A stretch of DNA of 46,037 nucleotides from Prochloraceae cyanobacterium (GTDB lineage Bacteria > Cyanobacteriota > Cyanobacteriia > Cyanobacteriales > JASJDA01): NCBI GenBank assembly GCA_030065755.1, contig JASJDA010000055.1, forward strand, positions 1-46,037, read 5' to 3'. This document shows, piece after piece, positions 1 through 46,037 of the stretch. The notes beneath the pieces were generated by a model, which saw only the letters and a program-made list of their open reading frames with translations, had not been told where the DNA came from and did not search any database. Made by a program: the position numbers and the translations under genes. The number at the start of each line of letters is the position of its first letter. Positions within the stretch are counted from its first letter, which is position 1.

Positions 1-822
1 TTCAGGTTGGTCGTGATATTGCCATACGTGGTTAACTAATTGATAAGCAAAAGGTAAACTAGCAAAAATTAGTAAAGTACACCAAGAAAAATATCCCAAT
101 AAAACAAACAAAACAGTCAAAAAGAAAATACTAGCTGTAGATAAAGCTAAAACTTTAGCACCTTTTGCCGTACCCAAACGTACAATCGGAGAGCGCTTTC
201 CTGCTGCGAGATCGTCTTTGACTTGATGAAAATGGGAACAAAACAAAATAATTGAAGTAGTAATTCCAATAATTATTGAAGCGGCTAAAGCTACAGGACA
301 AAAAGATTTAGCTTGAGAATAGTAGGCAGCAGCGATCGCCAACGGGCCAAAAGTAATATAACAAATTATCTCCCCTAATCCTTGGTAGCCAAAACGAAAT
401 GGAGGTCCTTGATAACTATATCCCAAGGCACAACACAAAAAGATAAATCCTAATATAGTTAAATCTCGCTGCCACCAACAAATAGCAATTATGCCCAGAA
501 TACCTAATGCCAAGCATAAATTACCAACCCAGAAAACTAAAGATTTATTGCCAGTTAAATTAACAACTGAATGGGCTTTATTAACATCTATTCCCGTTTC
601 TGAATCAAATACGTCATTACTCAGATTTAGCCAAGCAATAATTAAAATTGCTGCACCCAAAAACGTGAAAAATATTTGCGCGTCAAAAATACTTGCTTCC
701 CTAAAAGCAACCGCTGTCCCCACCGTAATAGGTACGATCGCCACGCTATACATCGGTGGTTTAATTGCGGCTAGCCATAATTTGCTTTTACTTGTAGAAT
801 TTGCGATCGATTTGGTAGTCAT
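1..822 (-). CDS. menA: MenA, 2-carboxy-1,4-naphthoquinone phytyltransferase (3' end missing)
   Basis: Membrane prenyltransferase that attaches the phytyl chain to the naphthoquinone ring in phylloquinone synthesis; the product is the A1 cofactor of photosystem I. Reading the minus strand from the ATG at 822 gives 274 codons with no stop before the window edge, so the C-terminus is cut off. The UbiA-family Asp-rich motif is visible as SNDVFDSETGID (about residues 68-79), and a second Asp motif, HQVKDDLAAGKRSP, lies near residue 200. Most of the rest is hydrophobic helices, as expected for this family. The phylloquinone-pathway gene menF lies 1.8 kb away in the opposite orientation. Start chosen because it is the only ATG ahead of the conserved KLWLAAIKPP segment. 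Confidence 0.93.
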   Translation of the reverse strand, partial: MTTKSIANSTSKSKLWLAAIKPPMYSVAIVPITVGTAVAFREASIFDAQIFFTFLGAAILIIAWLNLSNDVFDSETGIDVNKAHSVVNLTGNKSLVFWVGNLCLALGILGIIAICWWQRDLTILGFIFLCCALGYSYQGPPFRFGYQGLGEIICYITFGPLAIAAAYYSQAKSFCPVALAASIIIGITTSIILFCSHFHQVKDDLAAGKRSPIVRLGTAKGAKVLALSTASIFFLTVLFVLLGYFSWCTLLIFASLPFAYQLVNHVWQYHDQPE

Positions 823-830
823 GTTTTTTG

Positions 831-970
831 TTGTTGGCTGTTGGCTATTTGCTATTTGCTGTTGGATGTTGGCTGTTGGCTGTTAATTATCTCACTACTC
901 CCCTATCTCCCCTATCTCCCCCTCTCCCCCTCTCCCCCTCTCCCCTGCTCCCCTGCTCCCCACACTCCCT
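831..970. repeat. Heptad TGTTGGC repeats plus CCCTCTCC polypyrimidine tract
   Basis: Upstream of menA there are degenerate tandem copies of TGTTGGC / TATTTGC (831-885), then a pyrimidine tract of CCCTCTCC-type units (about 895-970). These resemble the short tandemly repeated repetitive (STRR) sequences of cyanobacteria. Related copies occur near 4112, 5394, 11757, 15405, 16404, 29454 and 37890. No gene is visible between 823 and 1007. Confidence 0.85.
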
Positions 971-1007
971 AGACCGTAATTTTGACTTTTGACTGCTTGG
1001 TGCGTCC

Positions 1008-2399
1008 TTACTTGGAGGAAACCTCCAAGCGGGCGCTCCGCTTTTGAGTTTTAACTTCTTCGCGTAGCGACGTTACTGTCATCTGACAACCTCCAGAGGG
1101 AATTATAGTAACACCGCGACGGACTGGTTTAACGGGATGTTTGTCGGAAAGTGCCAATCTGTAGCGAGATAAAACTGTTGCTAAGACTAACTTCATTTCA
1201 AACAAAGACATTGCTTTTCCTATGCAAATGCGATCGCCACCCCCAAAAGGTAGATATTCGTATGAAGAGAATTTGCGATCGATAAATCTTTCGGGTTTAA
1301 ATTTTTCGGGTTCTGAGAATGTTTGAGAGCGATGGTGGGCTAAATAAATACAAGGAACTAAAATTGCTCCTGGTTCGTAATTATAGCCTTCTAGCTCGAT
1401 CGTCTCTTTAACTAACAGAGGCTCTGAAATTATAGCAATAGGGTAAATTCTGATCGCTTCATTGCAAACAGCATTGAGATAAGGGAGTTTAGAAATAGCG
1501 ATCGCGTCAGCATCACTTCCTAAACTTTCCAATTCCCGATCTAATTTCTCTAGTACGCTTGGTTGTTTGTGAACCCAATAAAATGCCCAAGATAAAGCAG
1601 ATGCGATCGTTTCGTGACCTAAAAGCAGCAAAGTCATTAACTGATCCCGCAACACTTCTTTGCTCAGAGGGCTACCTTGTGAGTCTCGTGCCATCATTAA
1701 CAGAGAAAGGATGTCCTCTCCTGTATTTCGATCGCGACGGTCAGCAATTTCAGCGTATACCAGGTCATCTATTTGCTGTCTGCATCTTACAAATCTACCC
1801 CAAGGACTAAAAGCTCCCCAATCTTGCTGTAAAAAGGAAAAGAAAAACTGTACTGAGTTGAGAGGAGAACTCACCCCTGCCAAAAATGGCTTAATCAGTT
1901 GTTTAAAATCTTCGTATCTCGTGCCTTCCTTGAAACCAAATACGACCCTTAAGATTACCTCCAAGGAAATGTCGCACATATTATCTCGGATACAGATCGA
2001 CCGATCGACCTTCCAACCGTCGATTATCTCTTTTGTGATGTCAACTATCGCTTCTCCATAAGCATAGATCTGTTTGCCGTGTAAGGGAGGCATCAACACG
2101 TGACGCATTGCTTGGTGTTGCTTCCCCTCTAACATTATCAAAGATTGCGCCCCTGTAAGTGGCTGAAAAACGTAGGTTAATTTTCCCCACTCGAACTTTT
2201 CTTCCTCTAGAGTAAAAATTTGTTGCAATGTCTGGGGATGGCTGAAAAATACTACAGGTGGTGATTTAGGGCCAAAAAAGCGTAAAGCGAAGGTATCACC
2301 ATAGTTACGGGCGCATTTTTCTAGGAATTCTAGCGGCCGAGCGATAAGATAAGGACTTTGCAGTAAAAAGGGCAATCTGGGACCATCTGGAATTTTCAT
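1008..2399 (-). CDS. Cytochrome P450, CYP110-like
   Basis: Heme monooxygenase of 463 residues. Visible P450 hallmarks are the I-helix motif LLLLGHETIASA, the K-helix ExxR motif in NEAIRIYPIA, the PERF motif (KPERF), and the heme-binding loop FGGGDRICIG with the cysteine thiolate ligand, followed by a helix typical of the cyanobacterial CYP110 group (FEMKLVLATVLSRYRL). CYP110 members are generally linked to fatty-acid or terpenoid oxidation; the substrate cannot be read from sequence. The gene lies between menA and menF, with 190 bp to the divergent menF. The final ~20 residues (around KTQKRSARLEVSSK) come from a repeat-like segment containing a palindrome next to the stop codon, so the natural C-terminus may have been replaced. 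No redox partner is adjacent. Confidence 0.9.
   Translation of the reverse strand: MKIPDGPRLPFLLQSPYLIARPLEFLEKCARNYGDTFALRFFGPKSPPVVFFSHPQTLQQIFTLEEEKFEWGKLTYVFQPLTGAQSLIMLEGKQHQAMRHVLMPPLHGKQIYAYGEAIVDITKEIIDGWKVDRSICIRDNMCDISLEVILRVVFGFKEGTRYEDFKQLIKPFLAGVSSPLNSVQFFFSFLQQDWGAFSPWGRFVRCRQQIDDLVYAEIADRRDRNTGEDILSLLMMARDSQGSPLSKEVLRDQLMTLLLLGHETIASALSWAFYWVHKQPSVLEKLDRELESLGSDADAIAISKLPYLNAVCNEAIRIYPIAIISEPLLVKETIELEGYNYEPGAILVPCIYLAHHRSQTFSEPEKFKPERFIDRKFSSYEYLPFGGGDRICIGKAMSLFEMKLVLATVLSRYRLALSDKHPVKPVRRGVTIIPSGGCQMTVTSLREEVKTQKRSARLEVSSK
1011..1029. repeat. Perfect 8-bp palindrome at the P450 stop codon
   Basis: CTTGGAGG, an AAA loop, then CCTCCAAG. It sits immediately upstream of the P450 stop (1008-1010) on the coding strand, so it is translated. 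It is followed by GC-rich GCGCTCCGC and CGCGTAGCG motifs of the kind scattered through cyanobacterial genomes. It could act as a transcript 3' stabiliser; no T-run follows. Confidence 0.6.
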
Positions 2400-2589
2400 T
2401 AGTAATTCTGGGCCTATGACTTATAATCTACCTTGTACGATCGTTAACTGCTAATATCAAGTTACTTTAAGCAGCTATCGCCTGTAATTATCTCAGATTA
2501 GATTATCTCAAAAGAGTTTAATTTAATAGTCACCAATAACAAGCAAATTTTGGTCGTCGAGTTAGCGCCATGTCTGAGGTTTTTCTTCA

Positions 2590-4029
2590 ATGACAAAATC
2601 CAGGATATCTTTGCCAGTTATCCCTTATTCTACTAATTTGTTTCAAGATTTTAAGAAACTAGATCTTTTTCTCTCTGCTTGTCAGAAAAAACTGTCACGT
2701 AATAAGAGTGGTAAAATTGTCAGTTTCTCCCAACAAATTCCCCTTGTCGATCCTCTAGTTATTATCCAATCCCTCGCCCCCGATCGACTCCATTTTTACT
2801 GGGAAAATCCCTCTAATACTGAGGCGATCGCTGCCTGCGATTCCACTCAATTATTTACTACAGACCACAGCGATCGATTTGTTCAATCCCAACAATTTGT
2901 CCGTAATTGCCTCGCTAAAACTATTAAAATAGGTGACATTCACCTACCTGGTGCTGGTCCTCATTTTTTCTGCAGTTTTACTTTCTTTCCTGACTCTACA
3001 GATCCCTATTCTCCTTTTCCTGCTGCTACAGTTTTTCTTCCTCGCTGGCAAATAGTAAGGAAAAATAACTGCTGCATTTTAGTTGTTAACCTGACCTTTG
3101 ACCAGAAAGAAAATATTAAGTTTATTAGGCAAATAATTAAAGATCGAATTAAAAGTATAGATTGGGAAAAATACTCTCTAATTTCTCGGGAAAATAAAAT
3201 CTTTTCGCACTTAGATAGACAGTTTCGTGAAGATGGAGGGAAGCAATTTAGCTCTACAGTAAACTCTGTCTTAAAGTCTATCGAAAACCAAGAATTTTCT
3301 AAAATTGTTATTGCCGATGTTTTAGATGTAATTTACCCGATCGATTTTAATTTAATACAATCTTTAGATAATTTACGTCAAAGATATCCTGACTGTTATA
3401 TTTTCTCGATCGGTAACGGTCGAGGTCAGAATTTTATTGGTGCTAGTCCAGAACGTTTAATTAGCATATCAGCCCAGCAACTAATTACAGATGCTTTAGC
3501 AGGTTCAGCACCCAGAGGAAAAACTATTTCTGAAGATGTTGCCTTGGCAAATAAACTTTTAAATAGCGAGAAAGAAATCCGAGAACACCAAGCAGTAAGA
3601 GAATATATTATCCAACGGTTGTATCAATTGGGATTGAACCCACAGCGATCGCCCCTACAATTATTAAAATTATCTAATATTCAGCACCTTTGGACGCCAA
3701 TCTATGCTGAAGTTCCATCTGAAATTAGTCCCTTAGATATCGTTGCTCGACTTCATCCTACTCCTGCTGTTGCTGGAGTTCCCAGAGAAATTGCTTGTCA
3801 ACAAATTCGTCACTACGAAACTTTCGATCGCTCTCTCTATGCTGCACCACTTGGCTGGATAGACGATCGGGGAAACAGTCAATTTATAGTCGGCATTCGA
3901 TCGGCTTTAATAGAAGGCAATAAAGCCAGACTCTATGCTGGTAATGGCATTGTTGCAGGTTCCGACCCCGAAAAAGAATTTGCCGAAGTTCAGCTCAAAC
4001 TTCAATCTCTTCTCAAAGCTTTAGTATAA
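2590..4029 (+). CDS. menF: Isochorismate synthase MenF
   Basis: Chorismate-utilising enzyme (479 aa) that converts chorismate to isochorismate, the first step of phylloquinone/menaquinone synthesis. The C-terminal chorismate-binding domain (about residues 215-478) shows GASPERLISI, the ALAGSAPRG segment, the HPTPAVAGVPRE motif, and RLYAGNGIVAGSDPEKE carrying the Mg-binding glutamates. The N-terminal ~200 residues are the less conserved part usual for cyanobacterial MenF. A GAGG lies 9 bases before the ATG. Pairing with menA argues for quinone synthesis rather than siderophore or salicylate metabolism. The gene is followed by a strong hairpin. Confidence 0.92.
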   Translation: MTKSRISLPVIPYSTNLFQDFKKLDLFLSACQKKLSRNKSGKIVSFSQQIPLVDPLVIIQSLAPDRLHFYWENPSNTEAIAACDSTQLFTTDHSDRFVQSQQFVRNCLAKTIKIGDIHLPGAGPHFFCSFTFFPDSTDPYSPFPAATVFLPRWQIVRKNNCCILVVNLTFDQKENIKFIRQIIKDRIKSIDWEKYSLISRENKIFSHLDRQFREDGGKQFSSTVNSVLKSIENQEFSKIVIADVLDVIYPIDFNLIQSLDNLRQRYPDCYIFSIGNGRGQNFIGASPERLISISAQQLITDALAGSAPRGKTISEDVALANKLLNSEKEIREHQAVREYIIQRLYQLGLNPQRSPLQLLKLSNIQHLWTPIYAEVPSEISPLDIVARLHPTPAVAGVPREIACQQIRHYETFDRSLYAAPLGWIDDRGNSQFIVGIRSALIEGNKARLYAGNGIVAGSDPEKEFAEVQLKLQSLLKALV

Positions 4030-4032
4030 AAT

Positions 4033-4078
4033 ACTCCTACCTATCAACAGACCTGGGGTCTGACTGAGAGGTAGGAGT
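4033..4078 (+). terminator. Nested hairpin terminator of menF
   Basis: The outer stem ACTCCTACCT (4033-4042) pairs perfectly with AGGTAGGAGT (4069-4078). Inside it a second stem, CAGACC (4048-4053) with GGTCTG (4057-4062), forms an extended cruciform. It starts 3 bases after the menF stop and is followed by TTTT, fitting intrinsic termination. Confidence 0.75.
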
Positions 4079-4211
4079 TTTCAGTAGCCCTAAGTCATTG
4101 CCAATTGACTTTTTTGCTGTTGGCTGTTGGCTGTTTTTTAGGTGTTGCTGAATCTTGGAATAATTAACTAAACAGCAATAGTTTTGTATTTCATTTTCCC
4201 AGAAAGAATCC

Positions 4212-4552
4212 TCATGCTTTGTAAAACTCAACTCTTCTTCCTGCTAAATCAGCAACTTTATCGATTAAGTCTTGACGCTGTTGTTCGTTTAGGGCCACAA
4301 ATGAATTAGCCAGCGCGATTTTTTCCTCCATCTGTTGAGGATTATTAAACCGCTAATAAAAATCTACATAAATCTATGTAGTCGTGTGACTAGCGGTTGT
4401 CACACTAGCTTGTGGCCTTTAACCACTTTTAGAAGTGCGTCGAGGACGCTTGCCACTAGACCCCTTTTTAACTAAAGCTAAAAATTCATCTGGTAGCTTG
4501 ACCTCTAACTGTCCGTTAGACAAGCTCGTATTATTGCTTTTTAATGAGAGTC
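4212..4552 (-). pseudogene. Two short unrecognised minus-strand open stretches, likely remnants
   Basis: Between menF and the next gene there is no full-length gene. On the minus strand a 39-codon frame with ATG at 4331 and stop at 4212-4214 reads MEEKIALANSFVALNEQQ..., ending EFYKA. Upstream, an open stretch from about 4552 to the stop at 4419 contains GQLEVKLPDEFLALVKKG and a basic Ser/Arg-rich end; it has only a TTG as possible start. Both look protein-like but are too short to identify, and a palindrome cluster separates them. They could be decayed parts of one insertion. Nothing else is evident up to 4768. Confidence 0.3.
4348..4405. repeat. Overlapping, mutually exclusive palindromes
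   Basis: AACCGCTA (4348-4355) can pair with TAGCGGTT (4391-4398), enclosing a second stem CTACATA (4364-4370) / TATGTAG (4375-4381). TAGCGGTT is also the loop of a third perfect stem, GTGTGAC (4384-4390) / GTCACAC (4399-4405). The outer and third stems interlock, so the strand could form a pseudoknot or alternate between two folds. Confidence 0.7.
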
Positions 4553-4768
4553 AAAGTATGGAACCTGTACGTGCTTTTCTATCATCACAATAGACTAGGC
4601 GTTACAAGTAGCTTTTACTCTCAATTGAGAACATAACATATAACGAACACAAATACTAGTAATTAAGTATTCGTTTATACATAATGTAGATCTTTGTTGA
4701 GATTATCGTTAACTGTTAATAACTCCTTGTCTTCTAGCCTCTTTTACCTCAGTTGTATTTAGGTAAGT

Positions 4769-5140
4769 TTAGCGAAGTTGTCTAATGTAGGTGCGATGAC
4801 CGTGTTTGTGAACGTAATACTCATGACCGCGTTTATCGACGTAAATATACCGATTGTCTCTTGGATGTCTGCGATAGTGACGACCGTCCCGATGAACCCG
4901 ATAGCGGCGACCTTCATGGATATAATAACGGCCGCCGTTGTTATCGCGATGATGTGTCCTAATACCGAAAGGTGTTTGGATAGTAATGTCAGCTATATAA
5001 TCGGTCCGATCGCTAGTCTCTATTAAATTAAGAGGATGGTTTTTGGCAAGAGCTGTTTCTGGCAATAGAGGAAGAAAAAATGCGACTCCCAAGGTTAAAA
5101 AGCTTGAATAACAAGCTAACTTGCTGAATTTTATCTTCAT
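4769..5140 (-). CDS. Small secreted basic Tyr/His/Arg-rich protein, unknown function
   Basis: A 123-residue protein starting at ATG 5140 with a clear signal peptide: MKIKFSKL, a hydrophobic stretch, then PLLPETALA as a plausible cleavage region. The mature part is rich in Tyr, His, Arg, Gly and Asp with repeated short units such as GRRYRVHRDGRHYRR, RYIYVDKRGH and EYYVHKHGHRTY. This suggests a periplasmic or surface protein that may bind metal or polyanion. The frame is open upstream to a TTG at 5179, but the internal ATG starts exactly at the signal peptide and is preferred. I recognise no named family. It is monocistronic, followed by an AT-rich gap. Confidence 0.65.
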   Translation of the reverse strand: MKIKFSKLACYSSFLTLGVAFFLPLLPETALAKNHPLNLIETSDRTDYIADITIQTPFGIRTHHRDNNGGRYYIHEGRRYRVHRDGRHYRRHPRDNRYIYVDKRGHEYYVHKHGHRTYIRQLR

Positions 5141-5386
5141 AATCTTAAAATCCGTTCTCTTTAGTTCTCTTTTGGACAAATGGATAATTTACTTTAATTA
5201 TTTTATTTTCATATCATCTTAATAAATATTCCAGTATTTTTACAAGATTTACACGGCAACTTTACATAATCTTTAAATAAGCGATCGATCTAGGAGTAAA
5301 AGATATAATAAAAAGTTATCTTTTTTTTTAAAATATTGCAGTCTGAGTAAAGTTTATAAACCAGGAGATTGCTGATTGCTGTTTGT

Positions 5387-6706
5387 TTATAACTCTCTCC
5401 CCCTCTCCCTCTCTCCCCCTCTCCCCTTCCCCCTTCTCCTAATTCTCGGTTCAATAATATGAGAATCTACATCATAATATTCAGCAGCTTGAGACATATT
5501 AAAATTGAGTAATTTTTCTTCTCCAAGCTGGCGTTTTTCTGTCGGTTTAATAGGTTTAATACCTAGAGATTTTACGATCTCTTGAGCCACTGCTTTTGCT
5601 AATAATGGAGGTACAGAATTGCCAATTTGTCGAAACCCATGCCACTTAGTAACGTGAAATCTAAACCAGTCAGGATAGGAATGCAGCCGCGCTGCTTCTC
5701 TAGCAGTAATACAACGGGGTATATGAGGATGAATTGGTCGAGGAGAAGTGTAAGCACCTCGACTACTTGGCGTTCCTGCTCTCAAAGTGTTAGATAAACC
5801 GTTTGGAGGTAACTTATAAAAGCGACTAATTGGCTCTGTTTTTCCATGTGGGGTACGAGCAAATCGAGAAATTGATTTAGGGGTATGTTTTGTTGCCAAA
5901 CTAGATGTAAGTATTCTGGGATCGTATTGGCGATCGTATGAGTAATTATCTCTTACAGAACACAAACCGCGCAATTTTTCAGCATAATTACTTGGTTTTC
6001 CATACTCGGCTATTACCCAGTCTCTTTTTTCTAATTCTAGATAGTTATTAACTTCTGGTAAGTCCCCAATTGCCTCTTCAACTGTGGGAGTTTTCAAAGC
6101 TTTAGCAATGCTTGTTTTATGGGGTGTTGGTTGAGTAAATGGTTGGGGATATTTAGGTAATTCAAAACCTTTTCTGCATCCAAGTAAAAATAATCTTTGT
6201 CGCTTTTGGGGAACTCCGTAATTAGCTGCATTGAGTACTTGATAATTTTCCTCTACTTGGTAGCCATTATCTTGAAATTCTGCAATCAATTCTTCAAGTA
6301 ATTGTCGATGTTTTCCGATCGCCATTCCTCGAACATTTTCCATAACAAAATACTTGGGTTGTAGTTCCAACACCAATCGCATAAAATGATTGACTAAAGA
6401 ATTTCTAGAATCGTCTAAAAGTCGCTTTCCAATTAAAGAAAAACCCTGACAAGGTGGTCCGCCAAATACTACATCTATATCTCGGTTTCCAATAGAAGAT
6501 AGATTTCTAATATCTTTTCCTGTCGTCTCAGTTACGCTGCGACATAATACAGACCAAAAAGGAAAGTTAAATTCGTGAGCAGCACAATGAATGGGATCTA
6601 TTTCTACCGCAGCAAGTACGTCGAACCCTGCTTGTTCAAAACCAAGAGTCATTCCTCCCGCACCAGCATATAAGTCTACAGCAATTGGTCTTCTTGTTAT
6701 TCCCAC
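5387..6706 (-). CDS. C5-cytosine DNA methyltransferase, solitary
   Basis: Transfers a methyl group from S-adenosylmethionine to C5 of cytosine in DNA. Family motifs appear in order: motif I DLYAGAGGMTLGF (about residues 11-23), motif IV GGPPCQGFS with catalytic Cys86, motif VI MENVRG (122-127), motif VIII PQKRQRLF, the variable target-recognition region, then motif IX/X (REAARLHSYPDWF and QIGNSVPPLLA). No restriction endonuclase gene is nearby, so it is probably an orphan methylase. Cyanobacterial orphan enzymes of this type include M.Ssp6803I and Anabaena DmtC, which methylate CGATCG, the core of the HIP1 sequence abundant here; that specificity is inference. The last ~17 residues (RRRGKGRGGERERGREL) are read from a polypyrimidine repeat, so the C-terminus has been remodelled by it. 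Confidence 0.93.
   Translation of the reverse strand: MGITRRPIAVDLYAGAGGMTLGFEQAGFDVLAAVEIDPIHCAAHEFNFPFWSVLCRSVTETTGKDIRNLSSIGNRDIDVVFGGPPCQGFSLIGKRLLDDSRNSLVNHFMRLVLELQPKYFVMENVRGMAIGKHRQLLEELIAEFQDNGYQVEENYQVLNAANYGVPQKRQRLFLLGCRKGFELPKYPQPFTQPTPHKTSIAKALKTPTVEEAIGDLPEVNNYLELEKRDWVIAEYGKPSNYAEKLRGLCSVRDNYSYDRQYDPRILTSSLATKHTPKSISRFARTPHGKTEPISRFYKLPPNGLSNTLRAGTPSSRGAYTSPRPIHPHIPRCITAREAARLHSYPDWFRFHVTKWHGFRQIGNSVPPLLAKAVAQEIVKSLGIKPIKPTEKRQLGEEKLLNFNMSQAAEYYDVDSHIIEPRIRRRGKGRGGERERGREL
5394..5440. repeat. Polypyrimidine CCCTCTCC tract encoding the methyltransferase tail
   Basis: A near-continuous C/T tract of the same type as at 895-970, 11790-11846 and 15405-15470. It overlaps the 3' end of the methyltransferase gene, where it is translated as Arg/Gly/Glu-rich sequence. 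Confidence 0.8.
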
Positions 6707-7010
6707 AGCTATACTGCTAATTTCTGCTTTAATTAATTTAGATCTAAAGTACTAAAGTATAACTTAGCAATAGTAGGAGCTCGATCGATTTGCAGCAAAA
6801 GTATTGCAGAAAACACCGTAACATTTTAAATATATTAATGTATTATGTAAACTAAGGAGAAGTAATGTTGTTACAACTCTACTAATCCGTTCGCTCACCT
6901 GGGGAAAAATTTTGAAGCTCTAAGAACATAGCGCAGCTAGGTCTTAGATTCTAGTCCTATCTCCCTAAGCGCCAGACAAAGATTATGTTCGCAGTATTTT
7001 GGAGGTTTAG
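6707..7010. other. Divergent intergenic region with a possible 6-codon leader ORF
   Basis: The gap between the methyltransferase and the ABC exporter is AT-rich. The only local signal is AAGGAG (6854-6859) spaced 5 bases from ATG 6865, opening the tiny frame MLLQLY with stop at 6883-6885. This could be a translated leader of the exporter mRNA or chance. The exporter has its own strong GGAGG just before its ATG. I see no tRNA and no riboswitch I can name. Confidence 0.25.
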
Positions 7011-8840
7011 ATGGCATCGTTTCGAGATCTCCTCGTTTACTATCGCAATTACAAGGCGATCGCTATTATTAGCATAGCCGCATCCAGTATCTTTGAAATC
7101 GTCGATCTAATAGTTCCCTACGCTATTGGACAAATTCTCAATGTACTTTCAAATCAACAAATAGATAAACCGCTTCAGATCCTAATCGATCGAGTTGGTA
7201 ATATAACCAATTTAGCTGAAGGCAAACCCCTATCTCTAGGAGTGATACTAGGGATAATATTTCTAGTAACAGTAGTAAGAGCGCCGATCCAACCCTGGAT
7301 AGGAGCTTGGTTTCACTGGGAAATTGCTTTGCGATCGCGTCGCGACCATACCAGAAGAGCGATCGCTAAAATCCTAACTCTACCTTTAGAATTTTACGAC
7401 GAAAATAACCCAGGTCGGATAGCAGGACGTTTAGCAAGAGGGATCTCCAACCACACCTGGACTTATCCAGAAATCGCGGGACAACTAATTCCCAAATTAA
7501 TGCGAGTCCTGGGGATTTTTGTAGTTATTTTGCTAATCGAAAAGTGGATAGCGATCGCCTTTCTAATTTCATTTATTTTCATCCTGGGTTTCAGTATGAA
7601 AAATCTTCGCTTTTTGATCCACCAAGAAGAAATATTAGACAGATACCAAGAAAACACTGAAAGCCGTACTTCTGAAATTATCACCAATATCAAAACAGTC
7701 AAAGCTTTTGCCACAGAAGCTAACGAATTAAAGCGCCAAAGACAGCGACTAGAGCGAGAATATAAAATAGTAATTCATCGCATTCACAAAGGTTATGTCA
7801 AACTAGCTACTTGGGAAAGGACGATAATTCAATTTTGCGTATTTGCCATATTGCTGTTAACCCTAATCTCAACTTTAAGAGGAGAAATTTCTCTAGGACA
7901 CTTTATTACCACCCTGACAGTATCGAGTATGGCATACTCAGAACTCGAACCGATCGCCCAATTAGCAGAAGTTTTTGCTCGTCGTTATGCTTCAATGATT
8001 CGTTTCCACGAGTTTATGCAGCTACCTGTGGGTAAAGATGCTGGTAGTATTGCTTTAAAACAGTTGTCCTCTAACTCTTATAAATTTACTGGCAAGATTG
8101 AATTGAGTGGGGTTAGTTTCGGTTACGATTCTAAACGCCTAGTTTTGCGGGAGATCGATCTTGTAGTCGAACCCTATCAAACTGTAGCCTTAGTCGGTCG
8201 ATCGGGTTCTGGTAAATCTACTTTAGTCAAACTTTTCTTCCGTTATTTCGATCCCCTTTCCGGTCGCATTTTCATCGACGGTCAAGACATTACCACTCTA
8301 GATATTACCCGCTATCGCCAGCGCTTGGCGATCGTCCATCAAGAGGTAGATATTTTTAACGGTACGGTACTGGATAATTTGATGTATGGCAACCCTAAAG
8401 TTAGTTTTGAACAAGTAGAGAAAGCTTGTCACATCGCCAAAGTCGATGAATTTATCCACGATTTACCCAACAGTTATTACACCATAGTAGGAGAAAGAGG
8501 AGTAAGATTATCTGGAGGTCAGCGACAGCGATTGGGTATTGCCAGAGCATTAATTGTCGATCCAGATATTTTGGTGTTTGACGAAGCAACTTCTAGCTTA
8601 GATTACGAATCAGAGCGATCGATCCAATTAGCAATGCGATCGATTCTCGGTACTCGTACTACTATAATTATTGCCCATCGTCTCAGCACCATTCGGGAAG
8701 CCGATAAAATTGTAGTTCTCGATTCCGGACGTATTGTAGAAGTAGGCAGTCACGATGAATTATTATCTCAGCAAGGGATTTATCATCGCTTGCACTCTTT
8801 ACAAGAGACTGGAGCTGGTTGTGACATACTCCCACACTGA
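7011..8840 (+). CDS. ABC exporter, fused permease-ATPase half transporter
   Basis: A 609-residue type I ABC exporter. The N-terminal ~330 residues form the transmembrane domain, with hydrophobic segments near residues 15-40, 80-100, 165-200 and 275-295. The C-terminal nucleotide-binding domain has Walker A GRSGSGKST, a Q-loop in AIVHQEVDIF, signature LSGGQRQRLGIARAL, Walker B ILVFDEATSSLD and the switch His in IIAHRLS. All catalytic residues are present, so it should be active as a homodimer or with a second half transporter. Lipids, drugs or peptides are possible substrates; the sequence does not decide. GGAGG lies about 9 bases ahead of the ATG. It stands alone as a transcription unit on the plus strand. 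Confidence 0.9.
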   Translation: MASFRDLLVYYRNYKAIAIISIAASSIFEIVDLIVPYAIGQILNVLSNQQIDKPLQILIDRVGNITNLAEGKPLSLGVILGIIFLVTVVRAPIQPWIGAWFHWEIALRSRRDHTRRAIAKILTLPLEFYDENNPGRIAGRLARGISNHTWTYPEIAGQLIPKLMRVLGIFVVILLIEKWIAIAFLISFIFILGFSMKNLRFLIHQEEILDRYQENTESRTSEIITNIKTVKAFATEANELKRQRQRLEREYKIVIHRIHKGYVKLATWERTIIQFCVFAILLLTLISTLRGEISLGHFITTLTVSSMAYSELEPIAQLAEVFARRYASMIRFHEFMQLPVGKDAGSIALKQLSSNSYKFTGKIELSGVSFGYDSKRLVLREIDLVVEPYQTVALVGRSGSGKSTLVKLFFRYFDPLSGRIFIDGQDITTLDITRYRQRLAIVHQEVDIFNGTVLDNLMYGNPKVSFEQVEKACHIAKVDEFIHDLPNSYYTIVGERGVRLSGGQRQRLGIARALIVDPDILVFDEATSSLDYESERSIQLAMRSILGTRTTIIIAHRLSTIREADKIVVLDSGRIVEVGSHDELLSQQGIYHRLHSLQETGAGCDILPH

Positions 8841-9058
8841 ATTCTTCGATATCTTCCACAAATTACAAGGTGCAAAATATGGGTAGGCTATATTTGTCTC
8901 CGAGGGCGATCGCACCTCCGTTTCTGCCCTTTGTTGAAACGGTTGAGATCGAGCAAAATTCTGGTAAAGTCCCTAAACATAAGCTTTACATTGAGATAGC
9001 ATATAATGTGGCATATTTTGAGACGACTGTGAATAGCTAAAAAAACTGAGAGGTGAAC

Positions 9059-9475
9059 GTGGATCGTCGTGAATTTTTAAACTGGGTTGGAGTTGGTGCA
9101 TTAGCAAGTTATCTACCAGTAGCGATCGCTGCTTGTTCTAACCAAACCCAAAGTGAACTAAAAACAGACGCAGAAGGATTTTTAGCAGTTGGGACTGTAG
9201 CGGACTTAGATGCAAAAGGCGAACTTGTCGATAAGAAGAACAAAATAATCGTAGTTCGCAACCCAGAAGACAACAAAATATTAGCAGTTAATCCCGAATG
9301 TACCCACCGACAATGTATTGTGGACTGGAAAGCAGAGGGTAAAAAGTTTGAGTGTTCCTGTCACGGCTCTCAATTTGCTGCAGATGGTAAAGTCTTAAAA
9401 GACCCCGCTCAAAAACCTTTATCTAGCTACGAAGTTAAAGAAAAAGACAATTCAATTTTAGTCAAAGTGGGTTAA
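9059..9475 (+). CDS. Small Rieske [2Fe-2S] protein with Tat-type/lipoprotein signal
   Basis: A 138-residue Rieske iron-sulfur protein, probably an electron carrier on the periplasmic face of a membrane. The N-terminus MDRREFLNWVGVGALA has a twin-arginine pair before a hydrophobic stretch that ends in IAAC, a possible lipobox (Cys26). Cluster motifs are CTHRQC (Cys81, His83) and CSCHGS (Cys99, His102); the extra cysteines (Cys86, Cys101) allow the disulfide typical of bc1/b6f-type Rieske proteins. Its size and signal resemble the cyanobacterial PetC3 type rather than the main b6f subunit PetC1, and no petA is adjacent. The GTG at 9059 is preferred over the GTG at 9053, because GAGAGG sits immediately before it at a usable distance. 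Confidence 0.85.
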   Translation: MDRREFLNWVGVGALASYLPVAIAACSNQTQSELKTDAEGFLAVGTVADLDAKGELVDKKNKIIVVRNPEDNKILAVNPECTHRQCIVDWKAEGKKFECSCHGSQFAADGKVLKDPAQKPLSSYEVKEKDNSILVKVG

Positions 9476-9617
9476 CTTTTTGGTAAGAGCTCGAAAAGGA
9501 CTTATCTAGGGGGAAAGAAAGACAAAGATCTCTTTTCTCCTCTTTTACTCATTGCGTAAAAATTTATCCTAGATAAAATAGGGGAAGCTTTTATAAAAAT
9601 GATGTTTGAGGAAATAA

Positions 9618-10631
9618 ATGGCAATACAAATACAACAAGCTGTAGAAGTAGGTAAATACTTGGTTAAGCAGCGTCTTTTACGTCGCAAGCGCTTTCCCCT
9701 AGTCTTGATGTTAGAACCTCTATTTCGCTGTAATTTAGCTTGTAGCGGTTGTGGTAAAATCCAGCATCCTACCGAAATACTCAAACGCAATCTTACCCCC
9801 GAAGAGTGCTTTGCTGCTGCAGAAGAATGCGGCGCGCCAGTTGTTTCTATTCCAGGAGGAGAACCCTTACTACACCCCCAAATCGACGAAATTGTCAATG
9901 GGTTGGTAAAACGGAAAAAATTTGTTTACCTCTGTACTAATGGTTTGTTATTAGAAAAAAGTTTAGATAAATTTGAACCCTCTCCTTACTTAACTTTTAG
10001 CGTCCATTTAGATGGGTTGCGAGACTTACACGACAAATGCGTCGATCGCGAAGGTGTTTTTGATATCGCCATTGAAGCTATTAAAGCTGCTAAAGCAAAA
10101 GGATTTAGAGTAACTACTAATACCACAGTGTTTGAGGGAGCAGATCCCAAACAAATGCAAGAATTCTTTGACTTCGTAGACAGTCTGGGAATTGACGGAA
10201 TGATGATTTCTCCAGGCTACAGCTACGAATGGGCGCCAGATCAAGAGAATTTTCTCCAAAAAGAACGGACCAAAGCACTATTTAAAGAAATTTTAGCTCC
10301 CTTTAAAGCTGGAAACAAACAGTGGAATTTCAACCACAATCCTCTATTTTTAGATTTTCTTATAGGTGAAGAAGATTATGAATGTACCCCTTGGGGAAGT
10401 CCTAGTTACAGCGTTTTAGGTTGGCAAAAACCCTGCTACCTTCTCAATGAAGGTCACTATAGCAGTTATAAAGAACTCATACAAAAAACTGACTGGGACA
10501 ACTACGGTCGCGCTAGTGGCAATCCAAAATGTGCTGATTGTATGGTACATTGCGGTTACGAACCTACTGCCGCAATGGAAGCCATGAAACCACAAAATGT
10601 AGGAAAATCCCTCAGTACTATATTTGGCTAA
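9618..10631 (+). CDS. hpnH: HpnH, hopanoid adenosylhopane radical-SAM enzyme
   Basis: Radical-SAM enzyme (337 aa) that adds a 5'-deoxyadenosyl group to diploptene, giving adenosylhopane, the first committed step to side-chain-extended hopanoids. The radical-SAM cysteines are in [13 protein letters not shown] (Cys38, Cys42, Cys45), followed by the GGEPLLHP motif. Family hallmarks are visible at CTNGLLLE, the DGxxDxHD-type segment and the C-terminal cysteines in [15 protein letters not shown]. Length matches the family. The Rieske gene lies 140 bp upstream on the same strand; no squalene-hopene cyclase is in the window. A hairpin follows the stop. Confidence 0.93.
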
Positions 10632-10650
10632 TTCCAGGTTTTTAAATATT

Positions 10651-10674
10651 AGCCCTATGTTCGATCGTAGGGCT
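10651..10674 (+). terminator. Hairpin after hpnH
   Basis: AGCCCTA (10651-10657) and TAGGGCT (10668-10674) form a perfect 7-bp stem around a 10-base loop, 20 bases after the hpnH stop. It is followed by ATTTCATT, a weak T-rich tail, so intrinsic termination is likely. Confidence 0.6.
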
Positions 10675-10797
10675 ATTTCATTCTAAATGGTCGATCTTGT
10701 TTGTGTTGCGAGATAGTTTAGTCTGTCGATTATTAACTAATACCAATTTTCAAAACCGATCGCAGTACAATTTAAAAGGCAAAAATTCTCTCTCCAG

Positions 10798-11754
10798 ATG
10801 ACTCGATACCTGCTCAAGCGGTTATTAACTTCTCTACCCACTCTGATTGTTATTAGTGTTGTTATATTTACTATTTTGGCGATCGCTCCTGGAGATCCCT
10901 TATCGGGGTTAGCAAGCAATCCTTCATTTACAGCAGAAGTGCGTGAAAATATCCGCAGAACTCTAGGTTTAGACCAACCAGTTTACATTCGCTATTTTAA
11001 ATGGGCTTGGGCATTTATTCGAGGAGATATGGGCTATTCTTTTACCAGTCGCAGCCCTGTTTTCGAGCTAATTTTGCAACGTTTACCTACAACTTTGTGG
11101 GTAGTTGGTTCAGCCTACATAATAGCAATGCTAATTGCTTTTCCCTTGGGCATTATTTCCGCCCTCAAGCGTTATTCTTGGATAGATCAAATCGCCACTA
11201 CTTTTGCCTTTCTGGGAATTTCCATACCCCCTTTCTTTACTGGTTTATTGTTGATTATTATTTTCAGCGTTCAGCTCAATTGGTTGCCTTTTATCTACAA
11301 CAGCACCCTCGAAGTAAATGACTGGGGAAGTTTTTTAGCTCAGATCCAGCAATCGATTATGCCTGTATGCGTGTTAGCATTGTTTTTTAGTGCGAAATTG
11401 ATGCGGTTTATTCGCTCTTCGGTGACAGAAGAATTAACTCAAGACTACGTGCGCACCGCTTATGCTAAAGGTTTAGATAAATTTGCGATCGTCAAGAAGC
11501 ATATTTTACGCAATGCGATGATTCCCGTAGTCACATTGATAGCTTTGGATGTTCCTAGTATTTTTACAGGAGCCTTAATTACAGAACAAGTATTTCGCGT
11601 ACCTGGAATTGGTGCATTGCTAATTGAATCGATAAATCGCAGCGATACCCCTGTAGTGATGGCAATTACTTTTATCTACGCCATATTGATTGTATTTTTT
11701 AATTTGGTTGCCGATCTAGCATACGGTATTTTAGACCCGCGAGTTAGATATTAA
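10798..11754 (+). CDS. Oligopeptide/dipeptide-type ABC transporter permease (DppB/OppB family)
   Basis: A 318-residue inner-membrane permease with about six transmembrane helices. The N-terminal MTRYLLKRLLTSLPTLIVIS and the early PGDPL motif are typical of the DppB/OppB family. The cytoplasmic EAA-type loop reads YVRTAYAKGLDKFAIVKKH, followed by LRNAMIPVV and the terminal LDPRVRY. It should pair with a DppC-like permease, two ATPases and a periplasmic binding protein, none of which is here; scattered subunits are common in cyanobacteria. Substrate is most likely peptides, but nickel or other small solutes cannot be excluded. Confidence 0.88.
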   Translation: MTRYLLKRLLTSLPTLIVISVVIFTILAIAPGDPLSGLASNPSFTAEVRENIRRTLGLDQPVYIRYFKWAWAFIRGDMGYSFTSRSPVFELILQRLPTTLWVVGSAYIIAMLIAFPLGIISALKRYSWIDQIATTFAFLGISIPPFFTGLLLIIIFSVQLNWLPFIYNSTLEVNDWGSFLAQIQQSIMPVCVLALFFSAKLMRFIRSSVTEELTQDYVRTAYAKGLDKFAIVKKHILRNAMIPVVTLIALDVPSIFTGALITEQVFRVPGIGALLIESINRSDTPVVMAITFIYAILIVFFNLVADLAYGILDPRVRY

Positions 11755-11756
11755 AT

Positions 11757-11846
11757 GCTGTTGGCTGTTGGCTGTTGGCTATCTGTTATTCTCCTCTACT
11801 CCCCCTGCTCCCCACTCTCCCCCTCTCCCCCTCTCCCCCTCTCCCA
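11757..11846. repeat. TGTTGGC heptads and polypyrimidine tract
   Basis: Three TGTTGGC heptads directly after the permease stop lead into a CCCTCTCC tract, the same composite as upstream of menA. The rest of the gap to 12034 is AT-rich, with no recognisable element. Confidence 0.8.
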
Positions 11847-12034
11847 CTTTCCTCAGATTTTCGATAAAATTTAATTGTTTTTTTGGTTAAAAATTGTTAT
11901 GTAATTTCTACCATTAGGCTTTAAAAAAGTGCTGTTGTAGAAATCCCAATTGAAACGAACTTAAATAAGTCCAATTAATTTGGTTATTTATTCTCTTATA
12001 AACCGTAAAATATTAAAAAACTCAATAATATAAT

Positions 12035-12409
12035 ATGCCAGAAAACCAAGTTCGGGTAACTATTACTCTGTCAGATCCCGAATTAAAGGAAGAAGAATTA
12101 CTTAAAGCCGTCAAAAATTTACAGTCAGAAGCCGATAATATTCAAGGAGTTGAAGCTGACTTAATCTCGATCGCAGAAGCACCACCAGGGTCTAAAAGTT
12201 TGGGGACTTTCCTAATCGATACATTTAAAGCAGTAGTAAATATCAAAAAGCTTCCGAATTTGCTCAAAACGCTCTCTCATCGCCTCATTGGAGGGCAAAA
12301 GATTAAAATCAAAGCCGAAGGGAATAACAGAAAACTAGACATCGAAGTCGGTAGCCCCGAAGACGTAGCCAAGATAATGCCAGAAATCGACAAGTTTATC
12401 AACGGCTAG
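12035..12409 (+). CDS. EACC1-like small protein (effector-associated constant component)
   Basis: A 124-residue cytosolic protein resembling EACC1, a domain described as a constant partner of variable effector genes in predicted NTP-dependent conflict systems. The features I rely on are a beta strand/helix start (VRVTITLSDPELKEEELL), a central PPGSKS turn (related proteins have a P-x-G-A-K-S-like motif), an amphipathic helix, and two C-terminal strands followed by a helix (IKIKAEGNNRKLDIEVGSPE...). It has no signal peptide or catalytic motif. It ends 10 bp before the caspase-like gene, whose Shine-Dalgarno AGGAG overlaps its stop, so the two are almost certainly co-expressed. Its biochemical role is unknown; a regulator or adaptor of the protease is inferred. 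Confidence 0.65.
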   Translation: MPENQVRVTITLSDPELKEEELLKAVKNLQSEADNIQGVEADLISIAEAPPGSKSLGTFLIDTFKAVVNIKKLPNLLKTLSHRLIGGQKIKIKAEGNNRKLDIEVGSPEDVAKIMPEIDKFING

Positions 12410-12419
12410 GAGTGGGCTA

Positions 12420-14744
12420 GTGGTTAAGATAGGCTTGTTAGTTGGAGTTAGCGAATATCGATCGGGGTTTGAGCCTCTTGCTAGTCCAGTCAAGGATGTT
12501 GAGAAAATGCAAGAGGTATTGCTAAACCTAGAAATAGGCGGATTTAGTGACGTGAAACTATTAGAAAATCCGACTCGACAGCAAATGGAAGAAGCTATTT
12601 TCGATCTATTTGCCGATCGCCAACCTGACGATCTGGTGCTATTCTACTTCTCAGGTCATGGAATCAAAGATCGCGATCTTAACTTCTATCTCGCCACTTC
12701 AGACACTCGTAAGAACAAAAATAGGATTCTCGTAACACCTACTGCTGTTGCTGCAAGTTTTTTGCAAACTCAAATGACCAAAAGTCGATCGCAGCGAGAG
12801 ATAATTATTCTAGATTGTTGCTTCAGTGGTTCTTTTGCTAAAGGATTAAAAGTAAAAGGAGAAGTAGATAGTATCGAAGCACAGTTGGGAGGTAAAGGAA
12901 GGGCTATTTTCACTTCTTCAAGTTCCGCTGAGGTATCTTTTGAGCAAGAAGATAAAGATCTCTCTATTTATACTCGCTATTTAGTCGAAGGTATCGAAAC
13001 TGGTGCAGCTGACATTAATAGAGATGGCTTCATTGATGCGGATGAATTGCATCAATATGTTTCCTCAAAAGTTCGAGAAACTTCTCCTGACATGACTCCA
13101 CAATTTTATCCAGTACAGGAAGGTTTTAAAATTTATTTGGCACGATCGCCTTTTAATGTTCTCAAGCTAGAATACCGCAAGGAAGTCGATGGCGTGGTTA
13201 TTCAAGATAAAGGAAAAATCGATTATCTCAACCGTATTTACTTGGACGAATTAAGGACAAAACTTGGTTTATCTGATGATGAAGCAAAAGCGATCGAGAC
13301 TGAAGCGATCGAACTTTATCCCAAGCGTCAGAAAAAGTTGCAGCGTTATCGAGAAGCTTTTTCTAAAGCAATTCAGCAGCGTTATCCTCTTAGAGAGGAC
13401 GATCGAAACAAACTAAAGCGCATACAGAAAATTTTAGAACTCACAGATGAGGATGTAGGTGCGATCGAAACAAAATTTACACCCGATCGAAATATTGCCG
13501 ATCGTTCTAAGGAAAACAAAGATAATTCACAAATTCCTAAATCTCAGACTCTACCCATACCAATAAAAAATAATACTTCTTCTTCCGAGCAAAAAGTTAA
13601 GTCGTCTCTTAAACCACCCCCAGTATCATCTAAATATCGAACTGAAAAAATTGAACCGCAGAGACAACTGTCTAATGGTAGTGCTTCTGAAGTTGAATCG
13701 ATTCAAGAACAAGACAAATCCCCTTTAAAGCTTTTAACGCGGGGAAATTTCCTAAAACTAGCACTATTAACTTTTAGTGGGACGACTTTAGCTATTGTAG
13801 GTAAGAACTTATTCTCTCCTCCACTTGAGAAAAGGGTAGATCCTCCACCTCAGAAGTTTAAAGAAGGGAATTTAAAGGATTTTGAGTTTCCAGTAGTAAC
13901 TGTAGACGCAAAAGGTCAAGAAGTTAAGCGAGAACAAGGGAAAGCTCAGTATTTTACTCTTAGTCTAGGCAATGATGAGATCGCTCTAGATATGGTTTCT
14001 CTTCCTGGGGGTAAATTTATGATGGGAACCGAAGATGAGGAAATAGAAAGGCTAGTTAAAAAATTTAACTGGGATTGGTTTAGAAGCGAAAAACCACGAC
14101 ATTATGTTACTGTTGAGCCTTTCTTTATGAGTAAATTTCCAGTAACTCAAGAACAATGGAGACAAGTTGCTAAACTTCCTAAAATCGATCGCGATCTTGA
14201 ACAAAATTCATCTAATTTCAAAGGCGATAATCGTCCAGTAGAACGGGTTTCCTGGTATGATGCGGATGAGTTTTGTAAGCGCTTGTCAAAAGAAACAGGA
14301 AAAGAATATAGACTACCCAGTGAAGCAGAGTGGGAATATGCTTGTCGTGCTGGAACTACTACTCCATTTCATTTTGGCGAAACTATTACCAGCGAGCTAG
14401 CCAATTATAACGGTAATTATACTTATGCGTCTGAGCCAAAAGGAGAATATCGACAACAAACTACTCCTGTAGGCAAGTTTCCGCCCAATGCCTTTGGTTT
14501 ATATGATATGCATGGCAATGTCTGGGAATGGTGTGCTGATTATTGGCATGAGAATTATCAAAATGCTCCAAATGATGGTAAGCCTTGGCTTTCAGACTCT
14601 AGTAGCATGAAAGTAATACGCGGTGGTTCTTGGTTCGTCAATCCTAATGGCTGCCGTTCTGCGTCTCGCAACGATCCTGCGCGCGTCAACCGCCACTTCA
14701 ATTTCGGTTTTCGTGTTATGCGTGTCGCGTCCAGGACTACATAA
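12420..14744 (+). CDS. Caspase-like protease fused to FGE/C-type-lectin domain, putative DGR target
   Basis: A 774-residue multidomain protein. Residues 1-240 are a caspase-like (peptidase C14) domain with the catalytic dyad His80 in YFSGHG and Cys134 in DCCFSG. Inside it, residues 198-209 form a canonical EF-hand loop (DINRDGFIDADE), suggesting calcium control. Residues 266-356 are a charged helical region with two related motifs (LSDDEAKAIE, LTDEDVGAIE). A Ser/Pro-rich linker and one predicted membrane segment (about 443-463) follow. Residues 520-767 are a formylglycine-generating-enzyme-like domain (LPGGKFMMG, PVTQEQW, RLPSEAEWEYACRAG, GNVWEWCAD, RGGSWFVNP, GFRVM). In cyanobacteria this fold often serves as the variable ligand-binding domain of DGR targets. 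The GTG start is set by AGGAG at 12408-12412. A membrane-tethered, ligand-triggered cell-death protease is inferred. Confidence 0.88.
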   Translation: MVKIGLLVGVSEYRSGFEPLASPVKDVEKMQEVLLNLEIGGFSDVKLLENPTRQQMEEAIFDLFADRQPDDLVLFYFSGHGIKDRDLNFYLATSDTRKNKNRILVTPTAVAASFLQTQMTKSRSQREIIILDCCFSGSFAKGLKVKGEVDSIEAQLGGKGRAIFTSSSSAEVSFEQEDKDLSIYTRYLVEGIETGAADINRDGFIDADELHQYVSSKVRETSPDMTPQFYPVQEGFKIYLARSPFNVLKLEYRKEVDGVVIQDKGKIDYLNRIYLDELRTKLGLSDDEAKAIETEAIELYPKRQKKLQRYREAFSKAIQQRYPLREDDRNKLKRIQKILELTDEDVGAIETKFTPDRNIADRSKENKDNSQIPKSQTLPIPIKNNTSSSEQKVKSSLKPPPVSSKYRTEKIEPQRQLSNGSASEVESIQEQDKSPLKLLTRGNFLKLALLTFSGTTLAIVGKNLFSPPLEKRVDPPPQKFKEGNLKDFEFPVVTVDAKGQEVKREQGKAQYFTLSLGNDEIALDMVSLPGGKFMMGTEDEEIERLVKKFNWDWFRSEKPRHYVTVEPFFMSKFPVTQEQWRQVAKLPKIDRDLEQNSSNFKGDNRPVERVSWYDADEFCKRLSKETGKEYRLPSEAEWEYACRAGTTTPFHFGETITSELANYNGNYTYASEPKGEYRQQTTPVGKFPPNAFGLYDMHGNVWEWCADYWHENYQNAPNDGKPWLSDSSSMKVIRGGSWFVNPNGCRSASRNDPARVNRHFNFGFRVMRVASRTT
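14622..14735 (+). other. Candidate DGR variable region (VR)
   Basis: The 3' end of the caspase/FGE gene encodes GGSWFVNPNGCRSASR..., ending GFRVMRVASRTT. This is the scaffold where DGR targets carry adenine-directed hypervariable codons. The codons at positions usually Asn in such templates (TTC, GTC, GGC, TCT, GAT, GTC, CAC, TTC) all end in a pyrimidine, as expected if AAC/AAT template codons were mutated at their adenines. The tail after GFRV is GC-rich, as homing-initiation sequences are. No template repeat or reverse transcriptase was found in this window. Confidence 0.55.
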
Positions 14745-14782
14745 CCCTTTACCCTCTTCCCCTTTTTCCCTTTGCCTTTTTT

Positions 14783-14796
14783 CCGCCGTCAGGCGG
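14783..14796. repeat. GC hairpin with 4-base loop downstream of the variable region
   Basis: CCGCC (14783-14787), loop GTCA, GGCGG (14792-14796), about 40 bp after the caspase/FGE stop. DGR targets can have a hairpin or cruciform shortly after the variable region that aids homing. It may equally be a weak terminator, but no T-run follows on the plus strand. Confidence 0.35.
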
Positions 14797-14876
14797 ATCG
14801 ATTTTCCAATAAAATATTAAGTTTTATTAATTGAATGAAAGAATTATCGATCGCCTTATGCCAATTTCCCTTGTGT

Positions 14877-14935
14877 TTGCTACAAATAATTTCGAGTGGG
14901 AGAGGGGGGGAGGGGGAAGAGGATATGTAGCAATC
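14877..14935. repeat. Polypurine element bounded by TTTGCTACA/TGTAGCAAT (copy 1)
   Basis: A purine-rich core (GGGAGAGGGGGGGAGGG type) is bounded by TTTGCTACA and TGTAGCAAT, a terminal inverted repeat. With its flank (AATTTCCC at 14863) it is the inverse of the element at 15393-15494. Together the two bracket a small membrane-protein gene. Confidence 0.7.
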
Positions 14936-14951
14936 ATTTAGGAGTTTGGTA

Positions 14952-15302
14952 TTACGATCCTCTGAAACGCAAAGTAAAGCGCGAAATTGCCGGTATTTTG
15001 CCCAAAGAGGGATAAATAATTGCTATAAAATTAATAATCAGACAAGTGGTTCCCAATCCGATTAAGATAACACTAACTGAAGTGAATATCCCAATCGTCC
15101 ACCAGGTGAGGATGTGAAGAAATAGAGTGAGAGCAAAAAGATTTGCGAATGCAGCCGCCAAACGAATTTGAGAGAAGGGACGCATCAAAAATACTAAAAC
15201 GATCGTATTTAAGGTGAATATCAGGTTAATTGGTACGAGGAAAGCGCAAATAGCTACGCAGTTTTGGCGGGAAAATTCGCAAATAAGATTTATATCTAGC
15301 AT
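14952..15302 (-). CDS. Small predicted membrane protein, unknown function
   Basis: From ATG 15302 a 116-residue protein reads MLDINLICEFSRQNCVAICAFLVP and continues with three or four hydrophobic helices (about residues 17-38, 45-65, 70-95), ending in a short basic tail (SRFTLRFRGS). Internal Cys and Asn residues in the first segment look conserved from memory of similar cyanobacterial proteins, but I cannot name the family. The frame is open upstream to 15479 only because it runs through a pyrimidine repeat; that extension is rejected. Inverted polypurine elements flank it on both sides. Confidence 0.6.
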   Translation of the reverse strand: MLDINLICEFSRQNCVAICAFLVPINLIFTLNTIVLVFLMRPFSQIRLAAAFANLFALTLFLHILTWWTIGIFTSVSVILIGLGTTCLIINFIAIIYPSLGKIPAISRFTLRFRGS

Positions 15303-15392
15303 TTTCAAATAAATTTTGTCAATCGTGGTTTGTAAAGCCGTCTTAACTATTATCACCCAAATGCAACAGATTAATAGCAAATTCCGCCCATT

Positions 15393-15494
15393 ATTGCTAC
15401 ATATCTTTCTCCCTTTCTCCCCCTCACCCTCTCCCCCTCTCTCCCCCTCACCCTCTCTCCCCCTCACCCCCTGTAGCAAACATAAAGGAAATTA
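15393..15494. repeat. Polypyrimidine element bounded by TTGCTACAT/CTGTAGCAAA (copy 2, inverted)
   Basis: The inverse of the 14863-14935 element: TTGCTACATAT, an expanded CCCTCACC/CCCTCTCC tract, then TGTAGCAAACATAAAGGAAATT. The outer parts (AATTTCC, TTTGCTACA, ATATGTAGCAAT) match copy 1 in reverse complement, while the internal tract differs in length. Confidence 0.7.
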
Positions 15495-15551
15495 GTATTA
15501 AAATTATTAAGTAGTGTAAATATTTTAAGAAAGAGATCGAGGAAAATATCA

Positions 15552-15950
15552 ATGGTTGCTAAAGTCAATAAGACAGAAGAACAATGGAAGGAACAACTGA
15601 GCCCAGAAGAGTTCCAAGTAACTAGAAAAAAGGGGACAGAAAGAGCTTTCACAGGTAAATACCACGACTATAAAGAAAAAGGAATTTATAAGTGCGTCTG
15701 TTGCGGTAACGAACTATTTAGTTCCGATACCAAATATAATTCTGGCACTGGTTGGCCCAGCTTTTGGCAACCCATTGCTGAAGACAGCGTGAGTTACGAA
15801 GAAGACAATAGCCTATTTATGCGTAGAACAGAAGTATTGTGTGCAGCCTGTGGCGCTCATCTAGGTCACGTATTTAGAGACGGGCCAAAGCCAACAGGTC
15901 AGCGCTATTGCATGAATTCTGTTGCCCTTGTTTTTGAGAAAAAAGAGTGA
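15552..15950 (+). CDS. msrB: Peptide-methionine (R)-S-oxide reductase MsrB
   Basis: Repairs oxidised methionine (R-sulfoxide) in proteins, using thioredoxin as reductant. The 132-residue protein shows the zinc-binding CxxC pairs (Cys48/Cys51 in KCVCCGNELF and Cys97/Cys100 in CAACGAHLGHVF), the substrate-pocket GTGWPSFW motif, and catalytic Cys120 in RYCMNSVAL. Length is normal for the stand-alone MsrB family. It stands alone on the plus strand and is followed by a transposon relic. All required residues are present. Confidence 0.95.
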   Translation: MVAKVNKTEEQWKEQLSPEEFQVTRKKGTERAFTGKYHDYKEKGIYKCVCCGNELFSSDTKYNSGTGWPSFWQPIAEDSVSYEEDNSLFMRRTEVLCAACGAHLGHVFRDGPKPTGQRYCMNSVALVFEKKE

Positions 15951-15956
15951 CCTTCT

Positions 15957-16166
15957 CCCCGACCTGCGCACACTTCGCTTGGACGGGGCTTCATCCCTCG
16001 CGAGATGAGCTTTCCTGGCTCAAAGACTCTTATCTAGCCCACTTTGGTACAAGCGAATGATAATTATTCTCCCAAAGGCACTGACCCCGACAGACCGTCT
16101 CCACAGGCATTTTGTTTTTACTGCACGACTAGTCCACCCGCACAGCAAGAAATTACTTGATTTCTC
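15957..16166 (-). pseudogene. IS200/IS605-type relic: right-end hairpin plus tnpB C-terminal fragment
   Basis: Reading the minus strand, an open stretch from 16166 to the stop at 16020-16022 gives a basic, Cys/Trp-containing tail (AVKTKCLWRRSVGVSAF..., ending LDKSL) resembling the C-terminal tails of cyanobacterial TnpB proteins. It is followed by GGATGAAG and a GC-rich hairpin, CCCCGACC (15957-15964) with GGACGGGG (15981-15988), typical in position and form of an IS605 right end. Upstream the frame is broken by stops, so only a remnant survives. The 15951-16519 gap otherwise holds a degenerate continuation to about 16380 and a pyrimidine tract. Confidence 0.4.
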
Positions 16167-16403
16167 TCATCTTGGAACTGAGAACCTTTTACGCAACAGC
16201 AGATTTTTTCCTGTTACAACCCGTGATTCTGTTGTCAAGGTACAGATGCTATTTTGCTAGCTATGGACTTTCCAGGACTTGACTTCGCGGTTTTTGGATT
16301 CCGCTACTGACCCTTACGTTCTGACACATCTATGCGAACCCTACATCAAAGGTTACAAAGTATTATAGAACGCATTTACTTGCTTCAAAAATAAATTCGC
16401 TCT

Positions 16404-16458
16404 CATCCCCTCTCCCTCTCTCCCCCTCTCCTCACACTCCCCACACTCCCCATCCCCT
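16404..16458. repeat. Polypyrimidine tract
   Basis: CCCTCTCC and CACACTCCC units upstream of the methyltransferase gene, of the same class as the tract next to menA. Confidence 0.75.
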
Positions 16459-16519
16459 ACATTCGTAATATTTCGTAAAATACTTTTAAGTAGAAATATT
16501 TCGATCGCGCCTGCCAATT

Positions 16520-17167
16520 ATGCTGCTACGACCAGAACAACGCAACAAAATAGACCCAACAGAAGACGAAAAATTTTACTCTTTTCCCCGTCTCGTCACC
16601 CACGTAGATGAATCTTTTATCGACCAACTGACAGAACTCTATCGCGAAAAACTCAAACCCAACACCCGCATTTTGGATCTAATGAGTAGCTGGGTGTCCC
16701 ACCTTCCAGAAGAGATAGAATTTGCGCACGTTGAAGGACACGGGATGAATGAAGAGGAACTAAAAAAAAATCCTCGACTCGATCGATACTTCGTGCAAAA
16801 TTTGAATAAAGATCCTAAGTTACCTCTGCTAGATAAGGATTTTGACGCAGTTTTAATTACTGTTTCCATTCAATACTTACAATATCCCGAAGGGGTGTTT
16901 AGTGAAATCCATCGAATTCTCAAACCTGGGGGTGTTGCGATCGTGAGTTTTTCTAACCGAATGTTTTATCAAAAGGCGATCGCTGCTTGGAGAGACAGTT
17001 CGGAAATGGGTCGAGTGGGACTGGTAAAAGCTTATTTTAAATCTGTACCTGGTTTTAGCCAACCAGAAGTAATTGCACGCAAGTCAACAACAGTTCCTAG
17101 TTTCTTGCAAATGCTAGGTGTTGGCGGTGCCGATCCTTTTTATGCAGTTTGTGCTAGTCGATCGTAA
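16520..17167 (+). CDS. SAM-dependent methyltransferase, type 11
   Basis: A 215-residue class I methyltransferase-like protein. The glycine-rich motif I is diverged (RILDLMSSWVSHLPE, about residues 49-63). The later motifs are clear: an acidic strand (KDFDAVLITVSIQYL) and the post-motif RILKPGGVAIVSFSNRMF. The substrate is unknown. Related cyanobacterial proteins are annotated only as methyltransferase-domain proteins, and the weak motif I leaves activity uncertain. It is monocistronic, followed by an inverted-repeat element. Confidence 0.75.
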   Translation: MLLRPEQRNKIDPTEDEKFYSFPRLVTHVDESFIDQLTELYREKLKPNTRILDLMSSWVSHLPEEIEFAHVEGHGMNEEELKKNPRLDRYFVQNLNKDPKLPLLDKDFDAVLITVSIQYLQYPEGVFSEIHRILKPGGVAIVSFSNRMFYQKAIAAWRDSSEMGRVGLVKAYFKSVPGFSQPEVIARKSTTVPSFLQMLGVGGADPFYAVCASRS

Positions 17168-17204
17168 TTGAACGTAACCCAACTAATTTTAAGAACCAGT
17201 TTTA

Positions 17205-17386
17205 AGAAATTAAGGGGAACAGGGAACAGGGAATAGGGAACAGTGAATTGTTTAGAGGAGGATTTAGACCTCCCCCTTTCCCCATTCCGTCTTAAAAAAC
17301 GAGGCTTCAAAACAAGGCATAAGGGAAAAGGTATTTTCTGTTCCCCGTTCCCTGTTCCCTGTTCCCTTCTAGGCTTTCACCAAGGT
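17205..17386. repeat. ~180-bp palindromic dispersed repeat, copy 1
   Basis: GGGAACAGGGAACAGGGAA at the left and TTCCCTGTTCCCTGTTCCC at the right enclose a core with GTGAATTGTTTA, a GGAGG-ATTTAGA-CCTCC hairpin, CCATTCCGTCTTAAAAAACG and GGCATAAGGGAAAAGGT. The same core occurs reversed at 39488-39671. It has the size and palindromic form of a MITE-like non-coding element. No gene lies between 17168 and 17443. Confidence 0.85.
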
Positions 17387-17443
17387 GACAATTAATAATA
17401 GATAGCTGATAATTAGTAATTGACGAGTCAAATTCAATTAGTA

Positions 17444-18223
17444 ATGGATATAAATATTCTTAGAGTCTGGTCGATCGCCAAAAATGGATTCAGAGAAGTT
17501 ATTCGCGATCGCATCCTTTATTTTATCGGCTTTTTTGTTCTCTTGCAATTATTTGCCCTGAGATTTTTACCTGAAATTTCTGTCAGTACCCAAGACAAAA
17601 TTTTATTAGATTTAGGGCTAGGGGCAATTGAAATTTTAGCAGCAATCGTTGCTATTTTTGTGGGTACTGGACTAATTAACAAAGAAATTGAAAAGCGAAC
17701 CGTCTTAGTTTTGATACCCAAACCTATAAGTCGTGCTGAATTAATTATTGGCAAACACTTAGGATTGTCTGCTGTTTTGGTGGTAATGGTCGCTCTAATG
17801 TCAGCAATTTATCTAGTGCTTCTGAGTTGGTCGGGAATTTCTTATCCTTTAAATAGCATACTAATTTCTTTAGTTTACCTGTTAATTGAACTAGCCTTAC
17901 TTATTGCCGTAGCAATTTTATTCGGTGTTTTTACTAGCTCTATCCTAGCCACTCTACTTAGTTTTGGTATTTATTTAATGGGAAATGCTAGTAGTGAGTT
18001 GGTGAAATTGGGGAAAATAGCCAAAAATGAGAGTGTAGAATTTTTAGCTCAAGTTATTTATCTCGTTTTACCAGATTTATCCCGATTTAATCTCAAAAAT
18101 GATGCTGTTTACGCCTCTTTACCCGATCTTTCTCAACTTTTAGGTAATGCTTTCTATGGCTTACTTTACACTGCATTGCTTTTAACAATCTCGATTGCAG
18201 TATTCTCGCGACGTGAATTTTAA
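17444..18223 (+). CDS. ABC-2 type transporter permease
   Basis: A 259-residue membrane protein with six predicted helices, an N-terminal amphipathic segment before the first helix (NGFREVIRDRILYFIGFF), a cytoplasmic loop with KEIEKRTVLVLIPKPISR, and the C-terminal SIAVFSRREF. This matches permeases of the ABC-2 superfamily of export or maintenance systems. The ATPase partner is not in the window. ATG 17444 is preferred over an in-frame TTG at 17420, because the conserved amphipathic start begins right after it. Substrate unknown. Confidence 0.78.
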   Translation: MDINILRVWSIAKNGFREVIRDRILYFIGFFVLLQLFALRFLPEISVSTQDKILLDLGLGAIEILAAIVAIFVGTGLINKEIEKRTVLVLIPKPISRAELIIGKHLGLSAVLVVMVALMSAIYLVLLSWSGISYPLNSILISLVYLLIELALLIAVAILFGVFTSSILATLLSFGIYLMGNASSELVKLGKIAKNESVEFLAQVIYLVLPDLSRFNLKNDAVYASLPDLSQLLGNAFYGLLYTALLLTISIAVFSRREF

Positions 18224-18428
18224 AGTGTAGATAAATTTGGAGATATAGTAAGCAGTAGCACAGTTTCTCTGGGAAAACCTTGGTATCATAGATAACATAA
18301 TCTTACTAAATTACATATTTTCTAGCAAAACTCAGCCACAGAACATTTTCATCTGGGTATCTACTAGCTAGGATATTACTTAGACAAATAATTAAAAAAT
18401 TATTTTCTTTTTTACCAGAGACCTGTTC

Positions 18429-20150
18429 ATGTTGTATCGCTCTGGAGAGATGCTAAAGTCGCAACTAAACCCCAAACCACTTACTGCTATAAATCTGTTG
18501 TTCGTAGCAGATATAGGTACTGATGTCAATCTAATTATGGAAAGTTTACAGAAAAATCAGATTGACTTTAACTACAAACAAATCGTTATAATCACAGATA
18601 CAGAAGATCTATCTTCGATCGAAAATAATGCCTACGATGCGGTGGTATTGTATAGTATGGAAGAGCAAAAATCAAGTGGAAAAGACAAATTATTAAACAT
18701 ACGACAATGGTTGCATCAATCTAAACCGGAGAGGGCACCTTTAATAGTGATTGTCTCAGGGTCATCGGTACGAGAAGATTTTTTTGATTGCGAAAAAAAA
18801 AGCCTAACTAACTGTGTATTTACTAATAACATAATGAGTTTACCAGAGATTCTCAAAGAATCTTTACTCAGCAGTTATAAGGACTCAAAAAAACAGAAGC
18901 CTAAATTGACTAAGAGAAGAGAAAATAAACCAAGCGATCGACTAGTACATCAGATTAGCAAACTTATTAATTCCGATATAGAACCTGAGGAAATATTACA
19001 AGAAATTTTAACTACAGTAGGAGAAAGCTTTCAGGTTGACAGAATAATTCTCGATCGCAAAGATAGAGGAAAAATAGAAGTAGAGAAAGAGTGGCAAAAT
19101 AGAGAGAGAATTAGTTCCCTAATCGAGTCGTTAACTGGGAGTGAAGAAGAATTAATAGAGTATAGTTATAATAAACAAAAAAATGAAATTGACAAGCAAA
19201 TTAAAGCACAATATCTAAAGATAGCCCCTCGAAAAAATAACCAGAATATTAAAGATTTGCAGTTTCATTCTGTATTGAGCGTGCCAATTTTTGTTAAGAA
19301 ACTTGTCGAACAACAAAAATACTGTGGGACCTTAACATTACAGACAATAAGTGAAGATAAAAATTTTAGCTCAGAAGACATTAATATTTTAGAAACTATC
19401 GCCGAGCAAATTGCGATCGTCCTTTATCTCAGAGAACAAGAAAAAGAGCAAAAAAATGCCGAAATATCTAACCAGAATAAAACTGAATTTATCGCTCATA
19501 TAAGCCACGAATTGAGAAATCCCCTAACAGCGATCTTAGGTTTTGCTCGTATGTTGAGCGAAGAAATATATGGTTCTCTCAACGTCAAACAGGTGCAATA
19601 TATCAACGCTATTTCTGACTCTGGAAAGCATCTATTAGACTTAGTTAACGATCTTTTGGATCTTTCAAAAATTGAGGCAGAAAAAGAGGAACTATATTTA
19701 GAAACAGTACCAGTGTACGACATATGTTTAGCATCTATTGCCATAGTGCAGGAGCGAGCAAAAGAACAAGGACTAGAATTAAACTTGGAGATAGATTCTC
19801 AAGTTAGTTTTTGTTTAGCCGACCAGCGACGCTTAAAGCAAATTTTGGTAAATTTACTTTCCAACGCTGTAAAATTTACCGAAGTAGGCTCTGTTACTCT
19901 CAAAGTACAACAAAATACCAAATCAATTGAGTTTTGCGTAATTGATACTGGCATTGGTATTAGTCAAAGTAATATCAATAAAGTCTTTGAACCCTTCACT
20001 CAGATTAAAAATCATCTAAGTCAAAAACATAAAGGTACCGGTTTAGGTTTACCCTTGTCTCGCGATTTAGCAAGACTTCACGGAGGGGATATTATTGTTA
20101 CTTCTCAAAAAGGGGAAGGTAGTTGTTTTACCCTTAGTTTACCGATGTGA
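18429..20150 (+). CDS. Sensor histidine kinase with degenerate receiver-like and GAF domains
   Basis: A 573-residue soluble kinase. Residues ~20-150 look like a divergent receiver or sensor fold without an obvious phospho-acceptor site. Residues ~175-335 are a GAF domain (VHQISKLINSDIEPEEILQ to ETIAEQIAIVLYLREQEKE) with no evident bilin-binding cysteine motif, so the ligand is unknown. The transmitter follows: HisKA box ISHELRNPLTAILGF with His360, N box LVNLLSNAVKFTE, G1 DTGIGIS and G2 GTGLGLPLSRD. It should autophosphorylate and pass phosphate to a separate regulator; none is adjacent. There is no transmembrane segment. Confidence 0.9.
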   Translation: MLYRSGEMLKSQLNPKPLTAINLLFVADIGTDVNLIMESLQKNQIDFNYKQIVIITDTEDLSSIENNAYDAVVLYSMEEQKSSGKDKLLNIRQWLHQSKPERAPLIVIVSGSSVREDFFDCEKKSLTNCVFTNNIMSLPEILKESLLSSYKDSKKQKPKLTKRRENKPSDRLVHQISKLINSDIEPEEILQEILTTVGESFQVDRIILDRKDRGKIEVEKEWQNRERISSLIESLTGSEEELIEYSYNKQKNEIDKQIKAQYLKIAPRKNNQNIKDLQFHSVLSVPIFVKKLVEQQKYCGTLTLQTISEDKNFSSEDINILETIAEQIAIVLYLREQEKEQKNAEISNQNKTEFIAHISHELRNPLTAILGFARMLSEEIYGSLNVKQVQYINAISDSGKHLLDLVNDLLDLSKIEAEKEELYLETVPVYDICLASIAIVQERAKEQGLELNLEIDSQVSFCLADQRRLKQILVNLLSNAVKFTEVGSVTLKVQQNTKSIEFCVIDTGIGISQSNINKVFEPFTQIKNHLSQKHKGTGLGLPLSRDLARLHGGDIIVTSQKGEGSCFTLSLPM

Positions 20151-20176
20151 ACAACCCTGCCAATAGACGGACATAA

Positions 20177-21535
20177 TTAAAATTGAGCGCGAAACTCCTC
20201 CACAACTCGGTTAAGTCCTACTGAATTAGAAGCTTTAAATAACAAGCGATCGCCAGATCTTACTGTCTCCTTTAATCTTTTGACTAATTCGGCGCGATCG
20301 CGAAAACACTCACTTGCAACTCCAGCCGCACCAACAACCATCGCCTCAGTTTCTGCTTCGTCTACTAAAACAAATAGAAGATCCATACCTAATTCCTGAA
20401 CCGTTTCTCCTACTTGTCGATGTAATTGAGACGAGTTAGCTCCTAACTCCTTCATTGTTCCTAAAACAGCGATATGACGTAACCCAGAAGTCTCTTTGAG
20501 CAAGTGTAGTGCTGCGATCGTCGATTCTAAACCAGCATTGTAGGTTTCGTCAAGAATTACTATATCGTTAGGTAGTTGGTAGCGCTGCGATCGCCCCTCT
20601 GGTAAACTAACAGACAAACCTTTTTTCAGTGTTGTCAAATCCAACCCCAACACTTTTCCCACTGCTAAAGCTGCTAAATAATTCGAGGCATTGTGACGAC
20701 CAGGTATGGGTAAAGGGAGATCGATTCCTTCTACTCTCAGAGTTTGTCCCTCTTGGTATTCTCCAGAGATATCTCCTGCTTCCAAACCGTAAGTTACAGT
20801 TTTACCGTGCCATACTCTCGAAGCAGTTTCTATTAACCGTCGATCGTCCCCATTTAAAATTGCTATGCTAGAAAAAGGCATTTGAGCTAATAGTTCGCAT
20901 TTAGCTTCAGCGATCGCTTCTACCGACCCCAATCTTCCAATATGAGCAGTACCCACATTAGTTATTACGCCAATAGTCGGACGTGCGATCTGGGTTAAGA
21001 GAGCGATTTCTCCTCGCGCGCGCATTGCCATTTCAACGACAGCGTATTTGTGTTGAGCTTGCAAACCCAAAATAGTTTTAGGTACGCCAATTTCATTATT
21101 ATAATTTGCCTCAGTTTTGAGTACCGTCCCTCTGGTTTTCAAAACAGCAGCAATTAATTCTTTAGTAGTTGTTTTGCCAACCGAACCAGTAATACCGATA
21201 ATGGGAATAGAGAATTTATCTCGCCACCATCTAGCAATTTTCTGATAAGCTTCTAGGGTATTTTCCACGATAAATTGTGGAATATACTCGGGTATATTAA
21301 CCGATACTTTTCGGGAAGTAATTAAAGCTACCGCGCCAATTTTTACCGCATTTTCCACAAACTCATGTCCGTCAAATTTCTGTCCGACCAAAGCAACAAA
21401 TACGTCACCTTGTTTGAGATTGCGGGTGTCAGTAGTGATTCCAGATGCTATTTGATCCCCTGCATCACTTGAGAAGTTGACAGCAATTCCACCGATAATT
21501 TTAGTTAATTGAGCCAATTCAATCTGAAAAGACAT
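20177..21535 (-). CDS. murF: MurF, UDP-MurNAc-tripeptide--D-Ala-D-Ala ligase
   Basis: Cytoplasmic ATP-dependent ligase that adds D-Ala-D-Ala to UDP-N-acetylmuramoyl-tripeptide, the last cytoplasmic step of the peptidoglycan precursor. The 452-residue protein has an N-terminal substrate-binding domain (TDTRNLKQGDVFVALVGQKFDGHEF), the ATP-binding loop GITGSVGKTTTKE, the central-domain motif EANYNNEIGVP, EMAMRARGEI, NVGTAHIGRLGS and the C-terminal DETYNAG motif. All expected Mur-ligase motifs are intact and the length is normal. It is convergent with the histidine kinase gene, with a 26-bp gap. Confidence 0.96.
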   Translation of the reverse strand: MSFQIELAQLTKIIGGIAVNFSSDAGDQIASGITTDTRNLKQGDVFVALVGQKFDGHEFVENAVKIGAVALITSRKVSVNIPEYIPQFIVENTLEAYQKIARWWRDKFSIPIIGITGSVGKTTTKELIAAVLKTRGTVLKTEANYNNEIGVPKTILGLQAQHKYAVVEMAMRARGEIALLTQIARPTIGVITNVGTAHIGRLGSVEAIAEAKCELLAQMPFSSIAILNGDDRRLIETASRVWHGKTVTYGLEAGDISGEYQEGQTLRVEGIDLPLPIPGRHNASNYLAALAVGKVLGLDLTTLKKGLSVSLPEGRSQRYQLPNDIVILDETYNAGLESTIAALHLLKETSGLRHIAVLGTMKELGANSSQLHRQVGETVQELGMDLLFVLVDEAETEAMVVGAAGVASECFRDRAELVKRLKETVRSGDRLLFKASNSVGLNRVVEEFRAQF

Positions 21536-21883
21536 ATAAATTACATTCAGAATTTATTGAATCTTCGTTTATTTTCCTGTTTATCGAACTAGAGCGAACA
21601 TTAATATAAAGTCTTCAGGCATTAAAATTGAAAAACAATTTACACAAACATTACAATCTACAGGTTAGGTTACAATATAATATAAATAACAATAAATAGC
21701 ACAAAATCAAATAAAGGCTCTTTAGCAGTAACGACAAACATAAGGCAAGTAAAAGCTTGTCCTATTTAGTATTTTGAAAAGAGTCGGTGAGTTGAAAAGA
21801 TCGGTGAGTAAAAAAAACTCATAGAGGGGTTACGTGAAAAATCTATACAACTTCTTGAAAATAAAATCGGAAGACTAACGACA
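21536..21883. other. AT-rich intergenic region with an 18/17-bp tandem duplication
   Basis: Between murF and the next plus-strand gene the only clear structure is a tandem duplication: TGAAAAGAGTCGGTGAGT (21775-21792) followed directly by TGAAAAGATCGGTGAGT (21793-21809). A TATAAT-like run occurs near 21676. Promoters for both divergent genes should be here, but I cannot fix them. Confidence 0.45.
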
Positions 21884-23161
21884 GTGAGAGTAAAGAACAT
21901 AACATACTCCAGCATTGAAGACACCAGCCAGCAAGAGCAAATAATATACGATCGACTACTCTACTGGGTGCAAAACAAAACAGCCGATCGTTTCATTCAT
22001 GACTTTCGCTGTTTATTCATAGAAGCAAAAGGATACGAAGATAAAGAGGTTCGCTTAGCATTAGACAAAATTGTAAACGCTAAGGGAGCAGAAGAAAATT
22101 TTAACTTTTTTTTCAACCGTTGCTGTCACATCCCGATCAATCATTGGCAAATGCAGCCTCAACTGCAAACTGCTATTAGAGACTTACTAGACCAATTTAA
22201 CTATCTTTTACCCCCTGAAAGTGTATACTCTCGTACCTCAAAGCGTTTGCGTCGGTTGGTAAAAAATTTCAGCAAGAGCGAGCAATTTTTAAAATTGCAA
22301 CGTTTAGCAGTAGTTATCGACGAAAAAAATAGTAACTCCAAGCTCGTAGGAAATCTGATTACCCGCTATCCTTACCTTTACGAGCACTGTCTTCTCAGTG
22401 AAGACAGCAGTTATGGAGCCAAAAAAGCCATACAACAAATACAAGCTGAACATCAACATCAATTCGAGCTTGACCTTTCTAAGTACGTTATTCATCAATT
22501 GCAATTAGCAAGAAAGCTTCGCGATCGCCAACTATCCCCAGAAGAAGCGCGAATCATAAAATCGGTGAAAAATCCCACACTATTGACCGAACCCGAATTA
22601 GGTTCAGCGCTCAAACAATTTATTGGTAAAGTCGAACGCGGCTACACCTACGGAGAGCTATCACAAAGCTTTCTTAACTATAATAAGCAGGTGCCTTCGT
22701 ATAAATCTTTCAAAAACAATTTATACGAATATCTGATCTCGTCAATTGACGGCAAATACGGAAAACATCAGTTTAATGAAAAACTGTATAAAAAGCTACA
22801 AGCAACTTTGTCTCAATGCGACGCTCAGCAACTTAACGAGGGTCTAGTCGTACGTACTGGTTCCCAGTTAATGAAATTTTTAGTAGTCGAAAGCAACACT
22901 TGCCCCAATCACTACGTGTTTGTGGATCTAATTACTAATCTAGGAGCAACTCAGACCGTTGGTTTGCTATTGAAATTAGCACTTATATGCCGCAAACTAA
23001 AACCTTACTTAGAGAAAAGATTCTCAATCCTATTCAGTCATTACGAACCAGTTGCCAAAGAAGGAGTTCCCTGGTTGATTAGATCCTTAGAAAATCTAAA
23101 TATTGCCTTTAGTATTTACTTTGGCAAAGTAGACTTATCTTGTTTGAAACAAATAATGTAA
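21884..23161 (+). CDS. Conserved cyanobacterial protein, unknown function
   Basis: A 425-residue soluble, mostly helical protein with no signal peptide. It has a GTG start (MRVKNITYSSIEDTS...). Visible features are an acidic N-terminus, a Cys pair in NFFFNRCCHIP, an Arg/Lys-rich central part (TSKRLRRLVKNFSKSEQF) and a C-terminal half with hydrophobic helices (TQTVGLLLKLALICRKLKPYLEKRFSILFSHY). Codon use matches its neighbours. I cannot assign a family. The overall pattern, long alpha-helical with regular Leu spacing, resembles a scaffold or repeat-helical protein rather than an enzyme. It is 66 bp upstream of a small secreted coiled-coil protein and may be co-transcribed with it. Confidence 0.7.
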   Translation: MRVKNITYSSIEDTSQQEQIIYDRLLYWVQNKTADRFIHDFRCLFIEAKGYEDKEVRLALDKIVNAKGAEENFNFFFNRCCHIPINHWQMQPQLQTAIRDLLDQFNYLLPPESVYSRTSKRLRRLVKNFSKSEQFLKLQRLAVVIDEKNSNSKLVGNLITRYPYLYEHCLLSEDSSYGAKKAIQQIQAEHQHQFELDLSKYVIHQLQLARKLRDRQLSPEEARIIKSVKNPTLLTEPELGSALKQFIGKVERGYTYGELSQSFLNYNKQVPSYKSFKNNLYEYLISSIDGKYGKHQFNEKLYKKLQATLSQCDAQQLNEGLVVRTGSQLMKFLVVESNTCPNHYVFVDLITNLGATQTVGLLLKLALICRKLKPYLEKRFSILFSHYEPVAKEGVPWLIRSLENLNIAFSIYFGKVDLSCLKQIM

Positions 23162-23227
23162 TCTACCTTTGGCAAAAGTAGCGCTGGTAGAAGTAGCTAG
23201 CCTTTAGCTTCTGCTTGAGAATATATT

Positions 23228-23599
23228 ATGCGGCGACTAATAATTAAGCTCTCTCTTGTTTTGCTTCTATCATTGGCAATTACTGCAGTCATTGAGATTA
23301 GTCATGCTCAAAAGGTTTCAGCCCAATCAATAAGTTCCCTCAATTCTGACGTTAACAGACTCAGAAACAGAGTCAATCGACTCGAAAGTACTGTACGCAG
23401 TCTGAGTCAGTCAGTTAATCGCTCGACCAACCAATCCACTCAATCGACCCCTCTGAGAATTACGGAAAGACCAACTGGTATCGAACCTTCCGACGAGATG
23501 TTTAAACGTTTGGCTACTTTAGTAATTGAAGTCAAACAGCAAGTTCAAGAGATGGATAAGCGGCTGCAAAGAATTGAAAATATAGTGATTAATCGATAA
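23228..23599 (+). CDS. Small exported coiled-coil protein, unknown function
   Basis: A 123-residue protein with a signal sequence: MRRLIIKL, a Leu-rich core (SLVLLLSLAITAVIEIS), then an AxA-type site (VSAQS). It is followed by a heptad-patterned coiled coil (SLNSDVNRLRNRVNRLESTVRSLSQSV), a Ser/Thr/Gln linker and a second short coiled coil (VKQQVQEMDKRLQRIENIV). It is probably periplasmic or envelope-associated and oligomeric. It lies convergent to the histidine kinase gene at 23629. Confidence 0.75.
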   Translation: MRRLIIKLSLVLLLSLAITAVIEISHAQKVSAQSISSLNSDVNRLRNRVNRLESTVRSLSQSVNRSTNQSTQSTPLRITERPTGIEPSDEMFKRLATLVIEVKQQVQEMDKRLQRIENIVINR

Positions 23600-23628
23600 T
23601 TATTTGTTATCTGTACGAATAATCAATT

Positions 23629-24867
23629 TTATGTCGGCACAGGTAATCGCACGGAAAAACAACTTCCAACACTCAATTGACTCGTAACAGTGATTGAGCC
23701 GCCGTGATTTTCAACAATAGCTTTAACGATCGCCAGTCCCAAACCAGAACCCCCATTCCAATAAGAACGAGATCGATCGGCGCGCCAAAGTCGATCGAAG
23801 ATCCTTGTAAGATCCTCTGGTGCAATTCCTATACCTGTATCCTTTACTTCAACTATTAGCTGCTTTCTCGCCAAACTAGTTGTGACTTCAATTGAGCCTC
23901 CTTTGGGAGTATATTGAAGTGCATTATCAATCAAATTAGTAAAAACCCTTCGCACTTGAGAAGCATCACCAAATAAATAGAAATTTTCAATTAGCTCGAG
24001 TTTGAGATTAATTTCTCGATCGCTTGCAGATGGTTGATATAGCTGCACCAAGTCAGCTAGAATTTCCCCTAAATCGACCCTTACCCACTCGTCGCAGCTA
24101 GAGATTCGATCGCTACGAGCCAAAAGGAGTAAATCTCTTGTCAGACTAGTCATTTGGCTGACAGCACTGGCGATCGCTTCAAACTTTTCGGCATCTTTGG
24201 GGCGAATTCCTTCTTTATACTTCAATGCTACTGCCGCATTACTTTTAATTGCCATCAAAGGACTGCGCAATTCGTGGGAAGCATCAGCAGTAAACTGTTT
24301 TAAGCGTTGAAAACTTTGCTCAATAGGCTCCATAGCCTGACGAGTCAAAAATATCCCCCCAATACTACTAAGACCAAGGGCGATAGCAATCCCGCCACCT
24401 AAACCCCAGTCTAACTTCTGTACGGTCTCATTAACGTCTTTTAATGACTGACTTATCCTGACATAGCCAACCTGTCTATTAGTATTTTTGTCGATCGCTG
24501 GGAAAGTAACTGCGATAATATCGATTTTACCGGTCTGAATTTGGGGAGATTTCTCCACAGAAAGAGGTAAATTTAAGGTCTCTTTTCCTTGTAGTTTAAT
24601 CAGCTTGCCTTGAAGATCGAACCATTCTATTGTTTGCTGACGAGCTATCAATGTTTCGGAGGTAAAGTCAATGTCAATCTCAAAATTGCCTTCTTTTAAT
24701 GTTAAATCTACAGATTCATCTTCTCCTAGAAGAGTTAGTTTTTCTATTAGTTGTTGCTTGAGACTTTGGATAAAAAAAAATCTAATAGTTAGAGTAAATG
24801 TTCCTAAAACTACTGTTAATACAGCCAAATAAGATAATAGTAGTTGATATCGAGTTTTCTCAAACAT
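23629..24867 (-). CDS. Membrane sensor histidine kinase (RppB/NrsS-like)
   Basis: A 412-residue two-transmembrane sensor. Helix 1 is at residues ~11-33, a ~120-residue periplasmic domain follows, and helix 2 is at ~155-175. Then come the HisKA box (TADASHELRSPLMAIK, His198), N box FTNLIDNALQYTPKGG, G1 DTGIGIAPEDL and G2 GGSGLGLAIVKAIV. The periplasmic part has no clear metal motif, so the stimulus is unknown. It is encoded 20 bp downstream of its regulator gene, the RR-then-HK order seen for cyanobacterial rppA-rppB (nrsR-nrsS) systems. The phosphotransfer partner is almost certainly the adjacent regulator. Confidence 0.9.
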   Translation of the reverse strand: MFEKTRYQLLLSYLAVLTVVLGTFTLTIRFFFIQSLKQQLIEKLTLLGEDESVDLTLKEGNFEIDIDFTSETLIARQQTIEWFDLQGKLIKLQGKETLNLPLSVEKSPQIQTGKIDIIAVTFPAIDKNTNRQVGYVRISQSLKDVNETVQKLDWGLGGGIAIALGLSSIGGIFLTRQAMEPIEQSFQRLKQFTADASHELRSPLMAIKSNAAVALKYKEGIRPKDAEKFEAIASAVSQMTSLTRDLLLLARSDRISSCDEWVRVDLGEILADLVQLYQPSASDREINLKLELIENFYLFGDASQVRRVFTNLIDNALQYTPKGGSIEVTTSLARKQLIVEVKDTGIGIAPEDLTRIFDRLWRADRSRSYWNGGSGLGLAIVKAIVENHGGSITVTSQLSVGSCFSVRLPVPT

Positions 24868-24887
24868 AAATAGTTACTAAATAATAA

Positions 24888-25565
24888 TTAGACTTCGGAA
24901 GTTAATCGATAGCCAATTCCATAAACGGTTTCAATCAAATTCTCCTTGCATCCAGTCGCTTTTATTTTACTGCGCAGATTGGTTATGTGGGTTCTAATGG
25001 TTCCTTCTCCAGAGTCTCGATCGAACTCCCAAAGTTTATCGAGAAGAGCCGATCGAGTTACAACTTGTTGAGGGTGGTGTAAAAAATATTCTAAGATTAA
25101 ATACTCTTTAGGGGTTAATGAAAGAGGTTTTTCTCCATAAATAACTTCGCAAGTACTCGGATTTAGTTGCAATTTACCGCAGTTTAAAATTGGTTGTTTA
25201 GTTTCTGGAATTCTGCGAGATAACGCTCTAATTCGTGCAGTTAATTCTTCTAATTCAAAAGGTTTAATCAGATAATCGTCAGCACCAGCATCAAGACCTA
25301 TTACTTTATCACTGGTAGTATCTTTAGCAGTTAGCATTAAGATAAGGACGTTAGATTTAGCAGCTCGTAACCTTTGGCAGATAGTAATACCATCTAATCT
25401 GGGTAACATTAAATCTAATAAAATCACGTCGTATTCAGCTGCTTGTGAGTATTCCCACCCCTCAATTCCATCTCTAGCAATATCGACAACGTGATACTGA
25501 TGTCTCAAATCTTCTGCTAGGGGTTTAGCAATGCGATCGTCATCTTCAATAATTAAAATTCTCAT
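24888..25565 (-). CDS. OmpR/PhoB-family response regulator
   Basis: A 225-residue DNA-binding regulator. The receiver domain has the acidic pair EDD (residues 7-9), phospho-acceptor Asp51 in VILLDLMLPRLDG, the conserved Thr in LMLTAKD and Lys in YLIKPFELEEL. The C-terminal winged helix contains PKEYLILEYFLHHPQQVVTR and the RTHITNLRSKI recognition region, ending in VYGIGYRL. It is first gene of a two-gene unit with the sensor kinase. A direct-repeat site resembling PhoB/OmpR-type boxes lies upstream of the neighbouring PepSY gene and may be its target; that link is inference. Confidence 0.92.
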   Translation of the reverse strand: MRILIIEDDDRIAKPLAEDLRHQYHVVDIARDGIEGWEYSQAAEYDVILLDLMLPRLDGITICQRLRAAKSNVLILMLTAKDTTSDKVIGLDAGADDYLIKPFELEELTARIRALSRRIPETKQPILNCGKLQLNPSTCEVIYGEKPLSLTPKEYLILEYFLHHPQQVVTRSALLDKLWEFDRDSGEGTIRTHITNLRSKIKATGCKENLIETVYGIGYRLTSEV

Positions 25566-25667
25566 CCTTTTCTAGTTTAGTAATTACCAAGGCAAGTAGG
25601 TTATAGATTACTAATAACACGAAATAGGATGAGAAGTATTGTCTCAGTTGATTTTTAACATCAGTGA

Positions 25668-25805
25668 ACAGTTATCAGTGAACAGTTATCAGTTAAGTTT
25701 TTCTGTGGGATAAGAAGTCCCCCAACTCTATAGTTGGAAAGTCTCAGTAGTGGTTTAAATCCACTACTGAGACCTGATAACTGATAACTGATAACTGATA
25801 ACTGG
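25668..25805. repeat. Nested inverted-repeat array with TTATCAGT repeats
   Basis: The left arm carries two copies of AACAGTTATCAGT (25667-25693) and the right arm several tandem copies of TGATAAC (25775-25804), mutually complementary. Between them lie CCAACT/AGTTGG (25722-25737) and a 13-bp perfect hairpin, GTCTCAGTAGTGG (25741-25753) with CCACTACTGAGAC (25761-25773), 7-base loop. GAAGTCCC precedes the first hairpin and recurs in the hairpin at 45251. It lies upstream of the regulator gene and downstream of the PepSY gene on the minus strand, so it may terminate PepSY transcripts. Confidence 0.8.
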
Positions 25806-25836
25806 TTTAAAAATATCTATCGTTAAGGAAATTTTA

Positions 25837-26295
25837 TTAATCACCAAAAACCAAATTTACACTATTAGGCAACTTAAGGCTACTTTGTATATTTGCTTCT
25901 ATACTTTCTTGCTCGATAGTTTCAACACCCAGAATTTTGCCATTCCCTGCATCGACGTAAACTATTCTTGTTTCCATCTCTACTTCGTAGTACAAGCTGC
26001 GATTTTTATTCACATCTATGTTTGCTTCCTTAATTTCTTCTCCATTTACCTCACTCAGAGCAGCTTGCTTAGCTTGTTCGAGGGTAATTTTAGCGTAAGG
26101 TGTTAATAGAGCGGCTAGTTGCTGTTCTCGTTTTTTTTCCTCTGAGGTTTCTACGCCTTTGTTTTTAAGAGTTTGAGCTATTTCAAGGTGGCTGTTAACT
26201 TGAGATTCTGCTCTAACAGCAGCGGTCATTGCTCCAAGTCCTAAAGTAGTACCCACAAAAAGAGAGGCAAGTATTGCTTCGATCGATTTTTTCAT
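25837..26295 (-). CDS. Exported PepSY-domain protein
   Basis: A 152-residue protein with an N-terminal signal sequence (MKKSIEAILASLFVGTTLGL..., AVRAES as the likely cleavage region). The C-terminal half is a PepSY-like domain: KITLEQAKQAALSEVNGEEIKEANID, then YYEVEMETRIVYVDAGNGKILGVE. PepSY proteins sit outside the cytoplasm and often inhibit proteases or accompany two-component systems. Here the two-component genes follow on the same strand about 270 bp away, separated by a hairpin array. A direct-repeat motif just upstream of its start suggests control by that system. Confidence 0.85.
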   Translation of the reverse strand: MKKSIEAILASLFVGTTLGLGAMTAAVRAESQVNSHLEIAQTLKNKGVETSEEKKREQQLAALLTPYAKITLEQAKQAALSEVNGEEIKEANIDVNKNRSLYYEVEMETRIVYVDAGNGKILGVETIEQESIEANIQSSLKLPNSVNLVFGD

Positions 26296-26333
26296 AGCTC
26301 GAATATCCTGGATTTTTATTTGCTAACTTTTAT

Positions 26334-26363
26334 TTAGCAAGCAAATGTTAAGAACTTTGTAAG
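26334..26363 (-). promoter_or_regulatory. Pho-box-like triple direct repeat upstream of the PepSY gene
   Basis: Read on the minus strand: CTTACAAA-GTT-CTTAACAT-TTG-CTTGCTAA, three 8-bp half-sites at exact 11-bp spacing. This is the geometry of PhoB/OmpR-type operators and close to the cyanobacterial Pho box (CTTAACCT repeats with 3-bp spacers). It ends about 40 bp upstream of the PepSY start. A response regulator of this class is encoded nearby. Confidence 0.45.
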
Positions 26364-26411
26364 CTATTTAAGGAAAATACAGAGTAGAAAATATACTCTG
26401 CATTCAGCATA

Positions 26412-27242
26412 TTAACTTTTGATTCCTGTAGTGCCAATACCTTGAATAAATTGCCGCTGACCGATCGCAAATAAAACTATAACTGGAACAGTAGCAATTA
26501 TTACTGCTGCCATTAGAAGCGGCCAATTATTAGTAAACTGTTCTTGAAAGTCTGCTAAAGCTAACTGTACGGTTTTTAACTTAGGTACATTAGCAAATAC
26601 TAAAGGTTTGAATAGATCGTTCCATTCTCCAATAAAGGTAAACAGAAATAGAGTAATTAGAGCAGGACGAGACAGTGGTAACATTAGGTGCCAAATAATT
26701 TGTAATCGATTAGCACCATCAATTGCCGCAGATTCCTCTAATTCTACTGGCACACTAGAGAAATACTGTCGCATCAAAAAAATGCCAAAACCATTCGCAG
26801 CTGTTGGTAAAATTAATGCCCAATAGGTATTAATTAAACTTCCCCATTTTAAAACTAAAAAAATTGGAATTACTAAGATTTGAAACGGGATTACTAAAGT
26901 CCCCAGAATTAGTAATAAAATTGCCTCTCTTCCTCGAAATTTTAACCTCGCTAGGGCGTAACCAGCCAAAGTAGAAGTAATAATCTGAAAAGCTGTAACT
27001 GCTAAGGCTACTAAAGTAGAGTTGAAAAACGCTAGCAGAAAATTACCTCGCTGCCAAGCCTCTTGGTAATTTTTCCAAGTCAAAGACCAAAAACCTCGAG
27101 TATCTACATCATAAACAGTTACTGAAGTCAAGAAGACAATCGCCAGAGGTAACAAAACTAAACCAGCTCCCAGCGCCAGTAGCAAGAAGAGGAAGATCTT
27201 TTTTGGGTCAGAGAACAGTTGCTGAAGTTGATTTTTAGACAT
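26412..27242 (-). CDS. Carbohydrate ABC transporter permease (MalG/UgpE family)
   Basis: A 276-residue permease with six transmembrane helices. The conserved EAA loop reads EESAAIDGANRLQIIWHLMLP, followed by SRPALITLFLFTFIGEWNDLFKPLVF, typical of MalG-type subunits of sugar or glycerol-phosphate importers. It needs a MalF-like partner, a binding protein and an ATPase, none nearby. The 5' end MSKNQLQQLFSDPKKIFLFLLLALG is a normal cytoplasmic lead into helix 1. The substrate cannot be inferred. Confidence 0.87.
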   Translation of the reverse strand: MSKNQLQQLFSDPKKIFLFLLLALGAGLVLLPLAIVFLTSVTVYDVDTRGFWSLTWKNYQEAWQRGNFLLAFFNSTLVALAVTAFQIITSTLAGYALARLKFRGREAILLLILGTLVIPFQILVIPIFLVLKWGSLINTYWALILPTAANGFGIFLMRQYFSSVPVELEESAAIDGANRLQIIWHLMLPLSRPALITLFLFTFIGEWNDLFKPLVFANVPKLKTVQLALADFQEQFTNNWPLLMAAVIIATVPVIVLFAIGQRQFIQGIGTTGIKS

Positions 27243-27347
27243 GGATTTCGATTTAGCGCGATATTGTTCGATTTCATTCGGTTGCTCTTAGCCTGGCGAA
27301 CTCTATGTTAAGCTAAGCAGCAGATTAGCCAAGTTGAAACAAGAAGC

Positions 27348-27542
27348 ATGAAAGAAGATAACAACCTAGGAGAAAAGCAAGATATGGAAGCACCAGACAG
27401 CATTAAACAGACAAAATTACACCAGAGTATTCGGGTTTTGGCTAAGCTAAATAAGGAAATTATCTCAATTTAGTTGACGTCAGTTGAGGAAGACATTGAA
27501 AACCAAGCCCCCGACTTAGATAAATTGACTCGACATAATTAA
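27348..27542 (+). pseudogene. Short gene with an in-frame TAG, probable remnant
   Basis: ATG 27348 opens MKEDNNLGEKQDMEAPDS..., ending AKLNKEIISI, then TAG at 27471-27473. The same frame continues with LTSVEEDIENQAPDLDKL to TAA at 27540-27542. Both halves are charged and helical, so it reads as a ~64-codon protein interrupted by one stop. No ATG-led longer frame exists. The rest of the 27243-27731 gap shows no gene and should contain the olefin-synthase promoter. Confidence 0.3.
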
Positions 27543-27731
27543 CTACGCTTACTTAGGTGTTAATTGTAGTAATAGATATACATTGCCAAAATTTGTTCCA
27601 AAAGAGTATGTTTCCCAGTTTGGCAAGCCCTAAAATGCAGCGCAGTCTGGGAAAATAGCGTTTAGCACAAACACTGCCGATATACCGTTGAGGTGAGTGA
27701 AAGATAGTCACAGGAGTAGCTAAGTCAATAA

Positions 27732-30700
27732 ATGTTGCGGAAAGAAGCCACTTTCGTAGACCTATTAAAGAATAGAGCGCTAGATCTAGGAGATCGAATC
27801 GCTTTTACCTTTTTGTCAGACGGAGAAACTGAATCAAACAGCGTTACATATCAGGAATTAGATAAACTGGCACGAGCGATCGCAGTTAGGCTGCAGAACC
27901 TGAACGCTACAGGGGAAAGAGCATTACTACTTTATCAGCCAGGTCTGGAGTTTATTTCCGCTTTTATGGGCTGTTTGTATGCGGGGGTAATTGCGGTTCC
28001 TGCTTATCCACCAAGAGCCAATCGCTCTATATCTCGGTTGCAGGCAATTGTATCTGACGCGCAGGCTAAATTTGCTCTCACCACTACGTCCATCATTTCT
28101 AACATAGAGGGGCGCTTTACCACTACCGACGCTACAGAAAAAATACGCTACCTCACCACCGATAATATTAGCCCTGACTTAGCAACCCAATGGCAAGAAA
28201 TCGCGCTAGATGAAAATAGCCTCGCTTTTCTTCAGTACACTAGCGGCTCTACAGGTACGCCAAAAGGGGTAATGATTACTCACGGTAATCTGATGCAAAA
28301 TACCGCCTCGATCGAACAGTGTTTTCAGCACGGCTCTCACCAGAAATCGGTATCTTGGTTGCCCCCATATCACGATATGGGACTAATTGGCAACATACTG
28401 CAGCCGATCGAGCTGGGCTCTTCTGTAATTTTAATGCCTCCTGTGACCTTTCTCCAGCGCCCTTATCGCTGGCTCAAGGCAATTTCTACTTACCAGGCTA
28501 CCACTAGTGGGGGGCCTAATTTTGCCTACGACCTGTGCGTCAGTCAAATTAGCGAGCAACAAAAAGCAACCTTAGACCTCAGTAGTTGGGAATTAGCCTT
28601 TAGCGGTGCTGAACCCGTCCGCATCGAAACCATAGAACGTTTTAGTGCAGCTTTTGCATCAGTTGGCTTCCGCAAAGAAATATTTTATCCTTGTTACGGC
28701 ATGGCAGAAAGTACCCTGATAATTACAGGGGGAGACAAGAAAAGTGTGCCCGTACTGAAAAGTTTTAAAGGAAAAGCTATAGAAGAAAATAAAGTCGAGG
28801 TAGCTGAAAAATCGGACTCAGGAGTAATTACTCTAGTTGGGTGCGGAAAGTCAGTTGAAGGGCAAAAAATGGCGATCGCCAACCCCGATACTTTGACTAG
28901 CTGCGCTGAGGATGAAATAGGAGAAATTTGGGTATCTAGTAAAAGTGTCGCCAAAGGATATTGGCAACAAGAATCTAAGACAGAAGCTGCATTTAATGCC
29001 TATTTAGCAGATACTAAAGAAGGGCCTTTTTTGCGCACTGGAGATTTAGGGTTTTTGCGCGACGGGGAACTGTTTGTGACTGGTCGGCTCAAAGATTTAA
29101 TTATTATCCGAGGTCGCAATTATTATCCTCAAGATATCGAACTGATATCAGGAAAAAGCCATCCTGCAGCGCGATCGGGTTGGAGTGCTGCTTTTGCTGT
29201 CGATATAAATGAAGAAGAGCATCTGGTCATAGTACAAGAAGTGAAGCGCACTCATTTACGAAATCTAGATGCAGGTGAGGTTATTAGTTCTATTAAGAAG
29301 GCGATTATACGAGAAACAGAACTACAACCCTACGCAGTATTATTATTAAAAACTGGCAGTATACCTAAAACTTCTAGCGGCAAAATTCAGCGCCATGCCT
29401 GTAAGATAGGATTTCAAGAAAAAAGCCTCAATGTAGTCGGGGAATGGACGAGAGATCGGAGGTCAGAGGTCAGAGGTCAGAGGTCAGAGGTAACAGCCAA
29501 CAGCCAACAGCTAACAGCCAACAGCCAACAACAACTAATTTCTGATTGGTTGGTATCTAAAATTGCTACGGGTATAGGGATATCTGCAACGGAAATAGAT
29601 GTTGAAGAACCATTAGTTAATTATGGTTTAGATTCGGTAGCCGCAGTAAGACTGTCAGCAGAATTAGAAGACTGGTTGGGAAGAAAAATTTCTCCTACTA
29701 TTGTTTACGATTATCCCACTATTAAAAGTTTAGCCAGCTATTTACAAGGACGCGACGATCGCACCATTCCTAGAGAAAGTATCGATCGCCACTCCGAGAC
29801 ATCGACAGAAGAGATAGCTATTATTGGTATGGGCTGCCGTTTTCCAGGAGCAAACAACCCAGAAGAATTTTGGCGGTTGTTACGGGACGGGAAAGATGCT
29901 ATTACTCAGTCGCAAAGAAGCTATCTACAGGGACAATGGGGCGGTTTTATCGATCGCGTAGACCAATTCGACCCCCAATTTTTCGGCATTTCCCCGCGAG
30001 AAGCTGCGAAAATGGATCCTCAGCAGCGATTGTTGTTAGAGGTTAGTTGGGAAGCGTTAGAAAATGCCGCTATAGCGCCCGATCGCCTCTCAGGTACTAC
30101 GACAGGGGTATTTATTGGCATCAGCAGCAGTGACTATTCTCAACTTCAATTCCGCCACGGTACTAAAATCGACCCCTATTCTAGTACGGGTAACGCTCAC
30201 AGTATTGCTGCTAATCGTCTATCTTATATTTTAGACTTGCGAGGGCCTTCTCTCAGTGTAGATACGGCTTGCTCTTCTTCTTTAGTAGCAATACATCTCG
30301 CTTGCTCTAGTATTAAAAATGGAGAGTGCGATCGCGCCATAGTTGGGGGAGTCAATCTGATTTTATCCCCAGAATTAACTAAAAGTTTCTCACAAGCGGG
30401 CATGATGGCTGCTGACGGTCGCTGTAAAACTTTTGATGAAAGTGCGGACGGTTACGTTAGAGGAGAAGGCTGTGGCGTTGTTATCCTCAAACCCCTCGAT
30501 CGAGCTATTGAAGATGGAGATAATATCCTCGCTGTTATTCGAGGTTCCGCAGTCAATCAAGACGGTCGCAGTAACGGACTTACCGCACCTAATGGAGTAG
30601 CACAACAAGCAGCTATCCGTCAAGCATTAAAAAATGCCCAGACAACAGCAGCAGAAATTAACTACTTAGAAGCACACGGCACGGGTACTTCTTTAGGAGA

Positions 30701-33700
30701 CCCCATAGAGATTAATTCCCTTAAAACAGTAATAGCACAGGAGCGAGGGACTAAAAATCCTTGTTGGATTGGTTCTGTGAAAACCAATATCGGTCATTTA
30801 GAAGCTGCTGCTGGTATTGCTGGTTTAATAAAGATTGTTCTTTCTTTGCAGCATCAAGAAATTCCCCCTCACCTGCATTTGCAACAGCTCAATCCTCATA
30901 TTGATATTGATAACACCCCTATATCTATTCCTACCGCGATTGAACCCTGGACAAGCAGCGATCGACCTCGCATCGCTGGGGTAAGTTCCTTCGGCTTTGG
31001 CGGCACTAATGCCCACGTTATTGTAGGAGATGTGTTAGAAAAGTCGCAAACTGTTTCTCCGTCTGTCGCACCGCGCAGCGGATCTCTTCGAGATCGCCCT
31101 CTACACCTTCTCACTCTTTCAGCCAAGACTGAAACAGCTCTACAAGAATTAGTAAAGAATTACGAAAAATACTTGACAAGCGATCGGGAAGTGTCGATAG
31201 AAGATATATGCTTCACGGCAAATGGAGGACGATTGCACTTTAAGCATCGACTGGCAATAATAGCATCATCTACGGCCGAGTTACGAGAAAAATTAGCTGT
31301 AAATAGGGAAGAACAAACAAACTACGGGATAGTAAAGAAAGGAGAAAACTCTACTAGCAAGAAAATAGCCTTCTTGTTTACAGGTCAGGGTTCTCAATAT
31401 GTGGGTATGGGGTATCAATTGTATCAGACTGCCCCTATTTTCCGCGCAGCCCTCGATCGATGTGCGGAAATTCTAGATAGCTATTTAGATAAACCCCTAC
31501 TAGAAATACTGTATCCAGATTTAGTGCATTCTCAAGGAACATCTGGACTAAAAAATCAGAAATTAGATAAAACCGCCTACACCCAACCAGCTTTATTTGC
31601 CTTAGAATACGCCTTAGCTCAGTTGTGGCAATCCTGGGGAATAAAACCAGACGTAGTAATGGGACACAGTGTAGGGGAGTACGTAGCTGCGACTATTGCT
31701 GGAGTATTTAGCCTAGAAGACGGTTTGAAGCTAATCGCCGAAAGAGCCAGGCTCATGCAACAATTGCCTCAAAACGGCGAAATGGTAGCAGTATTTGCTA
31801 GTGAAAGCCAAGTTAAAAAAGCGATCGGCGACTTGAAAGATAAAGTAGCGATCGCAGCCATAAATGGGTCGGAAAGTATTGTAATTTCTGGAGCAAAAGA
31901 AGCAATAGAACCAGTAGTTGCTACTCTCGAAAGCCGAAAAACAAAAAAATTAAATGTTTCCCACGCATTTCACTCTCCTTTGATGGAGCCAATGTTAGAA
32001 GCTTTTGAAAAAGTAGCGCGAGAAATAAACTATTCACATCCAAGTATAGATATTATTTCTAACGTTACTGGAAAAATATCTACTGAAGAAATAGGCACCG
32101 CAAAATATTGGGTAAATCACGTAAGAGAAGCAGTTAGATTTGCTCCAAGCATGGAACTATTGCGCGATCGAGGCAATAGAATCTTTCTAGAAATAGGGCC
32201 AAAACCCATCTTGTTAAATATGGGTCGCAATTGCTTGGAAAAAACAGAAGCATTATGGCTTCCCAGTTTAATTCCAGGAAAAGAAGATTGGCAGCAAATT
32301 CTAAATAGTTTAGCTTCACTATATTTGCGCGGAGTAAAAATAGACTGGTTTGGTTTTGACAAAGAATACGATCGAAATAGATTGTCACTGCCGACCTATC
32401 CTTTCCAACGTCAGCGATATTGGATTGAAGAAAAACAATTAAATGAAGAAGTTTCTATTATCTCTAACTGGGAAAATTGGCTCTATCAAATAGAATGGCA
32501 AGCAAAATCAACTCAGGAATTGACTAGACCCGCATCTTCATCGAGTAAGAATTGGTGTATCTTTGCAGATAGATCGGGATTAGGAGAAAAGATAGCCAAA
32601 CAACTAGAAGCAAGAGGCGATCGAGTTTTATTAATTTACAGTCAAGAAAGTGGAAAACAAACAAGCGAAAACACGGCCATAATTAACGCCAGTACCTCTG
32701 AAGATCTAGAGAGACTATTTGAGGAAAACTACTCAAATGGAACGAGTTTAAACGGAATAATTCACCTGTGGAGTTTAGAAGCAAAAAAAACAGATGAATT
32801 AACTATTTCATCCCTAGAAGAATCTCAGATTCTAGGTTGTGGTAGCGTATTGAATCTGATTCAAACTCTAGTAAAAAAATCAATTCCAGCTCCGATTTGG
32901 TTAGTAACAAGAGGAAGTCAGCCCGTCACCTTACAAGAAAAAAGTATATCTGTAGCTCAAACTCCTTTGTGGGGAATGGGTAGAGTCATTGCTGTAGAAA
33001 ACCCTCAATTGTGGGGAGGAATGATAGATTTATCACCTCATTTAGAAACAAGTGAAGCAGAAGCGATCGTAGGAGAAATAACCAATTCAGAAGCAGAAGA
33101 CCATCTCGCATTTCGCCAAGGAATTCGTTATGTCGCTCGACTCAAAAAGTCAGAAAATATAACCGATCGATCTATTTCTCGATCGCCAAATATCAATTCA
33201 GAGTCTACTTACGCGATCGCTGGCGGTTTAGGAGCATTAGGACTAAATATAGCCAAATGGATGGCAAAACAAGGCGCGAGATACCTAGTTTTATTAAGTC
33301 GTAGGGGAATTTCAGACAACAATATCCACACAATAAGAGAATTAGAACAAACTGGAGCCAAAATTTTAGTACTTAAAGCAGATATCTCCAACGAGGGAGA
33401 AATACTGAGAGTACTAGAAACAATTAAACATGCTATGCCACCACTGCGAGGCATAATTCAAGCTGCGGGAATTCTCGACGACGGTATATTACAGGGACAG
33501 AATTGGGAACGATTTACTAAAGTAATGGCTCCCAAAGTGCAAGGGACTTGGAATTTGCACAATTTGACGCGAGATTTGCCCTTAGATTTCTTCGTCACCT
33601 TCTCCTCCGTCGCCTCATTATTAGGTTCTCCAGGTCAAGGAAACTATGCCGCAGCAAACGCCTTTATGGACGCGATCGCCCACCTGCGAGCCAATAGAGG

Positions 33701-36152
33701 ACTGCCAGCACTCAGCATTAACTGGGGTCCGTGGTCTGAAATTGGCATGGCAGCAAATAAAAAATTAGGCGCGATAGGGCTAAATTTAATCGAAAAAGAG
33801 CAAGGATTAGAAGCCTTCTCTAAATTGCTGTCCCAATCGCGCCCTCAAGTGGGTTTCGTTTCAATTGAATGGGATGTAGTTGCCAAGCAATTTGCTCGCG
33901 CAGCTCGATCGCCCTATTTCCAAGAAGTAATTGGCGAAGCAGCTATTCCCTCACGACAAGTAGAAACTTTGCCAACTACAAAAATGCACCAGCAATTGGT
34001 GGAAATGGCAGCCAAAGAGCGAGAAGAATTTTTAAACACCTATTTACGAACGGTTATTGCGGGGATACTCCACATAAAAGCCGAGGATATTTCACCTAGC
34101 TCTAATTTACTGGATAAGGGAGTAGACTCGATCGCAGTGATGGAAGCCATCGATCGGATCTCCCAAGACCTGCAATTGATGTTATACCCCAGGGAATTCT
34201 ACGATCGTCCCAGAATAGAGAGTCTGGCAAAATATCTCGCAGCAGAATTTAATAAAAATATAGAGACTTTCAATGGAACGTCTTCACACCAGGTCGCACA
34301 AGCCCAAAATATCTTAAGTATTCCCATTTCCACATCTTCGAGGGTTCAGAGTGAAGAAAAACTACCAGGTATAGTTTTTATACTCTCAAGTCCGCGATCG
34401 GGTTCTACCTTGCTCAGAGTAATGCTAGCAGGACACCAAGCCTTATCTGCACCCCCAGAGTTGCACCTATTACCCTTTGAGACAATGGGTCAAAGACAAG
34501 AGCAACTAGGTAAAAGTTACTTAGGAGAGGGACTAGCGAGAGCTTTGATGGAATTACAAAACATTGAAGCTGAAAACAGCCAACAATTAGTTAGTGATTG
34601 GGTCAAAGAAAATCTACCCGTACACAAAGTATATGGCAAACTAATCGAACTAGCAGGCGATCGACTGTTAGTAGATAAATCTCCTACCTACGGCTTTCAT
34701 AAAGAAACCCTAAAAAGAGCAGAAGAATTATTTGAGAATGCCAAATACATTCATTTAGTCCGCCATCCCTATGCAGTAGTTGAATCATTTGCTCGCATGC
34801 GTATGGACAAACTACTAGGGATAGAAAAAGGTACTCCTCATCAGATAGCAGAATCAATTTGGACTCGCACCAATCAAAATATTCTTGACTTTCTTGCCAA
34901 AATCAATCCCGATCGCCACTGTCAAATAAGCTATGAAGACTTAGTTACTCAGCCACAGGTAGAGATGCAACAGTTGTGCGAGTTTCTCGATATTCCTTTT
35001 GACTCCTCTGTTTTAAAACCCTATGAAGGCGATCGCATGACTGACGGGGTCAGTAATAAATCGATGTCTCTAGGAGATCCGAATTTTCTCAAACACCAGC
35101 AGATCGACCCCAAATTAGCACTAACCTGGAAGAAAATTCAACTACCTCATCAACTAGAAGAACCCGCTCGTCAAGTAGCTTGTTCGCTCAATTACCAATT
35201 ACCCAATGAAGATATTAGCGATCGAACCCCATCTAATACTACAGAAGGCGTGCCGCTTCGCGGATCTCTGCGCGATCGAGAAGAAGCCACTTCACCCCTC
35301 AAATACATGGTCGAGCATTTCTTAGACGTGCGCGGCTTAAAATTATGCCTTTGTGTCTGGGGACCTCCCTCAGCACCCTTAGTATTGTGTCTCCACGGCA
35401 TTCTCGAACAAGGTGCAGCGTGGTCAGAAGTAGCCGTGCGTCTAGTAGAAAAAGGCTATCGCGTAGTGGCTCCCGACCTGCGAGGACACGGAAGATCCGA
35501 TCGCGCAGGTCAAGAATCTTCTTATAATTTAATTGACTTGTTGGGGGATATTGATGCCATAGTTGAAAAGCTCACCGATAAAGGCTTTACCTTAGTCGGA
35601 CATTCTTTAGGGTCAGTAGTTGCTGGCATCTTCGCCAGTATTCGCCCTCATAAGGTAAAAAATTTAGTCTTAGTAGAAACAATACTCCCATCAGAAATTG
35701 ACGATGACGACGAAGCTGCACGACAGTTAGCAACCCATCTTGATTATCTAGCTTCTCCTCCCGAACACCCTATATTCCCCGACATATTAGCTGCTGCTGA
35801 GCGTCTGCGTCGAGCAACTCCCGCTTTATCGATGTCACTAGCAATTAAACTAGCAGCGCGCATTACCGAACCCTGTGCAGGAGGCTTGCGTTGGCGTTGG
35901 GCATCTTTACTCCGTACTAGTGCTGGTATTGCTTTTAGCGGTATTGGCAAATCGAGATATCTCGGTTTATTGCGGCGAATTAAAGCTCCTATAACCTTGA
36001 TTTATGGCGATCGAAGTAATTTTAATCGAGAAGACGACCTCACCCAACAGCAAGCAGCAATGCCTAAAGCAGAGCGAGTTATCCTCTCTGGAGGACACAA
36101 TCTTCATTTAGAAGCAGCTTCCAAACTAGCTCAAGTAATTGGTAATAGTTAA
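27732..36152 (+). CDS. ols: Olefin synthase (Ols), modular type I polyketide synthase for 1-alkenes
   Basis: A single 2806-residue megasynthase. Domains in order: fatty acyl-AMP ligase (1-575; TSGSTGTPKGVMITH, TSSGKIQRH); ACP1 (about 603-675, Ser635 in GLDSV); ketosynthase (693-1115; Cys847 in DTACSSS, His982 in EAHGTGT, NIGHLEAA); acyltransferase (1210-1500; Ser1313 in GHSVGE; HAFH implies malonyl-CoA); ketoreductase (about 1580-2060; GGLGALGL, SSVASLLGSPGQGNYAAANAF); ACP2 (Ser2133 in GVDSI); PAPS sulfotransferase (2210-2490; SSPRSGSTLLR); thioesterase (2520-2806; Ser2625 in GHSLGS, terminal GGHNLH). This is exactly the Synechococcus PCC 7002 olefin synthase architecture: a fatty acid is activated, extended by malonyl-CoA, reduced, then sulfated and decarboxylated to a terminal alkene. 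All catalytic residues I checked are intact. Linkers contain repeat-derived insertions. Confidence 0.96.
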   Translation: MLRKEATFVDLLKNRALDLGDRIAFTFLSDGETESNSVTYQELDKLARAIAVRLQNLNATGERALLLYQPGLEFISAFMGCLYAGVIAVPAYPPRANRSISRLQAIVSDAQAKFALTTTSIISNIEGRFTTTDATEKIRYLTTDNISPDLATQWQEIALDENSLAFLQYTSGSTGTPKGVMITHGNLMQNTASIEQCFQHGSHQKSVSWLPPYHDMGLIGNILQPIELGSSVILMPPVTFLQRPYRWLKAISTYQATTSGGPNFAYDLCVSQISEQQKATLDLSSWELAFSGAEPVRIETIERFSAAFASVGFRKEIFYPCYGMAESTLIITGGDKKSVPVLKSFKGKAIEENKVEVAEKSDSGVITLVGCGKSVEGQKMAIANPDTLTSCAEDEIGEIWVSSKSVAKGYWQQESKTEAAFNAYLADTKEGPFLRTGDLGFLRDGELFVTGRLKDLIIIRGRNYYPQDIELISGKSHPAARSGWSAAFAVDINEEEHLVIVQEVKRTHLRNLDAGEVISSIKKAIIRETELQPYAVLLLKTGSIPKTSSGKIQRHACKIGFQEKSLNVVGEWTRDRRSEVRGQRSEVTANSQQLTANSQQQLISDWLVSKIATGIGISATEIDVEEPLVNYGLDSVAAVRLSAELEDWLGRKISPTIVYDYPTIKSLASYLQGRDDRTIPRESIDRHSETSTEEIAIIGMGCRFPGANNPEEFWRLLRDGKDAITQSQRSYLQGQWGGFIDRVDQFDPQFFGISPREAAKMDPQQRLLLEVSWEALENAAIAPDRLSGTTTGVFIGISSSDYSQLQFRHGTKIDPYSSTGNAHSIAANRLSYILDLRGPSLSVDTACSSSLVAIHLACSSIKNGECDRAIVGGVNLILSPELTKSFSQAGMMAADGRCKTFDESADGYVRGEGCGVVILKPLDRAIEDGDNILAVIRGSAVNQDGRSNGLTAPNGVAQQAAIRQALKNAQTTAAEINYLEAHGTGTSLGDPIEINSLKTVIAQERGTKNPCWIGSVKTNIGHLEAAAGIAGLIKIVLSLQHQEIPPHLHLQQLNPHIDIDNTPISIPTAIEPWTSSDRPRIAGVSSFGFGGTNAHVIVGDVLEKSQTVSPSVAPRSGSLRDRPLHLLTLSAKTETALQELVKNYEKYLTSDREVSIEDICFTANGGRLHFKHRLAIIASSTAELREKLAVNREEQTNYGIVKKGENSTSKKIAFLFTGQGSQYVGMGYQLYQTAPIFRAALDRCAEILDSYLDKPLLEILYPDLVHSQGTSGLKNQKLDKTAYTQPALFALEYALAQLWQSWGIKPDVVMGHSVGEYVAATIAGVFSLEDGLKLIAERARLMQQLPQNGEMVAVFASESQVKKAIGDLKDKVAIAAINGSESIVISGAKEAIEPVVATLESRKTKKLNVSHAFHSPLMEPMLEAFEKVAREINYSHPSIDIISNVTGKISTEEIGTAKYWVNHVREAVRFAPSMELLRDRGNRIFLEIGPKPILLNMGRNCLEKTEALWLPSLIPGKEDWQQILNSLASLYLRGVKIDWFGFDKEYDRNRLSLPTYPFQRQRYWIEEKQLNEEVSIISNWENWLYQIEWQAKSTQELTRPASSSSKNWCIFADRSGLGEKIAKQLEARGDRVLLIYSQESGKQTSENTAIINASTSEDLERLFEENYSNGTSLNGIIHLWSLEAKKTDELTISSLEESQILGCGSVLNLIQTLVKKSIPAPIWLVTRGSQPVTLQEKSISVAQTPLWGMGRVIAVENPQLWGGMIDLSPHLETSEAEAIVGEITNSEAEDHLAFRQGIRYVARLKKSENITDRSISRSPNINSESTYAIAGGLGALGLNIAKWMAKQGARYLVLLSRRGISDNNIHTIRELEQTGAKILVLKADISNEGEILRVLETIKHAMPPLRGIIQAAGILDDGILQGQNWERFTKVMAPKVQGTWNLHNLTRDLPLDFFVTFSSVASLLGSPGQGNYAAANAFMDAIAHLRANRGLPALSINWGPWSEIGMAANKKLGAIGLNLIEKEQGLEAFSKLLSQSRPQVGFVSIEWDVVAKQFARAARSPYFQEVIGEAAIPSRQVETLPTTKMHQQLVEMAAKEREEFLNTYLRTVIAGILHIKAEDISPSSNLLDKGVDSIAVMEAIDRISQDLQLMLYPREFYDRPRIESLAKYLAAEFNKNIETFNGTSSHQVAQAQNILSIPISTSSRVQSEEKLPGIVFILSSPRSGSTLLRVMLAGHQALSAPPELHLLPFETMGQRQEQLGKSYLGEGLARALMELQNIEAENSQQLVSDWVKENLPVHKVYGKLIELAGDRLLVDKSPTYGFHKETLKRAEELFENAKYIHLVRHPYAVVESFARMRMDKLLGIEKGTPHQIAESIWTRTNQNILDFLAKINPDRHCQISYEDLVTQPQVEMQQLCEFLDIPFDSSVLKPYEGDRMTDGVSNKSMSLGDPNFLKHQQIDPKLALTWKKIQLPHQLEEPARQVACSLNYQLPNEDISDRTPSNTTEGVPLRGSLRDREEATSPLKYMVEHFLDVRGLKLCLCVWGPPSAPLVLCLHGILEQGAAWSEVAVRLVEKGYRVVAPDLRGHGRSDRAGQESSYNLIDLLGDIDAIVEKLTDKGFTLVGHSLGSVVAGIFASIRPHKVKNLVLVETILPSEIDDDDEAARQLATHLDYLASPPEHPIFPDILAAAERLRRATPALSMSLAIKLAARITEPCAGGLRWRWASLLRTSAGIAFSGIGKSRYLGLLRRIKAPITLIYGDRSNFNREDDLTQQQAAMPKAERVILSGGHNLHLEAASKLAQVIGNS
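29454..29535 (+). repeat. In-frame heptad repeats in the FAAL-ACP linker of olefin synthase
   Basis: Tandem GGTCAGA units (five, 29459-29493) run into CAGCCAA/CAGCTAA units (to about 29530). They are translated as EVRGQRSEVTANSQQLTANS. The same composite occurs outside genes at 37890-37972. Total length must keep frame across the linker. Confidence 0.85.
31061..31105 (+). repeat. In-frame GC-rich repeat insertion, KS-AT linker
   Basis: A segment around CCGCGCAGCGGATCTCTTCG is translated APRSGSLRDRP. It is related in sequence and translation to the ST-TE linker insert at 35246-35283 (VPLRGSLRDRE). It lies between the ketosynthase and acyltransferase, where length variation is tolerated. Confidence 0.6.
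35246..35283 (+). repeat. In-frame GC-rich repeat insertion, ST-TE linker
   Basis: GTGCCGCTTCGCGGATCTCT followed by GCGCGATCG, translated VPLRGSLRDRE. It shares the GSLRDR core with the KS-AT linker insert. It lies between the sulfotransferase and thioesterase domains. Confidence 0.6.
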
Positions 36153-36305
36153 CAATTGAAGCTTCCCTGTTTCCTGTTCCCCGTTCCCTCAAAATTCACA
36201 ATAGATCTCTGGTCAAAGAATGGGTATTCTAATCTTAGTAGGGATTTGAGTTTTTTCCTATTTAGGAAGCAAACACTATACTTAATACAACTCTAAAAAA
36301 GTTTT

Positions 36306-36812
36306 ATGATGAAAGTAGATTGGACAAATTTAGGCACCGAACTCGGAACTATTAAGGACGGATTTGAATTAGCTGGAGATAAAGACGCAGAAAAAGCTCT
36401 TGTTTTAATTCTTGGAGTTGATTTTTTTGAGCAGGCTGTCGAGCATTATATTAAATTTCAACCAGGCTTCGAGTTAGCTAGAGCCGTACTTTGTCGTCTC
36501 AAACCTTGGATCGCCATGCAACATTGCTATCACATTTACAAAAATAGCGAAGATATTGAAACTAAACGCAATTCTATTGAATTATTAAAAGTTTTAGCCG
36601 ATCGAGCCGTACTTCAATGGATACCAGAATTTTTAAAAGATTCTGACGAAAATATTCAAAACTGGAGTATTGGCATGATCGATCAATTGTTGTTTGGAAA
36701 AATGGTTGATTATGAAGATGTTCGACAAATTTTAGAAGCATCTCTTAATCATCCCAATGAGTATGTAAGAGATACTGCTGATAGTTTATTAAATGGCTAT
36801 AGTTCTTCTTAA
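36306..36812 (+). CDS. HEAT-like helical-repeat protein, unknown function
   Basis: A 168-residue all-helical soluble protein. The C-terminal half reads like two or three HEAT-type repeats (ADRAVLQWIPEFLKDSDENIQNWSIGMIDQLL; ILEASLNHPNEYVRDTADSLL). Such repeats bind protein partners. It begins 153 bp after olefin synthase and ends within a few bases of the next gene, so the three may be co-transcribed. I do not recognise a specific family. Two adjacent ATG codons (36306, 36309) are both possible starts. Confidence 0.6.
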   Translation: MMKVDWTNLGTELGTIKDGFELAGDKDAEKALVLILGVDFFEQAVEHYIKFQPGFELARAVLCRLKPWIAMQHCYHIYKNSEDIETKRNSIELLKVLADRAVLQWIPEFLKDSDENIQNWSIGMIDQLLFGKMVDYEDVRQILEASLNHPNEYVRDTADSLLNGYSSS

Positions 36813-36883
36813 AATTGATTAATTTATTGGATTTTCACATATTCTCAAAGTTAGAAAATAAAATATTTATTCGTCTAGGTCTA

Positions 36884-37867
36884 ATGAAAAATTATCAACT
36901 AGATATTTTATGGGAAATTCCCTTAGCTTTCTTGTCCTTTCTATTTTACAAAATAATGAAATGGGCGATCGGCAATCTCTTTACAGTTTATCTATCGCTC
37001 AATAAAGAAAAAGCATCTCAGTGGAGAGTTTTATCCCAAGATATAATAAATTCTACCCTAGTTCTACCAGTTTTAATGACTAAAGGGCCTCGCTGGAATA
37101 CTCACGCAATTATCGGCACTCTCGGCCCTTTTAAAGTCAAAGAATCCATGACTTTCGATCGCGAAATAGTCGATAATTCTGCTAAGTCTTGGATAATGGT
37201 TATTTACAGTTTTCCTTCCTATAAAACCATAGCTAATATTACTTCTAGCAATTCTTCTTCGGAGAAATGGCAATCGGTACAGCTCGAACCAGGAAGATAT
37301 ACAATAGGGTTGAGATATTACAATCGAGCGGAAACAATAAATTTACCTACTATTAAAGTAGACGAAAAACAATTAGTAAAGTCCCAAACTATTCCTGCCG
37401 ATATTAATGATTTTTATAAAAATTTAATCGAAAGAAAAAACTGGTTTTATTTAGCTCTTCATTACTATATTTACACCATATTGCGTTTGAGAAAATGGTT
37501 ACCAGAGTCATTTGTGAAAAAAGAATATCTACCTGTAGGCGCTCCCGACACGGATTTCTTTTACGGCAACTTAGGACGAGGAAAATCTTTACAAGTAGAA
37601 TTGAGTGAATCCATACTTACTAATTACGACACCTATTTAACCCTATACGATCGCTCCAGTTTGCCAGTATTTTCGTCTGAAATCCAACAACAAACCCAAA
37701 CGACAGAACCAATAGAAAATAATGGATTTTATTTAATTAGAGTGAGGCAAAAGTCACCTCGATCGGAAAAATTAGAGTGTCAAACAAGTGAGAAAGACAC
37801 TTCAACAGAGCAAATTCTAATTCGAGAAGCAACCGAGAAACAAGATGCCCCTTTATCTCTAAAATAA
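36884..37867 (+). CDS. Membrane-anchored hypothetical protein (possibly DUF6208-type)
   Basis: From ATG 36884 the product is 327 residues. It begins MKNYQLDILWEIPLAFLSFLFYKIMKWAIGNLF, one or two N-terminal membrane helices, followed by a beta-rich soluble domain (GPFKVKESMTFDRE, SWIMVIYSFPSYKTIANI, LEPGRYTIGLRYYNRAE) and a second domain (LPVGAPDTDFFYGNLGRGKSLQVEL) with a low-complexity acidic C-terminus. I believe it is like the cyanobacterial DUF6208 group, but cannot verify that. The frame is open back to TTG 36815, three bases after the previous stop; that earlier start is possible. Its position after olefin synthase suggests a role linked to lipid or hydrocarbon handling, which is inference. 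Confidence 0.6.
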   Translation: MKNYQLDILWEIPLAFLSFLFYKIMKWAIGNLFTVYLSLNKEKASQWRVLSQDIINSTLVLPVLMTKGPRWNTHAIIGTLGPFKVKESMTFDREIVDNSAKSWIMVIYSFPSYKTIANITSSNSSSEKWQSVQLEPGRYTIGLRYYNRAETINLPTIKVDEKQLVKSQTIPADINDFYKNLIERKNWFYLALHYYIYTILRLRKWLPESFVKKEYLPVGAPDTDFFYGNLGRGKSLQVELSESILTNYDTYLTLYDRSSLPVFSSEIQQQTQTTEPIENNGFYLIRVRQKSPRSEKLECQTSEKDTSTEQILIREATEKQDAPLSLK

Positions 37868-37889
37868 TTGGTTAGAGTTCAGGGGAGAC

Positions 37890-37972
37890 GGGGTCAGAGG
37901 TCAGAGGTCAGCCAACAGCTAACAGCCAACAGCTAAAAGCCAACAACCAACAGCAAATAGCCAACAGCAAAA
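37890..37972. repeat. GGTCAGA/CCAACAG heptad composite repeat
   Basis: Three GGTCAGA units followed by about nine degenerate CAGCCAA/CAGCTAA units, just upstream of accA. It is the same order and composition as the translated repeat in the olefin synthase linker (29454-29535). Confidence 0.9.
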
Positions 37973-38029
37973 GGTATGCTAAAGAAGATTAACAATTGTT
38001 AGTAAACTTAACATTCTAGCGATCTACTT

Positions 38030-39004
38030 ATGTCAAAGACTGCGCGTCGAACTTATATGCTTGATTTTGAAAAACCCCTTTGCGAGTTAGAATCGAGGAT
38101 CCAACAGATCCGCGAACTAGCAGAGGAAACTAAAGTAGATGTCTCAGAAGAGATATCTAAATTAGAACAAAGAGCAACACAACTGCGCAAAGAAATTTTT
38201 AAAACACTAACGCCAACTCAGCGCTTACAACTAGCGCGCCATCCTCGTCGTCCTTCTACTCTAGACTACATACAAGCCATTTTTGACGAATGGTTCGAGT
38301 TACACGGCGATCGGCTGGGCTATGACGATCCAGCTTTAGTAGGGGGTATTGCTCGCTTACAAGGACGACCAGTAATGATACTAGGACACCAAAAAGGTCG
38401 AGATACCAAAGATAATATTGCCCGAAACTTTGGCATGGCATCTCCAGGAGGATATCGCAAAGCAATCCGATTGATGAAACACGCGAATCGTTTTAGACTG
38501 CCTATCCTCACATTTCTCGACACTCCTGCAGCTTGGGCTGGAGTAGAAGCAGAAAAATTCGGCCAAGGAGAGGCAATTGCTTATAATCTACGGGAAATGT
38601 TTAATTTCGACGTGCCAATTATCTGTACTGTAATTGGAGAAGGTGGATCCGGTGGAGCATTAGGGATTGGCGTCGGGGATAGATTATTAATGTTCGAACA
38701 CGCCGTTTATAGCGTTGCTCCCCCAGAAACTTGTGCCGCAATTCTCTGGAGAGACGCAAAAAAAGCAGAGCAAGCAACAGCAGCTTTAAAAATAACAGCA
38801 GCCAACTTAAAAGAATTAGGAATTGTCGATCTCGTTTTAAGGGAGCCTCTGCGCGGCGCTCACGCCGATCCTTTAGGCGCTTCAGCAACTCTCAAAGAGG
38901 CTTTGTTAGAAAACTTGGAAGACTTATCTCAGATGAGTTCCGAGCAATTGCGCGATTTACGCTACCAGAAGTTTCGCACGATTGGTGTCTTTCAAGAAAT
39001 TTAG
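38030..39004 (+). CDS. accA: AccA, acetyl-CoA carboxylase carboxyltransferase subunit alpha
   Basis: With AccD forms the carboxyltransferase that makes malonyl-CoA, the extender for fatty acids and for the olefin synthase acyltransferase. The 324-residue protein shows the family segments [29 protein letters not shown], the ELHGDR motif, [12 protein letters not shown], the oxyanion-hole glycines [15 protein letters not shown], and [12 protein letters not shown]. Length and N-terminus match cyanobacterial AccA, so ATG 38030 is preferred to the internal ATG 27 bases later. It heads the conserved accA-SDR-folE-trpF neighbourhood. Confidence 0.97.
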
Positions 39005-39092
39005 TAACAGGTAATTTTTCCCCGAGATCGTCTTTCTTATAATGCTATAATGAGCAACGTCAACATTTTTTAACATTTTTCACATTACTAGA

Positions 39093-39113
39093 GGTTATCT
39101 CCAGTAGATAACC
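39093..39113. repeat. Perfect hairpin just before a 98-codon ORF
   Basis: GGTTATCT (39093-39100), loop CCAGT, AGATAACC (39106-39113), ending 3 bases before ATG 39117. It could terminate accA transcription (no T-run follows) or mask the start of the downstream frame. TATAAT occurs at about 39045 upstream. Confidence 0.5.
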
Positions 39114-39116
39114 CTG

Positions 39117-39413
39117 ATGTTTAAGATGCGAGTAAAAATTCCTCTCGTGGTGACAACGCAAAAACTTGCCATCAAGAGAATTGGTATCCAGAGCAAGACC
39201 AGAGTTCCTGCTTCCATAATAAATTTTTATATGGATTTACTCGTTTCTGGAGCAAACACTCAGAATTTATTTAATTTGGCCCGCGTTGGCTGCGTAGAAA
39301 CCTTGAGTATCAAAACCAGAACACAAATAAAATTCGATGTCTATTTAGCTCGCCAACAGGGGCTAAAACTGCCCGATATATCTGTTGCAGGAGAAGATAG
39401 GCACTGGTACTAA
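39117..39413 (+). CDS. Hypothetical 98-aa protein, doubtful
   Basis: A 98-codon frame with basic, beta-like composition (MRVKIPLVVTTQKLAIKRIG..., ending ISVAGEDRHWY). A second possible ATG lies at 39126. There is no Shine-Dalgarno; instead a hairpin abuts the start. Its TAA overlaps the ATG of a further frame (MLQNLTLKEKN...) that runs into the dispersed repeat at 39488, so the pair may be parts of one disrupted gene. No family recognised. Confidence 0.35.
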   Translation: MFKMRVKIPLVVTTQKLAIKRIGIQSKTRVPASIINFYMDLLVSGANTQNLFNLARVGCVETLSIKTRTQIKFDVYLARQQGLKLPDISVAGEDRHWY

Positions 39414-39487
39414 TGTTGCAAAATTTGACCCTCAAAGAAAAAAATCTAGCGCGTCAGCTTTTCGTGCTGGTACCCACCAGCAGAAAG

Positions 39488-39671
39488 ACCTCGGTGAAAG
39501 CCTCGAAGGGAACGGAGAAGGGGGAACGGGAAACAGAAAATACCTTTTCCCCTATGCCTTGGTTTGAAGCATCGTTTTTTAAGACGGAATGGGTTTGCAG
39601 GAGGTCTAAATCCTCCTTTAAACAATTCACTGTTCCCTGTTCCCTTTTCCCTGTTCCCCTTAAAAGGCTTT
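39488..39671. repeat. ~180-bp palindromic dispersed repeat, copy 2 (inverted relative to copy 1)
   Basis: The reverse complement matches 17205-17386 across GTGAATTGTTTA, GGAGG-ATTTAGA-CCTCC, CCATTCCGTCTTAAAAAACG and GGCATA..GGGAAAAGGT. The ends here are AAAGCCT (39497-39503) and AGGCTTT (39665-39671), a terminal inverted repeat, and AGGCTTTCACC is shared with copy 1. Mismatches are scattered, so the copies are old or under drift. The 39672-39857 remainder shows nothing I recognise. Confidence 0.85.
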
Positions 39672-39857
39672 GTAGTAGTTTGAAGTGTATCTTGACCGGA
39701 AAGTTGTCAAGGGAGTTTCAAGTTTTCTTGCTTTGCCGCTCTCCGTGAAATGAAACGTAGTTTGTGTATCTCCCACCTGTGCCACAAACTGCCCTTATTG
39801 TATGCACCAAAGATAAAGAATTCTAATCGGTACTAAGAAAATGTTAGGAGTATACAA

Positions 39858-40586
39858 ATGAATTCTCCTTCCAAACCACTGCGAGCAATTATTACAGGAG
39901 CCAGTAGCGGCATAGGCAAAGCAACTGCTTTAGCCTTTGCCAAAGCAGGCATTAATCTAGCTTTAGTCAGTCGCTCTCAAGATAAATTGGAAGCAGTAGT
40001 ATCTGCCGTATCACAAGTAGGAGTAGAAGCTAAAGCTTACACCTTAGACCTGAGCAACCTCGAAGCGATCGAAGCAAAAATGGGCGCGATCGCCGCAGAT
40101 TTCGGAGAAATTGACATCTTGGTCAATAATGCAGGCATAGGTTACACCAATACTCTCAGCGAAACACCGCTAGCAGATTGGCAAAAAGTACTTGACCTCA
40201 ATCTGACCAGTGTGTTTCAATGCGTTCTTGGTGTATTGCCGGCAATGCGCGATCGGGGTCGGGGAGTAATTATTAACGTTGCCTCTCTTGCAGCTCGCAA
40301 TCCTTTCCCAAGTTGGGGGGCTTACAGTGTAAGTAAGGCAGGTTTAGTTGCGTTTTCTAAAGCTTTAGCAGCTGAAGAAAGAGCCCACGGCATTCGCGTG
40401 ATAACTATTTCTCCTGGCGCTGTCAATACCCCTCTATGGGACACGGAGACAGTGCAAGCAGATTTAAACCGAAAGGCGATGTTAACTCCAGAAAGTGTCG
40501 CCAGTTCCATACTTCATGCTGCTTTACTGTCTGAACAAGCTGTGGTAGAGGAAATCACCTTAATGCCCAGCGCAGGTGCTTTGTAG
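39858..40586 (+). CDS. Short-chain dehydrogenase/reductase (SDR)
   Basis: A 242-residue classical SDR. It has the NAD(P)-binding motif TGASSGIGKA (about residues 13-22), NNAG, the catalytic Ser in VASLAARN, and YSVSK as the Tyr-x3-Lys dyad, followed by SPGAVNTPLW. This SDR sits between accA and folE in many cyanobacteria. It is often annotated as 3-oxoacyl-ACP reductase-like; the true substrate is unproven. Intact, with normal length. Confidence 0.9.
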   Translation: MNSPSKPLRAIITGASSGIGKATALAFAKAGINLALVSRSQDKLEAVVSAVSQVGVEAKAYTLDLSNLEAIEAKMGAIAADFGEIDILVNNAGIGYTNTLSETPLADWQKVLDLNLTSVFQCVLGVLPAMRDRGRGVIINVASLAARNPFPSWGAYSVSKAGLVAFSKALAAEERAHGIRVITISPGAVNTPLWDTETVQADLNRKAMLTPESVASSILHAALLSEQAVVEEITLMPSAGAL

Positions 40587-40649
40587 TGCCTATTATTCGA
40601 TTTTCAACCCTTGAAACATTTCTGTACGAGTTCAAAAATTTCTTAAATT

Positions 40650-41378
40650 ATGACAATAGCTTCTTCCAACGGTTTCGAGCGCTCTTTATCCTCTGAAACG
40701 ATCGATAAAGATGTTCTAGCTAGAAAAGAGAATCAAAACATTTCTAGCCGACCCGATCGCAATACCCATAACGGTCAGGAAGCCCAAATCCAACCAGCTT
40801 CAGAATCAGTCAAGGCCAAAATGATGGAAGCAGTGGAGACAATCTTAGAAGGGGTAGGAGAAGATCCACAACGTGAAGGACTGTTGAAAACACCCAAGCG
40901 CGTAGCAGAGGCGATGCAATTCCTGACCCAAGGATACAATCAGTCTTTAGAAAAACTGGTCAATGGTGCCATCTTTGATGAAGGACACAATGAGATGGTT
41001 CTCGTCAGAGATATCAATTTCTTCAGCCTTTGCGAACACCACATGTTGCCGTTTATAGGCAAAGCTCACGTAGCTTATATTCCCAACCAAAAAGTAGTGG
41101 GCTTGAGCAAACTAGCTCGTATTGTAGAAATGTATGCTAGACGATTGCAGGTACAAGAGCGTCTAACTCGTCAAATTGCTGAGGCTATTCAAACTGTTTT
41201 AGAACCTAAAGGAGTTGCAGTTGTAATGGAAGCAACTCACATGTGTATGGTAATGCGAGGAGTTCAAAAACCAGGTTCTTGGACTGTTACTAGTGCTATG
41301 CTGGGGGTCTTTCAAGAGGAGCAAAAAACCCGTGAAGAATTCTTAAATCTCATTCGCCATCAACCAAGCTTTTTTTGA
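40650..41378 (+). CDS. folE: GTP cyclohydrolase I FolE
   Basis: Converts GTP to 7,8-dihydroneopterin triphosphate, the entry to folate and pterins. Zinc ligands are visible as Cys128 and His131 in [10 protein letters not shown], and Cys199 in THMCMVMRG. Other motifs are [38 protein letters not shown] and the C-terminal REEFLNLI. The 242 residues include a ~50-residue variable N-terminal extension. It follows the SDR by 63 bp on the same strand. Confidence 0.96.
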
Positions 41379-41420
41379 TTAGTTAGTGGTTAGTGGTTAA
41401 TTGTTTTTTATGATTGACCG

Positions 41421-42056
41421 CTAATCTAAATATTTTTTGAGTTTGGCAAATAATTGAGCTACTTTATCTAAATCTTTGTCTCCAGGCGATCGCTCGACTC
41501 CACTAGATAAATCGATGCCATTGGGTTCGGTTGTCTCGATCGCGTCGATGATATTGTCTGGTGTTAGCCCTCCAGCAAGCAGCCAAGGAAGGCTGGGTTT
41601 GAATTGTTTTAGTATTTCCCAATTGATACTTTTGCCCGTTCCTCCTCTTAAATTTGGATGATAAGCGTCTAAGAGCAGAGTATGGACGCAATTAGTGTAA
41701 GCTGTGACAACTTCTAAAGATGCTTTTGTTTTTACGGAGATGGCTTTAATTAGTTCTATCTCAGGTAAATTTTGGCGCAACTGTTGGCAAAATTCTACAG
41801 ATTCATCTCCGTGGAGTTGAACTGCAGTTAAATTTGCTTCCTTGACAACTTGACTAATTTCAGAAATGCTCGAGTTGACAAATACTCCCACGCGATCGAC
41901 TTGTTTTGGCAGTTGTGAGATAATGCTTTTGATGGATGCTGGTTTGATATAACGAGGTGATTTATTCGTGCAGATAAATCCTAACGCCGTTGCCCCCAAG
42001 TTGACGATCGCTCTACCTTGCTCTAACTTGGTAATCCCGCATATTTTAACTCGCAT
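41421..42056 (-). CDS. trpF: TrpF, phosphoribosylanthranilate isomerase
   Basis: A (beta/alpha)8 enzyme of tryptophan synthesis that isomerises N-(5-phosphoribosyl)anthranilate. The 211 residues show the catalytic Cys in MRVKICGITK, the VGVFVNSS strand, VQLHGDES, LLDAYHPNLRGGTGK, LAGGLTPDN with catalytic Asp, and GIDLSSGVERSPGDKD at the phosphate site. It is convergent with folE. trpC lies ~3 kb away on the same strand, separated by psaK, the FHA gene and tlyA, so trp genes are dispersed as usual in cyanobacteria. Confidence 0.96.
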   Translation of the reverse strand: MRVKICGITKLEQGRAIVNLGATALGFICTNKSPRYIKPASIKSIISQLPKQVDRVGVFVNSSISEISQVVKEANLTAVQLHGDESVEFCQQLRQNLPEIELIKAISVKTKASLEVVTAYTNCVHTLLLDAYHPNLRGGTGKSINWEILKQFKPSLPWLLAGGLTPDNIIDAIETTEPNGIDLSSGVERSPGDKDLDKVAQLFAKLKKYLD

Positions 42057-42206
42057 TTTTCTAAAATTCCAATATATTTTTTTATTTGTATTAAATCTTT
42101 GAATAACTGTTAAATATTAAGACAAACTGCAATTTCTCTCGACTAGATTCCTATAATTCTTGATGTTTATGAAATTTTATCAACATATACCTTAGGAGAC
42201 AAAATC

Positions 42207-42473
42207 TTGATTACATCTAGTTTGCTTTTCGCTGTTCAATCTACCATAGAGTGGAACCCATCGGTAGCTTTGGTAATGCTATTTTGCAATTTATTTGCTA
42301 TTGTTATTGGTCGCTTTGCTATCAAAAATCCAGGTTCCGGCCCAGATCTACCCATACCCAAACCAGCCCTGTGGAAAAATTTTGGAGTTCCAGAACTAAT
42401 AGCCACTACTAGTTTGGGTCATATTCTTGGCGCTGGCATGATCTTAGGGCTAGCCAATGCAGGGGCGCTTTAA
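42207..42473 (+). CDS. psaK: Photosystem I reaction centre subunit PsaK
   Basis: A small two-helix thylakoid membrane subunit at the periphery of photosystem I, involved in trimer edge contacts and phycobilisome coupling. The 88 residues show an N-terminal cleavable-looking segment, the first helix WNPSVALVMLFCNLFAIVIG, the stromal loop NPGSGPDLPIPKPALWKNFG, and the second helix ELIATTSLGHILGAGMILGL. Translation starts at TTG 42207, set by AGGAG at 42194-42198 (8-base spacing); no ATG is available in frame. A TATAAT at 42152-42157 is a candidate -10. Confidence 0.95.
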   Translation: MITSSLLFAVQSTIEWNPSVALVMLFCNLFAIVIGRFAIKNPGSGPDLPIPKPALWKNFGVPELIATTSLGHILGAGMILGLANAGAL

Positions 42474-42853
42474 AGCTAAATTTTAGAGTAGGAAAATTTT
42501 AAAAATTTCGAGCAAGGAAGGAAGAAAGCAGTAAATTTATTCTCTGTTTTTTCTTCCATCTTCTTAAGAGTAAAATAAATATTTATCTTTTTAAAAAAGT
42601 TGTGATTTTTATAGTTTGAGCTTAAGGAAAAATAATTAAAATATTATTTATATTCAAGAGCGAAAGTTCGATCGCAGGTCAACTGTAACCCTTGTCATAT
42701 AAATTAATGAGATTACAACTCGATTGCTAGATGAATAGGTAACCTTAAGTAGTTCTTATTTGTATAGTTGTTATAATAAGTCGCGTTATAATTATTGAAA
42801 AAGTGTAAGGTCGATTTGTAAAACAAACAAGAAAAAAATCTCAACATAAGAAT
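42474..42853. other. AT-rich intergenic region
   Basis: Between psaK and the FHA gene the sequence is AT-rich, with a purine run (GGAAGGAAGAAAG near 42520) and TATAAT-like motifs near 42772 and 42787. I see no gene, RNA or strong terminator. Confidence 0.4.
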
Positions 42854-43306
42854 ATGGGGACGATTGAAGTTCCAACTACAAAAGTCAAATTATTGAAATA
42901 TGGCAAATCTGTGATTACTCTGAGCCTACTGCATCCTATCCAAGATATACCCGTTCAAACTTGGAGCTTTGAACGAGAATCGACAATTAAAGTTGGAAGG
43001 TCAACTGATAACGACGTTATTCTCTACAGCGCTGTAGTTTCCCGCCACCACGTCGAACTCAGGTATAGTGGTTCGGGATGGGAGGCTGTAAATGTTGGAA
43101 CTAATGGAACATACATAGAAGGAAAAAAAGTCGAGAAGATCGACGTGGTAGATGGTACAGTACTGCGTTTAGCTTATTCAGGTCCGAAAATTCAAATTCG
43201 GATAAACGCGGATGTAGAAGATAAAGCAACTGAGATTGAGAAAGTTCTCGATCGACAAAAAGTATTAAATTCTCAAGAACTTTCCCAGAGGACAGTCACT
43301 AATTAA
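42854..43306 (+). CDS. FHA-domain protein
   Basis: A 150-residue cytosolic phosphothreonine-binding protein. A forkhead-associated domain occupies about residues 40-115: VGRSTDNDVILYS (Arg and Ser of the phosphate pocket), VVSRHHVEL (Ser-Arg-His) and NVGTNGTYIEGKKV (Asn-Gly). An N-terminal strand region and a charged C-terminal tail (EDKATEIEKVLDRQKVLNSQ) flank it. It probably reads Ser/Thr kinase signalling; no kinase is adjacent. Partner unknown. Confidence 0.9.
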   Translation: MGTIEVPTTKVKLLKYGKSVITLSLLHPIQDIPVQTWSFERESTIKVGRSTDNDVILYSAVVSRHHVELRYSGSGWEAVNVGTNGTYIEGKKVEKIDVVDGTVLRLAYSGPKIQIRINADVEDKATEIEKVLDRQKVLNSQELSQRTVTN

Positions 43307-43441
43307 GTAGTCGGACACAATTAAAGTTAACTGTGAGAAAAGGGAACAGGGAACAGAAAAGAGTTTCAGCAACGCCTAACAGTTTTTTACACAGAGTCGT
43401 TTATTTATCTCCGACTACTTAGTTGGATTTATTTAAATTAA

Positions 43442-44251
43442 TTATTTAAAGTGAGCGATCGCTGTATTAGTAACTCTTAGCAACATGTCTAAGTCGGGAA
43501 TTTCTGCAATTCCCTCACTACTAAGCCACAATAAGTATTCAATATTACCAGCAGGGCCAGTAACTGGCGACCAAGTTAAACCGCAATATTTCCAACCTAC
43601 TTGTTCAGCAGTTGTCAGCACTGCAAAAATAGCCTCAGCTTGATCTTTTGGGTTGCGAACAACTCCCTTTTTTCCTACCCGCGATCGCCCCACTTCAAAT
43701 TGAGGTTTCACCAATAAAATTACTTCTTTGGGTAACACCAATAAATTCCACAGGGGTTCTAAAACTTTCTTCAAGGATATAAAAGATAAATCCATCACCC
43801 CAAGATCGGCAAGGTTTTCCTCTCCATAGAGATCTGCGGGAGTTAAATAGCGAAAATTGGTTCTTTCTTTTAGAGTTACGCGATCGTCTTGGCGCAAACT
43901 CCAGGCTACTTGTCCGTAACCCACGTCTACCCCATACACCCTTTTTGCCCCTGCTTGTAGCAAACAATCTGTAAAGCCACCTGTAGAAATCCCCCCATCG
44001 AGACAAATCCGTCCTTCTACAGAAATTTTAAAAACTTCCAGGGCTTTAGCTAGTTTTTCACCACCGCGAGATACATATTTCGGTTTCTGTTGTAGCTGAA
44101 TTTCCGCGAGGCGATCGACTTCAGTTCCAGGTTTGTCAATTACCTGCTGATTTACCTTTACTTCCCCTGCGCGAATTAGTCGCTGTGCTTGTTGACGGGA
44201 GTCACAGAGATTGAGATCTACTAGGAGGGTGTCGAGTCTTTGTTTGGTCAA
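43442..44251 (-). CDS. tlyA: TlyA-family S4/FtsJ rRNA methyltransferase
   Basis: Probable 2'-O-methyltransferase of rRNA cytidines. The 269 residues start with an S4 RNA-binding domain (RLDTLLVDLNLCDSRQQAQRLIRAGEVKVN). A FtsJ-like methyltransferase domain follows: LDGGISTGGFTDCLLQAGA for SAM binding, VYGVDVGYGQ, DLSFISLKKVL and LLVKPQFEVGR. The motif I glycine-rich loop is slightly unusual (LDGGIS where LDVGAS is common), but the catalytic Lys and Asp positions look intact. Older annotations call this family hemolysin A. Confidence 0.93.
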   Translation of the reverse strand: MTKQRLDTLLVDLNLCDSRQQAQRLIRAGEVKVNQQVIDKPGTEVDRLAEIQLQQKPKYVSRGGEKLAKALEVFKISVEGRICLDGGISTGGFTDCLLQAGAKRVYGVDVGYGQVAWSLRQDDRVTLKERTNFRYLTPADLYGEENLADLGVMDLSFISLKKVLEPLWNLLVLPKEVILLVKPQFEVGRSRVGKKGVVRNPKDQAEAIFAVLTTAEQVGWKYCGLTWSPVTGPAGNIEYLLWLSSEGIAEIPDLDMLLRVTNTAIAHFK

Positions 44252-44338
44252 GATTGTTTAACAAGGATGAAGGATGAAGTTATGAAGGATGAAGGGCGTT
44301 TTCTATTATCCTTAATCTCTCATCCCTCCGTTTAAATC

Positions 44339-45217
44339 TTAATATAAAGCAGCGATCGCCTCTCCTGGATCTGGTTGTTTCACCAGTGATTCGCCGATTA
44401 AAACAGCATCAGCGCCAGCTTCTTTGACTAAATGAAGGTCTGTACGGACGTGCAAGCCAGACTCGCTAACTATCTGAATTCCTCGTTGTTTTATAGTTTC
44501 TCCGCGCAACTCCAATAGTGTACGAGTGGTTTGCAAATCCACGGAAAAATCTTCTAAATTACGATTATTGATTCCGATTAAACTAACTCCTTCTATTGCC
44601 AAAACCCGATCTAATTCTTCTAAAGTGTGTACCTCAATTAGAGGAGTCATGCCCAAACTCTTGACAATTTTAACAAAATATGCTAAGTCCCGACAGGTTA
44701 AAATTGCAGCAATAAGGAGAATAGCGTCAGCGCCTTTGCTACGAGCGAGATATATTTGGTAAGGATAGATGACAAACTCCTTACATAGTAGAGGCAAGTC
44801 TACCGCTTGACGAATTAATTGTAAATTCTCAAAGCTACCCTGAAAGAATTTTTTATCTGTGAGAACAGAAAGACAAGTAGCGCCACCCTTTTGGTATGAA
44901 GAAGCGATCGCAACAGGGTCAAAATCTTCCCGAATTACTCCTTTACTGGGAGAAGCTTTTTTGACTTCAGCAATGAGTGCGGGTTTTCGTTTGCTTTCTC
45001 TCAATGCTGCTGTAAAATCTTTTGGCGGGGAGACATTTTGCACCAGCTTGCGTAACTTTAACAAGGGGGTGCGATCGCGCATTTTTTCTACTTCTGTTTC
45101 TTTATGCCAAACAATTTTTTCTAGGATATTGCGAGGTTCGCTATCTGGTACTTTTACTTGATAGCTTACTACACTAATATCTATCGATCGGCTTGGCTGT
45201 CGTCGTCGGATTTGCAT
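44339..45217 (-). CDS. trpC: TrpC, indole-3-glycerol-phosphate synthase
   Basis: Catalyses ring closure of carboxyphenylamino-deoxyribulose phosphate in tryptophan synthesis. The (beta/alpha)8 enzyme (292 aa) has [16 protein letters not shown] with catalytic lysine and Ser, [48 protein letters not shown] and SESGL, then [11 protein letters not shown] at the phosphate site. The N-terminal ~35 residues are a variable extension common in cyanobacteria. It ends 88 bp upstream of tlyA on the same strand. Confidence 0.96.
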
Positions 45218-45250
45218 TATTTTTGGCTTGCTGGTTGTTCTTAACTCAAT

Positions 45251-45293
45251 GTCAAAAGAAGTCCCACTGTTTCACTGTGGGATGAATTTTGAC
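45251..45293. repeat. Double-stem hairpin resembling an IS605-type end
   Basis: The outer stem GTCAAAA (45251-45257) pairs with TTTTGAC (45287-45293), and the inner stem TCCCAC (45262-45267) with GTGGGA (45277-45282). GAAGTCCC-hairpin-GGGATGAA is the form seen at ends of IS200/IS605 elements. It lies 120 bp upstream of a decayed tnpB. Confidence 0.6.
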
Positions 45294-45413
45294 CAACAAA
45301 AAAACGCGCGTAGCGCATCCTTATTCTACATATTTAGGAGTGTTTTTTTTTTTTGACTAATGGCTTATTTTTAGATATAGTATTTATCGCAAATCATAGT
45401 TGGTGCAAAACTG

Positions 45414-45648
45414 TTGCATAGAGCTGTCAAGGTCAGAATTTATCCAAATCACGAACAATCCCAAAAACTTAACCAAGTTATGGGTTCTGCTCGCTGGTGG
45501 TGGAATTATGCACTCAATCTATGCAATCAAACCTAAGGAGACAGGGTTTGGATTAGGGAGAACGGCATTAAATAGTGTTTTGCCGCAACTCAAAAAAGAC
45601 AAAGAAACTGCATGGTTAAAAGAATGCTATTCCCAAGTACTTCAATAG
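45414..45648 (+). pseudogene. tnpB fragment of an IS200/IS605-family element, frameshifted and truncated
   Basis: In one frame from TTG 45414 the sequence reads HRAVKVRIYPNHEQSQKL, then SARWWWNYALNLCNQT, the diagnostic TnpB N-terminus, then TAA. From about 45533 it continues in another frame as KETGFGLGRTALNSVLPQLK and WLKECYSQVLQ before TAG. An apparent 2-base loss near ACCTAAGG explains the shift. The catalytic RuvC and zinc-finger regions are absent. The break at 45648 coincides with the start of a different insertion element. Confidence 0.85.
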
Positions 45649-45752
45649 ACCTCTTTCATAAATATTTTGTGATATAATTGAAGATTATTTCGTTCAAGTA
45701 GAAGGGCGATCGAAGGCTGGAGTTAGCGATCGAGGGCTGGAAATGGTGATAG

Positions 45753-45826
45753 CCCCCTGTCGTCAAAACTAAACGGTTTAGTAGACAAGGGGTAGCTATG
45801 GCGATACGCAAGCGTATCGCCATAGC
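45753..45826. repeat. Two consecutive strong hairpins inside the IS-like region
   Basis: Hairpin 1: CCCCCTGTC (45753-45761) with GACAAGGGG (45784-45792), one mismatch, enclosing ACTAAAC/GTTTAGT (45768-45782). Hairpin 2: GCTATGGCGATACGC (45795-45809) with GCGTATCGCCATAGC (45812-45826), a perfect 15-bp stem with an AA spacer. They lie about 105 bp downstream of the transposase stop on the minus strand. Confidence 0.8.
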
Positions 45827-45931
45827 AGCAACTGTTTTTGATTGCCGCCGTCGAAAAATTGACATATAAAATTGATTCAGCTATTAATTAATTGCTGATT
45901 TTTTTTGAGTAATTTATTCTTTTTTTTTAAT

Positions 45932-46036
45932 CTATATGGCTAATTCGTAATTATAAATTCCCGCAATTAAATTACTTCTTAAGCCAAATCTTTTATGACG
46001 ATTTCTATAGCGATCGGATAAAATTTTAAAGATTTT
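45932..46036 (-). CDS. IS5-family transposase, C-terminal fragment
   Basis: The last 34 codons of a transposase entering from beyond the window edge: KIFKILSDRYRNRHKRFG, then a segment ending AGIYNYELAI, then TAG at 45932-45934. The RYRNRRKRFGLRxNLIAxIYN-like ending is characteristic of IS5-family DDE transposases in cyanobacteria. Functionality cannot be judged from the fragment. Confidence 0.7.
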   Translation of the reverse strand, partial: KIFKILSDRYRNRHKRFGLRSNLIAGIYNYELAI

Positions 46037-46037
46037 T

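Follow-up and report, generated by a model that had tools for sequence, protein, structure and literature searches.

The last ~115 bp of a caspase gene in a Prochloraceae cyanobacterium are strongly supported, by comparison with paralogs and relatives, as a variable region (VR) of a diversity-generating retroelement (DGR). The VR very probably lies on a dispersed, or remote, target of a cyanobacterial-type DGR. Because the DGR machine was not found in the draft genome, the gene may be either such a dispersed target or a relic of one. It is encoded in the window, the whole stretch of 46,037 nucleotides that was analyzed, whose DNA is contig C398 of a 455-contig draft assembly (8.46 Mb, 96.6% complete). 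The features on which the argument turns first are as follows.

12420..14744, plus strand: caspase–linker–FGE/C-type-lectin fusion of 774 aa with a GTG start (Pfam PF00656 and PF03781; NCBIfam NF047832)
13989..14723, plus strand: FGE-type C-type-lectin-fold domain (PF03781), with sequence relatives of solved structure
14622..14738, plus strand: DGR VR, differing from close paralogs mainly at adenine columns and built on the scaffold of templates found beside DGR reverse transcriptases
14727..14738, plus strand: GCGTCCAGGACT, an IMH-like boundary at which VR homology ends on the 3′ side; targets of relatives read AGGACT or something close to it here, and their templates differ

A caspase fused to a lectin-fold domain

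Pfam places a Peptidase_C14 domain (PF00656) at residues 4–230 of the 774-aa protein and an FGE-sulfatase domain (PF03781, 202.5 bits) at residues 524–768. The caspase domain scores 159.5 bits against the NCBIfam model NF047832, "caspase, EACC1-associated type" (cut-off, 140), which assigns it to the EACC1-associated subfamily. Sequence relatives of the lectin domain with solved structures include PvdO, FGEs, and Treponema denticola variable protein 1 (2y3c), a DGR variable protein that the domain matches with an E value of 2.1e-20. Judged from these matches, the VR occupies the 3′-terminal part of a C-type-lectin-fold domain, the placement seen in DGR targets. An AlphaFold model of the lectin domain was discarded as evidence (mean pLDDT of 56.8, most of the VR below 50, 8-row alignment). 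Among the 20 named matches to the full protein, 10 were cyanobacterial, including the best nine. Elsewhere in the window, positions 27732–36152 encode a 2,806-aa protein with AMP-binding, ketosynthase, acyltransferase, ketoreductase, sulfotransferase, and hydrolase domains, the layout of a cyanobacterial olefin synthase (terminal alkene biosynthesis).

Templates in relatives share the scaffold of the variable region

Positions 14622–14741 encode GGSWFVNPNGCRSASRNDPARVNRHFNFGFRVMRVASRTT, the last part of the ORF. The same 32-codon scaffold recurs in relatives, in templates that neighbor DGR reverse transcriptases and that have Asn at the majority of the variable positions. These templates were retrieved with a template-like query inferred from the VRs of the assembly and searched against genomes of the phylum, with two candidates scored per genome. 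The query matched 37 of 386 genomes, our own included, at E ≤ 1e-10. Loci were fetched from 13 of the 36 other matching genomes (L135–L147), mostly the best matches, with G094 passed over. All 13 carry an Asn-rich template of the GGSWNNNPENCRSANRNNNN...GFRV type, and 12 encode a reverse transcriptase with an IGNLTSQ or MGNLTSQ motif beside it; avd is present in the same 12. Nine gap-free cis pairs from eight of these loci differ between template and target at 107 positions, 105 of them adenine in the template, and the pairs served as a positive control for the column classes used below. The count leaves out further targets in L139, L140, L142, and L144 and the L135 pair, which a 3-nt indel puts out of register (17/39 mismatches at adenine). 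Shortly after the template, all 13 loci also contain a conserved structured RNA of ~100 nt (e.g., L139:5657-5764), for which RNAalifold predicts 26 pairs, in 14 of which both partners change in one or more sequences. An Rfam scan of four of the 13 template loci returned nothing at this RNA and only a tRNA elsewhere in L145.

Read against the same-length L135 template, which belongs to a relative and is not the VR's own, the window VR mismatches at 20 of 31 adenines versus 11 of 65 other bases (p = 5.8e-6). The sequence-only reading had pointed to a set of window codons at typical Asn positions, all ending in C or T. This holds for 12 of the 13 codons at AAC/AAT positions of the L135 template, an excess over the 52% of 734 codons that end in C or T before the VR (binomial p = 0.0025). 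The one exception, GCG at codon 20, had been omitted from that set, and its second GTC, at codon 22, faces Asp rather than Asn in every one of the nine templates of the same length.

The homology ends in a short boundary sequence. In the 14 target genes of relatives that were read, the boundary is AGGACT (or AGGATT/CGGACT); templates have forms such as AGTACTCTT or AGCGCTCTT at the same place. AGGACT is common to five paralogs in our assembly. The GC-rich tail that the sequence-only reading likened to a homing-initiation sequence corresponds to GCGTCCAGGACT, which fits the boundary of the relatives' DGR targets.

A family of paralogs varies at adenine columns

At least 15 genes in the genome end in the same VR scaffold: the window gene and those on C152, C155, C229, C455, C282, C168, C309, C34 (two genes), C141, C415, C356, C301, and C253. 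Pfam finds an FGE-type domain in 15 of 15. The domains fused to it differ: a caspase domain (window, C282, and C253), caspase plus nSTAND1 (C455), TIR (C152 and C229), and kinase (C309, both C34 genes, and C356). The cut ORF on C301 retains a sub-cut-off kinase piece, and on C141, C415, C155, and the short C168 no domain other than FGE exceeds its Pfam cut-off. The C455 gene (L055:2070-5249) encodes a 1,059-aa fusion of caspase, nSTAND1 NTPase, and lectin-VR. The closest paralog, C152 (L029:90-1928), joins a TIR domain to the lectin, and its TIR part scores 204 bits against the Thoeris ThsB model; by these matches it would be a DGR-type sensor on a Thoeris-like effector. C155 (L056:4421-7087) encodes a lectin-VR protein of 889 aa; no Pfam family matches its first ~640 residues, and its VR closely resembles the window and C152 VRs.

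Column classes were taken from nine same-length templates of relatives: 24 columns are adenine in at least eight of the nine, 58 are never adenine, and 14 are mixed. The window and C152 differ at 16 of the 24 adenine columns, one of the 58 never-adenine columns, and three of the 14 mixed columns (Fisher p = 2.7e-10 for adenine against never-adenine). By codon position, their differences number 12/7/1 in the VR versus 7/3/14 in the preceding 300 bp (p = 2.7e-4). Ordinary synonymous-biased divergence, the outcome that would have spoken against the sequence-only reading, is thus contradicted by this comparison. The window VR and those of C152, C155, C229, and C455 are of one type; across these five, 22 of 24 adenine columns vary, as do 11 of 58 never-adenine columns, nine of the 11 being third positions. 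In distant paralog pairs, never-adenine drift reaches 14 of 58. When 14 of the assembly's VRs (all but that of C155) were compared with templates in equal-length pairs only, the second C34 VR had little adenine enrichment against several templates (p = 0.2–0.3).

Signals downstream of the gene

The sequence-only reading had ended the feature at 14735. A VR is indeed located there, and the feature continues further 3′, to about 14853, through three elements.

14745..14781, plus strand: C/T-rich tract beginning right after the stop codon (first 45 nt 91% pyrimidine)
14782..14797, no strand assigned: hairpin TCCGCC-GTCA-GGCGGA, a candidate DGR target cruciform or a terminator; motif TCCGCCNNNNGGCGGATCGAT
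14835..14853, plus strand: truncated avd start (MKELSI), ATGAAAGAATTATCGATCG; 19 bp, a DGR cassette remnant in a flank shared with C282

A pyrimidine content of at least 0.75 in the first 45 nt after the gene is found for eight of 14 target genes in our assembly, against one of 86 control ORFs, and for 12 of 12 target genes of relatives, against three of 81. The controls are mechanically listed ORFs of at least 150 aa, not annotated genes; C301, whose ORF touches the end of its stretch, was left out, and 12 of the relatives' 14 target genes were taken. We found no description of such a tract as part of a target signal in the literature searched, and this role is possibly unreported. Low-complexity AG-rich and CT-rich tracts also flank the ORF at 14952–15479, at about 14895–14922 and 15405–15475.

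The hairpin motif TCCGCCNNNNGGCGGATCGAT occurs six times in the 8.46-Mb genome, and its reversed-pattern control does not occur. Each of these copies sits immediately 3′ of a VR gene and on that gene's strand (window, C152, C282, C253, one C34 kinase gene, and C141). It is absent from nine of the 15 VR genes, and either the motif or the tract is missing from seven to nine of them. The phage DGR hairpin rule, as given in passages of PMC3240598, specifies a 7–10 bp stem and a GRNA loop; with its 6-bp stem and GTCA loop, the window hairpin falls outside it. Since several relatives have a T-run after the hairpin, it may instead be a terminator.

The third element connects the gene to a DGR cassette. 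Positions 14744–14853 are 91.8% identical to the C282 flank that leads into avd, and the C282 avd frame is 59–79% identical to avd of relatives over 56 residues. Avd-start remnants similar to that of the window occur on C253 and after one C34 gene. From the remnant and the C282-like flank, we infer that the window gene derives from, or was once part of, a DGR cassette. Together with the paralog comparison and the relatives' templates, these 3′ signals uphold the proposal that the gene ends in a DGR VR scaffold.

Missing machinery and competing explanations

The sequence-only reading had looked to a near-identical genomic template next to a DGR reverse transcriptase. Genome-wide searches of the draft assembly yielded neither, a result that, taken literally, is the outcome set out beforehand as refuting it; the absence is qualified by a break in the assembly near or inside the avd gene just 3′ of the sibling target on C282. 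For the reverse transcriptase, the best match in the assembly to a BPP-1 Brt query scored 32.1 bits, and the best to a 12-sequence profile, at 47.5 bits, was an RYADD enzyme. The Brt query reached at least 100 bits in 11 of the 60 genomes searched, our own being among the 60. Reverse transcriptases abound in the genome, most of them group II intron-like in motif. Among its 27 RVT_1 matches, nearly all motifs read were RYADD or RYADE, resembling group II introns, and none came close to the DGR type in either search. The C250 enzyme (L030:4086-5507) was set aside as retron-like by motif, C279 for its RYMDD motif and the absence of a template hit from that contig, and a 46-aa fragment on C51 for its resemblance to the group II type.

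None of the assembly's 21 matches to the template-like query is a template repeat: 13 are ends of FGE-domain ORFs and eight are chance matches of 15–22 bases (E ≥ 3). A model of the template-linked RNA, which recovers 13 of 13 relatives' loci with L137 held out of model building, found no copy in the assembly among the 150 of 1,659 first-look candidates that were scored. The sole avd is the piece near the end of C282, where matching stops after about 56–63 codons; past it, ~100 bp up to the contig end (L062:1-100) are unmatched, as if by an insertion or misjoin.

One account of these absences, a sub-case of the dispersed-target reading, is that the DGR was lost or broken in this lineage, leaving the 15 VRs behind to evolve in the ordinary way. 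We consider this close to an even prospect. The lack of a DGR reverse transcriptase, template, and template-linked RNA and the truncation of avd speak for it, as does the one same-genus genome searched (G001, 90% complete), which has neither a VR-scaffold DNA match nor a DGR reverse transcriptase. The VRs of C301, C356, and C168 also look drifted. Against a relic, the window and C152 VRs differ at one of 58 never-adenine columns versus 14 of 100 third positions upstream; therefore, homing was not ancient relative to the duplication. In addition, seven of the 15 VR genes have a contig end <900 bp away on their 3′ side (p = 2.8e-6, with the limit set after seeing the data), so the missing pieces may be assembly gaps, although we do not count this enrichment as decisive. 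The C155 contig breaks inside sequence shared with loci around other reverse transcriptases, and C152 inside the target 3′ repeat itself. Both missing components, reverse transcriptase and template, could lie beyond contig ends or on an unbinned replicon, or they could be lost. The protein that had been called a hypermutable receptor does carry a supported DGR VR; it may or may not be hypermutable at present.

Two further explanations were weighed. Without any retroelement, ordinary diversifying selection could act on the ligand-binding patch of a growing paralog family; binding residues of such lectin domains can diverge quickly, and the missing reverse transcriptase would suit this view. We judge it very improbable: the changes cluster on columns that are adenine in independent templates, the closest pair has almost no third-position changes, and the changes come with DGR-linked 3′ signals and remnants of avd. 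That the domain is a working formylglycine-generating or related oxidase rather than a sensor, as its Pfam match and most of its PDB matches (FGE-type enzymes) might suggest, is hardly credible, given that the first Cys of GGSYMCHRSYC in the alignment to 8aru_A, a solved FGE, is Val in the window and falls in a variable column, so that the domain does not retain both active-site cysteines (the two Cys of this motif, the first included, presumably being catalytic in FGE), and that the paralogs vary at this patch.

A candidate EACC1-like gene upstream

The caspase of this DGR target is of the EACC1-associated type, and a small gene precedes it.

12035..12409, plus strand: 124-aa gene, EACC1-like candidate, adjoining the caspase gene on its 5′ side (35% identity to an ORF on C82)

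The GTG start of the caspase gene falls 10 bp past the end of this gene. The 124-aa product has no family match in Pfam, NCBIfam, or PADLOC, and none to the EACC1 model PF19953. Its 35% identity to the C82 ORF extends across 109 residues, and that 127-aa ORF scores 22.2 bits against PF19953, just under the cut-off of 23.6. On C82 (L194:3-1836), the EACC1-like ORF stands ahead of a second caspase gene with a similar start. Since the upstream gene lacks a family match of its own and is linked only through the sub-cut-off C82 ORF, its EACC1 identity is indirect, and we regard it as a candidate by sequence similarity.

Proposed mechanism

The source of the window gene would have been a cassette of target, avd, reverse transcriptase, and template, copies of whose target domain and 3′ signals would have become joined to various effectors. 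Working in trans, a DGR reverse transcriptase would copy the template RNA, misreading adenines, and the cDNA would take the place of the VR from the upstream homology as far as the GCGTCCAGGACT boundary. Going by the domains, the randomized lectin face may serve as a sensor whose binding triggers the caspase executioner, and firing of the caspase would probably mean cell suicide in a conflict (anti-phage) setting.

More tentatively, and leaning somewhat toward doubt, we propose a portable "address": the lectin domain, VR, C/T-rich tract, hairpin, and avd start would duplicate as one block and be fused to EACC1-caspase, TIR, kinase, and other death effectors, each copy being addressable in trans by one shared DGR that keeps the suicide sensors diverse. 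The C/T-rich tract would then belong to the signal that marks a target.

One scaffold is shared here by at least 15 targets with several effector types, and six of them have a 3′ hairpin motif that occurs nowhere else in the assembly; this makes testable the question of what makes a remote gene a DGR target. The case is also a warning that DGR targets can form an obvious family even where the assembly yields no DGR reverse transcriptase.

Comparison with known systems

Mtd of phage BPP-1 is a DGR variable protein with a C-type-lectin fold, and TvpA is a surface protein. TvpA (2y3c), likewise a DGR variable protein of this fold, is a sequence relative of the window lectin. Unlike TvpA and unlike Mtd, a phage tail protein, the protein described here is fused to a caspase.

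Cyanobacteria offer parallels as well. DGR targets with orthocaspase, kinase, and TIR N-termini, as well as dispersed remote targets, are on record in passages of PMC7517822, so the kind of target is already known. Nostoc punctiforme, a laboratory cyanobacterium, has an intact DGR, with adenine-specific variation reported in PMC12691664. DGR clade 5E of PMC10907252 resembles our family in its C-terminal CLec domain with the VR at the 3′ end, in N-termini of the orthocaspase, kinase, and TIR types, and in paralogs dispersed at a distance from the reverse transcriptase. In contrast to clade 5E, our assembly yielded neither reverse transcriptase nor template, the caspase is EACC1-associated, and the hairpin and avd-start remnant travel with the target. 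The Thiohalocapsa PB-PSB1 loci treated in the same source resemble the present case in their several targets, degenerate loci without a reverse transcriptase, and some trans-diversified members; PB-PSB1 differs in having intact loci in its assembly and sampled populations. There, degenerate loci lacking the reverse transcriptase coexist with intact variants in one population (PMC10907252).

On function, passages in PMC8195603 and PMC10907252 propose FGE/FGS domains as invader sensors, and the latter describes DGR-diversified sensors joined to suicide enzymes as proposed analogs of adaptive immunity in multicellular bacteria, with experimental proof pending. The gene order recalls System 4 of PMC7159879, where EACC1-caspases carry up to 50 types of C-terminal domain: a small 5′ gene precedes a caspase whose C-terminal domain can be swapped. 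The passages on System 4 describe it as prevalent in actinobacteria and sporadic in proteobacteria; they name these two groups and do not mention FGE/FGS C-termini, and the upstream gene here differs from System 4 in matching no EACC1 model itself. An EACC1-type caspase as host of a cyanobacterial DGR target did not appear in the literature searched, as far as the sources extend, and is possibly unreported. The EACC1-type caspase host and the portable 3′ module thus add detail to a published kind of DGR target.
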